A stretch of 64,000 nt of DNA from Rouxiella badensis (GTDB taxonomy: Bacteria > Pseudomonadota > Gammaproteobacteria > Enterobacterales > Enterobacteriaceae): the NCBI RefSeq assembly GCF_002093665.1, contig NZ_MRWE01000003.1, positions 62,001-126,000 of the forward strand. The letters run 5' to 3'. Below, in pieces: positions 1-64,000 of the stretch. The notes beneath the pieces are model-generated. The model worked only from the letters and a program-made list of their open reading frames with translations. It was not told where the DNA came from and did not search any database. Within the stretch, counting starts at the first letter, position 1, and every line of letters starts with the position of its first letter. The translations under genes were made by a program, and so were the position numbers.

Positions 1-188
1 GCAGGACTCTTCTTAAACAGACGGCCCAACCAGCCGCTACTTTCAGGCAAATCCTCTGGTTTTTTGGCGACCAATTCCTGATAAATAGCATCAAGACGGG
101 TCACCGCCTGCTTTTGAACGTCGTCCGGCTGGAACTCTCCGGCATCAAGTGCAGTCTGATAGGAAGAAAGCGGTGTCTTTAATTGCAT
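1..188 (-). CDS. zapE: ZapE, cell-division AAA+ ATPase (5' part only)
   Basis: The minus-strand reading frame starts at the ATG at 188-186 and runs off the window edge, giving about 62 N-terminal residues. They resemble the N-terminus of E. coli ZapE (YhcM), including a VTRLDAIYQEL stretch. ZapE is a cytoplasmic ATPase that associates with the Z-ring during late constriction. The Walker motifs lie outside the window, so identification rests on the N-terminal match and on the divergent zapG neighbour, an arrangement also found in E. coli. Confidence 0.85.
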   Translation of the reverse strand, partial: MQLKTPLSSYQTALDAGEFQPDDVQKQAVTRLDAIYQELVAKKPEDLPESSGWLGRLFKKSP

Positions 189-478
189 CGTAATCAACGT
201 CCCTGAGAAAATATTTTCAGTGATTCATGGCGCAGATTTCATGACGTTTAACGCAGATTTTTCCACTATTTCGCGGTATTTAACGCACTTAGGGGATAAA
301 GCGGCCCCGTTGAACGGTGCGAAAGTTGCCGCAGGATTCCACTAACGCGAGGTTAACGGTTATAGTGGTGTTCTGTTTGTCGTAAAACTTGCCATGTAAA
401 AGTTTTGTTTAAAAGTATTGGTGAGAAAGTTACGCCAAAAAGCCCAACAGGACAACGGTGTCAATAATAGGAGTTATT

Positions 479-883
479 ATGACTTGGGAGTATGCGCTCA
501 TTGGATTAGTGGTCGGTATCGCCATCGGCGCGGTAGCGATGCGCTTTGGCAATCGTAAATTACGCGATCAGCAAGTGATGCAAAACGAGATAGACAAGAG
601 CAAAGCAGAGCTGGAAGAGTACCGCCAGGAACTGGTTGGACACTTCGCACGCAGCGCCGAGCTTCTTGATAACATGGCGACGGACTACCGTCAGCTTTAC
701 CAGCACATGGCGAAAAGCTCTAACAACCTGTTGCCAGACATGCCATTGCAGGACAACCCGTTCAACTACCGTCTGACCGGTTCGGAAGCCGATAACGATC
801 AAGCTCCGGTTGAAATGCCTCGTGACTATTCCGACGGCGCATCTGGCCTGCTGCGCGGAACAGAAAGACAACGCCGTAAGTAA
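479..883 (+). CDS. zapG: ZapG (YhcB), inner-membrane division/envelope protein
   Basis: This is a 134-residue DUF1043 protein. The start at 479 is chosen because MTWEYALIGLVVG matches the family N-terminus and a GGAG ribosome site lies just upstream; an in-frame start at 458 lacks both. Residues 1-22 form one membrane anchor. They are followed by a charged, probably coiled-coil stretch (about 25-70) and a polar tail ending in basic residues. The family links cell division with envelope growth and interacts with the elongasome and divisome. It sits between divergent zapE and degQ, as in E. coli. Confidence 0.93.
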   Translation: MTWEYALIGLVVGIAIGAVAMRFGNRKLRDQQVMQNEIDKSKAELEEYRQELVGHFARSAELLDNMATDYRQLYQHMAKSSNNLLPDMPLQDNPFNYRLTGSEADNDQAPVEMPRDYSDGASGLLRGTERQRRK

Positions 884-891
884 TACGGTAA

Positions 892-923
892 AGCCAGTGG
901 CCTCCGTCACTGGCTCTTCTTTT
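892..923 (+). terminator. Probable intrinsic terminator after zapG
   Basis: AGCCAGTG (892-899) pairs with CACTGGCT (908-915) around an 8-nt loop and is followed by the pyrimidine-rich cttctttt. It would separate zapG from degQ. Confidence 0.65.
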
Positions 924-974
924 GGCTGATCAACTGGCAGTTTCCCTCGGCATTCAATCAAGAGAGCAATCCAA

Positions 975-2342
975 ATGAAAAAAAAATCATTTTTACTCAG
1001 CGCAGTGGCGATTAGCCTTGGATTAAGCTTCTCCTCTTTTCAGGTCGTCAGTGCTGCCCTGCCCGTGGCGGTAGAGGGGCAACCTCTTCCGAGCCTCGCA
1101 CCGATGCTGGAAAAAGTGCTGCCGGGCGTGGTCAGCGTGCAGGTATCAGGTACTCAGCCACCCAGCGACCAGGTACCGCCCCAGTTCAAATTCTTTTTCG
1201 GCCCTGACACACCAAGCCAGAAGCAGGACGGCCAACCGTTTGAAGGCCTCGGCTCAGGCGTGATTATCGATGCCGCCAAGGGCTACGTGCTCACCAATAA
1301 CCATGTGGTCAGCAACGCCGACAAAATTACGGTACAGATTAACGATGGCCGCGAGTTCGAAGCCAAGCTCATTGGCAAGGACGAACAGTCGGACATCGCC
1401 ATCATCCAGTTAAAAGACCCTAAGAATCTGACTCAGATCCCAATGGCCGACTCCGACAAGCTGCGCGTCGGCGATTTCGCGGTCGCGGTGGGCAATCCCT
1501 TTGGTCTGGGACAGACGGTGACCTCCGGCATTATCTCTGCGCTGGGCCGCAGCGGACTTAATTTGGAAGGGCTGGAAAACTTTATTCAGACCGACGCCTC
1601 CATCAACCGCGGCAACTCCGGCGGTGCGCTGCTTAACCTGCAGGGCGAACTGGTAGGCATCAATACCGCCATCCTGTCTTCACAGGGCGGCAGCATGGGG
1701 ATTGGCTTTGCTATCCCTATCAACATGGCCAAAAACCTTAGCAAGCAGCTGATTGAGACCGGACAGGTCAAGCGAGGTCTTCTGGGTATTCGCGGCAGCG
1801 AAATGACCGCCGACCTCGCCAAGGCGTTCAACCTCGACAGTCAGCGCGGTGCCTTCGTCAATGAAGTCCTGCCCGAGTCTGGAGCCGCCAAGGCTGGCAT
1901 CAAGTCCGGTGACGTTATTATCACCCTCGACGGCCAGCCGCTCAGCAGCTTCGCCGAATTACGCGCTAAGGTGGGTAGCGAAGGGCCGGGCATAGTGGTC
2001 AAGCTTGGCATTCTGCGCGGCGGCAAGGCGATGGACGTTAACGTAACGCTCGGCGCAAGCCCTGACGTACCGGTCTCACTGGACAAAATCAATCCAGCGT
2101 TCACCGGCGCAACGCTCAGCGACGTCGATACCAAGGCCGGTAAAGGCGTTCAGGTTGACGAGGTCGTGAAAGGCACCCCGGCCGATCAGGTCGGCTTCCA
2201 GCAGGGTGATATCATCGTCGGCGTTAACCGCGCGCCAATCGACAATCTTGACGCTCTGCGCAAGGTGCTACAGTCCAAGCCAGACCTGGTGGCGCTCAGC
2301 GTGATGCGTAAAGGGCAGAATATTTATTTGTTAATGCCTTAA
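975..2342 (+). CDS. degQ: DegQ, periplasmic HtrA-family serine endoprotease
   Basis: The product is 455 residues, the usual DegQ length. A signal peptide spans about residues 1-28 (MKKK start, hydrophobic core, VSA-A cleavage). The trypsin-like domain carries the triad His110 (TNNHVV), Asp140 (SDIAII) and Ser215 (GNSGGA). Two PDZ domains follow, at about 265-350 and 370-455. DegQ degrades and chaperones misfolded envelope proteins as an oligomer. It lacks the long Q-linker/LA loop of DegP and neighbours degS, so degQ is preferred. A hairpin separates it from degS. Confidence 0.96.
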   Translation: MKKKSFLLSAVAISLGLSFSSFQVVSAALPVAVEGQPLPSLAPMLEKVLPGVVSVQVSGTQPPSDQVPPQFKFFFGPDTPSQKQDGQPFEGLGSGVIIDAAKGYVLTNNHVVSNADKITVQINDGREFEAKLIGKDEQSDIAIIQLKDPKNLTQIPMADSDKLRVGDFAVAVGNPFGLGQTVTSGIISALGRSGLNLEGLENFIQTDASINRGNSGGALLNLQGELVGINTAILSSQGGSMGIGFAIPINMAKNLSKQLIETGQVKRGLLGIRGSEMTADLAKAFNLDSQRGAFVNEVLPESGAAKAGIKSGDVIITLDGQPLSSFAELRAKVGSEGPGIVVKLGILRGGKAMDVNVTLGASPDVPVSLDKINPAFTGATLSDVDTKAGKGVQVDEVVKGTPADQVGFQQGDIIVGVNRAPIDNLDALRKVLQSKPDLVALSVMRKGQNIYLLMP

Positions 2343-2347
2343 CATAA

Positions 2348-2374
2348 TTTGGGCGTAGCTTAGCTACGCCCAAA
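2348..2374 (+). terminator. Strong hairpin in the degQ-degS gap
   Basis: TTTGGGCGTAGC (2348-2359) pairs perfectly with GCTACGCCCAAA (2363-2374) across a 3-nt loop. No U-tract follows, so it could be a 3'-end stabiliser or partial terminator for degQ rather than a full intrinsic terminator. Confidence 0.6.
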
Positions 2375-2423
2375 CAAGTCATGCTATCCTTCCAGTACAT
2401 TTTCTTACGACCCCCATAAACCC

Positions 2424-3491
2424 ATGTTTGTTAAGTTATTGAGATCCGCACTCATCGGTCTTATTGTTGCCGCTATTCTGCTGGCGGTCGTTCCACGACT
2501 GCGTAAAACCGTTGCCGAGCCTTTTTTCCAGCATGACTTCACGACTCACAGCGAACAACCTGCCAGCTTCAACGACGGAGTTCGTCGTGCGGCACCTGCC
2601 GTCGTCAACGTCTATAACCGTAATATGGGAGACTCTTCCCAGAATCAGTTGCAAATCCGCACGCTGGGTTCCGGCGTTATCATGAATGACAAAGGCTATA
2701 TTCTTACCAATAAGCACGTCATTAATAATGCAGACCAAATTATTGTCGCCCTGCAAGACGGTCGCGTGTTTGACGCGCTGCTGGTTGGTTCGGACAGCCT
2801 GACCGACCTTGCGGTGCTTAAGATTGACGCCACCAATCTGCCGGTCATTCCGATTAACGACAAACGTGTGCCTCACGTCGGCGACGTGGTGATGGCGATT
2901 GGTAACCCGTTTAACATCGGGCAGACGGTGACGCAGGGTATTATCAGCGCCACCGGTCGAATAGGCCTGAGCCCTTCCGGACGTCAGAACTTCCTGCAAA
3001 CGGACGCCTCAATCAATCAGGGTAACTCCGGCGGTGCGCTGGTTAACTCACTGGGCGAACTGATGGGCATCAACACCCTGTCGTTTGACCAGAGCAACGA
3101 CGGTGCGACGCCAGAGGGGATTGGTTTTGCCATCCCGACTGCGCTGGCGACCAAAGTCATGGGTAAGCTTATCCGCGACGGTCGGGTTATTCGCGGTTAT
3201 ATCGGCATTACCGGCAGTGAAGTCTCGCCGTTGCACGGCCCGACCGCACCGGTCGACCATCTGCAAGGCATTGTGGTTACCGAGGTGACGCCAAACGGCC
3301 CGGCGGCCAATGCCGGAATTCAGGTGCATGACGTTATTGTCAGCGTGAACAACAAGCCTGCTATTTCGGCGATTGAAACCATGGATCAGGTTGCGGAAAT
3401 TCGCCCTGGCTCAGTCATCCCGGTCGTTATCAGCCGCAACGGCAATAAAATCAGCCTCAACGTGACCATCCAGGAATACCCGGAGCACTAA
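2424..3491 (+). CDS. degS: DegS, membrane-anchored site-1 protease of the sigma-E response
   Basis: The product has 355 residues with an uncleaved N-terminal membrane anchor (about residues 5-23). The protease domain has His98 (TNKHVI), Asp128 (TDLAVL) and Ser202 (GNSGGA), and a single PDZ domain lies at about 260-350. One PDZ plus the anchor distinguishes DegS from DegQ/DegP. DegS senses misfolded porin C-termini through its PDZ domain and cleaves RseA, starting release of sigma-E. It lies directly downstream of degQ as in E. coli and is closed by a bidirectional terminator. Confidence 0.96.
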   Translation: MFVKLLRSALIGLIVAAILLAVVPRLRKTVAEPFFQHDFTTHSEQPASFNDGVRRAAPAVVNVYNRNMGDSSQNQLQIRTLGSGVIMNDKGYILTNKHVINNADQIIVALQDGRVFDALLVGSDSLTDLAVLKIDATNLPVIPINDKRVPHVGDVVMAIGNPFNIGQTVTQGIISATGRIGLSPSGRQNFLQTDASINQGNSGGALVNSLGELMGINTLSFDQSNDGATPEGIGFAIPTALATKVMGKLIRDGRVIRGYIGITGSEVSPLHGPTAPVDHLQGIVVTEVTPNGPAANAGIQVHDVIVSVNNKPAISAIETMDQVAEIRPGSVIPVVISRNGNKISLNVTIQEYPEH

Positions 3492-3510
3492 GGCTCGTAT
3501 CGCAAGCATT

Positions 3511-3548
3511 AAAAAAGCCGGAAAGGTTACCCCTTCCGGCTTTTTTTT
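3511..3548. terminator. Bidirectional terminator between degS and murA
   Basis: AAAAAAGCCGGAAAGG and CCCTTCCGGCTTTTTTTT form a long stem with a TTAC loop. A-tract and T-tract on the two sides let it end transcription of the convergent degS and murA units. Confidence 0.88.
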
Positions 3549-3566
3549 GTCCCGCAAACGCTCGAA

Positions 3567-4859
<1,293 letters not shown>

Positions 4860-4911
4860 TCAGGTATAACAAAATGGCCGGCAGCTACGCGTGCCCGTCA
4901 TCCCTGTATCC

Positions 4912-5166
4912 TTAAAAACCGTTGAGCTTACGATCGCGCTGCCACTCTTCTGGCGTATAAGCCTTGATAGAAAGTGCGTGGATGCGGTTGTCAGCGATAT
5001 ATTCCATCAGCGGGGCGTAAACGGTCTGCTGCTTTTTAACGCGGCTCATGCCGTCGAACATTGCGCCTACCACGATTGCCTGGAAGTGGCTGCCGTCGCC
5101 GGTTACGTGTGCTTCTTCGATTGCCAATGCTGCCATCAGCACGTCTTTAATTTCGTTAGTTTCCAT
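4912..5166 (-). CDS. ibaG: IbaG, BolA-family acid-stress protein
   Basis: An 84-residue BolA/IbaG domain protein with the characteristic VTGDGSHF and KAYTPEEW segments. BolA-family proteins bind [2Fe-2S] clusters with monothiol glutaredoxin through conserved histidine residues; E. coli IbaG (YrbA) is induced by acid. It lies between mlaB and murA. A terminator upstream suggests that ibaG-murA can be transcribed apart from mla. Confidence 0.93.
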
Positions 5167-5243
5167 AAAACCCGTCTAATCTTTAATCGTATGGGAAGTA
5201 ATAGCCGAACATATTATAGAGATCCGACCAACTCTTAAACCAT

Positions 5244-5279
5244 CAAAAAGCCCCTGTATGAGAGTTTCAGACAGGGGCT
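5244..5279 (-). terminator. Intrinsic terminator after mlaB
   Basis: On the minus strand AGCCCCTGT and ACAGGGGCT form a 9-bp stem directly followed by TTTTTG. It lies in the mlaB-ibaG gap and would end most mla transcription before ibaG-murA. Confidence 0.8.
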
Positions 5280-5327
5280 CTGATTTGAATAGTGATTTAT
5301 CGCAGAAAATTTCTTGTCGCGGTAGGA

Positions 5328-5630
5328 CTAACTGTCCGATTCGAGAGGAATTATTCCCTGCAGATTGTATAACTCAATCAACGTGCGCAAACGGTCGGTG
5401 ATGCCGGCAATCTGCAGCTCCACGCCGTGCTTGCCCGCAAAATCACGCAGGTGTACCAGCAGCGCCAACCCAGAAGAGTCAACGCGCTCAAGATGCGCCA
5501 CGTCGACACAGGTGACGCCCCTTAGCAGACTCTCGCGCTGCTCCCACAGAGGAAGCAGCGTTTCACGGTCTAGGCAACCGCTAAGAATCAGCGTCTGCTG
5601 TAGGGATTCAAAGCGCAGTTCACCGCTCAT
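5328..5630 (-). CDS. mlaB: MlaB, STAS-domain subunit of the Mla ABC complex
   Basis: A 100-residue STAS-domain protein with the conserved DSSGLALL motif. MlaB binds the cytoplasmic MlaF ATPase and is needed for assembly and activity of MlaFEDB, which handles phospholipids between inner and outer membrane. Its ATG shares one base with the mlaC stop (TAATG), indicating translational coupling. Confidence 0.95.
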   Translation of the reverse strand: MSGELRFESLQQTLILSGCLDRETLLPLWEQRESLLRGVTCVDVAHLERVDSSGLALLVHLRDFAGKHGVELQIAGITDRLRTLIELYNLQGIIPLESDS

Positions 5631-6274
5631 TATTTATTCTGCTGGATAGTGATTGGCTGAGCCGCAGCAGATTTCAGGCGCGCGGTCAGGCCATCAATGC
5701 CTTTCTGACGCAGGATGTCCGCCCACTCGTTCTGCTTGGTGGTAATCATGCTCACGCCTTCGGCAATCATGTCATACGCCTGCCATTCACCGGTGCGGCT
5801 ATTTTTACGCCATTGGAAGTCGAGACGAACCGGCGGACGACCGCCTGGATCGGTGATGGTCACGCGAATGGCCACGATGTCGGTACCGGCCGGGATGCTC
5901 TGCGCAGGCTGAACCTGGTAGGACTGGTTGGTGTACATCGCCAGTGCCTGACCGTAAGCCTGTTGCAGGTAGTCACTGAACGCGCTGAAGTAGGCTTCAC
6001 GCTGCGCAGGAGTGGCGGAATTGTAGTAACGACCCAGCACCAGCGCACCCGCATATTTAACCTGCACGAAAGGCAGCAGTTCTTCACGCACGACGGTGCG
6101 CAGGTAGTTAGGATCCTGCTGAATCTTCGGTTGGTCGGCCTTCAGACGAGTAAAGGTGGCGTTAGCGGCCGCGTTCATCACGCTGTAAGGATTGGTTTTA
6201 TCAACCGCCGCCGCGGCGTTGGCCGCCAGCGGTGCAATCATCAGTAATGCAACAACCATCAAACGTTTAAACAT
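5630..6274 (-). CDS. mlaC: MlaC, periplasmic phospholipid shuttle
   Basis: A 214-residue protein with a signal peptide (residues 1 to about 20, ending in AANA) and the MlaC/Ttg2D domain. It carries phospholipid between outer-membrane MlaA-OmpC/F and inner-membrane MlaFEDB. The motif [13 protein letters not shown] and the length match E. coli MlaC (211). It lies 11 nt after mlaD and overlaps mlaB by one base. Confidence 0.95.
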
Positions 6275-6285
6275 AACAATTCCTC

Positions 6286-6897
6286 TTAATTACCTTGAGC
6301 CGCAGGGGCTGGAGCAGTTTTTGCCGCTGGAGCAGGCGCGCTTTCCGAGGCTGCCGGCGCATTGGCGGCATCCGGGTTGGCGGTGCTGTCCGGCGAAGCT
6401 GCGGCATCACCCGATTTCGCGGCGTCGTCTTTACCGCCGCTTTTGTAAAGGAACTGGCCGATCAAGTCTTCCAGAACCATCGCGGATTTCGTGTCCTGAA
6501 TGGTGCCGCCATTTTTCAGAATGGTGGTTCCCATGTCAGGATCCTGAAAACCGATATTCAGCGCCAGGAACTGCTCACCCAGCAAACCCGACGTGCGGAT
6601 AGCCAGAGAACTGGTATCCGGGATCTGGTTGTACTTGTCATCGATGTCCATCGCCACGCGCGGCGACAGATTTTTGTCCAGCGTAATGCTGCTAACGCGA
6701 CCGATAACGACACCACCAATTTTAACCGGTGAATCGTTTTTCAGCCCACCGATGTTGTCGAAATCAGCATAAATACGGTAAGTCGGATCGGAGCCGAAGG
6801 AGCGAATATCGGCCACTTTCAGGCAGATAAACACCACGGCACACAATGCGATCAGCATAAATGCTCCAACCCAGACTTCACTTTTCTTGTTTTGCAT
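6286..6897 (-). CDS. mlaD: MlaD, MCE-domain lipid-transfer subunit
   Basis: A 203-residue protein with one N-terminal membrane helix (about 8-28) and a single MCE domain (about 38-120) containing the family's [17 protein letters not shown] signature. The C-terminal tail is rich in Ala and Pro and is probably disordered; it is longer than in E. coli (183 residues in total). MlaD hexamers form the periplasmic lipid ring on MlaE. The gene is packed between mlaE and mlaC. Confidence 0.95.
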
Positions 6898-6900
6898 GGC

Positions 6901-7683
6901 TCAATTCCCAAACATCAGTGCTGTCAGCACAAAATCTAATCCCAGCACCGCCAGTGACGAGTGCACTACGGTACGGGTCGTGGCCCGGCTAATCCCTTCC
7001 GAAGTCGGGATCGCGTCGTAACCGTTGAATAGCGCTATCCAGGTTACGGTAATGGCAAAAACAACGCTCTTAATCAAGCAGTTGAGCAAGTCTTGACGCC
7101 ATTCTACGGCGTTTTGCATCGCCGACCAGAAGAAGCCGCTGTCGATGCCTTTCCAGTCAACGCCGACCAGCGATCCGCCCCAGATACCGACCGCGACGAA
7201 AATCGCCGTCAGCAGAGGCATGCTGATAAGACCCGCCCAAAAACGTGGCGCGACCACCCGACGCAGCGGGTCGATCGCCATCATTTCAAGGCTTGAAATT
7301 TGCTCGGTTGCCTTCATCAGGCCAATCTCGGCGGTTAACGCCGAACCGGCACGGCCGGCAAACAGCAGCGCGGTCACTACCGGCCCCAGCTCACGCAGCA
7401 GAGAAAGTGCGACCATCATGCCCAGGCTTGCTTCGGCGCTGTAAGTTGTCAGCACCAGATAACCCTGCAGGCCGAGCACCATGCCGATAAACAGGCCGGA
7501 TACCACAATGATAAGCAGCGACAGCACACCGACGCTGTAAAGTTGTTTGATTAATAATGGCCATTGTTTGGCAAACTGCGGCCGTCCGACCAGCGCACGA
7601 AACAGCAACTGCCCGGCGCGTCCAAACGATGCACAGGTGGCTATTCCGCTGCGGCCCAATGACGCTAACGCCCTAATTAACAT
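6901..7683 (-). CDS. mlaE: MlaE, permease subunit of the Mla complex
   Basis: A 260-residue MlaE-family (DUF140) inner-membrane protein with about five or six membrane segments and the conserved [18 protein letters not shown] region. It is the permease of the MlaFEDB ABC system and pairs with the MlaF ATPase encoded 15 nt upstream. Confidence 0.96.
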
Positions 7684-7698
7684 TGATTTACTACTCCA

Positions 7699-8502
7699 TC
7701 ATCCAAGCAGCTCGGTTTTATAATCACCGGCCGGGAAACGGAAAGGCACCGGTCCATCGGCGATGCCGTCGAGGAACTGGCGAACACGCGGGTCTGGATT
7801 ATTTTGCAGCTCCTCGGTGGTGCCTTCTGCGATAACGTGCTGAGCGGCCACGATATAAGCATAGTCAGCGATACTGAGAACTTCAGGCACGTCGTGAGAA
7901 ACCACGATACAGGTGACACCCAGCGCATGGTTTAGCTCGTCAATCAGCTTGACCAACACGCCCATGGTGATAGGGTCCTGACCGACAAAGGGTTCATCAA
8001 ACATGATGAGCTCGGGGTCGAGCGCGATTGCACGTGCCAACGCTGCACGGCGCGCCATCCCGCCCGAGAGTTCTGCCGGCATCAGTTCTGCCGCACCGCG
8101 CAGCCCCACCGCTTCGAGCTTCATCATTACCGTCGTGTGCAGCAGTTCTTCAGGAAGGTTACTGTGCTCACGCAGCGGAAATGCCACGTTCTCGAAAACG
8201 TTGAGATCGGTAAACAGCGCTCCGGACTGGAAAAGCATGCTCATTTTCTTGCGGGATTCGTACAACTTACGGCGAGACAGCGCAGGAACGTTTTCACCAT
8301 CAAACCAGATCTCCCCACTGTCCGGCGTAAGTTGTCCGCCGATCAATCGAAGCAAGGTTGTTTTACCGATCCCCGAAGGCCCCATGATGGCGGTTACCTT
8401 GCCTTTCGGTACGGTCATGTTTATCTCTTCGAAAATGGGACGATCGCCGCGCATGAAACTCATGCCCTTGATCTCAACCAGATTCGCTTCGCTCTGACTC
8501 AT
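7699..8502 (-). CDS. mlaF: MlaF, ATPase subunit of the Mla complex
   Basis: A 267-residue ABC ATPase. The start at 8502 gives MSQSEANLVEIKGM, which aligns with E. coli MlaF; an upstream in-frame start at 8526 adds eight unsupported residues. Walker A is GPSGIGKTT (about 42-50), the signature is LSGGMARR and Walker B is LIMFDEP. It is first in the mlaFEDCB unit, so the promoter should lie in the gap shared with yrbG. Confidence 0.95.
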   Translation of the reverse strand: MSQSEANLVEIKGMSFMRGDRPIFEEINMTVPKGKVTAIMGPSGIGKTTLLRLIGGQLTPDSGEIWFDGENVPALSRRKLYESRKKMSMLFQSGALFTDLNVFENVAFPLREHSNLPEELLHTTVMMKLEAVGLRGAAELMPAELSGGMARRAALARAIALDPELIMFDEPFVGQDPITMGVLVKLIDELNHALGVTCIVVSHDVPEVLSIADYAYIVAAQHVIAEGTTEELQNNPDPRVRQFLDGIADGPVPFRFPAGDYKTELLG

Positions 8503-8867
8503 TTGTCTCTTCCTCTGGGCGAACACAACACAAGAATCCTCTTATGTTAGAACCCGTTCCATAACTTTGGCTTAAACTACAATGCCAACACCCGACATTT
8601 TACAAAAACTTACCGCGAATGCGTTACCAAAGTTGCCATTGATTTACTTTTAACGTCCGGACGGTCAAAATCAACCAACTGCGGGCCGGTTGTCATCTGA
8701 CCGCATAAAAAACGATAAAACAGAAAGTCAGAAGCCAAGGTAATCGCTATTATGGAACCCTATTCAATCACTATCAGGCCGGTGGGTCTGATGTCAGATT
8801 GATCAAACTCATTTTGGTTCCTTGCCAGACTTACGAACATTGCATTATACCAAATAAAGGATTTTTC
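8503..8867. promoter_or_regulatory. Divergent mlaF/yrbG intergenic region
   Basis: This 365-bp gap has no convincing gene. It must carry the mlaF promoter (minus) and the yrbG promoter (plus). For yrbG, TTGCCA at 8822-8827 with a TTATAC/TATACC element at 8845-8851 (spacing 17-18) is a plausible sigma-70 promoter close to the start. I could not choose an mlaF promoter with confidence. Confidence 0.45.
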
Positions 8868-9845
8868 ATGCTTCTCGCTAGCGTACTAATGGTTGTCGGC
8901 TTGTTTCTGTTAGTTTATGCCGCCGATCGTTTGGTGTACGGAGCTGCAGTCCTGGCAGGCTCAATCGGCATTCCCCCTCTTATTATTGGTATGACGGTCG
9001 TCGGCGTAGGAATTTCCCTGCCTGAACTGGTTGTATCAACCACCGCCGCCATCAACGGTCAGATGGATTTAGCAGTAGGCAACGTCATTGGTTCGAATAT
9101 CACTAATATTCTTCTGATTTTGGGCGGCGCCGCGCTAATTCATCCACTTTCCGTGCGTTCTGATATCCTGCGACGCGAACTCCCGCTAATGTTGATAGTG
9201 ACCGTGCTCTGCGGATTCCTGCTTAGCGACAGTGAGTTAAGTCGATGGGACGGCGTCGCGCTGATTACCGCCGCAGCGATATTTCTGCTGCTGATGATAA
9301 AAATCGCCAGGATGTCGGAGCAGGTGGGACAGGACACGCTGACCCGCGAGCAAATGGCTGAACTCCCTCAGGATGGAAGCAATACAGTAGCATTTTTGTG
9401 GTTAGCGCTGGGGTTTATTATCATGCCGCTGGCTTCAAACATGATTGTCGACAATGCTTCGGTCATCGCGCGCTATTTTGGCGTCAGTGAACTGGTTATC
9501 GGGCTGACCGTTATTGCCATCGGCACCAGCCTGCCTGAGCTGGCAACCTTTATCGCCGGGGCCATCAAAGGCGAAGACGACATCGCGCTGGGCAACATTA
9601 TCGGCGCCAACATTTTTAACATGTGCCTGGTTCTCGGCCTGCCTGCGCTGGTCGCTCCGGGGCATTTTAATCCCGATGCGTTTCATCGTGATTATTGGGT
9701 CATGCTGGTCGTCAGCGTCGTGCTGACCGGACTGTGCCTGATGCGTAAACACCGTATTGGCCACCTTGCGGGCGCGCTGCTGTTGTGCGGGTTCGTCGCG
9801 TATCTGGCGCTGCTGTTCTACGTACCCGGCAGCGTGACCTTCTAG
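8868..9845 (+). CDS. yrbG: YrbG, predicted sodium/calcium exchanger
   Basis: A 325-residue CaCA-family antiporter, the same length as E. coli YrbG. The start at 8868 gives MLLASVLMVVG after an AAGG ribosome site. Ten or so hydrophobic helices form two inverted halves, each with the ion-binding alpha repeat: GVGISLPELVVS near residue 45 and AIGTSLPELATF near 225, followed by GNVIGSN and GNIIGAN. It probably exchanges Ca2+ for Na+ or H+. It is the first gene on the way to kdsD. Confidence 0.93.
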   Translation: MLLASVLMVVGLFLLVYAADRLVYGAAVLAGSIGIPPLIIGMTVVGVGISLPELVVSTTAAINGQMDLAVGNVIGSNITNILLILGGAALIHPLSVRSDILRRELPLMLIVTVLCGFLLSDSELSRWDGVALITAAAIFLLLMIKIARMSEQVGQDTLTREQMAELPQDGSNTVAFLWLALGFIIMPLASNMIVDNASVIARYFGVSELVIGLTVIAIGTSLPELATFIAGAIKGEDDIALGNIIGANIFNMCLVLGLPALVAPGHFNPDAFHRDYWVMLVVSVVLTGLCLMRKHRIGHLAGALLLCGFVAYLALLFYVPGSVTF

Positions 9846-9902
9846 ATCTGATAGAATCTGTATAAATATTGCGCAACTCAGACCCAGTCACAGGATTTGA
9901 CG

Positions 9903-10886
9903 ATGACATCATTTAATAACGAAGATTTTAACTTCATCGAGGTCGGTAAACAGGTCCTGTTAACCGAAAGAGAAGGCCTGGAACAGCTGGATCAATACAT
10001 CAACGACGACTTTAGCCGCGCCTGCCGGATGATGTTCCAGTGCGGAGGCAAGATAATCGTGATGGGCATGGGCAAGTCAGGTCACGTCGGCCGCAAGATG
10101 GCTGCGACCTTTGCCAGCACCGGCACCCCGGCTTTCTTTGTGCATCCCGGTGAGGCCAGCCATGGCGATTTGGGGATGGTGTCGAAGCAGGACATCGTCA
10201 TCCTTATCTCCAACTCGGGTGAGTCACACGAGATTCTGGCGCTGATCCCGGTGCTCAAGCGTCTGGATATTCGCCTGATTTGTCTGACGGCCAACCCTGA
10301 AAGCTCCATGGGCAAGGCGGCGGACGTGCACATCTGCGTCAAAGTGCCGAAAGAAGCCTGCCCGCTCGGCCTTGCGCCGACCAGCAGCACGACTGCGGCA
10401 ATGGTAATGGGTGACGCGCTGGCCGTAGCATTGCTGGAAGCACGTGGTTTCACCGCCGAAGATTTTGCACTTTCTCACCCCGGCGGCGCACTCGGTCGCA
10501 AGCTTCTGCTGCGCGTCAGCGATATCATGCACACCGGCAGTGAGATCCCGCAGGTCAGCCGTGACGCAACCCTGCGCGACGCACTGCTGGAGATTACCCG
10601 CAAGAATCTGGGAATGACGGTCATTACCGATGACCTGATGAAGATAGAAGGTATCTTTACCGACGGTGACTTGCGCCGAATCTTTGATATGGGTGTCAAC
10701 GTAAACGACGCTAAAATTACTGATGTCATGACCACAGGCGGCATTCGCGTGCGTCCTTCCCTGCTGGCGGTCGATGCGCTAAACCTGATGCAGGACAAAC
10801 ACATTACCTGCGTCATGGTTGCCGATGGCGACCAGTTGTTGGGTGTGGTACATATGCATGACATGCTGCGAGCCGGTGTCGTGTAA
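9903..10886 (+). CDS. kdsD: KdsD, D-arabinose-5-phosphate isomerase
   Basis: A 327-residue enzyme with an N-terminal SIS sugar-isomerase domain (about 40-180) and two C-terminal CBS domains (about 205-325). It converts ribulose-5-phosphate to arabinose-5-phosphate for Kdo synthesis. The ATG at 9903 follows an AGGA at good spacing; a TTG two codons upstream is possible but weaker. The SNSGES motif and the position between yrbG and kdsC support kdsD. Confidence 0.95.
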   Translation: MTSFNNEDFNFIEVGKQVLLTEREGLEQLDQYINDDFSRACRMMFQCGGKIIVMGMGKSGHVGRKMAATFASTGTPAFFVHPGEASHGDLGMVSKQDIVILISNSGESHEILALIPVLKRLDIRLICLTANPESSMGKAADVHICVKVPKEACPLGLAPTSSTTAAMVMGDALAVALLEARGFTAEDFALSHPGGALGRKLLLRVSDIMHTGSEIPQVSRDATLRDALLEITRKNLGMTVITDDLMKIEGIFTDGDLRRIFDMGVNVNDAKITDVMTTGGIRVRPSLLAVDALNLMQDKHITCVMVADGDQLLGVVHMHDMLRAGVV

Positions 10887-10965
10887 TACCGACAGTTGAG
10901 TAAATCGACGATAACCGTTTTAAACAGCCCGGGGTGTTGGGTCTGTCACTTAAGGAATTGCCTGA

Positions 10966-11532
10966 ATGAGTAAAAGCGCAGCCAATGTGGATACCTGCTA
11001 TGGTCCCGTTAGCGCAGAGGTGCTTGAGCGAGCTAAAGCTGTCCGCTTGCTGATTTGCGACGTTGACGGCGTAATGTCCGACGGTCTGATTTTCATGGGA
11101 AATCATGGCGAGGAGCTGAAAAGCTTCAACGTGCGCGACGGCTACGGGATCCGCTGCCTGCTTACTTCAGATGTTGAAGTGGCTATTATTACCGGGCGCA
11201 ATGCCAAATTACTGGAAGATCGTGCCAAAACGCTGGGCATTCGCCATCTTTATCAGGGCCAGTCAGATAAGCTTTTGGCCTTCCGCGAACTGTTAGATAC
11301 ACTGTCTCTGCAGCCTGAGCAGGTTGCCTACATTGGCGATGACCTGATTGACTGGCCTGTCATGGAAAAAGTGGGACTTTCCGTCGCCGTAAACGACGCT
11401 CACCCGATCCTTCTACCCAAGGCGCACTACGTGACGCGAATCGCCGGTGGACGCGGTGCCGTGCGCGAATTATGCGATTTGATTCTGCTGGCGCAGGGCA
11501 AGCTGGAGGACGCCAAGGGGCTGTCGATATGA
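10966..11532 (+). CDS. kdsC: KdsC, Kdo-8-phosphate phosphatase
   Basis: A 188-residue HAD-family phosphatase with the catalytic DVDGVMSDG motif near residue 30 and the later GDDLIDWP motif. It lacks a cap domain and acts as a tetramer, releasing phosphate from Kdo-8-P. Its stop overlaps the lptC start (ATGA), coupling LPS sugar synthesis and export genes. Confidence 0.96.
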   Translation: MSKSAANVDTCYGPVSAEVLERAKAVRLLICDVDGVMSDGLIFMGNHGEELKSFNVRDGYGIRCLLTSDVEVAIITGRNAKLLEDRAKTLGIRHLYQGQSDKLLAFRELLDTLSLQPEQVAYIGDDLIDWPVMEKVGLSVAVNDAHPILLPKAHYVTRIAGGRGAVRELCDLILLAQGKLEDAKGLSI

Positions 11533-12110
11533 GTAAAGCAAAGCTTTGGATAACCCTGGTACTGGGCCTGCTGGTTCTGGTACTGATTGGCTGGACGCTG
11601 TCGGACACCACCGCGCCGACGCAGAAAGTGGCAGTCAATAATCAGGAACCCACTTATCAGAGTCAGCACACTGTGACCGTGGTCTATGACCCGACTGGCA
11701 AGCTGAATTACCGACTGGTCTCTGACGAAGTGAAATATTACACCGCCGACCAGCTGACCTGGTTCACCAATCCGGTGGTGACCATGTATGACCAGAATGC
11801 CCTGGCGACCTGGACCTTGCGTTCCGATCGCGCCAAGCTGACCAACGACAAAATGTTGTATCTTTATGGTCACGTACAGGTCGACAGCCTGACGCCTGCA
11901 ACGTCACAGCTGCAAAGAATAAAGACAGACAATGCCCAGGTTAATCTGGTCACACAGGACGTAGCGTCAGACGACGAAGTCTACATTTATGGCACCGGTT
12001 TTACGTCTAACGGCATGAAAATGCGTGGTAACTTAAGAAATAAAACCGCTCAGCTGATCGAAAAGGTAAATACTAATTATGAAATTCAAAACCAAAAACA
12101 AAATCCGTAA
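11529..12110 (+). CDS. lptC: LptC, inner-membrane LPS export adaptor
   Basis: A 193-residue protein with a single N-terminal membrane helix (about 5-25) and a periplasmic beta-jellyroll domain. It receives LPS from LptB2FG and hands it to LptA. The start at 11529 gives MSKAKLW, as in E. coli MSKARRW, and overlaps kdsC by 4 nt. The end overlaps lptA by 32 nt. Confidence 0.95.
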   Translation: MSKAKLWITLVLGLLVLVLIGWTLSDTTAPTQKVAVNNQEPTYQSQHTVTVVYDPTGKLNYRLVSDEVKYYTADQLTWFTNPVVTMYDQNALATWTLRSDRAKLTNDKMLYLYGHVQVDSLTPATSQLQRIKTDNAQVNLVTQDVASDDEVYIYGTGFTSNGMKMRGNLRNKTAQLIEKVNTNYEIQNQKQNP

Positions 12111-12630
12111 CCTATTGATCACGACCTCGCTGCTGGCGGTAAGTCTCCCTGCACTGGCGTTGAAAAGCGACACCACGCAACCTATGACTATCACCTCCGA
12201 TAATCAGGCGGTGGATATTAATACCAACACCGTGACGCTGACCGGTAACGTTGTCGTCAAGCAGGGCAGTATTCTGGTGCACGCCGACCGCGCGACCATC
12301 GTTCGTCCTAACGGTCAGTCGGGCCACGAAGTGGTTAACGGTTACGGTAATCCGGTCACGTTTTATCAGATGCAGGACAACGGCAAGCCTATCAAGGGCC
12401 ACGCCCAACAGGTGCGTTATGAAGTTGATAAAGACCTGATTACCCTGACGGGTCAGGCCTATATCGAGCAGCTCGACAGCAATGTTCAGGGCGACCGCAT
12501 CACCTATCTGGTGCAGAAGCAGCAGATGGAAGCCTTTAGCGACAAGGGTAAACGCGTAACCACCGTGCTGGTTCCTTCTCAGCTACAGCAAAAAACCCCT
12601 GCTGCTGCAGGTCAGAAAAAGAGTAACTGA
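12079..12630 (+). CDS. lptA: LptA, periplasmic LPS bridge protein
   Basis: A 183-residue OstA-like jellyroll protein with a signal peptide (about 1-27, ending in LALA). LptA polymerises with LptC and LptD to form the LPS bridge across the periplasm. The N-terminus is encoded inside the end of lptC, the usual enterobacterial overlap. lptB follows after 6 nt. Confidence 0.95.
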   Translation: MKFKTKNKIRNLLITTSLLAVSLPALALKSDTTQPMTITSDNQAVDINTNTVTLTGNVVVKQGSILVHADRATIVRPNGQSGHEVVNGYGNPVTFYQMQDNGKPIKGHAQQVRYEVDKDLITLTGQAYIEQLDSNVQGDRITYLVQKQQMEAFSDKGKRVTTVLVPSQLQQKTPAAAGQKKSN

Positions 12631-12636
12631 TAACTT

Positions 12637-13362
12637 ATGGCAACATTAATCGCAGAAAACCTGGCTAAAGCTTACAAAGGCCGCAAAGTTGTTGAGGACG
12701 TCAGTCTTTCAGTCAAGTCAGGTGAAATCGTCGGCCTGCTCGGGCCTAACGGCGCGGGTAAAACCACCACCTTTTACATGGTGGTCGGTATCGTTCAGCG
12801 CGATGCGGGACGGATTGTGGTTGATGATGAAGATATCAGCCTACTCCCCCTGCACACCCGTGCGCGTCGCGGCATCGGTTATTTGCCGCAGGAAGCCTCT
12901 ATTTTCCGCCGCCTGAGCGTGTTCAACAACCTGATGGCGGTGCTCGAGATCCGCGAAGATCTCAACAAAGAGCAGCGCATCGCCCGCGCCAATGAGCTGA
13001 TGGAAGAGTTCCATATCTCTCACTTGCGCGATAACCTTGGGCAGTCACTCTCCGGCGGTGAACGTCGTCGTGTCGAGATTGCCCGCGCGTTGGCGGCCAA
13101 TCCAAAATTCATCCTGCTCGATGAACCTTTCGCCGGGGTTGACCCCATTTCGGTTATCGATATCAAGAAAATCATTGAGCATCTGCGCGACAGCGGGCTA
13201 GGCGTACTGATAACCGACCACAACGTCCGTGAAACGCTAGACGTCTGCGAACGCGCTTATATAGTTAGCCAGGGTCGTCTGATAGCCCACGGCACCCCCG
13301 CGGCAATTCTGGAAGACGAGCAGGTTAAACGCGTTTACCTGGGCGAGGCTTTCCGCCTGTAA
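12637..13362 (+). CDS. lptB: LptB, ATPase of the LPS exporter
   Basis: A 241-residue cytoplasmic ABC ATPase, the same length as in E. coli. Walker A is GPNGAGKTT (about 36-44), the signature is LSGGERRR and Walker B is [10 protein letters not shown]. It powers LptB2FG extraction of LPS from the inner membrane. rpoN follows 50 nt downstream. Confidence 0.97.
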
Positions 13363-13412
13363 AATTAAAAATGCGATTCGCAAATTTTTCGGAATGGAAA
13401 TAAACCCAAGAT

Positions 13413-14846
13413 ATGAAGCAAGGTTTGCAACTCAGGCTCAGCCAACAACTGGCAATGACACCACAACTACAACAGGCAATACGCCTGTTGCAGCTGTCCA
13501 CGCTTGAACTCCAGCAAGAAATTCAATTGGCGCTGGAAAGCAATCCGCTGTTGGAACAATCTGACCTCCATGATGAAGTAGACGCGAAAGAAACCAGCGA
13601 AAGCGAAGCCCTTGATACCCGCGAAGCCCTTGAGCAGAAAGACATGCCCGAGGAGCTGCCGCTCGACGCCACCTGGGACGAGATTTACACCGCCGGTACG
13701 CCGTCGGGTACAGGTAATGACTACAGCGACGACGAACTGCCGGTTTATCAGGGCGAAACGACCCAGTCGCTACAGGATTACCTGATGTGGCAGGTCGAGC
13801 TGACGCCGTTTACCGACACCGACCGCGCGATTGCCACCTCGATTGTCGACGCCGTCGATGACACCGGTTACCTGACCATTTCCCTCGATGACATCCTCGA
13901 GAGCATTGGTGATGAAGAGGTCAGCATGGACGAGGTCGAGGCGGTGCTCAAACGAGTCCAGCGTTTTGACCCGGTCGGCGTAGCGGCCAAAGACCTGCGC
14001 GATTGCCTGCTGATTCAACTCTCCCAATACGTTCCCGAAACCTTGTTCCTGACCGAAGCCAGACTGATTGTCAGTGAACATTTAGACCTGCTCGCCAACC
14101 ACGATTTTCGTGCCCTGATGCGTTCAACGCGCCTAAAAGAAGATACACTTAAGGGAGCGATGCTGCTGATCCAGTCACTGGATCCAAGGCCTGGGCAGTC
14201 TATCAATACCGGCGAATCCGAGTACGTCATTCCCGACGTGCTGGTGCGCAAAGTGGGCAAAGTCTGGACCGTTGAACTGAACTCCGACAGCATTCCACGC
14301 CTGAAGATCAACCAGCAGTACGCTGCGATGGGCAATTCGGTGCGCAATGACAGCGACGGGCAATTTATTCGCAGTAACCTGCAAGAAGCCAAGTGGTTGA
14401 TTAAAAGTCTGGAGAGTCGCAACGATACGTTATTGAAGGTGACACGTTGTATTGTCGAGCAGCAGCAGGCATTCTTTGATCTTGGTGAAGAATTTATGAA
14501 GCCAATGGTTCTGGCCGATATTGCCAGTGCCGTTGATATGCATGAATCGACGATTTCCCGCGTGACGACGCAAAAGTTCCTGCACAGTCCACGGGGTATT
14601 TTCGAACTTAAATATTTCTTCTCCAGTCACGTTAGTACGGACAGCGGCGGTGAAGCATCGTCCACCGCTATTCGCGCACTGGTAAGGAAATTAATCGCGG
14701 CGGAAAACCCCGTCAAACCTCTGAGCGACAGCAAGTTAGCCACTATGCTATCGGATCAAGGCATCATGGTGGCACGACGCACTGTAGCGAAATACCGAGA
14801 GTCTTTGTCAATCCCGCCCTCAAATCAGCGTAAACAGTTGGTTTGA
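13413..14846 (+). CDS. rpoN: RpoN, sigma-54 factor
   Basis: A 477-residue sigma-54. The N-terminal glutamine- and leucine-rich activator-interacting region (1-50) is followed by an acidic linker (about 55-120), the core-binding region and the C-terminal DNA-binding part with the RpoN box [10 protein letters not shown] near residue 455. It directs transcription from -24/-12 promoters with enhancer-binding proteins such as NtrC. Two candidate sigma-54 promoters lie elsewhere in this window (31348 and 61706). Confidence 0.97.
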
Positions 14847-14869
14847 CCTCAACAGAGAAGGAAGACATT

Positions 14870-15157
14870 ATGCAACTCAACATTACCGGACATCACGTAG
14901 ATATCACTGAACCTCTGCGAGAGTTTGTGAACGCAAAGTTTTCGAAACTTGAGCAATATTTTGACCGAATCAACCAGGTTTACGTAATATTGAGCGTTGA
15001 GCGAGTGCAGAAAGTCGCGGAAGCCACGCTGCACGTGAACGGGGGCGAGTTGCATGCAACCTCGGAACATCAGGATATGTATGCCGCTATCGATGGCCTG
15101 GTTGATAAACTGGCCCGACAGCTTAATAAGCATAAAGACAAACTGAAACAGCATTGA
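14870..15157 (+). CDS. hpf: HPF, ribosome hibernation promoting factor
   Basis: A 95-residue short HPF, the same length as in E. coli. The start at 14870 gives MQLNITGHHVDIT. It binds the 30S subunit at the decoding site and promotes 100S dimers with RMF in stationary phase. It sits directly after rpoN. Confidence 0.96.
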   Translation: MQLNITGHHVDITEPLREFVNAKFSKLEQYFDRINQVYVILSVERVQKVAEATLHVNGGELHATSEHQDMYAAIDGLVDKLARQLNKHKDKLKQH

Positions 15158-15197
15158 TCCCTTCCCTGTCCTCCTGGCAGGGAATAAAGTGATAATC

Positions 15198-15229
15198 ATC
15201 GGCTCGTTACCCTCCTGGTACGAGCCGAT
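15198..15229 (+). other. Hairpin in the hpf-ptsN gap
   Basis: ATCGGCTCGT (15198-15207) pairs with ACGAGCCGAT (15220-15229) around a 12-nt loop. A smaller CCCTG/CAGGG hairpin lies just upstream. There is no long U-tract, so it could be a processing or stability element, or a partial terminator, within the rpoN operon. Confidence 0.55.
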
Positions 15230-15265
15230 AACTCTTTAGGGTGAAGGCGCCTAAGTGAAAATGAG

Positions 15266-15736
15266 ATGATTAACGATACAGCACTGCAGCTGACCTCGGT
15301 ATTAAAAGCCGAATGCACCAAGAGCAACGTCCATTGCGCCAGTAAAAAACGCGCACTGGAGATCATTAGTGAGCTGGCGGCCAACGAGCTAAACCTCGCG
15401 CCACAGGTGATTTTCGATGCCATTCTGACCCGTGAGCGCATGGGCAGTACCGGGATTGGTGCTGGGATTGCAATCCCTCATGGAAAACTTGAAGAAGACA
15501 CGCTGCGCGCAGTGGGCGTCTTTATCCAGCTCGATCAGCCGATCGCTTTTGACGCGGTCGACAATCAGCCGGTCGATCTGCTTTTTGCCTTGCTGGTTCC
15601 GGCAGATCAATGTAAAACCCATTTACATACCCTGTCTTTAGTGGCCAAGAAACTGGCTGACAAAGCGGTATGCCGTCGCCTGCGCAGCGCGCAAAGCGAC
15701 GAAGAGCTGTACCATATCATTACCGAAGACGAGTAA
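15266..15736 (+). CDS. ptsN: PtsN, EIIA-Ntr of the nitrogen PTS
   Basis: A 156-residue EIIA (fructose/mannitol-type fold) with the phosphorylated His72 in AIPHGKLEEDT. It takes phosphate from NPr and regulates potassium transport and other targets according to nitrogen and carbon state. The C-terminal tail is seven residues shorter than E. coli PtsN (163). It is followed by rapZ and npr. Confidence 0.95.
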   Translation: MINDTALQLTSVLKAECTKSNVHCASKKRALEIISELAANELNLAPQVIFDAILTRERMGSTGIGAGIAIPHGKLEEDTLRAVGVFIQLDQPIAFDAVDNQPVDLLFALLVPADQCKTHLHTLSLVAKKLADKAVCRRLRSAQSDEELYHIITEDE

Positions 15737-15778
15737 ATCGCGAAGTATTCAAGATTGGGTTAACGAGGGAGTATTCAC

Positions 15779-16633
15779 ATGGTGCTGATGATTGTCAGCG
15801 GCCGTTCTGGTTCTGGAAAGTCCGTTGCCCTCCGTGCGCTGGAAGACATGGGCTTTTATTGCGTTGATAACTTGCCGGTGGTGTTATTGCCCCAGCTTGC
15901 GCAGGAGTTGGCTGAACGCAATACGTCAGCCGCCGTGAGCATCGATGTCCGCAACATGCCAGAGACGCCTGAAGTTTACGAACATGCCATGACCCAGCTT
16001 CCAGACAGCTTCTCCCCGCAGTTGCTGTTTCTGGATGCCGATCGCAATACGCTTATCCGTCGCTACAGCGATACGCGGCGTCTGCACCCTCTTTCCAGCA
16101 AGAATCTCTCTCTCGAAAGCGCCATCGATCACGAAGCCGAACTGCTTGAGCCACTGCGCTCGAGCGCCGACCTGATTATCGACACCTCTGAAATGTCTGT
16201 GCACGAGCTGGCAGAGATGCTGCGCACCCGTTTGCTGGGTAAACGTGAGCGCGAGCTGACGATGGTGTTTGAGTCTTTCGGTTTCAAACACGGCATTCCT
16301 ATCGATGCAGACTACGTTTTCGACGTACGCTTTTTGCCAAACCCGCACTGGGACCCGAAACTGCGCCCGATGACCGGCCTCGATAAACCCGTTGCCGCCT
16401 TCCTCGACCGCCATACCGAAGTGCACAACTTTATCTACCAGACGCGCAGCTATCTCGAGCAGTGGTTACCGATGCTGGAAACCAATAATCGCAGTTATCT
16501 GACCGTCGCAATCGGTTGTACTGGCGGCAAGCACCGCTCGGTTTACGTAGCCGAACAGCTCGCCGACTATTTCCGCTCCCGTGGGAAGAACGTGCAGTCC
16601 CGCCATCGTACGTTAGAAAAACGCAAATCATGA
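15779..16633 (+). CDS. rapZ: RapZ, RNase adaptor for GlmZ decay
   Basis: A 284-residue protein almost identical to E. coli RapZ. It has an N-terminal Walker A GRSGSGKS (8-15) and a C-terminal sensing/RNA-binding domain ending in the basic [11 protein letters not shown]. RapZ targets the small RNA GlmZ to RNase E and is titrated by GlmY, controlling glmS and amino-sugar synthesis. It is embedded between ptsN and npr. Confidence 0.97.
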
Positions 16634-16645
16634 CGGTTAATCATT

Positions 16646-16918
16646 ATGTCGATAAAACAGAAAGTCGAGATTAAAAACAGGCTGGGCATGCATGCGCGAC
16701 CGGCCATGAAGCTGTTTGAACTGGTACAGAGTTTTGAATCGGAAGTGATGCTGCGCAACGATACCGGTATTGAAGCCGAGGCAAGCAGCGTGATTGCCCT
16801 GCTGATGCTCGATTCACCCAAAGGTCAGGAGATTGAAATCGAGGCCACCGGCCCGGACGAGGCCGAGGCGCTGGCGGCGGTCATTAATCTGATTAACTCG
16901 GGCTTCGACGAAGACTGA
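16646..16918 (+). CDS. ptsO: NPr, HPr-like phosphocarrier of the nitrogen PTS
   Basis: A 90-residue HPr-fold protein with the phosphorylated His16 in GMHARPA. It passes phosphate from EI-Ntr (PtsP) to PtsN. It is last in the rpoN operon, and a hairpin follows before the convergent accessory cluster. Confidence 0.95.
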
Positions 16919-16935
16919 GCAGCGTAATACGCTAA

Positions 16936-16970
16936 ACAGGGCCTGTCTTTGCAAGCCCTGTCCCCTTTCT
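16936..16970. terminator. Terminator-like hairpin between npr and the PRD regulator gene
   Basis: ACAGGGC (16936-16942) and GCCCTGT (16955-16961) form a stem followed on the plus strand by cccctttct. It separates the convergent rpoN operon and the accessory cluster. The tail is weak. Confidence 0.5.
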
Positions 16971-16972
16971 GC

Positions 16973-18889
16973 CTAGATACGGCTTAAGCAGTCGATGGCA
17001 ATCGCCTTGAAACTCTCAAAATTCTCACTGCTTAACAGCCGGCTCATCGACCGTTCACGCACAAAGGTCACGAACAGGTCATAGATAGCCATCGCTTCCT
17101 CGTAGTCGGCCTTGCTGATCGCCAGCAGGAAAATCACGTGCGCCGTCTCCCCTTCGCCCCAAGTGATGCCCTGCGGGGACAAGACCGTAATCACCACCGT
17201 CTTTTTCGCCAGCAGTCCCAACGAATGAGGCAGCGCGATACCCTCGCCCAGCATGGTGGAAACAATCTCCTCACGCTCGACCACCGAAGGGTGAAACTCT
17301 TCGTCGACATAGCCTTCCTGCTCGAGCTGAGTACAAATCTTTTGAAACAGCTGGGCCTGGGTCATAGGTTGGTCGAGACGCATAAAGTGGTGCCGGTCGA
17401 AGAATTTCTCCAGCATGTAGGGCCGCGTGCGGTCCACCAACACCAGTTTACCGAGCTGCTCCATCTGGAACTCGGTCGGGAAAGGAGACAGCACCACCAC
17501 CGGCTTGTTGCGCTCCGCTACGCGCGCGTTGGCGATAATAAAATCTTCATCGATATGCCGGAGATTTTCATAGTCTCGCAGCGAAATAACCTGAGTTATG
17601 ACGATTTGTGGGAACTTGCGGCTAATTTGCGCCTGAATCATCCTGATGGTCGAATTGCCGGTGTCGCACACCAGCATCGCCTGCGGATGGCGCTGATAGC
17701 CGATATTGTAATGACGCTCTAATCCCACGCCGATGTGCAGCACTAAAAAGCCGATTTCGTTCTCGCTGAGGCTGTACGGCGTATATTTCCCCCAGCTCGA
17801 CACCGCGGCCAGCGTGACGTCATAGGCCATCGGATAGTGCTGCTTGATGTTGTTGAGCAGCGGATTCGGAATATTAATCTGGTATTTAACCCGGGTAATC
17901 ATCGCCTTGATGTGGGTCAGCAAGTCGGACCTAAGCTGTTTATCTCCTTGTAAATCATAATTATAATGCGCATTAATGTAGGAGAGAATGTAGTCCACCA
18001 GCGACTCTTCGTCGTCAGCATTGATATCGGTCGGCAGAATACTTTGCAGACGGCGGGCGGCAATATTGACCCGCAGATAGGCCTCTTCAGCCGCCGGAAT
18101 TTCCTTCCCTACCATTCGCTTAAGCTCAGCGGCAAGCTGCGTAGAAACCTGCTTGATCGCCGGTTCTTCCTCTTCGGCATCGAAATCAGTCAGCGGATAC
18201 CCCCCGGCGATGCGTTTTACCGCCACCGCACAGTAGAGAATCAGGTATTTTTCCCCTTCGTCGGTTAAGCGGATAGACGATCGCGCCAACAGTCGATGCA
18301 TAAAGTCGGTGAGTGGTTGCAGCGCCTCGGACTCGAGGCTTTCGGCTTTAAGGAACGGGCTGATTTGGTCATCGTTATTGAGCTGGAACAGCAGGTCGGT
18401 CAGGCAGGCGCGATGCGCGAGTTCGGATCCAAACAGCTTCATGCCGTAGCGCGGTTTAGTCTCGATGGTCAGATGGTAACGCGCAAGATGCTCACGGACT
18501 TCAGGCATATCGTTTTGCAGCGTGCCTCGACTGACGAACCACTCGTCGGCCAGATCCTCCAATTTGAGCGAAAAGGCCGAGGTCAGAAAACGGATCAGCA
18601 AGCGATTGACCCGCTCCGCCGCACTGCGTGGCGTAGGGTTAGCCGGTTTTACCGGCTGCTGAAGGGTAGAGAACAGCGCGGCATCGTCTATCCTGAGCTG
18701 ATAACCGCTGCCGCGATTGTGCACAAAGCTCGCCCCATACTGTTGAATAATTTCATTAAGTGCCGTGACATCGGCGCGCACGGTGCGCGTCGACACCGCC
18801 AGGCGTTTCGCCAGCTCATCCTGCGGCAGCGTTTCCGTTTGCAGAGCATCGAACAATACGGCTAATCGTTGATTGGGAAATCTCACCAT
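16973..18889 (-). CDS. BglG/MtlR-type transcription activator with PRD, EIIB and EIIA domains
   Basis: A 638-residue PTS-controlled regulator. In order: HTH_11 DNA-binding domain (about 5-60), second helix-turn-helix of the Mga type (about 90-170), PRD1 (about 190-290), PRD2 (about 295-395), a EIIB-like domain with Cys408 in VCDTGNST, and a fructose/mannitol-type EIIA domain with His555 in IALPHS. PRD2 keeps both usual histidines (His326, His385). PRD1 shows none at the equivalent places (LILYCAVAVKR, AYLRVNIAARR). Such proteins activate sugar operons when PTS phosphorylation signals substrate uptake. It is the last gene of the minus-strand cluster and probably controls it. Confidence 0.88.
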   Translation of the reverse strand: MVRFPNQRLAVLFDALQTETLPQDELAKRLAVSTRTVRADVTALNEIIQQYGASFVHNRGSGYQLRIDDAALFSTLQQPVKPANPTPRSAAERVNRLLIRFLTSAFSLKLEDLADEWFVSRGTLQNDMPEVREHLARYHLTIETKPRYGMKLFGSELAHRACLTDLLFQLNNDDQISPFLKAESLESEALQPLTDFMHRLLARSSIRLTDEGEKYLILYCAVAVKRIAGGYPLTDFDAEEEEPAIKQVSTQLAAELKRMVGKEIPAAEEAYLRVNIAARRLQSILPTDINADDEESLVDYILSYINAHYNYDLQGDKQLRSDLLTHIKAMITRVKYQINIPNPLLNNIKQHYPMAYDVTLAAVSSWGKYTPYSLSENEIGFLVLHIGVGLERHYNIGYQRHPQAMLVCDTGNSTIRMIQAQISRKFPQIVITQVISLRDYENLRHIDEDFIIANARVAERNKPVVVLSPFPTEFQMEQLGKLVLVDRTRPYMLEKFFDRHHFMRLDQPMTQAQLFQKICTQLEQEGYVDEEFHPSVVEREEIVSTMLGEGIALPHSLGLLAKKTVVITVLSPQGITWGEGETAHVIFLLAISKADYEEAMAIYDLFVTFVRERSMSRLLSSENFESFKAIAIDCLSRI

Positions 18890-18902
18890 AAACCTTCTGT
18901 TT

Positions 18903-20102
18903 TCAGGGCACCATCACCATCTGCGACGGGCTGCCAACCGCAGTATAGTCGTCGACAAAAATTAATTTTCCACTGCCGGTCTCAACCTTGAATCTTGTGA
19001 TGTTATCGCTGCGCTGATTCATGGCGTAAACGAATTTGCCGTCTACCGACAGCGTCAGGGTGCGAGGATAGTCGCCACGCGTCCAGACTTCCCCGACCCA
19101 GTGCATCTCGCCGCTGCCGGTGACGTCAATCTGCGCGATGCTGTTATGCAGTCGATTGGCGACGTACAGGTGCTTACCGTCGTGGCTCAGCACAATTCCG
19201 GCGGCAAAGTTAGTGCCTTTGAAATTGGGTGGCAGCGTCGAGAGGCTGTGCAGTTCGCTCAGGGTACCGGTGGCCTTGTCGACGCGATAGCTGGTCAGCA
19301 CCGAGGCTTCTTCGTTAATCAAGAACGCCAGGCTGCCATTAGGATGGAACACAAAATGGCGCGGCCCGGCGCCTGGAGACGAGGCGTTGATAAACGGCGG
19401 CGTGTTCGCCTCAAGCTGGCCGTTGGACGGATTCAGCTTCCACTGATAGATGCGGTCCAGACCCAGGTCGGTCGAGAACACAAACTTGCCGCTCGGATCG
19501 GTCGCAATCATGTGGGCGTGCGGGCCATTGTGGTCGCTGATGGCAAAGCTGCCCTCGGCTGCCGCAGCAGGTTTTCCTGCCCCCGCTGGGCCTGAATCCT
19601 GATGTACCGAACTGGCCTCACCCAGCTTGCCGCTGCCGTCAATCGGAAATACGGCAACGATACCGCTGATATAGTTAGCCACCAGCAGACGATCGCCCGC
19701 TGGCGTCAGGGACAGATAAACCGGGCCTGCGCCCTGTGAATCGACCTGATTAATCAGGCTCAGGCTGCCGTCTTCGGGGTTGATGTGATACGCGGCGATA
19801 GCGCCGTGCTTACCGCCGTTGTAGTTATCGACCTCGCTGCCGACGTAGAGCGTTTTGCCTGATTTACCGACCACCATCTGTGCCTGATTCGGAAATTGAC
19901 TCACCAGCACGCGGTCACTCAGCGCACCGGATTTCTCGTCAACCTTGAAGCGATAAACGCCTTCGCCGTTCGGATTGTAAGTGCCTACATAGGCATAGTG
20001 AGATGTCTCGTGCGTCATGGCCTTCTCTGCTGCATACAGCGGCACGGCAGATACTGCCAGCAGCGCTGAGGTTAAACCCGAAATACGTAACCAGTTTCTC
20101 AT
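18903..20102 (-). CDS. Periplasmic lactonase-family beta-propeller protein
   Basis: A 399-residue protein with a signal peptide (about 1-24, ending in LYAA) and a lactonase fold (PF10282), the seven-bladed propeller family of YbhE/Pgl. The family hydrolyses 6-phosphogluconolactone or related lactones. Export to the periplasm argues against the usual cytosolic 6-phosphogluconolactonase role and suggests opening of an external sugar lactone to an acid that the cluster then imports. It lies between the regulator gene and the dgaF-like gene on the same strand. The substrate is an inference. Confidence 0.75.
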   Translation of the reverse strand: MRNWLRISGLTSALLAVSAVPLYAAEKAMTHETSHYAYVGTYNPNGEGVYRFKVDEKSGALSDRVLVSQFPNQAQMVVGKSGKTLYVGSEVDNYNGGKHGAIAAYHINPEDGSLSLINQVDSQGAGPVYLSLTPAGDRLLVANYISGIVAVFPIDGSGKLGEASSVHQDSGPAGAGKPAAAAEGSFAISDHNGPHAHMIATDPSGKFVFSTDLGLDRIYQWKLNPSNGQLEANTPPFINASSPGAGPRHFVFHPNGSLAFLINEEASVLTSYRVDKATGTLSELHSLSTLPPNFKGTNFAAGIVLSHDGKHLYVANRLHNSIAQIDVTGSGEMHWVGEVWTRGDYPRTLTLSVDGKFVYAMNQRSDNITRFKVETGSGKLIFVDDYTAVGSPSQMVMVP

Positions 20103-20159
20103 CGTTCCTCTCTATGCTTTTAATCAAAACAACAGCTACTTACAACCCGAAAACCGCAT

Positions 20160-20900
20160 TTAAGCTAACAATTTTTTAACACTCGCCAACAGCGTGCGGA
20201 CATCCTCCGGGCGCGTATTGCCGGTGGCGCTGTCGATGATGGAACTGTAGATATGCGGAATGATTTTGCTGACGCCGGCATCCAGTGCAATCTGCATAAT
20301 CTGGTCGAAGTTTTGCAGATCGATACCGCCGGTCGGTTCGAGCCAAAAGTCCTGCTCGGCGCAGGCGCGCGCCACGCAGGCAAATTCTTCACGGGTTTTC
20401 AGGCCGCCCATTGGGAAATATTTCACCGAACTGCCGCCCATGTCTTTCAACAAGGCGATAGCCGTATCAACAGGAACGATGCCATCACTGGCCTCGGAGC
20501 TCAGCGGTCCGGTAGAGATTTTGACCCAGCCAACCTTGCCGGTCGGAGAAATTAGACCGTTAACCACGCTGTCATTCTGGCCGAGCAGTGCACGGCTGGT
20601 CCCGACGCCGGTAAACACCTGATTCACGTGCTGCGGCTGTACCTGCTGGGAAATCTGGCTCACCATTTGTGACTGACGTGGATCGCCCGCGCCCAGTCCG
20701 ACCGACAGCGCATTATCAATCAACGCCGCATAGTCCTTCATATCCGCGACGGCACGCTCTACGGTGGCGTAGTGCTTCGACAACACGCCCACCAGCACAT
20801 GTCCCTCTGCGGCTTCGTAGATTTCACGGGCGTTGCCTTTCGATCCGGCGAGCACGTTAAGACAGACGCGATCGCGATAGAAATTGGGGGTCAGCTTCAT
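20160..20900 (-). CDS. DgaF-like 2-dehydro-3-deoxy-phosphogluconate (KDGP) aldolase
   Basis: A 246-residue KDGP aldolase family protein (DgaF type). It resembles the enzyme of the Salmonella D-glucosaminate operon, which splits KDGP to pyruvate and glyceraldehyde-3-phosphate. Conserved features include GWVKISTGPLSSEASDGIVPVDTA and WLEPTGGIDL near the C-terminus. Its start overlaps the upstream dgaE-like stop by 4 nt (ATGA), so the two enzymes are translationally coupled and probably consecutive steps. Confidence 0.85.
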   Translation of the reverse strand: MKLTPNFYRDRVCLNVLAGSKGNAREIYEAAEGHVLVGVLSKHYATVERAVADMKDYAALIDNALSVGLGAGDPRQSQMVSQISQQVQPQHVNQVFTGVGTSRALLGQNDSVVNGLISPTGKVGWVKISTGPLSSEASDGIVPVDTAIALLKDMGGSSVKYFPMGGLKTREEFACVARACAEQDFWLEPTGGIDLQNFDQIMQIALDAGVSKIIPHIYSSIIDSATGNTRPEDVRTLLASVKKLLA

Positions 20901-22015
20901 GCTTTCTCTCCGGTAAACAGGGCTTTAAAACAGTCGGCTACGGTGACAAGCTGCGACGGCGTCACGCTGCGTACATCGACGTCAATCTTGCCTTCATTGG
21001 CGCGATAGCCACGAAAGTAAATCGCAATCTTGCCGTTCTTCATCGCCTCGACGATGGCTTTGGTTTTCCAACCCAGCGCCGCCTCGTCAAAGGTGATTTC
21101 GGTACGGGCGATATCGCGTCCCGCGCTGTCCCACACCACCCGCGCCGAGACACCGCTAATCTCGTTCAGGCTATTGATAAATGGCGTCATCTTGTCGACC
21201 ATCTCCTGCCCGCTGGTTTTCGGCAGAGTGATATAGCTTTCAATCGCCTGCGTCAGCCCGAGGATGCCCTCTTTGCCGACCTTCATCGCACGACCAATGC
21301 CGCCAGACTGGAGCTTCACCCAGTCTACGTACTGTTTCTTTCCGAGTACCAGTCCGCTGGTTGGGCCTTCAATCGCCTTGGCACCGCTGTAAATCACCAG
21401 GTCCGCCCCCATTTCGTAGTAGCAGGTCAGGTCTTCCTCAGCGGCAGCATCAACAATCAGCGGCAGATTGTGGGCACGTGCCACCTCAGCGGCTTCTTCG
21501 ACCGACAGGATGCTTTTTTGCACCGAGTGGTGTGACTTGATATAAAGAACCGCGGCCGTACGCGTTGTGATTGCCGCCGCCAGCTGTGCCGCAGAGCACT
21601 CATTGGCATAGCCCGCTTCAATCACCTTGCCGCCGCCCATGGTGACCATCGTGGCAACAGGCGCACCGTAGTTGACGTTATGCCCCTTCGGCAGCACGAT
21701 TTCGTCAGGCACAGTCAAGGATGCGGCGTGCAAATTTTCCAGTAACCAGGCGTCATCTTTGACGATCACCGCCGCGACAGACTGCGCGATACCGGCGGAA
21801 GCACAGGACACCACGACGGCGCTCTCGACGTTAAGCAGCTTTGCAATATAGGCACCGGTTTTGTTCACCAGATCTTTCATCTCGAAGAAGTGGTTGAGGC
21901 CGGTATTAACCCCCTCGGCGACGTCGGCGCGTGGGGTTGATACTCCCAGAATCGTCATGCGGCCTGAGGCGTTAATCACCTGTTTTAAATCGTACTTTTC
22001 ATAGACTGAAGACAT
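20897..22015 (-). CDS. DgaE/SelA-like PLP enzyme, probable amino-sugar-acid phosphate ammonia-lyase
   Basis: A 372-residue fold-type I PLP protein of the SelA-like family that includes DgaE (D-glucosaminate-6-phosphate ammonia-lyase). The PLP lysine is in the YSGAKAIEGPTSG motif, preceded by IVDAAAEED. Start 22015 (MSSVYEKYDLKQ) is preferred over the in-frame start at 22033 because GGGAAG precedes it at good spacing; it overlaps the amidohydrolase stop. It would deaminate and dehydrate a 2-amino-sugar acid 6-phosphate to KDGP for the adjacent aldolase. Confidence 0.85.
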   Translation of the reverse strand: MSSVYEKYDLKQVINASGRMTILGVSTPRADVAEGVNTGLNHFFEMKDLVNKTGAYIAKLLNVESAVVVSCASAGIAQSVAAVIVKDDAWLLENLHAASLTVPDEIVLPKGHNVNYGAPVATMVTMGGGKVIEAGYANECSAAQLAAAITTRTAAVLYIKSHHSVQKSILSVEEAAEVARAHNLPLIVDAAAEEDLTCYYEMGADLVIYSGAKAIEGPTSGLVLGKKQYVDWVKLQSGGIGRAMKVGKEGILGLTQAIESYITLPKTSGQEMVDKMTPFINSLNEISGVSARVVWDSAGRDIARTEITFDEAALGWKTKAIVEAMKNGKIAIYFRGYRANEGKIDVDVRSVTPSQLVTVADCFKALFTGEKA

Positions 22016-23138
22016 TTTTAGACTTCCCTTCATCCGTTAATAGCGGCTCACCGGCGACGACGGTCGCCAGCGGCACCAGAATGCGGTCACCCTTGACCGA
22101 CTGCCCCTGCGAATCGACAAATACCTGCGGCGCATGAGCAATATCAAACAGCGTGAGGTCCGCATCGCAGCCGGCCTCGAGACGGCCTTTCTGCGGCAGT
22201 CGCAAGGCATCGGCGGCATGGCAAGTGACGCAGTCGATCACCTGCGGCAGCGTGAGGCCGACGCTGAAAAACTTCGACATCACCGTGGCGAGGCTGTGCA
22301 CCGGGCCGTTAATTCGGTTACGGCAGTAAATATCAGAACTGATGGTGTGGGGGATAATCCCCTGGCCGATGGCGACTTCCGCGACCGCAAAGCTGAAACT
22401 GGCCGAACCGTGGCCAACGTCCAGCAATACACCGCGCGCCAGCGCGCGTTTTATCGCATCGCGCAGCTGGCCTTCCGGAGTCAAAATACGGTTTGGCTTG
22501 CCGTTAAAGCAGTGGGTGATGATGTCCCCAGACTCCAGAAGATCGGCAATCTCATCCAGATTCGGCGGATTATTACCGATGTGTACCATCAGCGGTAAAC
22601 GATCGTTTTCCTGCTGAATCTCCTTGGCGCGCACCAGCGGTTGAATGCCGTTTTTACCGACCACGCTGCTGCTCATGCGCGCCTTGAGGCCGACGATAAA
22701 TCCGGGATGACTGGCGATAGCCTGACGAACGCCGACCTTGTCAATCTGCGCCATGTCCGCCAGCTCGTTTTGTGTGACGATGCCGGTGCGGGCGATGTTC
22801 AGAAAAGCAAAGACGTGGGTCTTGGCCTGACGGGTGAGTTGGTAGAAATCATCGACGTCATTGGCACCGGTACTTCCCGCATCGATCACCGTCGTCACAC
22901 CACTGGCCACGCCAATGAGGTCAGGCTCATCGTGATAAATCGGCGACTTCGAATAACAGTGAACGTGCGAGTCAATCCAGCCCGCGCTGAGCCAGTATTT
23001 ACCCTGCAAATCGATAACCTGCCGTGCGGTTGCGCTGTCGTCGAGCTGGCCCACGACGGCCAGCTTGCCGTCGAGGACCGCGATATCGACTCGGCCGCCG
23101 TTAACGTCTTTAGCCTGTCTGAGAATCAAATCGTACAT
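21999..23138 (-). CDS. COG3964 amidohydrolase (often mis-called dihydroorotase)
   Basis: A 379-residue amidohydrolase-superfamily protein. Visible metal-site motifs are the early HVH in IDSHVHCYSKSP, a later HIGNN, THCFNGKP and DVGHGSASF. COG3964 members studied elsewhere are not dihydroorotases; some hydrolyse acetylated hydroxy-acid esters, and they commonly adjoin SelA-like and KDGP-aldolase genes. Here it probably removes an acyl group from the imported compound before the DgaE-like step. Natural substrate unknown. Confidence 0.82.
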   Translation of the reverse strand: MYDLILRQAKDVNGGRVDIAVLDGKLAVVGQLDDSATARQVIDLQGKYWLSAGWIDSHVHCYSKSPIYHDEPDLIGVASGVTTVIDAGSTGANDVDDFYQLTRQAKTHVFAFLNIARTGIVTQNELADMAQIDKVGVRQAIASHPGFIVGLKARMSSSVVGKNGIQPLVRAKEIQQENDRLPLMVHIGNNPPNLDEIADLLESGDIITHCFNGKPNRILTPEGQLRDAIKRALARGVLLDVGHGSASFSFAVAEVAIGQGIIPHTISSDIYCRNRINGPVHSLATVMSKFFSVGLTLPQVIDCVTCHAADALRLPQKGRLEAGCDADLTLFDIAHAPQVFVDSQGQSVKGDRILVPLATVVAGEPLLTDEGKSKNVFSL

Positions 23139-23165
23139 TGGCGATATTTCCGTTTGTTGAGGCGA

Positions 23166-23813
23166 CTACAGCGACACCGGGAAAATAGCCCCAAGGATCA
23201 TCGCCCCCAGGATTGCGCCGCCGGTCAGCGGTTTCTTCCAGATATAGAACACCAGTGCGCCCAGCAGTGAACCCAGGCCGATAGGGATAGAGGCCGCCAT
23301 TGCGGACAGGATAATCAACGGCCCAAGGAAGCGACCGGTTGCGTTGCCTGCGCCCATCATCACGTCTGCGCCGTAGGTCGAGTTCCCCTGATTGATGGTG
23401 AATTTACGCGCCAGAATAATGATGTAACCCACCGCAAGGCCCAAAATCAGGCCGGTTGCCAGCGAGGCGGCGAAATTTGCCACCGGGAAAATAATGCCCG
23501 AGCCCAGCAGCAGCGCAGGAACGCCGAGACCGATACCGGTTTGAATAGCGCCGCCGATGTCGAGGATCCCGACCAGCGAGCCTTCGATGATACGTGCAAA
23601 TAGGAAGCTGGCACCGAAGGCGGCAACCGCGCCGTACACGCCGGTGTCCATGCCGGAACGCAGCATCGACACGAAGGCGACTTCATTGAAGGCACCAATG
23701 CCGTACAGATAATACATATGGGTACCGGCAAACACCCCGGCGGACAGCAGGCCGACAAAAATCGGGAATGACCATTCGGCGTACCAGAAACCCGTTTTGG
23801 CTTGTTCTTCCAT
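23166..23813 (-). CDS. DUF4310 family multi-pass membrane protein
   Basis: A 215-residue very hydrophobic protein with about six membrane segments and glycine-rich helices (for example GIGLGVPALLLGSG). The start at 23813 (MEEQAKTGFW) is chosen because GGGAG stands about 7 nt before it; earlier in-frame starts lie too close to that site or use GTG inside the preceding gene. The family has no established function. It always appears to travel with DUF4311, DUF4312 and SFCGS proteins, which suggests a membrane transporter. I infer one of two permease subunits. Confidence 0.8.
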   Translation of the reverse strand: MEEQAKTGFWYAEWSFPIFVGLLSAGVFAGTHMYYLYGIGAFNEVAFVSMLRSGMDTGVYGAVAAFGASFLFARIIEGSLVGILDIGGAIQTGIGLGVPALLLGSGIIFPVANFAASLATGLILGLAVGYIIILARKFTINQGNSTYGADVMMGAGNATGRFLGPLIILSAMAASIPIGLGSLLGALVFYIWKKPLTGGAILGAMILGAIFPVSL

Positions 23814-23826
23814 CGTCATGCTCCCG

Positions 23827-24603
23827 TTATTTGCCACTGAGTGAGTTATGGATGCCGTTCAGCCAGCTCGGCACGTCCAGCAGGAAAGACTGTAACAGCT
23901 TCACGTCAAAGCCACGGAAGAAGCCGCTCAGCACGAACAGAGCGATAATCGCCGCCATCATCACTTTTGTGACGTGGTTCCAGCCGCCCTCTTCTACGCC
24001 TTTGCCGATAAGGATCCCCAGCACTAATCCCGGCACCGCGTTGCCCATAATCATCTGCGCCAGCCCCCCGAAAATGGTGCCCCAAAAACCGGAGCGACGA
24101 CCGGCGTCAATAGCGGCCAGCCAGAAGATGACCGGCATCACGGTGTTCACCAGCATGTTCGCCGCAGGAACCAGCACCTTAATGGCGGTCACCTGTAACG
24201 CAGGTGGCACCGCCGAGGCCGTGGTATTGAGGAAGGCAACGACAATCATGCCGATGATGCCGCCCGCAATCGCCATCTTGCGCGGGTCGTGCAGGGTCTC
24301 GGCCACGTTGCGATTTTTCATCATCAGCACGGCCGCAGCCCAGTTCGGAATGATGCGGTGGTCAACGTCCTGCGTGAAGGAGCCGGCCGCCACGGAGGAC
24401 GCCCAGGCGTTGAAGAAGAAGCCTAATCCGAACGAGAAATGCGAAGCCGGGTCGCCCTCGCAGGAGTTAAGTTCCCCAAGTGTGCGAAAAGCCCCCATTC
24501 CCTGCACGGTGGGCGCATGGAACATACGGGCAGCCCCTGCACCTACGCCGACCCCCACCAGCCCGCCGATAATAAGCGACTTAATTAAGATAATTAAAAA
24601 CAT
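23827..24603 (-). CDS. DUF4311 family multi-pass membrane protein
   Basis: A 258-residue hydrophobic protein with six or seven membrane segments. It includes a conserved polar stretch (LGELNSCEGDPASHFSFG, residues about 42-59) and QDVDHRIIPNW. An AAGGAT ribosome site precedes the ATG at 24603. The function is unknown. Together with DUF4310 it forms a two-membrane-protein pair resembling the IIC/IID organisation of mannose-type PTS, although I see no clear homology by eye. Confidence 0.8.
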   Translation of the reverse strand: MFLIILIKSLIIGGLVGVGVGAGAARMFHAPTVQGMGAFRTLGELNSCEGDPASHFSFGLGFFFNAWASSVAAGSFTQDVDHRIIPNWAAAVLMMKNRNVAETLHDPRKMAIAGGIIGMIVVAFLNTTASAVPPALQVTAIKVLVPAANMLVNTVMPVIFWLAAIDAGRRSGFWGTIFGGLAQMIMGNAVPGLVLGILIGKGVEEGGWNHVTKVMMAAIIALFVLSGFFRGFDVKLLQSFLLDVPSWLNGIHNSLSGK

Positions 24604-24683
24604 CAGGTTATCCTTGTGATTTTATATATCTACGCTGCGGGATTAACCTCCCCCGAGGAAACTGCCTGACATGCAGCGGATAT

Positions 24684-24980
24684 TTATTTTTTGGTGAATA
24701 TGACCTGCTCGGTATTTATTACTGTCATATTGACGGTAATATCTAACGCCACGTAGTAACTCTTCCTTTCTCTTGGCAGAAAAAAGAACAGAAACTTCTC
24801 ATGGGTTATCTTCTCTTCTGCTGTAATTACCTTGACGTCCTGCGGTTCAATGCGCAGCAAAATATTATCAGTAGATTTGAGAACGGTTTTTTGAACCTGG
24901 CTTAGTGCGGAAGAAAAGGCCGCGGCCTTTGTTTCGCCCTTTCCCTCAACCCTGACCGTGGAAGTTAAATGCTGCTTCAT
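24684..24980 (-). CDS. DUF4312 family small soluble protein
   Basis: A 98-residue protein without signal peptide or membrane helix. It starts at the SFCGS stop codon (TAATG overlap), which implies coupled translation and a likely shared complex. The central part carries a basic, aromatic patch (KFLFFFLPRERKSYY). The function is unknown. Its size and place fit a small cytoplasmic partner of the DUF4310/4311 membrane pair. Confidence 0.78.
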   Translation of the reverse strand: MKQHLTSTVRVEGKGETKAAAFSSALSQVQKTVLKSTDNILLRIEPQDVKVITAEEKITHEKFLFFFLPRERKSYYVALDITVNMTVINTEQVIFTKK

Positions 24981-25345
24981 TACGGCTGGCCATTTTTCTT
25001 GATATAAGATTCAACTAATTTCTGACCCAGCTCTTCTTTATCCATAAAACCAAACCCCAGCACCGAGCAGCCTTCGTTGATGGCGGTCACGCCTTCTTCA
25101 ACCGAACGCATGCCGTGCTTGGCCTTGTAGCCATATTTGTTCTGCGCCGTGATAGCGCCTGCGCCACCGCTGCCACAGAACGAGATGCCGAAGGTTGCGC
25201 CTTCTGCCTTCATGACGTCGCCAAGCTTCATGTCAGCCGCAACGCCGGGGATGACCACGGCCTTACCGCCTGCCGCTTCCACACCGGCTGCAACTTTCTG
25301 GCCTTTACCTAAACGGTCGCCGATAACTACGATGACTTGTCCCAT
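24980..25345 (-). CDS. Glycine-rich SFCGS family protein, possible EIIB-like component
   Basis: A 121-residue soluble protein. The family-defining loop is FCGSGGAGAIT with Cys57, following a beta strand, and a second cysteine is Cys93. The loop resembles the phosphocysteine P-loop of PTS EIIB proteins, and the N-terminal IGDRLGKGQ recalls the DDRLIHGQ segment of mannose-type EIIB without its histidine. These are resemblances only. A GGAGAG site precedes the start. It is coupled to DUF4312 and follows the PRD gene. Confidence 0.78.
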   Translation of the reverse strand: MGQVIVVIGDRLGKGQKVAAGVEAAGGKAVVIPGVAADMKLGDVMKAEGATFGISFCGSGGAGAITAQNKYGYKAKHGMRSVEEGVTAINEGCSVLGFGFMDKEELGQKLVESYIKKNGQP

Positions 25346-25386
25346 ATTTAAACTCTCCAGATAAGTTGTTGGTGATAACTAAGTTA

Positions 25387-25420
25387 ATTGTTGTTGTCTT
25401 TATTCATTGTTGTTGTCTTT
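25387..25420. repeat. 19-bp-period tandem duplication at the PRD gene end
   Basis: ATTGTTGTTGTCTTT occurs at 25387-25401 and again at 25406-25420. The second copy encodes the KDNNN C-terminus of the PRD protein. The stop codon falls between the copies. Confidence 0.85.
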
Positions 25421-25723
25421 TGCCACTTCAAAATGAACCGAGAGCAAATAGGCCTCTTCAATCGGTAAATTTCCCAGCATCTCGACAACCTCTTCTGCCA
25501 TTTTCATTGAGCCAGGCGATATTTCATCAAACAGGTCTTTATCAACCTCCGGCAAAGGTTCGCCGGTAATTGAACGCAGCACCATGGCTTTTACGTGAGA
25601 GGTCAACATTTGCTGCTGAACGTCATTGGTAAATATATTTTCGGCGTTCAGCATCTTCTGAATATCTGCCAATAATTGCTCGGTTCTTGCTGGCGCATCT
25701 TTTAATTCAAGTGCATTCTTCAT
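25400..25723 (-). CDS. Stand-alone PRD-domain protein
   Basis: A 107-residue protein that is essentially one PTS regulation domain. It has two histidines at typical PRD positions, His43 (LTSHVKAMVLR) and His97 (LLSVHFEV), and no DNA- or RNA-binding domain. It is the first gene of the minus-strand cluster. A free PRD could be phosphorylated by the PTS and modulate the large regulator at 16973-18889. Its 3' end carries a 19-bp tandem duplication. Confidence 0.8.
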   Translation of the reverse strand: MKNALELKDAPARTEQLLADIQKMLNAENIFTNDVQQQMLTSHVKAMVLRSITGEPLPEVDKDLFDEISPGSMKMAEEVVEMLGNLPIEEAYLLSVHFEVAKDNNNE

Positions 25724-25830
25724 AACAATCTGCTCTGCCCCTTTTACAGATGCTTCCTATTATTTATTGGCGCTCACCTTTCATCTGTTCTTACCCTACT
25801 CGTATGGCGAGAAGGTGTGTAGACGGTCTT

Positions 25831-25850
25831 TTTCCAGTTCAAACTGGAAA
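25831..25850. promoter_or_regulatory. Perfect palindrome upstream of the accessory operon, candidate operator
   Basis: TTTCCAGTT-N2-AACTGGAAA is a perfect 9+9 inverted repeat about 108 bp upstream of the first gene (PRD) of the accessory cluster. The 280-bp gap between this gene and cybC holds no other gene. The position fits an activator site for the BglG/MtlR-type regulator. No clear -35/-10 pair was chosen. Confidence 0.6.
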
Positions 25851-26003
25851 TGGCGGACACCAAGCAGATCCATTTCTCAAAAATGCAATTACCGGCGGGG
25901 AAAAGGGAAGTCAGGCGTTTGGGCAGTGGGAATGACTGGAGAGGGCGCAGAGTGCAACGTCCCTTCCCCCGCACTTTTTAGCGGAGGAAGGTTAGCGACG
26001 AGA

Positions 26004-26390
26004 TTATTTGAATTTCTTGTGGTTTTCGTTGCGAATCGCCTTCAGACCTTCGGCTTCTTTCTTTGCATCGGCCATCTTGTCGGCATTAGCCAGTTCGGAG
26101 GCTTTATCGATGTGGCTTATCAGATTATCCAGACCTTTGTGGAAGTCCTGAATTTCCGGGCTGTTATCCGGCTTGGAATCGAGCTTCGGTGGCTTAGATT
26201 TCTTTGCGTCCTCAGCGGCCGCCTTCATTTTTGCCAGACCAGCAATAAAGTCAGCTTTATTGTCGGTTTTTAGAACCTTACTGTAGTTATCAGAAATCGT
26301 GTCCATGTCCGCTTCCAAATCTGCTGCCAGAGACTGAACGCTCCAACCCAGCAGGGCAACCGCGGCTATTGCAATCACCTGTTTACGCAT
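26004..26390 (-). CDS. cybC: Cytochrome b562, soluble periplasmic haem protein
   Basis: A 128-residue precursor, the same length as E. coli cytochrome b562. The start at 26390 (MRKQVIAIAAV) yields a 22-residue signal peptide and mature ADLEADM. The haem ligands Met7 and His102 (mature numbering; Met29 and His124 of the precursor) are both present, and the rest fits the four-helix bundle. The role is periplasmic electron transfer, not well defined. It is downstream of pmbA as in E. coli. Confidence 0.93.
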   Translation of the reverse strand: MRKQVIAIAAVALLGWSVQSLAADLEADMDTISDNYSKVLKTDNKADFIAGLAKMKAAAEDAKKSKPPKLDSKPDNSPEIQDFHKGLDNLISHIDKASELANADKMADAKKEAEGLKAIRNENHKKFK

Positions 26391-26423
26391 GCTTACCTTC
26401 CATTTGTTTAGATTTATTAGAAT

Positions 26424-26492
26424 TTTACCCAAAGTCATTGGAGGCTTAGCAAGACGGCTAACGCCGCGAAGGCTTCAAGAACGACGGGTATA
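26424..26492. repeat. Short palindromic repeat element, copy B
   Basis: A 69-bp element bounded by TTTACCC and GGGTATA with an internal dyad (GGAGGCTTAGC / GCGAAGGCTTC). Read on the minus strand its first 22 bases match copy A at 46681 at about 18 positions. It lies just upstream of cybC. Confidence 0.55.
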
Positions 26493-26593
26493 ACGACATT
26501 GTTTGTAAGACTATTATTAACATAGGTGCAACACATCCGAAATGGCATCAGATTTTTGTAAAGAATGTTCAGAAGGTGAGGTAGAACAAGGAG

Positions 26594-26625
26594 CAAGAAA
26601 AGCAGCGACGGAGGATCCGCCGCTG
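26594..26625 (-). terminator. Intrinsic terminator after pmbA
   Basis: On the minus strand CAGCGGCGG pairs with CCGTCGCTG (one G-U pair) around a 5-nt loop and is followed by CTTTTCTTG. It lies just beyond the pmbA stop. Confidence 0.75.
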
Positions 26626-26646
26626 TCTGGAAGGTTAATTTAAAGC

Positions 26647-27987
26647 TTATTCGCCGGCGATCTTCATCTCTGGAAGGATAATGGAGCCGCACTGAATATT
26701 GCTGCGGGTCTCGATATCGCTGCCGATGCTGACCATGTTGCGCAGCATGTCTTTCAGGTTGCCGGCGATGGTAATTTCGCTCACCGGATATTGAATTTCA
26801 CCGTTTTCGACCCAGAATCCGCCCGCACCGCGCGAGTAGTCACCGGTCACGCCGCTAACGCCCTGTCCCATCAGCTCAGTGACCAGCAGGCCTTTGCCGA
26901 GCTTGCGCAGCATGGCACTGAAATCATCGCCCTGGCCAGCAATGCGCCAGTTGTGAATACCGCCCGCGTGGCCGGTGCTCTGCAGGCCGAGTTTACGTGC
27001 GGAATAGCAGGTCATCAGCCAGGTTTGCAGCACGCCGTCTTCGACGATGTTGCGGCGCTCAGTGCGCACGCCTTCGCTGTCAAACGGCGTAGACGCCAGC
27101 CCTTTCAGCAGGTGTGGATGCTCTTCGATAGTGATCCACTCAGGCAGGATTTGCTTGCCCAGGCTGTCGAGCAGGTAAGACGATTTACGGTAAATACTTC
27201 CGCCGCTGATGGCCCCCACCAGATGACCGAACAGGCCGGTGGCAACTTCGGCCGAGAACATCACCGGGGCTTTCATGGTCGGCAGCTTGCGCGGCGAGAG
27301 GCGGGACAGCGTGCGACGCGCGCATTCCTGCCCCACCCACTCCGGGCTTTTCAGCTCATCGATGGAGCGAGCGATGGTGTAGGCGTAGTCACGTTCCATG
27401 TCGCCGTCGGCTTCGGCAATGACCGACGCCGACATCGAGTGGCGGGTCGAGCAGTAGCTTTTCAGCATGCCGTGGCTGTTGCCAAAAACGCGAATGCCGT
27501 AATGGCTGTTGAAGCTGCCGCCTTCGGTGTTGGTAATGCGTTTATCCGTGGCAAGCGCTGCCTGCTCTGCGCGTGCAGCTAGCTCGATACCGCGATCGGC
27601 GTCGAGTTCGGTCGGATGGAAGAGGTCGAGATCCGGTGCATCGAACGCCAGCAGTTCTCTGTCGGCCACGCCGGCAAAAGGGTCTGGAGAAGTGTAACGC
27701 GCGATATCCAGCGCCGCCTGTACGGTACGCGCGATGGCGTCAGGGCTGAGATCGGTGGAGGACGCACTGCCTTTACGCTGTTGATAATAAACGGTAATAC
27801 CGAGCGCACCGTCGCTGTTGAACTCGACATTTTCGACTTCACCGAAGCGAGTGCTAATCCCGATACCGGTGGTTTTACTGACTGCCACTTCCGCACCGTC
27901 AGAACCGGCTTTCGCTAACTCCAGAGCCTGCGCTACGGCCTGTTCCAGCGTTTTACGTTGCTCTGCCACTTGAGTGGTTACGTTCAT
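26647..27987 (-). CDS. pmbA: PmbA (TldE), partner of TldD metalloprotease
   Basis: A 446-residue TldE protein, closely matching E. coli PmbA. It carries the family's [20 protein letters not shown] and [18 protein letters not shown] regions. TldD and TldE form a heterodimer that degrades unfolded peptides and processes microcin B17 and CcdA; TldE itself lacks the zinc motif. The partner gene tldD is about 10 kb away in this window. darP is divergent. Confidence 0.96.
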
Positions 27988-28148
27988 CAGCCCGCCCTTC
28001 TTTTGAATAAGGTGTTAAATAAAAAGATGGTGATCATTAACTGCATATTCTTCTGAGTCTAACAGAGACTTAGCACAATTTCGCATTCCGACTGGGTCTT
28101 TTGTTGCCAACCGTGCGATAATGCGGCCAAGAATTTTAAGGATCCATA

Positions 28149-28697
28149 ATGACTAAGAAAATTGAAGACTGGCTCGACGATGTTCCTGAAGAGAACAACG
28201 AAGAAGATGATGAGATCATCTGGGTCAGCAAGAGTGAAATCAAACGCGATGCCGAAGCACTGAAAGATCTGGGTGCCGAGATGGTCGATCTGGGGAAAAA
28301 CTCCCTCGACAAGATCCCGCTCGACGAAGACCTGCGTGCCGCTATCGAGCTGGCGCAGAAGATCAAGAAAGAAGGCCGTCGTCGTCAGATGCAGCTGATC
28401 GGCAAAATGCTGCGTTCACGCGACGTTGAGCCAATTCAGACCGCACTCGACAAGCTGAAGAACCGCCATAACCAGCAGGTTTCGCTGTTCCACAAGCTTG
28501 AAGTATTGCGCGACCGTCTGGTCGAAGAAGGGGATGATGCGGTGCCTGCGGTACTGGATCTTTATCCTGATGCCGACCGTCAGCAGCTCCGCGCGCTTGT
28601 CCGCAACGCGCAGAAAGAGAAGGCTGCCAATAAGCCACCGAAGGCCTATCGTCAAATCTTCCAGTACCTCAGAGAGCTCGCGGAAACGAAAGACTAA
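28149..28697 (+). CDS. darP: DarP (YjgA), 50S ribosome assembly factor
   Basis: A 182-residue DUF615 protein. The acidic N-terminus ([13 protein letters not shown]) is followed by a mostly helical, charged body. DarP co-purifies with the 50S subunit and promotes late peptidyl-transferase-centre maturation. Divergence from pmbA matches many enterobacteria. Confidence 0.95.
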
Positions 28698-28706
28698 CCG
28701 TCTTGC

Positions 28707-28800
28707 CTGAAGCCGTAGCTGCGCTTGCTCGCCCCAGTCACTGACCTGTGTCAGCGCCTGGGGACTTGCTCACCTGCCGCCTTGCTACCGCGCCAATGAC
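28707..28800. repeat. Palindromic intergenic repeat-like element, copy C
   Basis: This stretch after darP contains nested dyads: CCCCAG (28732-28737) with CTGGGG (28758-28763), and inside them CTGAC with GTCAG. Flanks CTGCGCTTGCTCG and CTTGCTCACCTGCCGCCTT resemble, from memory, a palindromic repeat common between genes in Serratia and Yersinia. It could end transcription of the convergent darP and barstar genes. Confidence 0.5.
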
Positions 28801-28819
28801 TCAGTTCTTTAATTAAAAA

Positions 28820-29107
28820 CTAGGCTTTAGGCTTAGCTTTCTCAAATAAATTAAACCGCAGCGCGCCATCCAGCTCTTCTTCCGCCTCTTCAAACAGCAA
28901 AACCAGCGATCCAAAGCGTCGTTTACGTCCGGCGTTCAGGTTGGTGAAATCAATTTCAACCGGTAAAGCAATACCGCCGGTGACCTCATCCCACAACGCG
29001 TCAAGGTTAGCGCCAAACTGCTCACTCAGCGTGAACTGGCGAGAAAAATCTGCGTAGAAGGCTGCCAGATCGGGGATATGATTAAAATCGAAGACCACTT
29101 TTTTCAT
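28820..29107 (-). CDS. Barstar-family ribonuclease inhibitor
   Basis: A 95-residue barstar-domain protein (PF01337) with the typical FGANLDALWDEVTGG segment (about 34-48). Barstars are cytoplasmic proteins that block barnase-type RNases. The gene starts 5 nt after the barnase homologue stops, on the same strand, so this is a cognate enzyme-inhibitor pair. Confidence 0.92.
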   Translation of the reverse strand: MKKVVFDFNHIPDLAAFYADFSRQFTLSEQFGANLDALWDEVTGGIALPVEIDFTNLNAGRKRRFGSLVLLFEEAEEELDGALRFNLFEKAKPKA

Positions 29108-29112
29108 GCGCT

Positions 29113-29559
29113 TTACTCCACCCGAACAACATTCTTATAGTGATCGCGACTCACATAAATCAGGCCATCGTTGGCAAACAGCACGCGATCGGCACCGCGT
29201 CTTCCGCAGTGATAGTCAATATCGGCCTCACGCCACACGCGGCCGGGCGCAGACGGTAGCGTCTGCTCACGATTAGAGAAATGATCCCCGCCAATCGCCT
29301 TACCCGGCAATACGTCACAAAGATTGCCCGAACGTGGGTCCCAGCCCGCCGCGCGTGCCTTCCTCTTAGTGATAAAATAATCCGGCAGTCGATGATGCTG
29401 CTGCAGGTAACTCACCACGGTTTTCTCCGCGGTAAGCGACGCGATATCTCCTTGCGCGGGAGGGAAAAAACTCAGTTTTGCCATCGCACTGCCACAGAAC
29501 ATAATTAACAGTCCCGCCAACAGCCAATGAACCCGACCCCACGTGTTTACTGCTCTCAT
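29113..29559 (-). CDS. Exported barnase-family ribonuclease
   Basis: A 148-residue protein with a signal peptide (about 1-27, ending in SAMA) and a barnase domain. Alignment to barnase places the general base at Glu111 (WREADIDY), Arg121 and Arg125 in RRGADR, and the general acid His140 (RDHYK), with exact barnase spacing. Cys81 and Cys118 could form a disulfide not present in barnase. ATG 29559 follows AGG at good spacing; a GTG at 29565 is an alternative. The role may be RNA scavenging or competition. Confidence 0.9.
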   Translation of the reverse strand: MRAVNTWGRVHWLLAGLLIMFCGSAMAKLSFFPPAQGDIASLTAEKTVVSYLQQHHRLPDYFITKRKARAAGWDPRSGNLCDVLPGKAIGGDHFSNREQTLPSAPGRVWREADIDYHCGRRGADRVLFANDGLIYVSRDHYKNVVRVE

Positions 29560-29592
29560 TGTCACCTACTTTTAGAATAGACAGATTTCGGG

Positions 29593-31053
29593 CTACAGAT
29601 TGCCCAGATGCAGCGTTTTCACCTGCAAATACTCTTCAAGCCCCAGCACCGAACCTTCCCGGCCAAGACCTGACTCTTTCACGCCGCCAAAAGGTGCGAC
29701 CTCGGTCGACAGCGCACATTCGTTGATACCAATCATGCCGCTTTCAATCGCATCGGCCACGCGGAACACCCGCTGCAGATTCTGCGTATAGAAGTAAGCG
29801 GCCAAACCGAACTCGGTATCGTTGGCACGTTTAATCGCTTCCTCTTCAGTTTTGAAGCGGAAACAGGCCGCCAGCGGGCCGAAGGTCTCCTCAGAGGCTA
29901 CCTTCATCTGGTCATTGGCCTGCGCGATAACCGTCGGCTGGTAGAAGTTACCGCCCAACTGATGGCGTTGTCCCCCGGTTAACAGCTTGCCGCCGTGCTC
30001 CAGAGCATCTTTAACGTGTTCCTCGACCTTTTCAAGTCCTTTAATATTAATTAATGGACCGATAATGACGCCCTCTTCCATGCCGTTTCCGACCTTCAGT
30101 TTCTTGACCTCATCGGCGAGACGATTCACGAAGGTGTCGTAGATGCCGTCCTGTACATAGATGCGGTTGATAGATACACAGACCTGGCCGGAGTTGCGGA
30201 ACTTGCAGGCCAGTACCCCGTCAATGGCGGCGTCGAGGTCGGCATCGTCAAAGACGATGTAGGGCGCATTACCGCCCAGCTCCATCGACACTTTCTTCAT
30301 GGTATCGGCACTGTTGCACACCAATGTCTTACCGACCTCGGTGGAGCCGGTAAACGAAATTTTACGTACAGCGCTGCTAGCCATAATTGCGTCGCTGATG
30401 GCCGAGGTATCACCGGCTACGCCATTGATGACGCCGTCAGGCACACCCGCCTGCTTCGCCAGCGCCAACAGTGCAAAGGCCGAGAGCGGCGTGTTATTCG
30501 CAGGTTTAATGAGGCCGGTACAGCCCGCAGCGAGCGCCGGACCGAGTTTACGCGTCAGCATCGCCAGCGGAAAATTCCACGGCGTAATAGCCGCCACCAC
30601 GCCCACCGGCTCACGGGTGGCCAGGATACGTGAGCCCGCTTTGACCGGTGGAATTATCTCGCCGTTGGCGCGCTTGGCCTCTTCGCTAAACCATTGCAGG
30701 AAGCTGGCCGCATATTCCACCTCACCCAGCGCTTCCTTCAACGGCTTGCCCTGTTCCGCAACCATCAGCTCGCCGAGGAACTGTTTGTTCTCAATCATTA
30801 ATTCGTACCAGCGGTGGATAATCTCCGACCGAGCCTTGCCGGTAAGTTTGCGCCACGCCGGGAAGGCTTCGCTGGCGGCCTTGATCGCCTCTTCGGTCTC
30901 GGCCTTTCCGGCACGCGCAACTTTGGCAACTATCTCGCCGGTTGCCGGATTTTCGACATCGAAGGTTTTCGCTGCGGTTTTCCATTGCCCCGCCACAAAA
31001 TAGCCTGTTTTAAACAAATCATGTTCTGAAAGTTTCTTGAGCTGGGATGACAT
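29593..31053 (-). CDS. gabD: NAD(P)-dependent succinate-semialdehyde dehydrogenase homologue
   Basis: A 486-residue aldehyde dehydrogenase clearly similar to E. coli GabD. The catalytic cysteine is Cys292 (NSGQVCVS), the general base Glu258 (SMELGGN), and ITPWNFP binds the cofactor. GabD's second active-site cysteine (GQTCVC) is Ser here. Start 31053 follows AGGAG; a longer frame from 31104 is unsupported. GabD oxidises succinate semialdehyde in 4-aminobutyrate catabolism. gabT is not nearby, so exact substrate is tentative. An amino-acid permease gene diverges from it. Confidence 0.8.
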   Translation of the reverse strand: MSSQLKKLSEHDLFKTGYFVAGQWKTAAKTFDVENPATGEIVAKVARAGKAETEEAIKAASEAFPAWRKLTGKARSEIIHRWYELMIENKQFLGELMVAEQGKPLKEALGEVEYAASFLQWFSEEAKRANGEIIPPVKAGSRILATREPVGVVAAITPWNFPLAMLTRKLGPALAAGCTGLIKPANNTPLSAFALLALAKQAGVPDGVINGVAGDTSAISDAIMASSAVRKISFTGSTEVGKTLVCNSADTMKKVSMELGGNAPYIVFDDADLDAAIDGVLACKFRNSGQVCVSINRIYVQDGIYDTFVNRLADEVKKLKVGNGMEEGVIIGPLINIKGLEKVEEHVKDALEHGGKLLTGGQRHQLGGNFYQPTVIAQANDQMKVASEETFGPLAACFRFKTEEEAIKRANDTEFGLAAYFYTQNLQRVFRVADAIESGMIGINECALSTEVAPFGGVKESGLGREGSVLGLEEYLQVKTLHLGNL

Positions 31054-31245
31054 GGTGATGTTTCTCCTGAGCGGGATCGTCCCTTTGAAGGACGATAAAA
31101 CCAAAGATAATTAATGATTAAGTATAGCCACTAATATCCTGTCCGCAGCGGAAGTCCCTCAGCCCACTGTGCTTTTCGGACAGCTTAACCCCAGTTTAAT
31201 CTGCTAATTTTTGTACGATCCCTGCTATATCCCCCAGCCACATCA

Positions 31246-31294
31246 CGCACACTATTGGTGCAAATCGATTAATAAATAGCACGCAAATAATGCG
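31246..31294 (+). promoter_or_regulatory. Candidate NtrC enhancer sites upstream of the permease gene
   Basis: CGCACACTATTGGTGCA (31246-31262) matches most of the NtrC dyad (TGCAC...GGTGCA). A weaker GCAC-N9-TGCG site centres 32 bp downstream, at about 31286. Relative to the sigma-54 start expected near 31374 they sit at about -120 and -88, and their spacing equals that of the two strong glnA enhancer sites. Confidence 0.6.
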
Positions 31295-31347
31295 AACTCA
31301 CTCTATAAGTCGGCAATTAGTACAGTTTCATGGGTTGTTTGACAGTC

Positions 31348-31363
31348 TGGCACGGTTCCTGCT
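31348..31363 (+). promoter_or_regulatory. Candidate sigma-54 promoter for the amino-acid permease
   Basis: TGGCACGGTTCCTGCT has a perfect -24 block (TGGCACG), the required GG-N10-GC spacing and a near-consensus -12 block (CTGCT). It points to the permease gene at 31469. A TTGACA overlaps just upstream (31339-31344) but no good -10 follows it. Confidence 0.62.
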
Positions 31364-31468
31364 GATACGACTCATACATCAAAAAAGGAAGATTGATGTT
31401 TTTCTTAAAACGTTAACAGAGAAGGTTTCTGTCATTAGTTATTTTCCTAAACCCTAAAGAGGACTGCT

Positions 31469-33070
31469 ATGACTCAGGGGACATTGAAAAAAAAATTAGG
31501 CCTGGTGGATCTTACCCTGTTGGGTGTCGGCTCCATGATTGGCTCAGGGTGGTTATACGCAGCATTAACAAGCTCGGGTTACGCAGGAGGGTTAACAGGC
31601 TGGGCGTGGCTTCTTGGCGCGATTATGGTCATGCTGATTGGTTTGGTGTTTGCTGAACTCTCGGCGGCTATTCCTCGCGCCGGGGGATTCGTTCGTTACC
31701 CGCAATACACTCACGGTAATGTGGTTGGTTTTGTAATCGGCGTCAGTTCGCTGCTGGCCTACACCAGTACCGCCGGTGTCGAAGTCGAGGCCGTACGCCA
31801 ATACGCGATGTACTGGTGGCCCGCACTGGGTCAAACCGACGGCAGCCCGACAAGCCTCGGCTTCGTGATGCAAATCCTGCTGTTGGTGGGCTTCTTCCTG
31901 TTGAACTACTGGAGCGTTAAATTCTTCGGTCGCATCAACACTATCATCACTACCTTTAAGTTTATCGTGCCGGTGATGGTCATCATCACGCTGTTTGGTT
32001 ATTACCACGGTGCTAACCTCGCGGTACCGGGCACCAATCCTGGTGGCGCGCACGGCGTATTCTCCTCACTGACCGGCGCGGGTATCGTCTTTGCCTACCT
32101 GGGTTTCCGTCAGGCGGTGGACTTCGCCAGTGAGGCGAAAAATCCTCAACGTAACATTCCAATTGCCATCATTCTGGCGATTGTTATTAGCTTTGCCGTT
32201 TACATCCTGCTGCAATTCGCCTTCATGGGCGCAGTGCCGCCGGACCTGCTGAACGCGCATGGCTGGGTCGGTCTGAAAACCATCTTCCAGTCTCCGTATG
32301 CCGATCTGGCGCGCAGTCTGGGCATTACCTGGCTGATTAACCTGATCCTTATCGATGCGGTTATCTCTCCAGCGGGAACCGGCAACATCTATCTGGCGGG
32401 TGCGTCACGCGTGCTGTTTGCCTGGGCGAAAAACGGCCATCTGTTCAACATTTTCGCCAAGGTTGACCCTAAATCCGGCGTTCCGCGCGGTGCGCTGTGG
32501 TTGTCGCTGATTCTGGCGATTGCCTGGACGCTGCCCTCCGAGTTCCAGGTCTGGGGCGGCCTGATTGGTGCGGTTACCTCGGCAACGGTGTTTACCTATC
32601 TGCCTGGCCCGGTCAATGCGGGCGTGTTGCGTGCACGTTTGCCTGACCTGAAACGCCCGTTCAAGTTACCGGTGTTTGGTCTGCTCAGTCCGCTGGCCTT
32701 TATCGCCAGTAGCCTGCTGATTTACTGGAGCGGCTGGTCGGTCAACGTCCTGTTGATCCCAATTCTGGTGATTGCCTGGGCCGCCTACGTAATCTTTGGC
32801 AAAAAGGACGAGAACTTCAAACGCGACGTTAGCAGCTCGCTGTGGCTGCTGGTCTACTATCTGGTGGTGCTGGCGCTTTCCTATCTGGGCACTTACGGCG
32901 GCATCAACGCGATCTCCAGCCCAACCGACATGGTGCTGCTGATTATCGTCACGCTGGTGTGCTACTACTGGGGCGTTGCGTCAGGCCATCAAAAACTGGT
33001 GATCCCGCAGGACGAGGACGAGCCGGAGGATCAACTAACTCAGGTGAAAACCACTTCAGCCTATCCGTAA
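31469..33070 (+). CDS. APC-superfamily amino-acid permease
   Basis: A 533-residue permease with about 12-14 membrane segments. Helix 1 carries the unwound substrate motif GVGSMIGSGWLYA, and helix 6 includes FAYLGFRQAVDFASEAKNPQRNIP, typical of APC transporters. The general type recalls the aspartate permease YveA, but the substrate cannot be set by eye; the divergent SSADH gene makes 4-aminobutyrate or an acidic amino acid plausible. The 415-bp upstream gap carries a nitrogen-type promoter. A terminator follows. Confidence 0.82.
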   Translation: MTQGTLKKKLGLVDLTLLGVGSMIGSGWLYAALTSSGYAGGLTGWAWLLGAIMVMLIGLVFAELSAAIPRAGGFVRYPQYTHGNVVGFVIGVSSLLAYTSTAGVEVEAVRQYAMYWWPALGQTDGSPTSLGFVMQILLLVGFFLLNYWSVKFFGRINTIITTFKFIVPVMVIITLFGYYHGANLAVPGTNPGGAHGVFSSLTGAGIVFAYLGFRQAVDFASEAKNPQRNIPIAIILAIVISFAVYILLQFAFMGAVPPDLLNAHGWVGLKTIFQSPYADLARSLGITWLINLILIDAVISPAGTGNIYLAGASRVLFAWAKNGHLFNIFAKVDPKSGVPRGALWLSLILAIAWTLPSEFQVWGGLIGAVTSATVFTYLPGPVNAGVLRARLPDLKRPFKLPVFGLLSPLAFIASSLLIYWSGWSVNVLLIPILVIAWAAYVIFGKKDENFKRDVSSSLWLLVYYLVVLALSYLGTYGGINAISSPTDMVLLIIVTLVCYYWGVASGHQKLVIPQDEDEPEDQLTQVKTTSAYP

Positions 33071-33088
33071 TCGCCGGATATGAAGCAC

Positions 33089-33127
33089 AAAAAAAGGCTG
33101 GCGCCTTGAGGGCGTCAGCCTTTTTGT
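33089..33127. terminator. Bidirectional terminator between permease gene and aaeB
   Basis: AAAAAGGCTGGCGCC (33091-33105) and GGCGTCAGCCTTTTT (33111-33125) form a 15-bp stem with one wobble and a 5-nt loop, A-rich before and T-rich after. It ends both convergent units. Confidence 0.88.
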
Positions 33128-33143
33128 TTTACGGGTCAGCAGG

Positions 33144-35102
33144 CTATTGCAGAAATGCACGCTGATAGTTATGCAGCAGGTCACACAGTCGACGGACCGG
33201 TTCGGTCACTTTCGGTGGCGCGTCGTACTCCACCAGTTTCTGCTGATATTCACTCATCTCTTTCAACAGACGCTGATAATAGTACTCGCGTTTGCTTTCA
33301 CGCTGGGATGACACCACGTGGTCGGCGGTATTACGAATCTTCTTGTGGAAAGCAGAAAGCTCTTCGTTTACCGGCACTTCTGCCAGCTTCAGTCGTTGAT
33401 GCGCAATGATAAGCTGTAGCGCCAGGCGATATTTGCCAATGTCATTCGGGAATAGCACCAGCAGCTGGTTAAGCTGATGATACAGCGCGGGCAAATGGTT
33501 CTCGCGACGGCGATAGGCCTTGGTGGTCAACGCAGAGACTGCACTGCTCACGAAGCGGTTAAGCAACGTGCGCCCAGTCTTGTCGCGTGATTTATCGCGA
33601 ATCACCGCCAGCACGACCAGCGCAATTATACAGCCAATCGCCTGACCTGACGCGTTGTCGAGGAAGGTCGAGATGTTGAAGGTCATCGGGTTGCTCAACA
33701 CCAGAATATTGATGCTGCCAACCAACAGACCAAGAACCCCCAAGCGGCGCTTCTGCACCTCGATACCACAAATAAAGATGAAGATGCCCAGCGACAGCAG
33801 CAGCAGGAACAGACTTTGCTGAGTGGCCGGCATGATAACGGTATACAGCAAGGAGCCTAAGGGTATCGCGGCCAGCATGCCGACCATGAAGTCCATCGCC
33901 ATCATACGCGGGTTCGGTGTACGCATCGCCAGTGAGGTGATAACCGCAATAATGACAATCACACCTGAGCCGGCAGTCCAGCCGGTCCACAGCCACAGCA
34001 GGCACCCGGCGGCGCTCGCCACGAAGGTACGCAAACCGTTGATCAACGCATGATGCATCTCGGCCGACGCCGGTTTGACCACCACCTCAGTATTGAGGAC
34101 ATTGTTCTCGGTGCTGCTGATGCTGCCGTTGGTGTGAATGCCTTTAATCATCAGCAACGCACGGCTGGCAGAGCCAATCCAGGAGTAAAGCGGCAGCGCG
34201 ATGTTTTCGGCAGGCAGCGCATTACCTATCTGGCGCAGGCGCTTCAACCTCTGGCGCACGTCATGCTGATTCTCGACCGGTTCATTCACCAGCAGTCTGA
34301 TTTCTTCAGGCACCAGCTCCGGCGTGGTCTGCATAATGATGAAGGTTTCACAGGCCTGAGTAATCATGCTCAGCGACAGGCTGTGCAACGCCTTCATACG
34401 GCGATTCACCCGCTGCCAGCGAGAGGATTCCATCATCAGGCTGCCACGCATGCCGTTCACCGCCGTCGTGCTCTTGACCAGCATGTTCCAGGCTTTGTCG
34501 ATTTCTTCCTTGTCGGCCTGATTGACGCTGAGCTTGAGCAGCTTGAACTGGTCGATCATCAGCTGGTCTACCGCACGGTCGATGTCTTTCTTGATCGAAC
34601 GCGGTGAAAACAACAGATCAGCGACGATGGCAGCACAAATACCGACCACGATTTCGCTACAGCGCTCAACGGCAAACTGCGGCGTTTCGGAGAGGTTTGA
34701 CGAGGCCAGCACCACGATAATCAGCGCGGTGTAACCGGCAAGACCTAAAGCATAGGAATTTTCGACGCGAACAATCGACGACCACCAGGTACAGAATCCG
34801 GCCCACAGGCAGCAAACCAGCAGCATCAGGGCGGGTGCACGCGCGAAGGTCATGACAATCGCAATGGCGGCGATACAGCCGATAAACGTCCCGATGACAC
34901 GTAAAATTCCGCGATGGCGAATGGCACCGGCGAAGGGTTCGCCGCCGGCAACCATGGCGGGTCCGGCGGCCACGATGGCGGCGGTCATCGCCGACCAACG
35001 TGGAGTTTCTAACTGCAGGTAAAACCCAAAAACCAGCGCTCCCAAGATAGCAAAGGTCAGCTTGCAGGCAAATCGCATGCGCAGGAAAGTCTGGCTATTC
35101 AT
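33144..35102 (-). CDS. aaeB: AaeB, aromatic carboxylic acid efflux permease
   Basis: A 652-residue FUSC-family inner-membrane protein, the usual AaeB length. Two blocks of membrane helices (about 12-165 and 365-510) are each followed by cytoplasmic parts. With AaeA it exports p-hydroxybenzoate and related acids as a metabolic relief valve. It is the last gene of the aaeXAB unit. Confidence 0.95.
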
Positions 35103-35113
35103 TTTATCTTCTC

Positions 35114-36046
35114 TTAACCAAACTCACGCATACGATGCAGGAATTTGGTGAACCAGGAGCCGTTCTCGGCGCGGTCGTGCTCGCCTGCAACCACAACGGT
35201 AGCGGTGGTGCCTGCCGGGTACGGGTGTTTTTCATCCATATCATCAAGAAGGATCTTAACCGGTACACGCTGCGCCAGACGTACCCACTCGAGGTTGCTG
35301 TCGATGGTCGCCAGACCATCGCTGGATGCGGTGCTGCTGCTGTCGGTTACCGCCGCCGCGACGCTGTCTACGTGGCCGTGCAGAACGCGGTTGCTGCCCA
35401 GTGGGGTAATCTCGACGCGGTCACCCTTTTTAACGCGCGCCAGCTTGGTTTCTTCCATATAGGCCAGCACGTAGAAGGTGTGCTCTTTAACCAGTGCGAT
35501 GGTGGTTTCACCACGGGTAATGAAGTCGCCAGGGTGAACGGTCAGGTTAGTCACCCAGCCGTCGGCAGGAGCAATAACCACGGTACGCTGTAGGTCAAGC
35601 GCTGCGGCAGCCGCCGTTGCCTTGGCCTTCGCAAGCTGTTGCATCGTAGTTTGCAGGTCATTGGTCGCCTGCTCAATCGCTTCGATTGATATCGCCTGAG
35701 AACCGAGTTTCACGCGGCGAGCCGCTTCGCGTTTTTTCTCGTCGGCCAATGCCTGGTAATAAGCCACGTCGGCATTCGCCTGCTCCAGTGCCACCTGATA
35801 ACGCGGCTGGTCAATTTTGAACAGCACGTCACCTTTAGAAACCAGCTGGTTATCCTCTACCGGAACGTCAGTTACCAGACCGGCAACGTCAGGTGCGATA
35901 GCCACGACGTCGGCGGTGAATTTGGCATCACGCGTCCATGGGGACTCGGTATAAAAGACCCAGGCGCGGAAAATTGCGATGGCGGCCAGGATCACAATGA
36001 TAAACGTTATTGCATAACGTATTATTTTTATTGATAAGTTTTTCAC
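35114..36046 (-). CDS. aaeA: AaeA, membrane-fusion subunit of the aromatic acid efflux pump
   Basis: A 310-residue HlyD-type membrane-fusion protein. It has an N-terminal membrane anchor (about 9-28), a lipoyl half-motif ([19 protein letters not shown]), a coiled-coil hairpin (about 80-145) and a beta-barrel part. It couples AaeB to the envelope. The gene is 7 nt after aaeX and 11 nt before aaeB. Confidence 0.95.
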
Positions 36047-36053
36047 GACAGCC

Positions 36054-36257
36054 TCAGACGAAAATGCAGGAGATTAGGTAGAAGAGACAGCAATATAATG
36101 CCGTATTAAATAAAGCCGGATGCCAGACAAAATCATAGATCCCGGTAGGTGTTAGAATTCGGCGCAGTATAAAAAATACTGCCAACGCCAAAAGGATTTC
36201 AAAAAACACCGGGGGAAACGACAATCCGAAAATCACCATTACCGGAAGCAAACTCAT
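36054..36257 (-). CDS. aaeX: AaeX, small membrane protein of the aae operon
   Basis: A 67-residue DUF1656 protein, the same length as in E. coli; start 36257 gives [20 protein letters not shown]. Two hydrophobic helices flank a conserved [15 protein letters not shown] segment. The role is not established, but it is always the first gene of aaeXAB and is induced with it by AaeR. Confidence 0.94.
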
Positions 36258-36369
36258 GGATATTTCCTTAGACTCATACCACAAAGGTAGTGATGCACAG
36301 TAACCCTCATATTATTCATTAATTTTAACATTACCGCGCGGATCCGATTCAGAATTTTCAACAATACCA

Positions 36370-36404
36370 GCGCACTTCGAGAGAATAATCTCTAAAGGGT
36401 GCGC
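36370..36404. promoter_or_regulatory. Nested dyad in the aaeX-aaeR gap, candidate AaeR site
   Basis: GCGCAC (36370-36375) and GTGCGC (36399-36404) enclose a second dyad AGAGA-ATAA-TCTCT (36380-36393). The shared centre lies in the 308-bp divergent region, where a LysR-type regulator would bind to control aaeXAB and itself. Confidence 0.5.
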
Positions 36405-36565
36405 AGAGGGGTAAAGTTGGATTGCCAGAAAAGTCGGCGGAGGTAAGAAAAAACGATTTAACTGCATCCGAACTTGAGGCTTTTATCTGGACAAGTATAT
36501 TAGCCTGCTTATTATCAAGTTATCAACATTACGTGATCACAATCACTTTTAAGCTGAGCTTAACA

Positions 36566-37498
36566 ATGGACCGATTAAAACGCATGTCAATCTTTGCTCA
36601 GGTGGTTGAAAGCGGTTCTTATACTGCGGCCGCTCCTCGCCTTCAGATGAGCGTTTCAGCCATCAGCCAGAGCATCAGCAAGCTTGAAAATGAATTACAA
36701 ATCAAACTATTAAACAGAAGTACTCGCAGTCTTGGGCTTACCGAGGCCGGGAAGATTTACTATCAGGGTTGCCACAAGATGCTGCATAACGTTCGTGAAG
36801 TCCACGAGCAATTATATGCATTTAATAACACACCAACCGGTACATTACGCATCGGCAGCTCCTCGACAATGGCACAAAATGTCCTTGCTGCAATGACCGC
36901 GCAGATGCTCGTCGAGTATCCGGGGCTGACCGTCAATCTGGTTACTGGTATTCCAGCCCCGGATCTTATCTCTGACGGGCTTGATATCGTGATCCGCGTC
37001 GGCAAACTTCAGGATTCGAGCCTGTTTTCTAAACATCTCGGCTCGATGCCAATGGTAGTCTGTGCCGCTAAAAGTTATTTGATTCAACACGGTAAGCCCG
37101 AAGCGCCTGCGGATATGGTGAACTTCTCCTGGCTGGAATACAGCGTACGCCCAGACAGCCAGTTCGACTTGATATCACCCGAGGGGCAGGCTATCCGTAT
37201 TCGTCCCGAGGGGCGGTTTGTGACTAACGATTCGCAGACCATTATTCGCTGGCTAAAAGCCGGTGTCGGCATTGCCTATATTCCGCTGATGTGGATTATT
37301 GACGAGATTAATTCGGGGGAAGTCGAGATTCTGTTTGGGAATTATCAGTCCGAGCCGCGTCCTGTTTATGCGCTGCATACCGAAAAAGACAAACTGCCGC
37401 TAAAGGTGCAGGTGTGCATTAATTACCTGATCGAATACTTCAAGGAAGTCAGCAAGGTCTATCGCAAGCATCGTAAAAGAGAACCGGGCGCTAAATAG
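36566..37498 (+). CDS. aaeR: AaeR, LysR-type activator of aaeXAB
   Basis: A 310-residue LysR regulator closely similar to E. coli AaeR. The start at 36566 (MDRLKRMSIFAQVVE) matches the family; 48 upstream in-frame codons are not supported. The N-terminal winged helix (1-60) holds SVSAISQSISKLE, and the effector domain follows (about 90-295). It responds to aromatic carboxylic acids. It is divergent from aaeX, and its stop codon lies inside a hairpin. Confidence 0.94.
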   Translation: MDRLKRMSIFAQVVESGSYTAAAPRLQMSVSAISQSISKLENELQIKLLNRSTRSLGLTEAGKIYYQGCHKMLHNVREVHEQLYAFNNTPTGTLRIGSSSTMAQNVLAAMTAQMLVEYPGLTVNLVTGIPAPDLISDGLDIVIRVGKLQDSSLFSKHLGSMPMVVCAAKSYLIQHGKPEAPADMVNFSWLEYSVRPDSQFDLISPEGQAIRIRPEGRFVTNDSQTIIRWLKAGVGIAYIPLMWIIDEINSGEVEILFGNYQSEPRPVYALHTEKDKLPLKVQVCINYLIEYFKEVSKVYRKHRKREPGAK

Positions 37499-37507
37499 CG
37501 CCCGGTT
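37482..37507. terminator. Hairpin at the aaeR/tldD convergence
   Basis: AACCGGGCGCT and AGCGCCCGGTT form a perfect 11-bp stem with an AAAT loop. The aaeR stop codon (37496-37498) is inside it. The tail is T-rich only on the minus strand (CTCTTTTACG), so it best terminates tldD. Confidence 0.65.
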
Positions 37508-37539
37508 GATTGATTGCGGTAACACAAATAACCCGGTTA

Positions 37540-38985
37540 TCAGGCCGTGCCGCCGACGGTCAAACTGTCCAGTTTCAGCGTTGGCTGGCCGACACCGACC
37601 GGTACGCTCTGACCTTCTTTACCGCAGACCCCCACGCCTTTGTCGAGCGCAAGGTCGTTCCCGACCATCGAAATCTGCTGCATCGCCTCAATACCCGAAC
37701 CAATCAGGGTTGCGCCCTTAACCGGTTTAGTAATGCGGCCTTTCTCGATCAGATAGGCTTCCGAAGTCGAGAAAACAAATTTACCCGAGGTGATATCGAC
37801 CTGACCGCCGCCAAAGTTTGGCGCATACAGGCCGTATTCGACGCTACTAATAATATCTTCAGGTGTTGACTGCCCACCCAGCAGGTAGGTGTTAGTCATG
37901 CGCGGCATCGGCAGGTGAGCATAAGACTCGCGTCGACCGTTACCGGTTGGCGCAACGCCCATCAGGCGTGCATTCAGCTTGTCCTGCATATAACCTTTCA
38001 GAATACCATTTTCGATCAGCACGTTGTATTGACCCGGCACACCTTCGTCATCAATCGAAATTGAACCACGACGGCCCTGCAGGGTGCCATCGTCCACCAC
38101 GGTGCAGAGTTCAGAGGCAACCAGTTTGCCCATCTGACCGCTGAACATTGAGGTACCACGGCGGTTAAAGTCGCCTTCCAGCCCGTGTCCAACCGCTTCG
38201 TGCAGCAGCACCCCCGGCCAGCCTGCGCCGAGAACGACCGGCATCGTTCCGGCCGGAGCCGCAACGGCGGTCAGATTGACCAACGCCATACGCACCGCTT
38301 CGCGGGCATAGACATCAGCGCGAACTTCACCGTCAACGCTTTCAAGGAAATATTCATAACCGAAACGACCGCCGCCGCCGCTTGAACCGCGCTCGCGGCG
38401 ACCGTCTTGCTCGACCAGCACGCTCACGGACAAACGAACCAGCGGGCGAATATCTGCCGCCAGCGTGCCGTCGGTGGCAGCAACCAGTACGCTTTCATAC
38501 ACGCCGGTAATGCTGGCAGAGACTTCCTGCACGCGGCTGTCTGCCGCACGCGCCGCTTTATCTACACGGTGCAGCAGGGCAATCTTCTCTTCACGCGGCA
38601 GGCTTTGCAGCGGATCTGCCAGTGAATAAAGGGGAGAGTGGTTGATGGCACCCAGCTGGTGGGCTTTGCCATTACCCTGTTCGCGCACGATGCTGCGTGC
38701 GGCCTGCGCGCTCTGGTTCAGCGCGTTCAGGGTAATCTGATCGGCGTAAGCAAAACCGGTTTTCTCGCCGCTTACGGCGCGAACGCCAACGCCCTGATCG
38801 ATATTGTAAGACCCGTCTTTGATGATGCTGTCTTCAATGACCCAGGCTTCGTGAAAACTGGACTGGAAATAGAGATCGGCATAATCGAGACGGCGCTCAG
38901 ACAGCTGGCCTAATACCGAAAACAGGTCTTGTTGACTCAGGTTATTAGCGGTTAGTAACCGCTCACTGACTAGGGCCAGACTCAT
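37540..38985 (-). CDS. tldD: TldD, zinc metalloprotease subunit of TldDE
   Basis: A 481-residue protein, identical in length to E. coli TldD with start 38985 ([11 protein letters not shown]). The zinc motif [14 protein letters not shown] (HExxxH) is intact. With PmbA/TldE it forms a cavity-type protease for unfolded peptides. The gene heads away from yhdP on the same strand with an 82-nt gap. Confidence 0.97.
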
Positions 38986-39067
38986 AATTTCTTCACTCTC
39001 TTTGGTCATGTAAAGTCAAGTTACAGCCTAACACAGTATGAGGTTTCTCAACACTGCGCGGCCCGTC

Positions 39068-42000
39068 TCAGCGTGCTGGCGTGGTCAGGGCCTGTTTGTC
39101 GGCCTTGGACTGGCGCAGGATCTCGTGAATTTCAGGCTGCTCGATGGTGCCATCAATCTGATAGCGGATCAGCGAAATTTTGTTCCACAGCGGTGCCAAC
39201 GCCTGGCTTGCGGCAAAGACCGCGGCGCCGACGATTGGGTTTATCACAAACGCCGTCGCAACGCCGACCGTCGCGGAGATCTCTGGCGCAATAACCGCTT
39301 CAAGATCCAGCCTCTGGGTCACGAGGTCAACATTGCCGTTAATCGCGATATCCGCCGCCAGACCGTCAACCAACAGGTCGTTGGTGTGGATAACACCGTC
39401 CTTGATCCAGGCCGTCGACTTGATGGAGTCAAAGTAGAAACCTTTACCAAAGGTATCGCGGAAGTCGAGCTGAAGTTTGCGCAACAGTGCGTCGAAGCTG
39501 ACCAGACGCAACAACTGCCCCGCACGACCGCCGCCCATATTGATGATTTCACCCTTACCGAAGTCGGTTTTCATCGTGCCGTTCAGCGTCTTGGCATCCG
39601 GTTTCCACGGCGCGTCTTTCCAGTGCAGGTCAAAGTCTATCTTGAACGGTGCCCCCTTCAGCGGCGTGGTCACGCCTATGAAGGAAGTGGCACGGTCAAA
39701 ATTCTTGCCGCTCAGCGTGCCTTTGAGCGCCGTGCTGTCATGGTTTTGCGCATCTTGTTTCCAGTCGCCCTGCACGTCAAGACGGCCTTCACCGGTGTCG
39801 ATGACGCCATTGCGCAACGTCAGCAGGTTGCCCTGCGGAGCCAGATCGGCATCGACCTTACGCAGACTTTGTCCCATAAACCAGCAGGCTTCACAGCGCA
39901 CATTCAGCGCTGGCCAGTTGGCGAAAGACAGGTGGCGGCTAAACGGATTCTGCGTACCCTGGGTATCGCCGCTGTTGCCGCTCGCCGTGCTCCACTGCGG
40001 ATTAAAGTAAAGATAGCGCAGATTTGCCAGCCACGGACCGCTGCTGTTCATATCCAGCGTGCCGTCGATCTCTTTGCCTTTGGCCTTGATATGCATACCG
40101 TCATCGCTCTGCGTCGAGGTAAGCATCAGGTCATTCCACCCTTGACCGGCCAAGGTCAGGCGCGGCGTGGTCACCGTAATCTGATGCGGGAAGCCAAAGC
40201 CAACCAGCTTGCTGTTCTCGCTCTGAGTCGCTTTGTCCGGGGACAGCAGCGCCAGCCAGTTTTCGCCGTCGAGCGCAGGAAGATGCAACGTCAGGCTGCT
40301 GGTTGCCGGCAGCGCTGGGGTCTTGCTGGCATTGGCTTCCCAGGATGCACGGTCGAGCGTCAGCTGTTTACCCAGCAGCCAGCGGCTGTTGAAGCGATCT
40401 TTACCCGCCAGCACGCCGTTGAGAGTGAAGCTGTGCAAATCACCCTGCACGCTGACGCTAAGCGGCAAGGCGTGGCCAGGCGTCTTATTCAGCGGGTTAG
40501 GTAAGTGACTGCTCACATTCTTCAGATCGGCGTCGGCAGTCACCTTATAACTTGGCGAGCCTTTATACGGCAGCAGGATATCAACCGCGCTTTTCCAGTT
40601 CGCGCTGCCTGAAATCTTCGCCGCAATCGCCTTCGGCAGGCCAGGCAGCTTCGCAGGCTGCCAGTCACCGTTCAATCCGACAGTAATCTCATAGTTTTCA
40701 GGCTGTTCGAAGGTTTTAAAGTTAATGTTTACCGGCTGTCCAAGCAGGGTGCCGGTCATAGCGTTACTCTCAAGGTTGCCATTATCAAAGCTGAACTGGC
40801 CAGTCAGGTTCTGAACTTTGTTATCGATAGGCTTGATGTAAAGACTATTGTTCTGCAAATTCACGCCACCGGTCGCACGAACCAGCTTGCCGTTCAATGG
40901 GATATCTAAATGTAAGCGCCCACTGACATTGCCGCCAATTTGCAGCTCCTTAAGCGCAGCGCCGAGACTATTACGCAGCGGCGTTTCCTCAAAATAGTGG
41001 CCAACGTCGCTGCCCTGCCCGCTGATATCGGCATCGACGAACAGCTTTTCCTTCAGATAGTCAGGAATGTTGGCCACGATATTGTTGCCCGACACGTTGC
41101 CAAGCTGAGTATGCGCCGCCTTCATGAACAGACCGTCGTTGAGGAAGTCGAGATCGATGTCCAGATTGGTCAGTGCAGGCCATTCAGGCTGGAACTGGAA
41201 GGTGGAATGACGCAGCGGTACCCACACCTCAAACTGGCCTTCGTTATTTTTGAACGGGAACTGGTGAGGGTTACCGTTGAAGCTCAGCGTGGCGTTATCA
41301 ACCTGCCCGGCCTGAATCGCCGCGCTGAGATAGTCCACCAGTCCTTTACCCATCAGGGTTTCAGGGAAGTAGCGCCACGCCTGACCGCCGTCATAGACGC
41401 GAATACCAGAGAGGATTTTCAGCCATGGCTGGCCCTTGACGGGTTGGGTGTAGGTGAAGCCGCCGGTAGCCCACAGGCCGGTTGCCTTGACGCTGACGTC
41501 CTGCGACCACAGCGACCAGCCGTCATTATTGTTGGTCCAGTCGAAGGTACCGCTCGCCTGTCCGATTTCCAGCGGCGCGCGGAAGACTTTACCGAAAGGC
41601 AGCTGGCTGTTGTTCAGGTCAACGGTTAGGCGTCCACGAGGCACACTGCCGCTCAGCGTTCCGCCAAAATTGTTGACGCCCGGCAGCAGCTCCCAACGCT
41701 GCCAGCTCACGTCGTGCCATGAAAGGTTGAAGCGTGTTTGTTCAGGCTGTTTGAGCGGGATATCCAGCGCCAACTTGTCGACCCTGCCGGTGGGCTTCAG
41801 GTCTTTCCAGCGTTCAAGCAGCGCCGGGGTCAGGAATGAAATCGTCGGAATAAGTGGCCCAATGCGCTCAAGCTGGATATTGCTGCCGCGCAGGCGCAGC
41901 TGCTCCTGCTGGTCGGGGCCGAGGAACTGGGCATTGCCGCTGGTGCCATTTTCCGGCAGATAAAGTGCGTTGAGGGCGCCCTTCGGCCAGTCCTGACCGT

Positions 42001-42919
42001 CGGTTTGCAGGTTCAACTGCGGCGTTCCCACCTGCCAGCCATTACCCTGACGGCTGCCGTGCAGGGTCAGGTTATCAGCATCAAGTCGGTGCGACTGGCC
42101 GTCGGTGTGCCACACGGCCTCACCTTTTTTCACCTGCACATCTCCGGAGAACACCTGTCCGTCGCGCAGAGTGAGCCACGCAGCCAGACTAAAGTTGGCG
42201 CTTTCAAGCCCGGTGTTGCTGCGCAGCCAGCGGCTGAACCACGGCTTCATGTCGATATCATCGGCCTGAAGATAGATTTTGCCGTCGTTGAGCAGTCCGT
42301 CGTTGTCGTTGAGATCCATCCGCAGCTGCACGATGCCGTGCTGACCGTTGAAGCTCGACAGGCCCAGCTGGCCCTCGGCGCGGTGGCGGTTTGGCGAGTT
42401 GAGCCAGGTCATCTGCTGGATATCAAACTCGGCACGCGGCCCAGACGGCGTCAGGAAAGTAATGCGGCTATTGCGCAGGTCGAAGTGGTCAACCTGCTTG
42501 AGGAAGATGTCACTGATGCGGTTTGCCCCAATCGGGCTCCGTTTATTGTCATCGCCGCCCAGCGTAGAGTTTAAATCGAGCTGAAGATTGTAGAAGGTCA
42601 GATCGCGGAACTGCCAGCGCAGGTGAAGCAGCGACTGCCAGACGTCAAGCGCCAGCGTGATGCGTTCAACTTTGGAGGAGGACTCTGGCAACTTGACCGA
42701 TAAATCTCTGAGCTCGAGCATCGGACCGAAGGTCTGCCAGCTGCCGTGAACCTGCGAGAGGGCGATCGGCACGCCGGTCATAGACTGAATTTTATCGACG
42801 ATAGGCTGTTTAAAGCGGTCGAGCTGGGGTAATGCAAGACGCAAGCCACTGATCGCCAACGCGACGATCACTACAATCGTCGCGAAGCTGGTAAGCAGTA
42901 TCCCGGGCAGTCGCCTCAC
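39068..42919 (-). CDS. yhdP: YhdP, AsmA-like inter-membrane lipid transport protein
   Basis: A 1283-residue protein of the AsmA/YhdP family (1266 in E. coli). It has one N-terminal membrane anchor (about 8-28), a long periplasmic beta-groove region (DUF3971) and a C-terminal DUF3971/AsmA2 segment. With TamB and YdbH it supports phospholipid movement to the outer membrane and the permeability barrier. It lies between tldD and rng as in E. coli. Confidence 0.95.
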   Translation of the reverse strand: MRRLPGILLTSFATIVVIVALAISGLRLALPQLDRFKQPIVDKIQSMTGVPIALSQVHGSWQTFGPMLELRDLSVKLPESSSKVERITLALDVWQSLLHLRWQFRDLTFYNLQLDLNSTLGGDDNKRSPIGANRISDIFLKQVDHFDLRNSRITFLTPSGPRAEFDIQQMTWLNSPNRHRAEGQLGLSSFNGQHGIVQLRMDLNDNDGLLNDGKIYLQADDIDMKPWFSRWLRSNTGLESANFSLAAWLTLRDGQVFSGDVQVKKGEAVWHTDGQSHRLDADNLTLHGSRQGNGWQVGTPQLNLQTDGQDWPKGALNALYLPENGTSGNAQFLGPDQQEQLRLRGSNIQLERIGPLIPTISFLTPALLERWKDLKPTGRVDKLALDIPLKQPEQTRFNLSWHDVSWQRWELLPGVNNFGGTLSGSVPRGRLTVDLNNSQLPFGKVFRAPLEIGQASGTFDWTNNNDGWSLWSQDVSVKATGLWATGGFTYTQPVKGQPWLKILSGIRVYDGGQAWRYFPETLMGKGLVDYLSAAIQAGQVDNATLSFNGNPHQFPFKNNEGQFEVWVPLRHSTFQFQPEWPALTNLDIDLDFLNDGLFMKAAHTQLGNVSGNNIVANIPDYLKEKLFVDADISGQGSDVGHYFEETPLRNSLGAALKELQIGGNVSGRLHLDIPLNGKLVRATGGVNLQNNSLYIKPIDNKVQNLTGQFSFDNGNLESNAMTGTLLGQPVNINFKTFEQPENYEITVGLNGDWQPAKLPGLPKAIAAKISGSANWKSAVDILLPYKGSPSYKVTADADLKNVSSHLPNPLNKTPGHALPLSVSVQGDLHSFTLNGVLAGKDRFNSRWLLGKQLTLDRASWEANASKTPALPATSSLTLHLPALDGENWLALLSPDKATQSENSKLVGFGFPHQITVTTPRLTLAGQGWNDLMLTSTQSDDGMHIKAKGKEIDGTLDMNSSGPWLANLRYLYFNPQWSTASGNSGDTQGTQNPFSRHLSFANWPALNVRCEACWFMGQSLRKVDADLAPQGNLLTLRNGVIDTGEGRLDVQGDWKQDAQNHDSTALKGTLSGKNFDRATSFIGVTTPLKGAPFKIDFDLHWKDAPWKPDAKTLNGTMKTDFGKGEIINMGGGRAGQLLRLVSFDALLRKLQLDFRDTFGKGFYFDSIKSTAWIKDGVIHTNDLLVDGLAADIAINGNVDLVTQRLDLEAVIAPEISATVGVATAFVINPIVGAAVFAASQALAPLWNKISLIRYQIDGTIEQPEIHEILRQSKADKQALTTPAR

Positions 42920-43014
42920 ACTTATCTCCTTGTATTCTATTCAGCGCTGAAATCGACTACGCAAGATAATCCTACGTTAAAACCAGGCCACAAATAACCA
43001 GTTAATTCTGGGAA

Positions 43015-44484
43015 TTACATCATGACGACGTCAAATTGCTCTTGACTGTACAACGGCTCAATCTGGACCTTGACCTGTTTGCCGACGAAAATTTCGACCT
43101 CGGCCAGCGCATGGGACTCTTCGCCCTTCAAGGCGTCACCGACGGCAACGGAGGCGTAAACCAGGAACCGGTCCGCATCATAGGCGTGATGCACGCGCAC
43201 AATCTCACGCAGGATTTCGTAGCATACCGTTTCAACGGTTTTAACCGTTCCACGGCCGTGACAAGTTGGACAATCGCTGCAGAGAACATGTTCCACGCTT
43301 TCACGGGTTCTTTTACGCGTCATCTCGACCAGACCTAGCGCGGAGAAGCCGTGAATGCCGGTTTTCACGCGGTCCTTCGACAGCGCCTGCTCCAGCGAGT
43401 GCAGCACGCGACGGCGGTGGTCCTCATTAGACATATCGATGAAGTCAATGATGATGATGCCACCGAGATTGCGCAGCCGCAGCTGGCGGGCAATCGCCTG
43501 CGTCGCTTCGGTGTTGGTATTGAAGATAGTCTCTTCGAGATTGCGATGCCCCACGAACGCACCGGTGTTGATATCAATGGTGGTCATGGCTTCGGTCTGA
43601 TCGATTATCAGATAGCCACCCGACTTCAGCTCCACCTTACGCTCCAGCGCACGCTGGATTTCGTTTTCGACGTCATAGAGGTCGAAGATAGGCTGCTTGC
43701 CGCTGTAGTGCTCAAGCTTGTCGGTCAGCTCCGGCATGTATTCGCTGGTGAACTCGAGCAGCAGCTCGTAGGTCAGACGGGAGTCAACGCGGATGCGGTG
43801 CAGCTCCTGGCCGGCGAAGTCTCGCAGCACGCGGTGCGCCAGCGCAAGCTCACCGTAGAGCTTGCACTTGGTCACGTTGCGGCGTTTGCGCTCCATCACC
43901 TTGGTCCACAGGCGTTTCAGATAGGCGGCGTCCTGCGCCAGCTCTTCTGCCCGCACGCCTTCGGCAGCGGTACGAATGATATAGCCGCCCTGCTCGTCGC
44001 AGTGGGCAGAAACAATTTTCTTGAGGCGGTCGCGCTCGGCTTCACTCTCGATGCGCTGTGAGACACCCACGTGCGATGCACCTGGCATAAAGACCAGATA
44101 ACGGGAAGGCAGGGTAATGTCGGTGGTCAGACGTGCGCCCTTGGTCCCGAGCGGATCTTTCACGACCTGCACCATCAGATCCTGGCCCTGATGAACCAGT
44201 TCGACGATGTCGCGTACGTTGAAGTTTTTCTGTTCTTCGCGCGCCACACACTCGGTGTGCGGCATGATGTCCGAGGCGTGCAGGAAAGCGGCTTTTTCGA
44301 GACCAATATCAACAAAAGCCGCCTGCATTCCGGGCAGGACACGGCTCACGCGACCTTTGTAAATATTCCCTGCAATACCGCGTTTTGCCTCTCGTTCTAC
44401 GTGGATCTCTTGCAAGATGCCACCGTCGATGTATGCCACCCGAGTTTCCGATGGGGTAACATTGACCAGTAATTCAGCCGTCAT
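43015..44484 (-). CDS. rng: RNase G
   Basis: A 489-residue RNase E/G family endonuclease, the same length as in E. coli with start 44484 ([12 protein letters not shown]). It has an N-terminal S1 domain (about 38-125), the catalytic acidic residues around [11 protein letters not shown] and IIIDFIDM, and the zinc-link CPTC ([10 protein letters not shown]). It matures the 16S rRNA 5' end and degrades some mRNAs. It overlaps yhdE by 11 nt. Confidence 0.97.
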
Positions 44485-45067
44485 GCTTTCTCCTAAGAAC
44501 GCGTAGTGCAACAAAATTACTGTACAGCTCTTGGGTCTCGACCAGAGGGAGTCCCACTACTGCATAGTAACTGCCGCGGATCTCACGGACGAAACATCCG
44601 CCCTTTCCTTGAATACCGTATGCCCCCGCTTTATCCATGGGCTCACCGCTGGAAATATAGTGCTCTATATCCTCAGATGATAGCGTTCTGAAAGTGACAT
44701 CGGTCACAACCAACGCACTCAGGTGTTGTTGGGTATCGGCGAGAGCTATAGCGGTCATTACCTGATGTTGACGTCCTGACAACGCCGCCAGCATTTCAGC
44801 AGCCTGCTGAATATCGGCAGGTTTTTCCAAAACATATCCATCAAGTACCACAATAGTGTCTGCGCCCAATACCGGCAAGTCCTGAGGGGCAACGGCCACG
44901 CCTGCACGCGCCTTATCCAGCGCCAGACGTTGTACGTAGTCGGCGGGAGCTTCGTCAGGGTGGCGCTGTTCGGCCACGTCGGTCATTAAACGTTCGAAGG
45001 GCAGCTCCAGCATCGTTAACAATTCACGACGACGCGGCGAACCCGATGCGAGATAAAGTAAAGTCAT
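44474..45067 (-). CDS. yhdE: YhdE, Maf-type dTTP/UTP pyrophosphatase
   Basis: A 197-residue Maf protein, the same length as E. coli YhdE from start 45067 ([13 protein letters not shown]). The SGSPRR motif (8-13) and the catalytic region GADTIV are present. It hydrolyses dTTP, UTP and modified pyrimidine triphosphates to monophosphates. It is squeezed between mreD (7-nt gap) and rng (11-nt overlap). Confidence 0.95.
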
Positions 45068-45074
45068 AATGCCC

Positions 45075-45563
45075 TTATTGTACGGCAAATTGACGGCGGA
45101 TTTTACGCATCAGCAAGAACAGCCAAGGCCAGAGCACGCCATCAACCACGCTGCTCCAGAAAATCTGCGGTCGGAAAGTCACGTTGACCACCAGGAACTC
45201 GGCCCAGAAGACAATCACGTTCACCGCCATCGATAACAGCATGACAATCAGCGCCTGTTGCCAGAGCGCCATGTTACGGAACAGCTGAAATTTGAACGCC
45301 ACCAGATACGCGGTGATAGCTAACGCCAGAGCGCGCACCCCCAACGTTGAACCGAGAACCAGGTCCATCACGAAGCCCACCAGGAAACCGGTGCCGACGT
45401 TAACCCGATGCGGGAGCGCCATCACCCAATAAATCAGGATAAGCATCAACCAGGAAGGTCGGAACATGTAGATTTGGTCGGGCCATGGCATGACCTGCAA
45501 TAACATGGCTATCACAAAGGATAGCCAAATTATCCAGCGTCCGTGGCTGCGGTAGCCGTTCAT
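45075..45563 (-). CDS. mreD: MreD, elongasome membrane protein
   Basis: A 162-residue integral membrane protein with about five or six helices, the E. coli length. It is part of the MreBCD-RodZ-PBP2-RodA rod complex that directs lateral wall growth. Its start overlaps the mreC stop by 4 nt. Confidence 0.95.
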
Positions 45564-46558
45564 CGTCTGCTACCTGAGGTTGTGGCTGGCGTGGTTGCGG
45601 TTCCGGTCGCAGGAGCAGGCACCGGTGCCGGTGGCCCCATTTCGTTCGGCGGCGGCAGAACCTGCGGCATCATCTGCATCAGTCGTTCGGTTGCGATACG
45701 GTGAACTTCATCCGGTGACATTGGCTTGTCGCCGTTAGGATCAGCCCCCCACAGCAGCAGCAGATAGCGCAGGCGCTGAAGACCGGCAGTTGGACGTGCC
45801 TGAATTACGGTGTAGGCGCGCTGGTTGTCGACCTTGACGGAAGAGACCACGGCCACCGGATAACCTTCAGGGAAGCGACCGCCCAGACCAGACGTCACCA
45901 GCACATCGCCCACCCGGATGTCGGTATTGGCGGGCAGGTGTTCAAGCTGGAGGTCATCGGTACAGCCACTGCCAGCAGCAATGACGCGGATATCGTTACG
46001 CAGCACCTGAATAGGGATAGCGTGCGAGGCATCGCAAATCAGCAATACGCGGCTGGTCACGGCCGCAACGGCGATAACCTGTCCCACCACGCCTTTGTCG
46101 CTGATAACCGGCTGCCCAACGTAAACGCCGCTGTTGCTGCCTTTATCAATGACAATCTGGTCGCTGTAAGGGTCATTGCTGGTAGAGAGAACCTGCGTCA
46201 CCATTTTATGCTCGTCCTGACGCAGCGGGGATCCCAGCAGTTCGCGAAGACGGGCGTTCTCCTGCTTGAATTGTCCCAGCAGCAGCAAATCACTGTTTTT
46301 CAGCAGCAGTTCCTGACGCAGGGCGCGGTTTTCCAGCTCGAGCTGTTGGCGTGACGCGAAAGTCTGAGAGACGTTATCCAGGAATTCTCTTGGCGCATTG
46401 GACAAGAAATAGAAAGGGCTGACGGCAGTATCCATATAGGTGCGGATCTGTACGAACGTACCTATCTTACTGTCGGCAAAAATTAGGACGATGGCCGTAA
46501 GAATAGCCAAAAAAAGTCGCAACTGCAGAGACGGACCTCTGCTAAAAATAGGCTTCAT
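45560..46558 (-). CDS. mreC: MreC, periplasmic scaffold of the elongasome
   Basis: A 332-residue protein. The start at 46558 ([12 protein letters not shown]) matches the family; an extension from 46612 does not. It has one membrane anchor (about 14-30), a coiled coil (about 65-110), a beta-barrel domain and a Pro/Ala/Thr-rich C-terminal tail that is shorter than in E. coli. It activates PBP2-RodA. The gene follows mreB after a 222-bp gap holding a repeat element. Confidence 0.95.
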
Positions 46559-46680
46559 AAAATATGCGAGTTCCTCGGCAACGGGAAAATTCAGCCGATC
46601 TGTGCGAAACATTACCCTAACAGGAATGGTAGCAGGTATAAAAAGGGGACAGCCCTGTTCCGCGGCAGGCTAGTTTTCAC

Positions 46681-46747
46681 TATACCCGACGTACCTGAAG
46701 CCGCAAGGCGTCAACGCGCTCGGCGGCTTCAAATACTTGTGGGCATA
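46681..46747. repeat. Short palindromic repeat element, copy A, between mreB and mreC
   Basis: A 67-bp element bounded by TATACCC and GGGCATA, with an internal stem GAAGCCGC (46697-46704) / GCGGCTTC (46723-46730). Without a U-tract it is not a standard terminator, but a folded RNA here would lie between the mreB and mreC messages. Confidence 0.6.
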
Positions 46748-46780
46748 CACTACTCTTCAGTCGCGTATTCTTTAGCAGTC

Positions 46781-48171
<1,391 letters not shown>

Positions 48172-50109
48172 TTAAACCCCGTGGTTGTGTGAATATTTTT
48201 TACCAACAGGGTCAACAATCTGCGGCGTGGCAAAAAAATCTCCCTGACCACCGTGAATTCCGTTTTCCAACAGGACGAGCCACTCGTCAATTGTGCGAAC
48301 ACCCGAGGCGTAGACCTTGGCCTGCGTGCCTTTACAGGCGCTCAGCAAACTTTGCACAAACAGCTGATTTTCAACCCGCTTATCGATATCGCGTACCAAT
48401 CCGGGGTGAAGTTTTACCCTTTCAATCGGGAAAGACTTCAGATAAGACGTACTGACGACGGTCAGTCCAGCCTGAGAAACGGCCAGTCTGCACCCCAACC
48501 CCATTAACAATCGGAGTGCGGGACGAAGACGGTCGATATGTTGACAGAGATCGGCCTCTGCAAGTTCAATAAGAATTCGATTTCTCTGCTTTTTTTCGCG
48601 CTGGAGCAAAACATCACGCAGCCAGCGGACAAACGAGCGTTGCAATAATGAATCAACGGTCAGGTGAAATGCCAGCGTCTCGTCCGGCCATTGGGCCAGT
48701 AACGGAATAATCTGACTGACCATTCTTCTGTCGAAACTTTGCGCCATGCCAAACTGGGTAACCAACGGGATAAACTCGGCCGCCAGCAGCTCGCGGGTGC
48801 CGTCAAAGATGCGCCGCTGAACCTCACGGTGATCGAGCACGCCCGCCTTGTTCATGGCCGGTTTCTGATAAAGACGTGGGCCGCCGCGCGCCAGCGTCTC
48901 TTCGAGCAGCGTACGCCATCTCACGCTGCCCCGCCCCTGTTCCGGCACGCTGCTGTCGTAGACCGACCAACTGTTGCTGCCCTTGAACGCCGCGTGGCGA
49001 GTGGCCTGCTCGGCGTAGTCCATCACCTGGTCCAGATTCTGGCCGAAGCGATAGGCACTGATACCTATATAGAAGAGCGCATCGCGGTCAATAATAGATG
49101 AGGAAGGAATCACCCCGGCCGCGTTGACCAACTGAGCCGCCATCACCTCGGCGTCTTTCAGCGTACTGTGCGGCAGCAGAACCGCGAAATCGCTGTGGTA
49201 GTAGCGCGCCAGAAGCGCAGACGGATAGCGCATCACAAAGGTTGACAACAGATTCACCACCGACGACATCAGGTCTTTCACCGGCCCCTGCCCGTGGTTA
49301 TCGCGCAGCGTATCGAAGTCCGGCAGGCGGATGAGCATAATAATGCCGTAGGCGCCGTCCTCTTCCAGCTCGGTGGTCAACTGGTTATCAAAGAACAGGC
49401 GGTTGCTGAGCCCGGTTTTTGCATCTTGCTGCGCATAGGCGCGAATCAGGGTATCAACCCGGCTGCGCTGTTCACGCGCTTCGCCGAGGTCGACCAACAG
49501 CTTGTCAATCGCCGCGCTTGTCTTCGCCGGCCATTCGTTCACGTCGCCCATCGGCAGATTGTCGCGCTGACCGCGCAGAATACGCGTCGCCCTATCCTCT
49601 AACCGCTCGAGGCCTCGGGTCTGCAAACGCAGCCAACGGAAGCTGGCGAGCGTGGCAACGATGATGAGCAAAATCGAGAAGCTAATATAGAGCGTGGTAC
49701 GCAGTGAACGCGCATAGCTGCTCACCGGATCGAGGTAGACCACCTTGAGGCTGAGATCCGGATGCTGTACCAGTGGGATGCGCTGGGTGATAAAGTCGGG
49801 AAAATGGCTGGCCCAGGCGTTGCCGTAGTCAGGAGAGTTATCGTGGCGGTAAACGATTCCGTGCCCAGCAACAACCTCAAGGCTGCTAATATCTAACTGG
49901 TTCATCGCCAACGGCAGCCAGGTCTTCAACGAAGACGGCGGGTTTTCCAGCAGGCTTTGATCGACTGAGGTAGACAGCGCCCGCAGATGCTGCTCGGCGC
50001 TCTGTTTATTCAGATAGACAAAGCTGAAGGTCACGCCCACCAGCATCAAAAAGATGGTGAGCGCGACCAGCATAGAAATCATCGCATATAATCTGGTAGT
50101 AAATCGCAT
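48172..50109 (-). CDS. csrD: CsrD, degenerate GGDEF-EAL regulator of CsrB/CsrC decay
   Basis: A 645-residue protein matching E. coli CsrD. It has two N-terminal membrane helices around a periplasmic loop (about 8-30 and 133-155), a HAMP-like segment, a degenerate GGDEF domain reading HSDF where GGDEF would be, and an EAL domain lacking its motif. Both domains are thus non-catalytic. CsrD presents the small RNAs CsrB and CsrC to RNase E, raising CsrA activity. It precedes mreB. Confidence 0.94.
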   Translation of the reverse strand: MRFTTRLYAMISMLVALTIFLMLVGVTFSFVYLNKQSAEQHLRALSTSVDQSLLENPPSSLKTWLPLAMNQLDISSLEVVAGHGIVYRHDNSPDYGNAWASHFPDFITQRIPLVQHPDLSLKVVYLDPVSSYARSLRTTLYISFSILLIIVATLASFRWLRLQTRGLERLEDRATRILRGQRDNLPMGDVNEWPAKTSAAIDKLLVDLGEAREQRSRVDTLIRAYAQQDAKTGLSNRLFFDNQLTTELEEDGAYGIIMLIRLPDFDTLRDNHGQGPVKDLMSSVVNLLSTFVMRYPSALLARYYHSDFAVLLPHSTLKDAEVMAAQLVNAAGVIPSSSIIDRDALFYIGISAYRFGQNLDQVMDYAEQATRHAAFKGSNSWSVYDSSVPEQGRGSVRWRTLLEETLARGGPRLYQKPAMNKAGVLDHREVQRRIFDGTRELLAAEFIPLVTQFGMAQSFDRRMVSQIIPLLAQWPDETLAFHLTVDSLLQRSFVRWLRDVLLQREKKQRNRILIELAEADLCQHIDRLRPALRLLMGLGCRLAVSQAGLTVVSTSYLKSFPIERVKLHPGLVRDIDKRVENQLFVQSLLSACKGTQAKVYASGVRTIDEWLVLLENGIHGGQGDFFATPQIVDPVGKKYSHNHGV

Positions 50110-50332
50110 CCATGTGCCTTACTCAGTTTATGTGGTGTATCGTGGTTAAACAGATGTGGAATAAATCGGTTTAGCGAAAAGTCCTGATTCACGACAGGCG
50201 TATATAAATAGCATAGTAAGGTGTTATGCCGTCAATTCAGAATTCTTATGTATGAATATCACTACCTTTATAAAAGAACTATAACCTCCCAATGCCGTTC
50301 AAGACGAAGGGTCATTTCCCCCGGAGCATGTC

Positions 50333-51334
50333 ATGAGCCATAAAAAAGTATTAACCGAAGCAGACGTCACGCCGGAAAGCATCTTCTACGATCGCCGCAA
50401 GGTGTTGCAGGCGCTGGGGCTTGGTGCCGCATCGCTGGCTTTCCCGGGTACCTCGCAGGCCGATCTGCTTTCTTGGTTCAAGGGCAACGATCGCCCGCAA
50501 GCGCCTGCCGGGAAACCGCTGGATTTCACCAAACCCGCGATGTATCAGGCCAATCTGCCGTTAACGCCGGAGGACAAGGTTTCTGGCTACAACAATTTTT
50601 ACGAATTTGGCCTCGATAAGGCCGATCCTGCCGCCAACGCCGGGCAACTGCCGACGTCACCGTGGAAGGTCACCATTGACGGCGAGGTCGGTAAACCGAT
50701 GACGCTGGATATGGACGACATCCTCAAGCGTTTCCCGCTGGAGCAGCGAATTTACCGCATGCGCTGCGTCGAGGCATGGTCGATGGTCGTGCCGTGGGTC
50801 GGTTTTCCGCTCAGCGCACTGCTGAAACTGGTCGAACCGACCAGCGATGCGCGCTACGTGGCGTTTACAACCTTATATGACCCTGAACATATGCCGGGGC
50901 AAAAAGACCGCTTTATCGGCGGCGGCCTGAACTATCCGTACGTTGAAGGACTGCGTCTCGACGAAGCGATGAATCCGCTGGCGCTGCTGTCGGTCGGGGT
51001 TTACGGCAAAACCATGCCGCCGCAGAACGGTGCGCCGATTCGCCTAACCATTCCGTGGAAATACGGCTTTAAAGGCATCAAGTCGATCGTGCACATTCGC
51101 CTGGTGAAGGAGCAGCCGCCGACCACCTGGAACCAGATTGCCGCCGACGAATACGGCTTCTATGCCAACGTGAACCCGCACGTGGACCATCCTCGCTGGT
51201 CGCAGGCGACAGAACGCTTTATCGGTTCCGGCGGCTTGCTTGACGTACAGCGCCAACCGACCCTGCTGTATAACGGCTATGAAAAAGAGGTCGGCCACCT
51301 GTATCACGGTTTAGACCTGCGGAAAAACTATTGA
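50333..51334 (+). CDS. msrP: MsrP, periplasmic methionine-sulfoxide reductase (Mo subunit)
   Basis: A 333-residue molybdopterin oxidoreductase. The Tat signal has the twin arginine in [13 protein letters not shown] (residues 19-31), and the Mo ligand is Cys145 (RMRCVEAW). It repairs oxidised methionine in envelope proteins. It is followed 1 nt later by msrQ. Confidence 0.96.
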
Positions 51335-51335
51335 T

Positions 51336-51944
51336 ATGAAGATCCCTCGCCTTTCATTAAAGCAAATTACGTGGTTGAAGGTTTTAATCCATTTAGCGGC
51401 ATTTTTGCCGCTTTTGTGGATTATCTTGTCTATCAATCAGGGATGGTTCAGCGCCGATCCGGCAAAAGATATCCAGCATTTTACCGGCAGAATGGCGCTA
51501 AAATTGCTGTTGGCGTCTTTGCTGGTGACTCCGCTTGCACGTTACGCCAAACAGCCGCTGCTGATTCGCGTTCGTCGCCTGCTCGGCCTGTGGTGCTTCG
51601 CCTGGGCAACGATTCATCTGCTCAGTTACTCGTTTTTGGAGTTGGGGATCCACAATTTGGGGCTGCTCGGCAGCGAGCTGATTTCGCGTCCCTATCTCAC
51701 GCTGGGGATTATTAGCTGGATAATTTTGCTGTTTCTGGCGGCAACGTCTACGCTTTGGTCACAGCGTAAGCTCGGGAAAAAATGGCAGATTTTGCATAAC
51801 GGTATCTATCTGGTGCTGATTTTGGCCCCGATTCACTATTTATGGTCGGTAAAGACATTTTCGCCACAACCGTTCATTTACGCGCTATTTGCAGCGATCT
51901 TGCTGCTTCTACGCTACAAGAAGTTTCGGCAGTGGTTGCGCTGA
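51336..51944 (+). CDS. msrQ: MsrQ, haem-binding membrane subunit of MsrPQ
   Basis: A 202-residue protein with about six membrane helices and histidines in [14 protein letters not shown] and ILAPIHYLW that fit haem-b ligation. It passes electrons from the quinone pool to MsrP. It belongs to the ferric-reductase-like (YedZ) family. A perfect inverted repeat follows in the gap. Confidence 0.95.
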
Positions 51945-51990
51945 GCCCCCACAAATCGCCCCTTTCGCCCGGTTTCGCCCTCCTTTCTGT

Positions 51991-52015
51991 AACCCTCAGT
52001 TTCAAACTGAGGGTT
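51991..52015. terminator. Perfect inverted repeat after msrQ
   Basis: AACCCTCAGTTT and AAACTGAGGGTT are separated by one base, a 12-bp dyad in the msrQ-aroQ gap. It lacks a U-tract; terminator or protein-binding site are both possible. Confidence 0.5.
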
Positions 52016-52068
52016 GATCATCTTCGCTGATAAGACCAGTATTTAGCTGCGAATTGCCACGATATGAT

Positions 52069-52074
52069 TATAAT
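52069..52074 (+). promoter_or_regulatory. -10 element of the aroQ-accBC promoter
   Basis: A perfect TATAAT lies 112 bp upstream of aroQ with a GCGC just after it. No good -35 is visible at 16-18 bp. This suggests an activated or autoregulated promoter with a leader of about 100 nt. Confidence 0.5.
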
Positions 52075-52185
52075 GCGCACTTTCCTAAGAAAAGTCTGGG
52101 TTGATTTGTGATGAAATAGGTGACAAATTGAGTTCGGCAAGGTATTTTCTTCGACCTCGTACTAATCGCAGGAGATAGGCTCACA

Positions 52186-52638
52186 ATGGCGCATAAGTTT
52201 GACATTTTGCTACTCAACGGTCCCAACCTCAATTTGCTGGGAACGCGTGAGCCTGAAACCTATGGAAGTACCACGCTTGACGATATCGTTAAAGGTTTGG
52301 AACAGCAGGCTGTCGCATCAGACGTTGCGTTAAGCCATCTGCAGTCTAACGCAGAGCACCTCCTGATTGAGAGAATCCATCAGGCACGGGGAAACACCGA
52401 TTTTATTTTGATCAATCCCGCAGCCTTTACCCATACCAGCGTGGCGCTTCGTGACGCACTGTTGGCGGTGCAAATCCCGTTTATCGAGATTCACCTGTCT
52501 AACGTTCATGCCCGCGAAGCATTCAGACACCATTCATATCTTTCAGATATCGCGGTGGGCGTTATCTGCGGACTTGGCGCAGATGGCTACCATTTTGCTT
52601 TACAGGCAGCGGTTAACCGCTTGTCAAAATCCAATTAA
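52186..52638 (+). CDS. aroQ: AroQ, type II 3-dehydroquinate dehydratase
   Basis: A 150-residue type II dehydroquinase. The N-terminal [18 protein letters not shown] contains the catalytic Arg21/Tyr26 lid; NPAAFTHTS and [18 protein letters not shown] complete the site. It catalyses the third step of the shikimate pathway as a dodecamer. Genes of this type precede accB in Yersinia and many gammaproteobacteria; E. coli lacks it and uses AroD. Confidence 0.96.
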
Positions 52639-52668
52639 TTACTTGCATAAGAGTACGGAATCACACCC

Positions 52669-53133
52669 ATGGATATTCGTAAAATCAAAAAACTGATCGA
52701 ACTGGTTGAAGAATCAGGCATTTCTGAACTGGAAATATCTGAAGGCGAAGAATCAGTACGCATCAGCCGCGCAGCACCTGCACAAGCTTACCCAATGATG
52801 CAACAGGCTTACGCTATGCCTGCTCCACAGCAGCCAGCACTGGCTACCGCTGTTGCCGCTGCGGCACCGGCTGAAGCCGCTGCACCTGCTGCAATCAGTG
52901 GCCACATCGTTCGTTCTCCAATGGTAGGTACCTTCTACCGTACCCCAAGCCCAGACGCTAAAGCGTTTGTGGAAGTTGGCCAGAAGGTTAACGCAGGCGA
53001 CACCCTGTGCATCGTTGAAGCAATGAAAATGATGAACCAAATCGAAGCTGACAAATCTGGCGTGGTTAAAGCCATCCTGGTAGAAAGCGGCCAACCGGTT
53101 GAGTTCGACGAGCCGCTGGTCGTCATCGAATAA
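52669..53133 (+). CDS. accB: AccB, biotin carboxyl carrier protein
   Basis: A 154-residue BCCP. The biotinylated Lys120 is in EAMKMM, preceded by an Ala/Pro-rich linker (about 35-77) that bridges the N-terminal domain to the biotinyl domain. It carries carboxybiotin for acetyl-CoA carboxylase. accC follows after 11 nt. Confidence 0.97.
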
Positions 53134-53144
53134 CGAGGCGCACC

Positions 53145-54488
53145 ATGGATAAAATTGTAATCGCTAACCGCGGCGAGATTGCTCTGCGTATTTTGCGTGC
53201 CTGTAAAGAACTGGGTATCAAAACCGTTGCCGTGCACTCGACCGCCGACCGCGACCTGAAACACGTGCTGCTGGCAGACGAAACCGTCTGTATCGGTCCT
53301 GCACCTTCGGTCAAAAGCTACCTGAATATTCCGGCGATCATCTCTGCTGCTGAAATTACTGGCGCAGTGGCTATCCACCCGGGATACGGCTTCCTGTCCG
53401 AAAACGCTGACTTCGCTGAGCAAGTTGAGCGTTCCGGCTTTATCTTCATCGGCCCGAGAGCCGAAACTATTCGCCTGATGGGTGACAAAGTTTCTGCAAT
53501 CAACGCGATGAAAAAAGCAGGCGTACCTTGCGTACCTGGCTCCGACGGTCCGTTGACCGATGACATGGATAAGAACCGCGCTTTCGGTAAGCGCATCGGT
53601 TATCCGGTTATCATCAAAGCGTCCGGCGGCGGCGGCGGTCGCGGTATGCGCGTTGTTCGCGCAGAAAAAGACCTGGAACAGTCCATCAACATGACGCGTG
53701 CTGAAGCCAAAGCGGCTTTCAACAACGACATGGTTTACATGGAAAAATACCTGGAAAACCCACGCCATATCGAAATTCAGGTATTGGCTGACGGTCAGGG
53801 CAACGCCATCTATCTGGCTGAACGTGACTGCTCAATGCAGCGTCGTCACCAGAAAGTCGTTGAAGAAGCGCCAGCACCAGGCATCACTGCCGAAATGCGT
53901 CGCTACATCGGCGAACGTTGTTCTAAAGCCTGCGTAGACATCGGCTATCGCGGCGCGGGTACTTTCGAGTTCCTGTATGAAAACGGCGAGTTCTATTTCA
54001 TCGAAATGAACACCCGTATTCAGGTTGAGCATCCGGTTACCGAGATGATTACCGGCGTTGACTTGATCAAAGAGCAGCTGCGCATCGCCGCTGGCCAACC
54101 TTTGTCAATCAAGCAGGACGAAGTGCGTATTCAGGGGCACGCGGTTGAATGTCGTATCAACGCCGAAGACCCGAATACCTTCCTGCCGAGCCCGGGCAAA
54201 ATCACCCGCTTCCATGCGCCTGGTGGTTTCGGGGTTCGCTGGGAGTCTCATATCTACGCGGGCTACACTGTGCCTCCGTACTATGACTCCATGATCGGTA
54301 AGCTTATCACTTACGGTGAAAATCGCGATGTGGCGATTGCCCGTATGAAAAATGCTCTGGCTGAGCTGATTATCGATGGCATCAAAACCAACGTTGATCT
54401 GCAACTGCGCATCATGAACGACGAGAACTTCCAGAACGGTGGCACCAACATCCACTACCTGGAGAAGAAACTCGGACTTCAGGACTAA
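53145..54488 (+). CDS. accC: AccC, biotin carboxylase
   Basis: A 447-residue ATP-grasp enzyme that carboxylates biotin on AccB using bicarbonate. The glycine-rich lid [14 protein letters not shown] (about 159-172) and the [14 protein letters not shown] active-site motif are present. The length is as in E. coli (449). A strong terminator follows, though yhdT-panF continue on the same strand. Confidence 0.98.
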
Positions 54489-54517
54489 TAAGTCCTTGTA
54501 ATGCAAGAGCTTACAAT

Positions 54518-54543
54518 AAGGCCGGATATTCCGGCCTTTTTTC
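54518..54543 (+). terminator. Intrinsic terminator after accC
   Basis: AAGGCCGGA pairs with TCCGGCCTT across a 3-nt loop and runs into TTTTTT. Confidence 0.88.
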
Positions 54544-54560
54544 GTTTTTGAGGATTGCGC

Positions 54561-54803
54561 GTGGATAAACGCTTTTTACAGGCTAACCGCGAGGCACGCT
54601 GGGCTTTTGGCCTGACGATAGCCTACATGCTGGCCTGGGCGCTGGCCGCCTATCTGCCGAACGATGCCCAGGGGATAACCGGCCTTCCCCACTGGTTTGA
54701 AATGTCCTGCCTGCTGATCCCGCTTATCTTTGTGCTGCTGAGCTGGCTGATGGTGCGCGTCATCTATCGTGATATCCCGCTGGAGGACCCGCATGCAGAC
54801 TGA
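54561..54803 (+). CDS. yhdT: YhdT, small membrane protein upstream of panF
   Basis: An 80-residue DUF997 protein, the same length as E. coli YhdT. It begins with GTG at 54561, since AGGA stands 6 nt before it and the protein start aligns there; a TTG two codons earlier is too close. Two hydrophobic helices (about 15-35 and 46-68) are visible. The function is unknown, but the 11-nt overlap with panF suggests a role with the symporter. Confidence 0.9.
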   Translation: MDKRFLQANREARWAFGLTIAYMLAWALAAYLPNDAQGITGLPHWFEMSCLLIPLIFVLLSWLMVRVIYRDIPLEDPHAD

Positions 54804-56238
54804 AGTCCTGCTCCCGCTTATCGCCTATCTGCTGGTGGTGTTTGGCCTGTCGGTTTTTGCCTACACCCGCCGTCAGCAGGGCAGCTTTTTGACCGAGTAT
54901 TTCCTCGGTAACCGTTCGATGGGCGGCTTTGTATTGGCCATGACCCTTACTGCGACCTACATCAGCGCCAGCTCGTTTATCGGCGGGCCGGGTGCAGCCT
55001 ATAAATACGGGTTGGGCTGGGTGCTGCTGGCGATGATTCAACTGCCTGCGATGTGGCTGTCGCTTGGCGTATTGGGCAAGAAATTTGCGATTCTGGCGCG
55101 CCGTTACAATGCGGTCACGCTTAACGACATGCTTTACGCTCGCTATCAGAGCCGCCTGCTGGTGTGGTTTGCCAGCCTGAGTCTGCTGGTCGCCTTTTTG
55201 GGGGCGATGACCGTGCAGTTTGTGGGCGGCGCGCGCCTGCTCGAGACGGTTGCAGGCATTCCCTACGACAGCGGCCTGCTGATTTTTGGCGTCACTATCG
55301 CGCTCTACACCTCGTTTGGAGGATTTCGTGCCAGCGTTTTAAACGATGCAATGCAGGGGCTGGTCATGCTACTGGGCACCGTCCTGCTGCTGGTCGCGGT
55401 GATTCATGCGGCGGGCGGCTTGCACGGCGCCGTGGACAAGCTGCGGCACATCGATCCCAACCTGGTGTCGGTGCACGGCGCAGACAATGTCCTTTCGCTG
55501 CCGTTTATGACCTCGTTCTGGATTTTGGTCTGCTTCGGAGTCATTGGTCTGCCGCACACGGCGGTACGCTGCATTTCTTATCGCGACAGCAAGGCGGTGC
55601 ATCGGGGTATCGTGCTTGGCACGCTGGTAGTGGCCATCCTGATGTTCGGCATGCATCTTTCCGGCGCGTTGGGTCGGGCTATCCTGCCCGATCTCAAGGT
55701 GCCGGATCAGGTCATCCCCACGCTGATGATCACCGTGCTGCCGCCGTTTGCCGCCGGAATCTTCCTGGCTGCGCCAATGGCCGCCATTATGTCGACGATA
55801 AACGCGCAGCTGCTACAGTCTTCGGCTACCATCGTTAAAGATCTCTATCTCGGCGTGCGTCCTGCCCAATTGCGCAACGAACGTATGCTGAAACGCTTTT
55901 CGAGTCTGGCGACGCTGGTGATTGGGCTGCTGGTGGTACTGACCGCCTGGCATCCTCCGCAGATGATAATCTGGCTCAACCTACTGGCCTTCGGCGGCCT
56001 TGAGGCCGTGTTCCTGTGGCCACTGGTGCTCGGACTCTACTGGGAGCGCGCTAACGCAACGGGCGCACTGTGTTCGATGATCGTCGGCGCAGTTTGTTAT
56101 ACCCTATTGGCCACTATCGATCTGCATATTGCAGGTTTGCACCCGATTGTTCCGTCACTGCTGCTCAGCCTGCTGGCTTTTTGCATCGGCAACAAAATGG
56201 GTGAGCAACGCCGCGAAAACGCACTGACGTCTTCCTGA
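54793..56238 (+). CDS. panF: PanF, sodium/pantothenate symporter
   Basis: A 481-residue sodium:solute symporter with about 13 membrane helices. The start at 54793 (MQTEVLLPLIAYLL) matches E. coli PanF; the longer frame from 54769 does not. The SSS signature region around FGGFRASVLNDAMQGLVML is conserved. It imports pantothenate for CoA synthesis. prmA follows. Confidence 0.95.
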   Translation: MQTEVLLPLIAYLLVVFGLSVFAYTRRQQGSFLTEYFLGNRSMGGFVLAMTLTATYISASSFIGGPGAAYKYGLGWVLLAMIQLPAMWLSLGVLGKKFAILARRYNAVTLNDMLYARYQSRLLVWFASLSLLVAFLGAMTVQFVGGARLLETVAGIPYDSGLLIFGVTIALYTSFGGFRASVLNDAMQGLVMLLGTVLLLVAVIHAAGGLHGAVDKLRHIDPNLVSVHGADNVLSLPFMTSFWILVCFGVIGLPHTAVRCISYRDSKAVHRGIVLGTLVVAILMFGMHLSGALGRAILPDLKVPDQVIPTLMITVLPPFAAGIFLAAPMAAIMSTINAQLLQSSATIVKDLYLGVRPAQLRNERMLKRFSSLATLVIGLLVVLTAWHPPQMIIWLNLLAFGGLEAVFLWPLVLGLYWERANATGALCSMIVGAVCYTLLATIDLHIAGLHPIVPSLLLSLLAFCIGNKMGEQRRENALTSS

Positions 56239-56275
56239 GACGCCAGACAAAACACCTTGTTAGAAGAGAATGGTT

Positions 56276-57160
56276 ATGCCTTGGATCCAACTGAAAATTA
56301 ACACTAACGCTCAGGATGCTGAAACGCTGAGCGATGCGCTGATCGAGAGCGGCGCGGTCTCTGTGACCTTCCAGGATACCCATGATAATCCGGTATTTGA
56401 GCCGCAGCCGGGCGAGACTCTGCTGTGGGGCGATACCGACGCGATTGGCCTGTATGACGCCGAAACCGACATGGAGACGGTGGTCGCTATTCTGGAAAAC
56501 GAGCCGCTGCTGGGTCAGGGTTTTGCCCATAAAATCGAGCAGCTCGAAGACAAGGACTGGGAGCGCGAGTGGATGGATAACTTCCACCCGATGCGATTCG
56601 GCCAACGTCTGTGGATCTGCCCGAGCTGGCGCGACGTGCCGGACCCAACGGCGGTTAACGTGATGCTCGACCCGGGTCTGGCGTTCGGCACCGGCACGCA
56701 TCCCACGACGGCAATGTGTCTGGAATGGCTCGACGGCCTGGACCTCGAAGGTAAAACGGTTATCGACTTCGGCTGTGGCTCTGGCATCCTGGCCATCGCT
56801 GCGCTGAAACTGGGCGCGGCTAAAGCTATCGGTATCGACATCGACCCACAGGCAATTCTGGCAAGCCGCGATAATGCGCAGCGTAACGGGGTCTCAGAGC
56901 GTCTGTCGCTCTACCTGCCTAAGGACCAGCCTGATAACCTTTCTGCCGACGTGGTGGTTGCCAACATCCTTGCTGGCCCTTTGCGCGAGCTCGCGCCGCT
57001 CATCAGCGTGCTGCCGGTTACAGGCGGTCATCTCGGTCTGTCCGGCGTGTTGGCGAGCCAGGCGGCGGGCGTGGCGGAGGCCTATCAGGATCTGTTCTTG
57101 CTTGACCCGGTTGCCGAGAAAGAAGAATGGTGCCGCATTACCGGTGTCAAAAAAGGCTAA
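56276..57160 (+). CDS. prmA: PrmA, ribosomal protein L11 methyltransferase
   Basis: A 294-residue SAM-dependent methyltransferase. The N-terminal L11-recognition domain (1-60) is followed by a Rossmann domain with motif [16 protein letters not shown] and the catalytic-loop motif [10 protein letters not shown]. The ATG at 56276 (MPWIQL) gives the correct N-terminus and better ribosome-site spacing than one at 56270. It trimethylates L11 at several sites. Confidence 0.96.
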
Positions 57161-57496
57161 TCCCCAGCGGTCTCTTAAGGGGGATTAGTTCCCCCTATGA
57201 CCTCTTGCCTGATTATTTCCCAGCACCGTTCTTTTTTTGAGCCACAGTTTGTTATCAAATTTTACTTAAATTTGTTCATTTTTTAACAAAACTGACGGTT
57301 GCATCACGGAAATGGTGCGGTTATTGCTACTTAAAACCGCAATTTTCGCCTTAGAATCGCCTGTTATTCGCCTGATAACTAGCGATAAGTAAGTAAATTA
57401 TACAAGCGCACAATTTGAGCATTTGCAATTAACCTTCTGTTTTAAATAAAAAAAATTAATTTTAGCGATGTAATCTTATCGTAAAGGCCATTTTTC

Positions 57497-57512
57497 TTGA
57501 GCAATTGCTCAA
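57497..57512. promoter_or_regulatory. Palindrome upstream of the dusB-fis promoter, candidate Fis site
   Basis: TTGAGCAATTGCTCAA is a perfect 16-bp palindrome centred about 53 bp upstream of the expected start. Fis represses its own promoter in E. coli from nearby sites, so this is a reasonable candidate. Confidence 0.5.
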
Positions 57513-57521
57513 AGTTTGGCC

Positions 57522-57557
57522 TTTCATATCCTGCAAAAAATGCGTAATATACGCGCC
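57522..57557 (+). promoter_or_regulatory. dusB-fis growth-rate-regulated promoter
   Basis: TTTCAT (-35, 57522-57527) and TAATAT (-10, 57545-57550) are spaced 17 bp and followed by a G+C-rich discriminator (CGCGCCC). Sequence and layout match the E. coli fis promoter, a stringently controlled promoter. The rest of the 427-bp prmA-dusB gap is AT-rich with no gene. Confidence 0.8.
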
Positions 57558-57587
57558 CTTGCGGACTTCAGTATGGTCTTTCCTAGC

Positions 57588-58553
57588 ATGCGCATTGGAC
57601 ACCACCAGCTTACAAATTGCCTGATTGCCGCCCCGATGGCCGGTATAACAGACCGACCGTTTCGAGCCTTATGTCATTCAATGGGGGCTGGAATGGCAGT
57701 ATCCGAAATGCTCTCCTCTAATCCAGAGGTGTGGCGCACGGATAAGTCGCGTTTGCGTATGGTACATAGTGATGAATCAGGGATACGCGCCGTGCAGATT
57801 GCCGGCTGTGACCCTGAAGATATGGCCGCCGCCGCACGTATTAACGTGGAGGCAGGTGCTCAGATCATTGACATTAATATGGGTTGCCCAGCCAAGAAAG
57901 TGAACCGCAAACTGGCAGGCTCTGCGTTGCTTCAGTACCCGGATCTGGTCGAACAGATTTTGCGGTCAGTGGTTAATGCAGTTGATGTGCCAGTCACGTT
58001 GAAAATTCGTACTGGTTGGGCTCCGGAACACCGTAATTGTGTACAAATTGCCCAATTGGCTGAAGACTGTGGTATTCAGGCCCTGACGATTCATGGCCGA
58101 ACCCGTGCCTGCCTCTTCAATGGAGAAGCAGAGTACAACAGTATTCGGACAGTTAAGCAGAGTGTCTCTATTCCGATTATCGCGAATGGCGACATAACTG
58201 ACCCGCATAAAGCCAGAGCGGTGCTCGACTACACTGGAGCTGATGCTCTGATGATAGGCCGTGCCGCTCAGGGGAGACCCTGGATCTTCCGGGAAATCCA
58301 GCATTATCTGGACACAGGGGAGCTGTTACCGCCGCCAACACTTGGGGAAGTACAGCGCTTGATGATAGGGCACGTACGGGAACTGCACGACTTTTATGGT
58401 CAAGGCAAGGGATTCCGTATCGCTCGTAAGCACGTCTCCTGGTATTTACAGGAACATGCCCCGAATGACCAGTTTCGGCGCTCCTTCAACGCCATAGAGG
58501 ATGCCAGCGAACAGCTGGAGGCGTTGGAAGCATATTTCGAAAATCTTGCGTAA
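57588..58553 (+). CDS. dusB: DusB, tRNA-dihydrouridine synthase B
   Basis: A 321-residue FMN enzyme, the E. coli length from start 57588 (MRIGHHQL). The N-terminal TIM barrel has [13 protein letters not shown], the catalytic Cys in [12 protein letters not shown] and IHGRTR. It reduces specific uridines in the tRNA D-loop. It is the first gene of the fis operon. Confidence 0.97.
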
Positions 58554-58574
58554 CAAAAAAGAGCTGACAGAACT

Positions 58575-58871
58575 ATGTTCGAACAACGCGTGAATTCTGA
58601 TGTACTGACCGTTTCTACCGTTAATTCTCAGGATCAGGTAACCCAAAAACCCCTGCGTGACTCGGTAAAACAAGCACTTAAGGGCTATTTTGCTCAACTG
58701 AATGGTCAGGACGTCAATGACCTGTATGAGCTGGTACTGGCTGAAGTTGAACAGCCACTGCTGGACATGGTGATGCAGTACACCCGTGGCAACCAGACTC
58801 GTGCAGCCCTGATGATGGGTATCAACCGCGGTACTCTGCGTAAGAAATTGAAAAAATACGGCATGAACTGA
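58575..58871 (+). CDS. fis: Fis, nucleoid-associated DNA-bending protein
   Basis: A 98-residue Fis, apparently identical or nearly so to the E. coli protein. The N-terminal beta-hairpin arms (about 10-26) and C-terminal helix-turn-helix (about 73-95, [20 protein letters not shown]) are intact. It organises the nucleoid and activates rRNA and tRNA promoters in early growth. Confidence 0.98.
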
Positions 58872-58893
58872 TACTAGTCAGTTAATGCATTGA

Positions 58894-58932
58894 AAAAAGG
58901 CGCCTTTATCGAAAGATAAGGCGCCTTTTTCT
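58894..58932. terminator. Strong terminator after fis
   Basis: AAAAAGGCGCCTTTATC and GATAAGGCGCCTTTTT form a 16-bp stem with a GAAA loop and flanking A/T tracts. It probably also ends the convergent small gene at 58981. Confidence 0.92.
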
Positions 58933-58980
58933 TTGGCGTGAAATCAGGACTGCGTTTTTCGCCATATTGTATGACGTTGA

Positions 58981-59181
58981 TTAACCGTGGCGAATCGGCT
59001 CGTGACGCAGCGGTTCATGGTGACGTGGCAGTGGATGATGCACAACGCGGTGTACTGGGTGGTGTACCACGTGGTGGCGCGGTGGAACCGGGTGGTGAAT
59101 TGGGCCTTCCGCATGCGCGGTGGCTAATACGGCGTTGCTTGCCAGAACGGTGAACATGATTGCGAGCGCTGTCTTTTTCAT
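58981..59181 (-). CDS. Histidine-rich small periplasmic protein
   Basis: A 66-residue protein with a signal peptide (about 1-24, ending in AHA) and a mature part of about 42 residues. Repeated units such as HHPV, HHVVHHPV and HHPLPRHHEPLRHEP contain 15 or more histidines. An AAGGA ribosome site precedes the ATG. Similar 'HHHH-motif' proteins are annotated in enterobacteria without known function; metal binding (Zn, Ni, Cu) is an inference from composition. A hairpin lies in its leader. Confidence 0.85.
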   Translation of the reverse strand: MKKTALAIMFTVLASNAVLATAHAEGPIHHPVPPRHHVVHHPVHRVVHHPLPRHHEPLRHEPIRHG

Positions 59182-59202
59182 AATATTATCCTTCGAGTTA
59201 TT

Positions 59203-59241
59203 TGCTGTGGCAGGTGCACACCACGAATATCTGCCACAGCA
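59203..59241 (-). promoter_or_regulatory. Inverted repeat in the leader of the His-rich gene
   Basis: TGCTGTGGCAG and CTGCCACAGCA are perfect 11-bp arms around a 17-nt loop. The arm nearest the gene ends about 21 nt before the start codon. It could be a repressor operator or an RNA hairpin next to the ribosome site. Confidence 0.6.
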
Positions 59242-59690
59242 TGCAGAACTAACATCATGAAATATCCTAAAAAACTTCGCCTTACGCTATTTTTACACTA
59301 AGCAAACGGATCCATTACTCGACAGAAAAACCTGTTACAGGACGTCTATATAAAGAATGACTCTGGTTAAGGTAATGAAAGTCGGAACATTTACAATCGG
59401 ACATAAACGGTGCGTAAACTTTGCACGATTCGGATGAATCCTTCCACATTATGATTTGTTGAACGTGATACAATGTACGCATAGAGTCGAATTCGCCCCG
59501 CCAATCGCCTACGGAAAGCCTTTTAGCCCCGCGATGCCCGCCTTTAAATGTAAAGATTCGAGAAGATTGTGATTTCTCACAACTAAATCCCAAAACGGGA
59601 GTCCGAATAATTGCAAACCAAGCCTGTATCGCGATTGAGCTACTCCTTACGCGCTACGCAAAATTCACTCACTTTGATGATTGAAATTAC
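59242..59690. promoter_or_regulatory. Non-coding region between the His-rich gene and lpxP
   Basis: The region must hold promoters for both divergent genes. On the plus strand an extended -10, TGATACAAT, at 59466-59474 would give an lpxP leader of about 210 nt. TTGTGA-TTTC-TCACAA (59567-59582) is a small dyad in that leader. A minus-strand frame at 59315-59593 lacks a ribosome site and is not called. Confidence 0.4.
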
Positions 59691-60617
59691 ATGACCGCAC
59701 CCACTCAATGCTTTAAGAAGTCTTTTTTACACCCTCGTTATTGGCTGACCTGGTTTGGCCTTGGCGTCCTCTTCCTGCTGGTCCAACTGCCTTATCCGGT
59801 CCTGTATCGTCTTGGCGTTTGGCTCGGTCGCACCTCAATGCGTTTTCTAAAGCGTCGTGTTTCTATCACGCGTCGCAATCTCCAGCTGTGCTTCCCCGAT
59901 ATGGACAGCGATCAGCTCGAGCGCAGAATCGTCGGCAATTTTGAATCTCTCGGCATGGGTCTGCTGGAAACCGGCATGGCCTGGTTCTGGTCCGACGCAC
60001 GGGTCAAACGTTGGTTCGACGTCAGCGGTCTTAACTACCTCAAACTCGCGCAGCAAAATAAACAGGGCGTGCTGATCATCGGCGTTCACTTTATGTCGCT
60101 CGAACTCGGTGGCCGTGCCATGGGTCTGTGTCAACCGATGATGGCGATGTATCGCCCGCACAACAACAAGGTGATGGAGTTTGTACAGACTTGGGGTCGC
60201 ATGCGCTCCAACAAGGCGATGCTTGACCGTAAAGATCTGCGCGGCATGGTACACGCCCTGAAGCGTGGTGAAGCCGTATGGTTCGCCCCGGATCAGGACT
60301 ACGGCCCACGTGGCAGCGTATTCGCGCCGCTGTTTGCCGTCGATCAGGCTGCGACCACCAGCGGAACCTATATGCTGGCCCGTCTGGCTAAACCGGCGCT
60401 GGTTTCCGTGGTTCTGGTGCGCAAAGATAAAGGTAAAGGCTATGACCTGGTTATCCAGCCTGAGCTGCGTGACTACCCTATCGATGACGAACTCGCCGCT
60501 GCCGCCTATATGAACCGCGTAGTCGAGAAAGAAATCATGCGTGCGCCAGAGCAATATCTTTGGCTGCACCGCCGCTTCAAAACCCGCCCAGAGGGTGCTC
60601 CTTCCCTCTATCTTTAG
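59691..60617 (+). CDS. lpxP: LpxP/LpxL-type lipid A late acyltransferase
   Basis: A 308-residue inner-membrane acyltransferase with an N-terminal membrane helix (about 18-36) and the HX4E catalytic motif in GVHFMSLELGG. HFMSLELGGRAMGLCQPMMAMYRPHNN is closer to LpxP than to LpxL, whereas QTWGRMRSNKAMLDRKDLRGM recalls LpxL. I prefer LpxP, which adds palmitoleate to lipid A in the cold; LpxL remains possible. A terminator follows. Confidence 0.82.
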   Translation: MTAPTQCFKKSFLHPRYWLTWFGLGVLFLLVQLPYPVLYRLGVWLGRTSMRFLKRRVSITRRNLQLCFPDMDSDQLERRIVGNFESLGMGLLETGMAWFWSDARVKRWFDVSGLNYLKLAQQNKQGVLIIGVHFMSLELGGRAMGLCQPMMAMYRPHNNKVMEFVQTWGRMRSNKAMLDRKDLRGMVHALKRGEAVWFAPDQDYGPRGSVFAPLFAVDQAATTSGTYMLARLAKPALVSVVLVRKDKGKGYDLVIQPELRDYPIDDELAAAAYMNRVVEKEIMRAPEQYLWLHRRFKTRPEGAPSLYL

Positions 60618-60634
60618 CGGCGTTTGATAGCGAT

Positions 60635-60662
60635 AAACCCGGCCTTTGCGCCGGGTTTTTTA
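60635..60662 (+). terminator. Intrinsic terminator after lpxP
   Basis: AAACCCGGC pairs with GCCGGGTTT around a 6-nt loop, with a run of T after it. Confidence 0.88.
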
Positions 60663-60750
60663 TTTCCCTTTTCATAGAAACGATAAAAAGTTAGCGACAG
60701 AAAAACGGTTTTTCTATAACCTCTTTTTTTACCTGCCCAGGAGAGAAGTG

Positions 60751-61446
60751 ATGAAAACCACCGTTCGTCTGGCGCTGGTCGGGGATTACCATCCCTCGAT
60801 AACAGCCCACCAGGCTATCCCCAAAGCCGTAGAACTCGCCGCACAACGCTTCAACATCAGCATCCACGCCGACTGGCTCGCCACAGAAACCATTACCGAC
60901 GATCCCGCTTCGCTGTCGCATTTTGACGCCTTCTGGTGTACTCCGGGCAGCCCCTATCGTTCAACCGAAGGAGCGATACGCGCTATCCGTTTTGCCCGTG
61001 AACAAAACAAACCATTCCTGGGTACCTGCGGTGGATTCCAACATGCAATCATCGAGTACGCCCGTAACGTGATGGATTGGCAGGACGCAGGCCACGGCGA
61101 AACGGATACCGAAGGACGCCTGGTTATCGCCGCACTGGCCTGTGAAATGGTCGAGAAACAGGGCAGCGTCACGCTCCTTGAGGGCAGCATCCCTGCCAAG
61201 GCCTACGCAAGGCTGGAGATTGAGGAGGGTTACCGCTGCCGCTATGGGATTAACACTGAATTCCAATCGGCACTGGCCGGGCAGTCGCTTAAGATGGTCG
61301 GTCATGATGCCGCAGGGGAAGTGAGGGCTATCGAGCTGCCGGGACATCCTTTCTATGTCGCCACCCTTTTCCAGCCTGAACGTGCCGCGCTGAAGGGTGA
61401 GCTTCCTCCGTTGGTCGCTGCCCTGATTCAGGCGGCAAGTATTTAA
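60751..61446 (+). CDS. CTP-synthase C-terminal-like class I amidotransferase protein, probably inactive or altered
   Basis: A 231-residue protein related to the glutaminase half of CTP synthase. The start at 60751 follows AGGAGA; a longer frame from 60646 is unsupported. The nucleophile elbow GTCGGFQ has Cys93, but the catalytic histidine of the HPE motif is replaced: the sequence reads LFQPE (Gln208, Glu210). A His199 lies nine residues upstream in GHPFYV. No synthetase domain is attached. The function is unknown. Confidence 0.85.
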   Translation: MKTTVRLALVGDYHPSITAHQAIPKAVELAAQRFNISIHADWLATETITDDPASLSHFDAFWCTPGSPYRSTEGAIRAIRFAREQNKPFLGTCGGFQHAIIEYARNVMDWQDAGHGETDTEGRLVIAALACEMVEKQGSVTLLEGSIPAKAYARLEIEEGYRCRYGINTEFQSALAGQSLKMVGHDAAGEVRAIELPGHPFYVATLFQPERAALKGELPPLVAALIQAASI

Positions 61447-61463
61447 AAACTTTTCATAATGTC

Positions 61464-61485
61464 TCTCGGTCCTTCGGGGCCGAGA
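61464..61485 (+). terminator. UUCG-capped hairpin after the amidotransferase-like gene
   Basis: TCTCGGTCC and GGGCCGAGA form a 9-bp stem with one wobble capped by TTCG, a very stable tetraloop. No U-tract follows. Confidence 0.55.
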
Positions 61486-61584
61486 AATCCCGTCATATTC
61501 TCAATTCATTTATCGTCTGAATATTACCGAATGTTATAAAAATCACTAAACCGGTAAACATCCCTCACCAAAATCCGAATACTG

Positions 61585-61601
61585 CGCACCATTTTAAAGC
61601 A
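61585..61601 (+). promoter_or_regulatory. Candidate NtrC site upstream of the amino-acid ABC importer
   Basis: cGCACCATTTTAAAGCA keeps GCACCA and the terminal GCA of the NtrC dyad. It is centred about 139 bp before the sigma-54 start expected at 61732. Confidence 0.4.
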
Positions 61602-61705
61602 ATGCCGTTTGCCCCGCCCCAAAACAGGTCAATAAATCTACATCATCTCATTATTGTTACTGGTCAATCCCCCCCCGGTATTTGATTACTAAGCATTTTC
61701 AATGT

Positions 61706-61721
61706 TGGCATTCCCTTTGCT
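61706..61721 (+). promoter_or_regulatory. Sigma-54 promoter of the amino-acid ABC importer
   Basis: TGGCATTCCCTTTGCT has the GG-N10-GC spacing with a good -24 block and a perfect -12 TTGCT. The homologous E. coli yhdWXYZ operon belongs to the NtrC regulon, so this assignment agrees with known control. Confidence 0.78.
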
Positions 61722-61832
61722 TTAGCCGTTTTGCTCGCATGTTTTTGAGCTGCGGGCTTTGCCCCATAAACAGACAGGGTGCTCCGGCACTCACAAAATA
61801 ATAATGTTCGCTCTCGCCTCACAGGACGATTT

Positions 61833-62858
61833 ATGAAAAAAATACTGCTCTCAACGCTGATTGCCGCGGCAAGTTTTGTCACCCTGATTGGACAAGCTCA
61901 CGCGGGCACGACTCTGGACGCAATTAAGAAAAACGGCTTTATCAAATGCGGGATCAGCGATGGCTTACCTGGCTTCTCGTCCAAAGATGACAAGGGAAAC
62001 ATCACCGGACTCGACGTTGACGTGTGCCGCGCGATTGCCGCAGCCGTCTTCGGCGATGCAACCAAAGTAAAATACACCCCGCTGACGGCGAAAGAGCGTT
62101 TCACGGCACTGCAATCGGGTGAAGTCGATATCCTGTCGCGCAACACGACCTGGACTTCATCCCGCGATGGCGGCATGGGGATGATCTTCGCTGGCGTCAA
62201 CTATTACGACGGCATCGGCTTCCTGACCCACAAGAAAGCCGGTCTGAAAAGTGCTAAAGAGCTCGACGGCGCGACCGTCTGTCTGCAGGCCGGTACCGAC
62301 ACCGAGCTAAACGTGGCCGACTATTTTAAAGCCAACAAAATGTCCTTCACGCCGGTCACCTTTGACCGTTCAAGCGACAGCGCCAAGGCGTTAGAGTCAG
62401 GCCGCTGCGACACCCTTTCTTCCGACCAGTCTCAGCTTTACGCCCTGCGCCAGTCACTGGGCAAACCGGATGACTATGTCGTTCTGCCTGAAGTTATCTC
62501 CAAAGAGCCGCTGGGCCCGGTAGTACGTCGCGGTGACGAAGACTGGCTGGAAATCGTGCGCTGGTCGCTTTTCGCCATGCTGAACGCCGAAGAGATGGGC
62601 GTGACCTCTAAAAACGTTGATGCGATGGCTGCTAACCCGACCACGCCTGATATGAGCAATCTGTTGGGTAAAACTGGCAAGTACGGTGAAGATCTGAAAT
62701 TGCCGAATGATTTCGTAGTGAAAATCGTTAAACAGGTCGGTAACTACGGCGAAAGCTTTGACCGCAATGTCGGTGAAGGCAGCCCGCTGAAAATCGCGCG
62801 CGGCCAGAATGCACTGTGGAACAAAGGCGGCATCCAGTACGCACCACCCGTTCGTTAA
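61833..62858 (+). CDS. aapJ: AapJ/YhdW, periplasmic amino-acid-binding protein
   Basis: A 341-residue solute-binding protein with a signal peptide (about 1-23, ending in AHA). It begins with the family motif LDAIKKNGFIKCGISDGLPGFS. It matches YhdW/AapJ, the general L-amino-acid binder of an AapJQMP importer. Start 61833 follows AGGA. The permease gene follows after 91 nt. Confidence 0.94.
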   Translation: MKKILLSTLIAAASFVTLIGQAHAGTTLDAIKKNGFIKCGISDGLPGFSSKDDKGNITGLDVDVCRAIAAAVFGDATKVKYTPLTAKERFTALQSGEVDILSRNTTWTSSRDGGMGMIFAGVNYYDGIGFLTHKKAGLKSAKELDGATVCLQAGTDTELNVADYFKANKMSFTPVTFDRSSDSAKALESGRCDTLSSDQSQLYALRQSLGKPDDYVVLPEVISKEPLGPVVRRGDEDWLEIVRWSLFAMLNAEEMGVTSKNVDAMAANPTTPDMSNLLGKTGKYGEDLKLPNDFVVKIVKQVGNYGESFDRNVGEGSPLKIARGQNALWNKGGIQYAPPVR

Positions 62859-62949
62859 TTCCTGCCGCATGGCGACACGTCAGTCCAGGGCGTGTCGCCT
62901 CAACCAAGACCTGTAACACTCGAATTACCGCATACTGAGGCTGTCTCTT

Positions 62950-64000
62950 ATGTCGCAACGCCCAACCGAAAAAGTCGCGTTCTCTCTGCGTAACCCTGCG
63001 GTTCGCGCCTGGCTGTATCAAATTTTCGCGGTGGTGTTGCTGGTTGCCTGTCTGGGCTACCTGTTACACAACACCATTACCAATCTAACGACGCGAGGGA
63101 TCACCTCGGGATTTGATTTCTTGAGCCGCGGTGCCGGATTTGGCATCGTCCAACACCTGATTAGTTACGATGAAGGCGACACCTACGCCCGCGTCTTCTT
63201 CATTGGGCTGCTAAATACCCTGCTGGTCTCGGCACTGTGCATCGTCTTTGCGTCGATTCTTGGCTTCGTGGTCGGATTAGGGAGACTCTCCGACAACTGG
63301 CTTATCCGCAAGCTGTGCACCGTCTACATCGAGACCTTCCGTAATATTCCGCCGTTGCTGCAAATCTTCTTCTGGTACTTTGCCGTTTTGCGCAACCTGC
63401 CGGGTCCAAGACAGAGCCTGAACGCCTTCGACACGGTCTTTGCCAGCAACCGCGGTCTCTACCTGCCGTCTCCAGAGATGTCGTCAGGATTCTGGGCCGC
63501 GCTGGTTGCCCTGCTGTTGGCGGTCGGTGGCATTCTGTTTTTGAAACGCTATAACCATTTTCGTCAGATTCATACCGGTCTGGTGTGGCGCATCTGGCCG
63601 TGGTGCGTCGCGATGCTCATTCTGTTCCCGGCTTTGGCGCAGCTGATTTTCGGCCCGGCATTGCATTGGGACATTCCAAAGCTGAAAGGATTTAACTTCG
63701 GCGGCGGCGTGGTGCTTATCCCCGAGCTAGGGGCGCTGACGCTGGCGCTGTCGGTCTATACCTCAACCTTTATTGCCGAAGTCATTCGCTCCGGCATTCA
63801 GTCAGTATCTTATGGACAGCACGAAGCGGCGCGATCGCTTGGACTGCCGAATCCGGTCACGCTGCGTCAGGTTATTTTGCCGCAGGCGATGCGCGTCATT
63901 ATTCCGCCGCTGACCAGCCAGTATCTCAACATCGTCAAAAACTCCTCCCTGGCAGCGGCCATCGGGTATCCAGACATGGTGTCTCTGTTTGCCGGCACGG
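62950..64000 (+). CDS. aapQ: AapQ/YhdX, amino-acid ABC permease (3' end missing)
   Basis: The frame opens at ATG 62950 (MSQRPTEKVAFSLRNPAVRAW) and stays open for 350 codons to the window edge. It has an N-terminal membrane helix (about 20-42), LNTLLVSALCIVFASILGFVVG of the permease domain, and the ABC-coupling EAARSLGLPNPVTLRQVILPQAMR. It pairs with AapJ; the second permease and ATPase should lie beyond the edge. Confidence 0.93.
   Translation, partial: MSQRPTEKVAFSLRNPAVRAWLYQIFAVVLLVACLGYLLHNTITNLTTRGITSGFDFLSRGAGFGIVQHLISYDEGDTYARVFFIGLLNTLLVSALCIVFASILGFVVGLGRLSDNWLIRKLCTVYIETFRNIPPLLQIFFWYFAVLRNLPGPRQSLNAFDTVFASNRGLYLPSPEMSSGFWAALVALLLAVGGILFLKRYNHFRQIHTGLVWRIWPWCVAMLILFPALAQLIFGPALHWDIPKLKGFNFGGGVVLIPELGALTLALSVYTSTFIAEVIRSGIQSVSYGQHEAARSLGLPNPVTLRQVILPQAMRVIIPPLTSQYLNIVKNSSLAAAIGYPDMVSLFAGT

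Follow-up and report, generated by a model that had tools for sequence, protein, structure and literature searches.

Among the closest described systems is the Salmonella dgaABCDEF operon, which comprises a mannose-type phosphotransferase system (PTS), DgaE and DgaF, together with DgaR; in the available parts of PMC9529869, the substrate of the DgaE relative is the 6-phosphate produced by PTS import. The Ong pathway of Pseudoalteromonas, which acts on GlcNAc1A from oxidised chitin, has its own OngB, OngC (a fold-type III PLP enzyme), KdgK, SSS transporter and unphosphorylated substrate (PMC9537276, available text). The gene set considered here matches, above cut-off, the models of the hypothetical NCBIfam/TIGRFAM families EF_0829-EF_0839 / AHA_3910-AHA_3917. 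The EF_0829-EF_0839 model names carry no function, and among the matches listed in open-licence literature for family names, accessions, locus tags and general phrases, no paper addressed the function of the SFCGS/DUF4310-4312 block. New here are a putative operator, a predicted RpiB-like fold for SFCGS, and a link to an HPr-enzyme I (HPr-EI) protein.

The locus lies in the window, the 64,000-nucleotide stretch of Rouxiella badensis DNA analysed (Table 1). Like Salmonella dga, it encodes a DgaF equivalog and a DgaE-subfamily enzyme, shows PRD-type regulation and contains no kinase. In contrast to dga, it lacks DgaABCD, in whose place SFCGS, DUF4310-4312 and the PRD protein are found; it adds a deacylase and a lactonase; its DgaE falls under the equivalog cut-off; and no sigma-54-like site was detected in 77 upstream regions of the operon with one consensus pattern. 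With the Ong pathway it would share a deacylase, a deaminase and a KDG(P) intermediate (PMC9537276, available text). The genome itself (72 contigs) yields a single mannose-type EIIC match, which adjoins ManX- and ManZ-like ORFs; therefore, it contains no dgaABCD.

Table 1. Features of the cluster, with positions in the window.
Feature	Position	Strand	Assignment
Stand-alone PRD protein	25400..25723	-	TIGR03582; 107 aa (Pfam, NCBIfam)
SFCGS protein	24980..25345	-	TIGR03577; 121 aa (Pfam, NCBIfam)
DUF4312 protein	24684..24980	-	TIGR03578; 98 aa; soluble, no hydrophobic segment
DUF4311 membrane protein	23827..24603	-	TIGR03580; 258 aa; hydropathy
DUF4310 membrane protein	23166..23837	-	TIGR03579; 223 aa from GTG start; hydropathy
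Amidohydrolase, probable N-deacylase	21999..23138	-	TIGR03583 (EF_0837)
DgaE-family PLP ammonia lyase	20897..22018	-	TIGR01437
DgaF, KDGP aldolase	20160..20900	-	TIGR03581; NF047796 above cut-off
Lactonase, seven-bladed, accessory	18903..20102	-	PF10282; hydropathy
Transcription regulator (HTH, Mga, PRD and EIIA-2 domains)	16973..18889	-	638 aa (Pfam, NCBIfam)
20-bp palindrome TTTCC-N10-GGAAA, probable operator	25831..25850		108-127 bp upstream of PRD start

The preliminary description had reported PRD, SFCGS, DUF4312, DUF4311, DUF4310, amidohydrolase, DgaE and DgaF genes on one strand, and Pfam and NCBIfam confirm this set, all eight TIGR models (03582, 03577, 03578, 03580, 03579, 03583, 01437, 03581) being matched above cut-off. 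Its details of gene coupling also stand: the SFCGS stop and the DUF4312 start have one base in common (TAATG), and the DgaE and DgaF genes overlap by 4 bp. DUF4310 and DUF4311 overlap by 11 bp, provided that the GTG start of DUF4310 is used; later ATG starts are also possible, and the DgaE-like gene has a further in-frame ATG upstream, at 22033. As had been stated, neither a sugar kinase nor a known PTS permease was found: among the ten cluster-region proteins scanned against Pfam and NCBIfam there was no kinase and no PTS EII domain besides the EIIA-2 domain of the regulator. The operator, the adjacent HTH-PRD-EIIA regulator and the lactonase had been passed over; the lactonase gene opens the span then considered, and the regulator gene lies just outside it.

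The nine core genes occur in the same order on one strand in 79 of 84 stretches, each longer than 10 kb and chosen for encoding DUF4311, the window included; this shared grouping is not due to chance. One stretch, from Enterococcus faecalis, has the regulator first. Four stretches are incomplete: L067 and L109 end at a contig edge, L070 probably does likewise, and L040 carries an internal deletion. Of nine further independent loci, eight repeat the nine-gene order and one starts with the regulator; these nine are the twelve additional loci minus L196, L198 and L200, which are the same DNA as L075, L059 and L073. The locus sets, drawn from two genome searches, overlap partly, and identical protein rows were removed before residue-conservation counts. 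DUF4310 is present in 69 of 149 genomes of the organism's own family (one copy broken), and the lactonase in 41 of the 84 stretches. DUF4311 is 67-88% identical to nine relatives and DUF4310 70-87% identical to five.

Of 77 upstream regions, 75 have the palindrome ahead of the PRD gene, as do all nine further independent loci; it occurs 84 times in 1.81 Mb of loci longer than 10 kb. With a tighter pattern, this site is the only perfect match in its own genome, one more being found at 2 mismatches. The palindrome is a putative, and probable, binding site of the regulator. In the latter, H326, H385, C408 and H555, which include the PRD and EIIA histidines, are kept in 95-99% of 82 sequences, an alignment from which a 150-bit filter left out the E. 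faecalis row. The Cys408 stretch, which no model matched, resembles what we take to be an EIIB loop. PTS-type regulation, as previously proposed, accords with these histidines and with a stand-alone PRD bearing two conserved His.

DgaF scores 392.7 bits against the equivalog model NF047796 (cut-off 300), whereas the DgaE-like enzyme, with its conserved SHH stretch, reaches 358.9 bits against NF047797 (cut-off 600); because of this shortfall, its substrate may differ from that of DgaE, even in phosphorylation. The amidohydrolase has solved relatives (8wzy, 2ics), and hydropathy gives the lactonase an N-terminal hydrophobic, signal-peptide-like segment.

Conserved residues able to take phosphate exist in the cluster, namely H43 and H97 of the PRD protein and C57 of SFCGS. 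Both PRD histidines, presumably the usual PRD phosphorylation sites, are found in 84 of 84 sequences, and this conservation makes the PRD protein a candidate His phosphocarrier, a role that the preliminary description had not considered. In SFCGS, Cys57 is present in 104 of 104 sequences, and Asp10 and Arg11 are conserved. The best predicted structure of SFCGS (mean pLDDT 87.0) has the RpiB/LacAB fold according to Foldseek and VIA matches; Cys57 aligns with the Cys of the RpiB/LacAB CGTG loop, its own loop being Cys-Gly-Ser-Gly, so that the predicted fold and a Cys-Gly-[ST]-Gly loop would be common to both. At the sequence level, PF02502 was absent from the hits of the window protein at E 0.001 and also at E 10; weak PF02502 matches occur in 15 of 20 SFCGS members (best E 0.0027), and the unrelated-looking DUF1685 matches 10 of 20 (0.0036). 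SFCGS is a candidate for either a Cys57 phosphocarrier or an isomerase-like enzyme.

A connection to phosphoenolpyruvate (PEP) is strengthened by a plasmid of Bartonella sp. HY406, which carries the operon, the regulator and, after the operon, a gene for a 671-aa HPr-EI with intact HPr and EI His motifs; Bartonella HY761 has the same series of genes. This adjacency is an association seen only in these two plasmids. No other PTS genes are annotated on the HY406 plasmid record, and when eight PTS or kinase proteins were used as tblastn queries, HPr-EI alone was found on that plasmid. Seven Burkholderiaceae relatives of HPr-EI among the matches listed are 53.7-55.0% identical, and the one opened (55%) is an EIIA-HPr-EI fusion adjoining an EIIBC permease; because of this, the Bartonella operon can be said to occupy the place of an EII. 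The Bartonella HPr-EI could nevertheless serve the regulator alone, the search for PTS genes having covered the plasmid. In the genome that contains the window, proteins of EI and EI-Ntr size are present. Together, the PRD histidines, the PRD and EIIA histidines of the regulator and the Bartonella HPr-EI support the earlier claim of a PTS-dependent uptake and catabolic system.

We give roughly an even chance to a self-contained, PTS-driven operon for uptake and catabolism of an N-acylated 2-amino-2-deoxy-aldonic acid of the glucosaminate type. The lactonase, where present, would open a lactone outside the cytoplasm, and DUF4310 and DUF4311 would form the membrane permease. With PEP as the donor, enzyme I and HPr would relay phosphate to carriers encoded in the cluster itself, the likeliest sites being His43/His97 of the PRD protein and Cys57 of SFCGS with its RpiB fold, and the phosphate would end at the 6-position of the substrate; DUF4312 might, at a guess, be a structural or coupling subunit. 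The cytoplasmic amidohydrolase, judging from its family, would strip the acyl group. The DgaE-family enzyme would then free ammonia to give 2-keto-3-deoxygluconate-6-phosphate, and DgaF would cleave this product into pyruvate plus glyceraldehyde-3-phosphate; these reactions are established for the relatives in Salmonella. The regulator would read flux via its phosphorylation state and act at the palindrome.

Among the points against a PTS, no kinship with PTS proteins is seen in DUF4310 or DUF4311, and SFCGS looks isomerase-like rather than like an EIIB. The mannose-type layout that the preliminary description had proposed is, unlike PTS dependence, not supported. In a true but divergent mannose-type PTS, SFCGS and DUF4312 would be IIA/IIB, and DUF4311 and DUF4310 IIC/IID. 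The two soluble and two membrane genes fit, as does the use of a mannose-type PTS for glucosaminate import in Salmonella (PMC4987338, PMC9529869, available parts), but six DUF4310 and ten DUF4311 members, searched in Pfam with E values as high as 10, matched neither EIIC-Man (PF03609) nor EIID-Man. Hhalign of the membrane proteins against EIIC and EIID sets also returned nothing, in a comparison insensitive enough that EIIC against EIID likewise gives 1.7%. Moreover, no His is conserved at 90% in SFCGS (104 sequences), neither His nor Cys in DUF4312 (109 sequences), and the predicted SFCGS fold is a different one; this arrangement is very improbable. It is also unlikely, though less so, that SFCGS is a true RpiB/LacAB-type enzyme of the pathway, isomerising or epimerising the sugar acid after import or a precursor of it, with transport left to DUF4310-4312. 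The predicted fold, the loop at the isomerase Cys position and the conserved Asp10 and Arg11 would suit such an enzyme. RpiB/LacAB catalysis, however, involves the QHND His and a C-terminal Arg-rich stretch; SFCGS has no conserved counterpart of the former and ends ahead of the latter, in an alignment that becomes uncertain outside the Cys loop. In addition, known Dga chemistry has no need of an isomerase, and SFCGS is encoded beside the DUF4312-4311-4310 proteins rather than the enzymes.

A non-PTS route is kept alive because the Enterococcus version has a kinase gene. DUF4310/DUF4311 with SFCGS and DUF4312 would make up a conventional transporter, secondary or ECF-like. The acid would enter unphosphorylated, deacylation and deamination would turn it into KDG, a KDG kinase with its gene elsewhere would supply KDGP to DgaF, and the PTS would only regulate. 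We hold this to be doubtful but well worth considering. In E. faecalis, a PfkB kinase gene adjoins DgaF (the NCBIfam models closest to it, scoring under their cut-offs, are those of KDG kinases), and the cluster also contains a lactose/cellobiose-type EIIC; both fit an unphosphorylated aldonate in that version. A dedicated kinase, named in the preliminary description as evidence against its reading, thus has a candidate there but not in the window cluster, nor is the E. faecalis kinase matched in the other stretches, the twelve further loci (nine independent) or the HY406 plasmid, which does carry HPr-EI and no other PTS gene found. Regulation by PRD phosphorylation, furthermore, normally requires an EII that drains phosphate. 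In favour of such a transporter are also the score of the DgaE-like protein below its equivalog cut-off, weak DUF2232 matches for all ten DUF4311 members (best E 0.00082), and the precedent of the Ong pathway, where unphosphorylated GlcNAc1A, an SSS transporter and a KdgK step are combined (PMC9537276, available text). Oxidised chitin, a possible source, is not supported as a general one: in one 295-genome sample with lists compiled by hand, LPMO_10 occurs in 15 of 42 DUF4310 genomes (one DUF4310 row, G567, being a fragment) and 63 of 253 others (Fisher p = 0.18), and none was found in the window's own genome.

PTS-driven uptake may, more tentatively, represent a new PTS class, a possibility that we place well short of even. 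The stand-alone PRD, so far described, to our knowledge, as a regulatory domain, would be an EIIA-type His carrier, the RpiB-fold protein an EIIB-type Cys carrier and DUF4310/DUF4311 a new permease family, with yhfT-yhfU-yhfY as a second branch of the design. The products of E. coli K-12 yhfSTU-php-yhfWXYZ are annotated 'putative' or 'uncharacterized'. The membrane protein YhfT, YhfU, which bears a Cys and weakly resembles RpiB, and the stand-alone PRD YhfY occur together in 5 of 5 loci examined (K-12 and four of six DUF2620 loci), but YhfT has no kinship to DUF4310/4311 detectable in an insensitive comparison, and the other enzymes differ.

If this is true, the PTS gains a permease class with carrier folds absent from known ones, and four or five families of 'unknown function' receive a role together. 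If it is false, the RpiB-fold protein is still tied to a new membrane-protein family. A true reading would also give a widespread operon a testable substrate class and, by the same logic, open the E. coli K-12 yhf operon, to which no function is assigned, to testing.

Sequence reading and protein family scans place ten genes on the minus strand at 16973-25723 of the window, and the cluster is real and conserved. The PRD protein, SFCGS, DUF4312, DUF4311, DUF4310, amidohydrolase, DgaE-like and DgaF components named in the preliminary description were all recovered in their places; a lactonase gene and a regulator complete the set. As the gene set has its counterpart in the NCBIfam hypothetical families EF_0829 to EF_0839/AHA_3910 to AHA_3917 (NCBIfam scan), the cluster proteins belong to known families without an assigned function.

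Features added to the cluster in the window
Feature	Position	Strand	Remark
Lactonase gene	18903-20102	minus	First gene in the interval of the preliminary description, absent from that description
Regulator	16973-18889	minus	Adjoins that interval, absent from that description
Operator palindrome	25831-25850		Upstream of the PRD gene; pattern match

DUF4310 was detected in 12 of 398 genomes of a phylum sample, all 12 from the window's own family, in 42 of 295 genomes of an order sample (one a fragment), and in 69 of 149 genomes of a family sample (one a broken gene). Since the best 80 of 539 DUF4311 relatives from a scan of genome contigs were retained, close relatives are over-represented in the loci compared, all of which have DUF4311 through this selection. 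In the 84 stretches longer than 10 kb, one of them the window, every core gene (all but the lactonase) was detected in 82 to 84, with the DUF4310 tally counting a fragment in L040; the lactonase was present in 41. The nine-gene order of the window, on a single strand, recurs in 79 stretches, and the E. faecalis stretch places the regulator first. Four clusters are incomplete (L067, L109, L070, and L040): L067 and L109 are cut at a contig end, and L070 probably likewise. In L040, an Aeromonas caviae KAM479 record, the amidohydrolase and DgaE were not found, and an internal deletion leaves the DUF4310 start joined to the latter half of DgaF (L040:9705-10271). Twelve extra loci, drawn from lower-scoring or more distant DUF4310 matches in the family and order samples, all carry the nine genes and the operator; three are identical in DNA to loci already counted, and eight of the nine independent ones keep the window order, with the regulator in front in the ninth (L199). 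The cluster also occurs in named outliers, namely E. faecalis and a pair of Bartonella plasmids.

Upstream of the PRD gene, at a distance of at most 350 bp, a TTTCC-N10-GGAAA palindrome occurs in 75 of the 77 regions compared, a set that takes one region for each distinct PRD protein and includes that of the window. It is absent from E. faecalis L037 and L095; Bartonella and Chromobacterium also have it. The pattern occurs 84 times across 1.81 Mb of loci >10 kb. In the 4.78-Mb genome of R. badensis, a tighter pattern has one perfect match, the window site, and one more at two mismatches; its reversed control gave one match. This points to a dedicated regulator, which would bind at the palindrome. 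One sigma-54-like consensus pattern, looked for in the 77 regions, was absent.

DUF4310 and DUF4311 each contain several hydrophobic segments (hydropathy). Both are highly conserved: against the divergent relatives aligned, identity is 70 to 87% for DUF4310 and 67 to 88% for DUF4311. Pfam searches at E up to 10 linked neither to a PTS family; for DUF4311 (23827-24603 in the window), all 10 members searched gave a weak hit to DUF2232, the best with E 0.00082. At L141 (G540:C17:16081-16449), an open reading frame of 300 aa matches EIIC-Man below threshold (PF03609, E 9.0e-4) and is possibly a distant EIIC.

Alignments of relatives revealed no conserved histidine in SFCGS or DUF4312. His43 and His97 are kept in 84/84 stand-alone PRD sequences, a protein otherwise variable. 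In the regulator, H326, H385, C408, and H555 are conserved at 95 to 99% across 82 sequences, a set from which a 150-bit filter removed the E. faecalis protein. C408 presumably sits in an EIIB-like loop; none of the EIIB models matched the regulator.

The E. coli K-12 yhf operon (L121:4936-12345) encodes a stand-alone PRD protein, YhfY (PF00874 score just under threshold), a Cys-bearing protein, YhfU, which is weakly RpiB-like (PF02502, E 0.065), and a membrane protein, YhfT. The three occur together in 5/5 loci examined, of which two yielded no YhfS and one no YhfW. The Cys residues of SFCGS and YhfU coincide in an alignment of 4.2% probability and E 0.01, and YhfT has no detectable relationship to DUF4310/4311. 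Because of this weak likeness and the lack of a detectable YhfT relationship, the yhf operon as a possible sister of the present module is a lead only.

The amidohydrolase suggests an N-acylated form of the substrate; oxidised chitin as a general source is unsupported by LPMO co-occurrence. In Salmonella, the substrate is imported via the PTS DgaABCD and the lyase works on the 6-phosphate (PMC9529869, PMC4987338). The E. faecalis cluster (L037:10548-17263), with its additional lactose/cellobiose-type EIIC, 99-aa protein, MupG-like protein, and PfkB kinase (nearest models KDG kinases, score below cut-off), counts against the PTS reading: it fits an acid that reaches the DgaE step unphosphorylated, as in the Ong pathway (PMC9537276). 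Its DgaE-like gene, EF0838, is 'Potentially Critical' in a Tn-seq table row (PMC7701990). In the genome of R. badensis, a mannose-type EIIC was matched once, next to ManX- and ManZ-like ORFs, and two proteins bear an EI domain.

The strongest pointer to a phosphate path is a plasmid of Bartonella sp. HY406, a bat feces isolate. On this 55.7-kb plasmid, the operon and regulator are followed by a 671-aa HPr-enzyme I protein in which both domains retain their histidine motifs; in the operon region viewed, the HY761 plasmid has the same gene run. A type VI secretion cluster and genes for TonB-dependent uptake of the siderophore type are further cargo of the HY406 plasmid (L128:14746-44894). The gene table of this plasmid contains no other PTS gene; as such tables can be incomplete, the plasmid DNA was searched by tblastn with eight queries (EIIA-HPr-EI fusion, EIIBC, lactose-type EIIC, ManX, ManY, ManZ, PtsN, and E. 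faecalis PfkB), and HPr-EI was the only match. Sugar PTS permeases are generally missing from alphaproteobacteria, Bartonella included. Seven listed Burkholderiaceae relatives share 53.7 to 55.0% identity with the Bartonella HPr-EI, and one of them, viewed in its gene context, proved to be an EIIA-HPr-EI fusion adjoining an EIIBC permease. In Bartonella the EIIA part is lacking and the DUF block occupies the position expected of the permease. The preliminary description had SFCGS and DUF4310-4312 import and phosphorylate the substrate in a mannose-type layout; that class is not upheld, but a PTS-coupled system, for which the Bartonella HPr-EI and the PRD histidines argue, is the best-supported reading.
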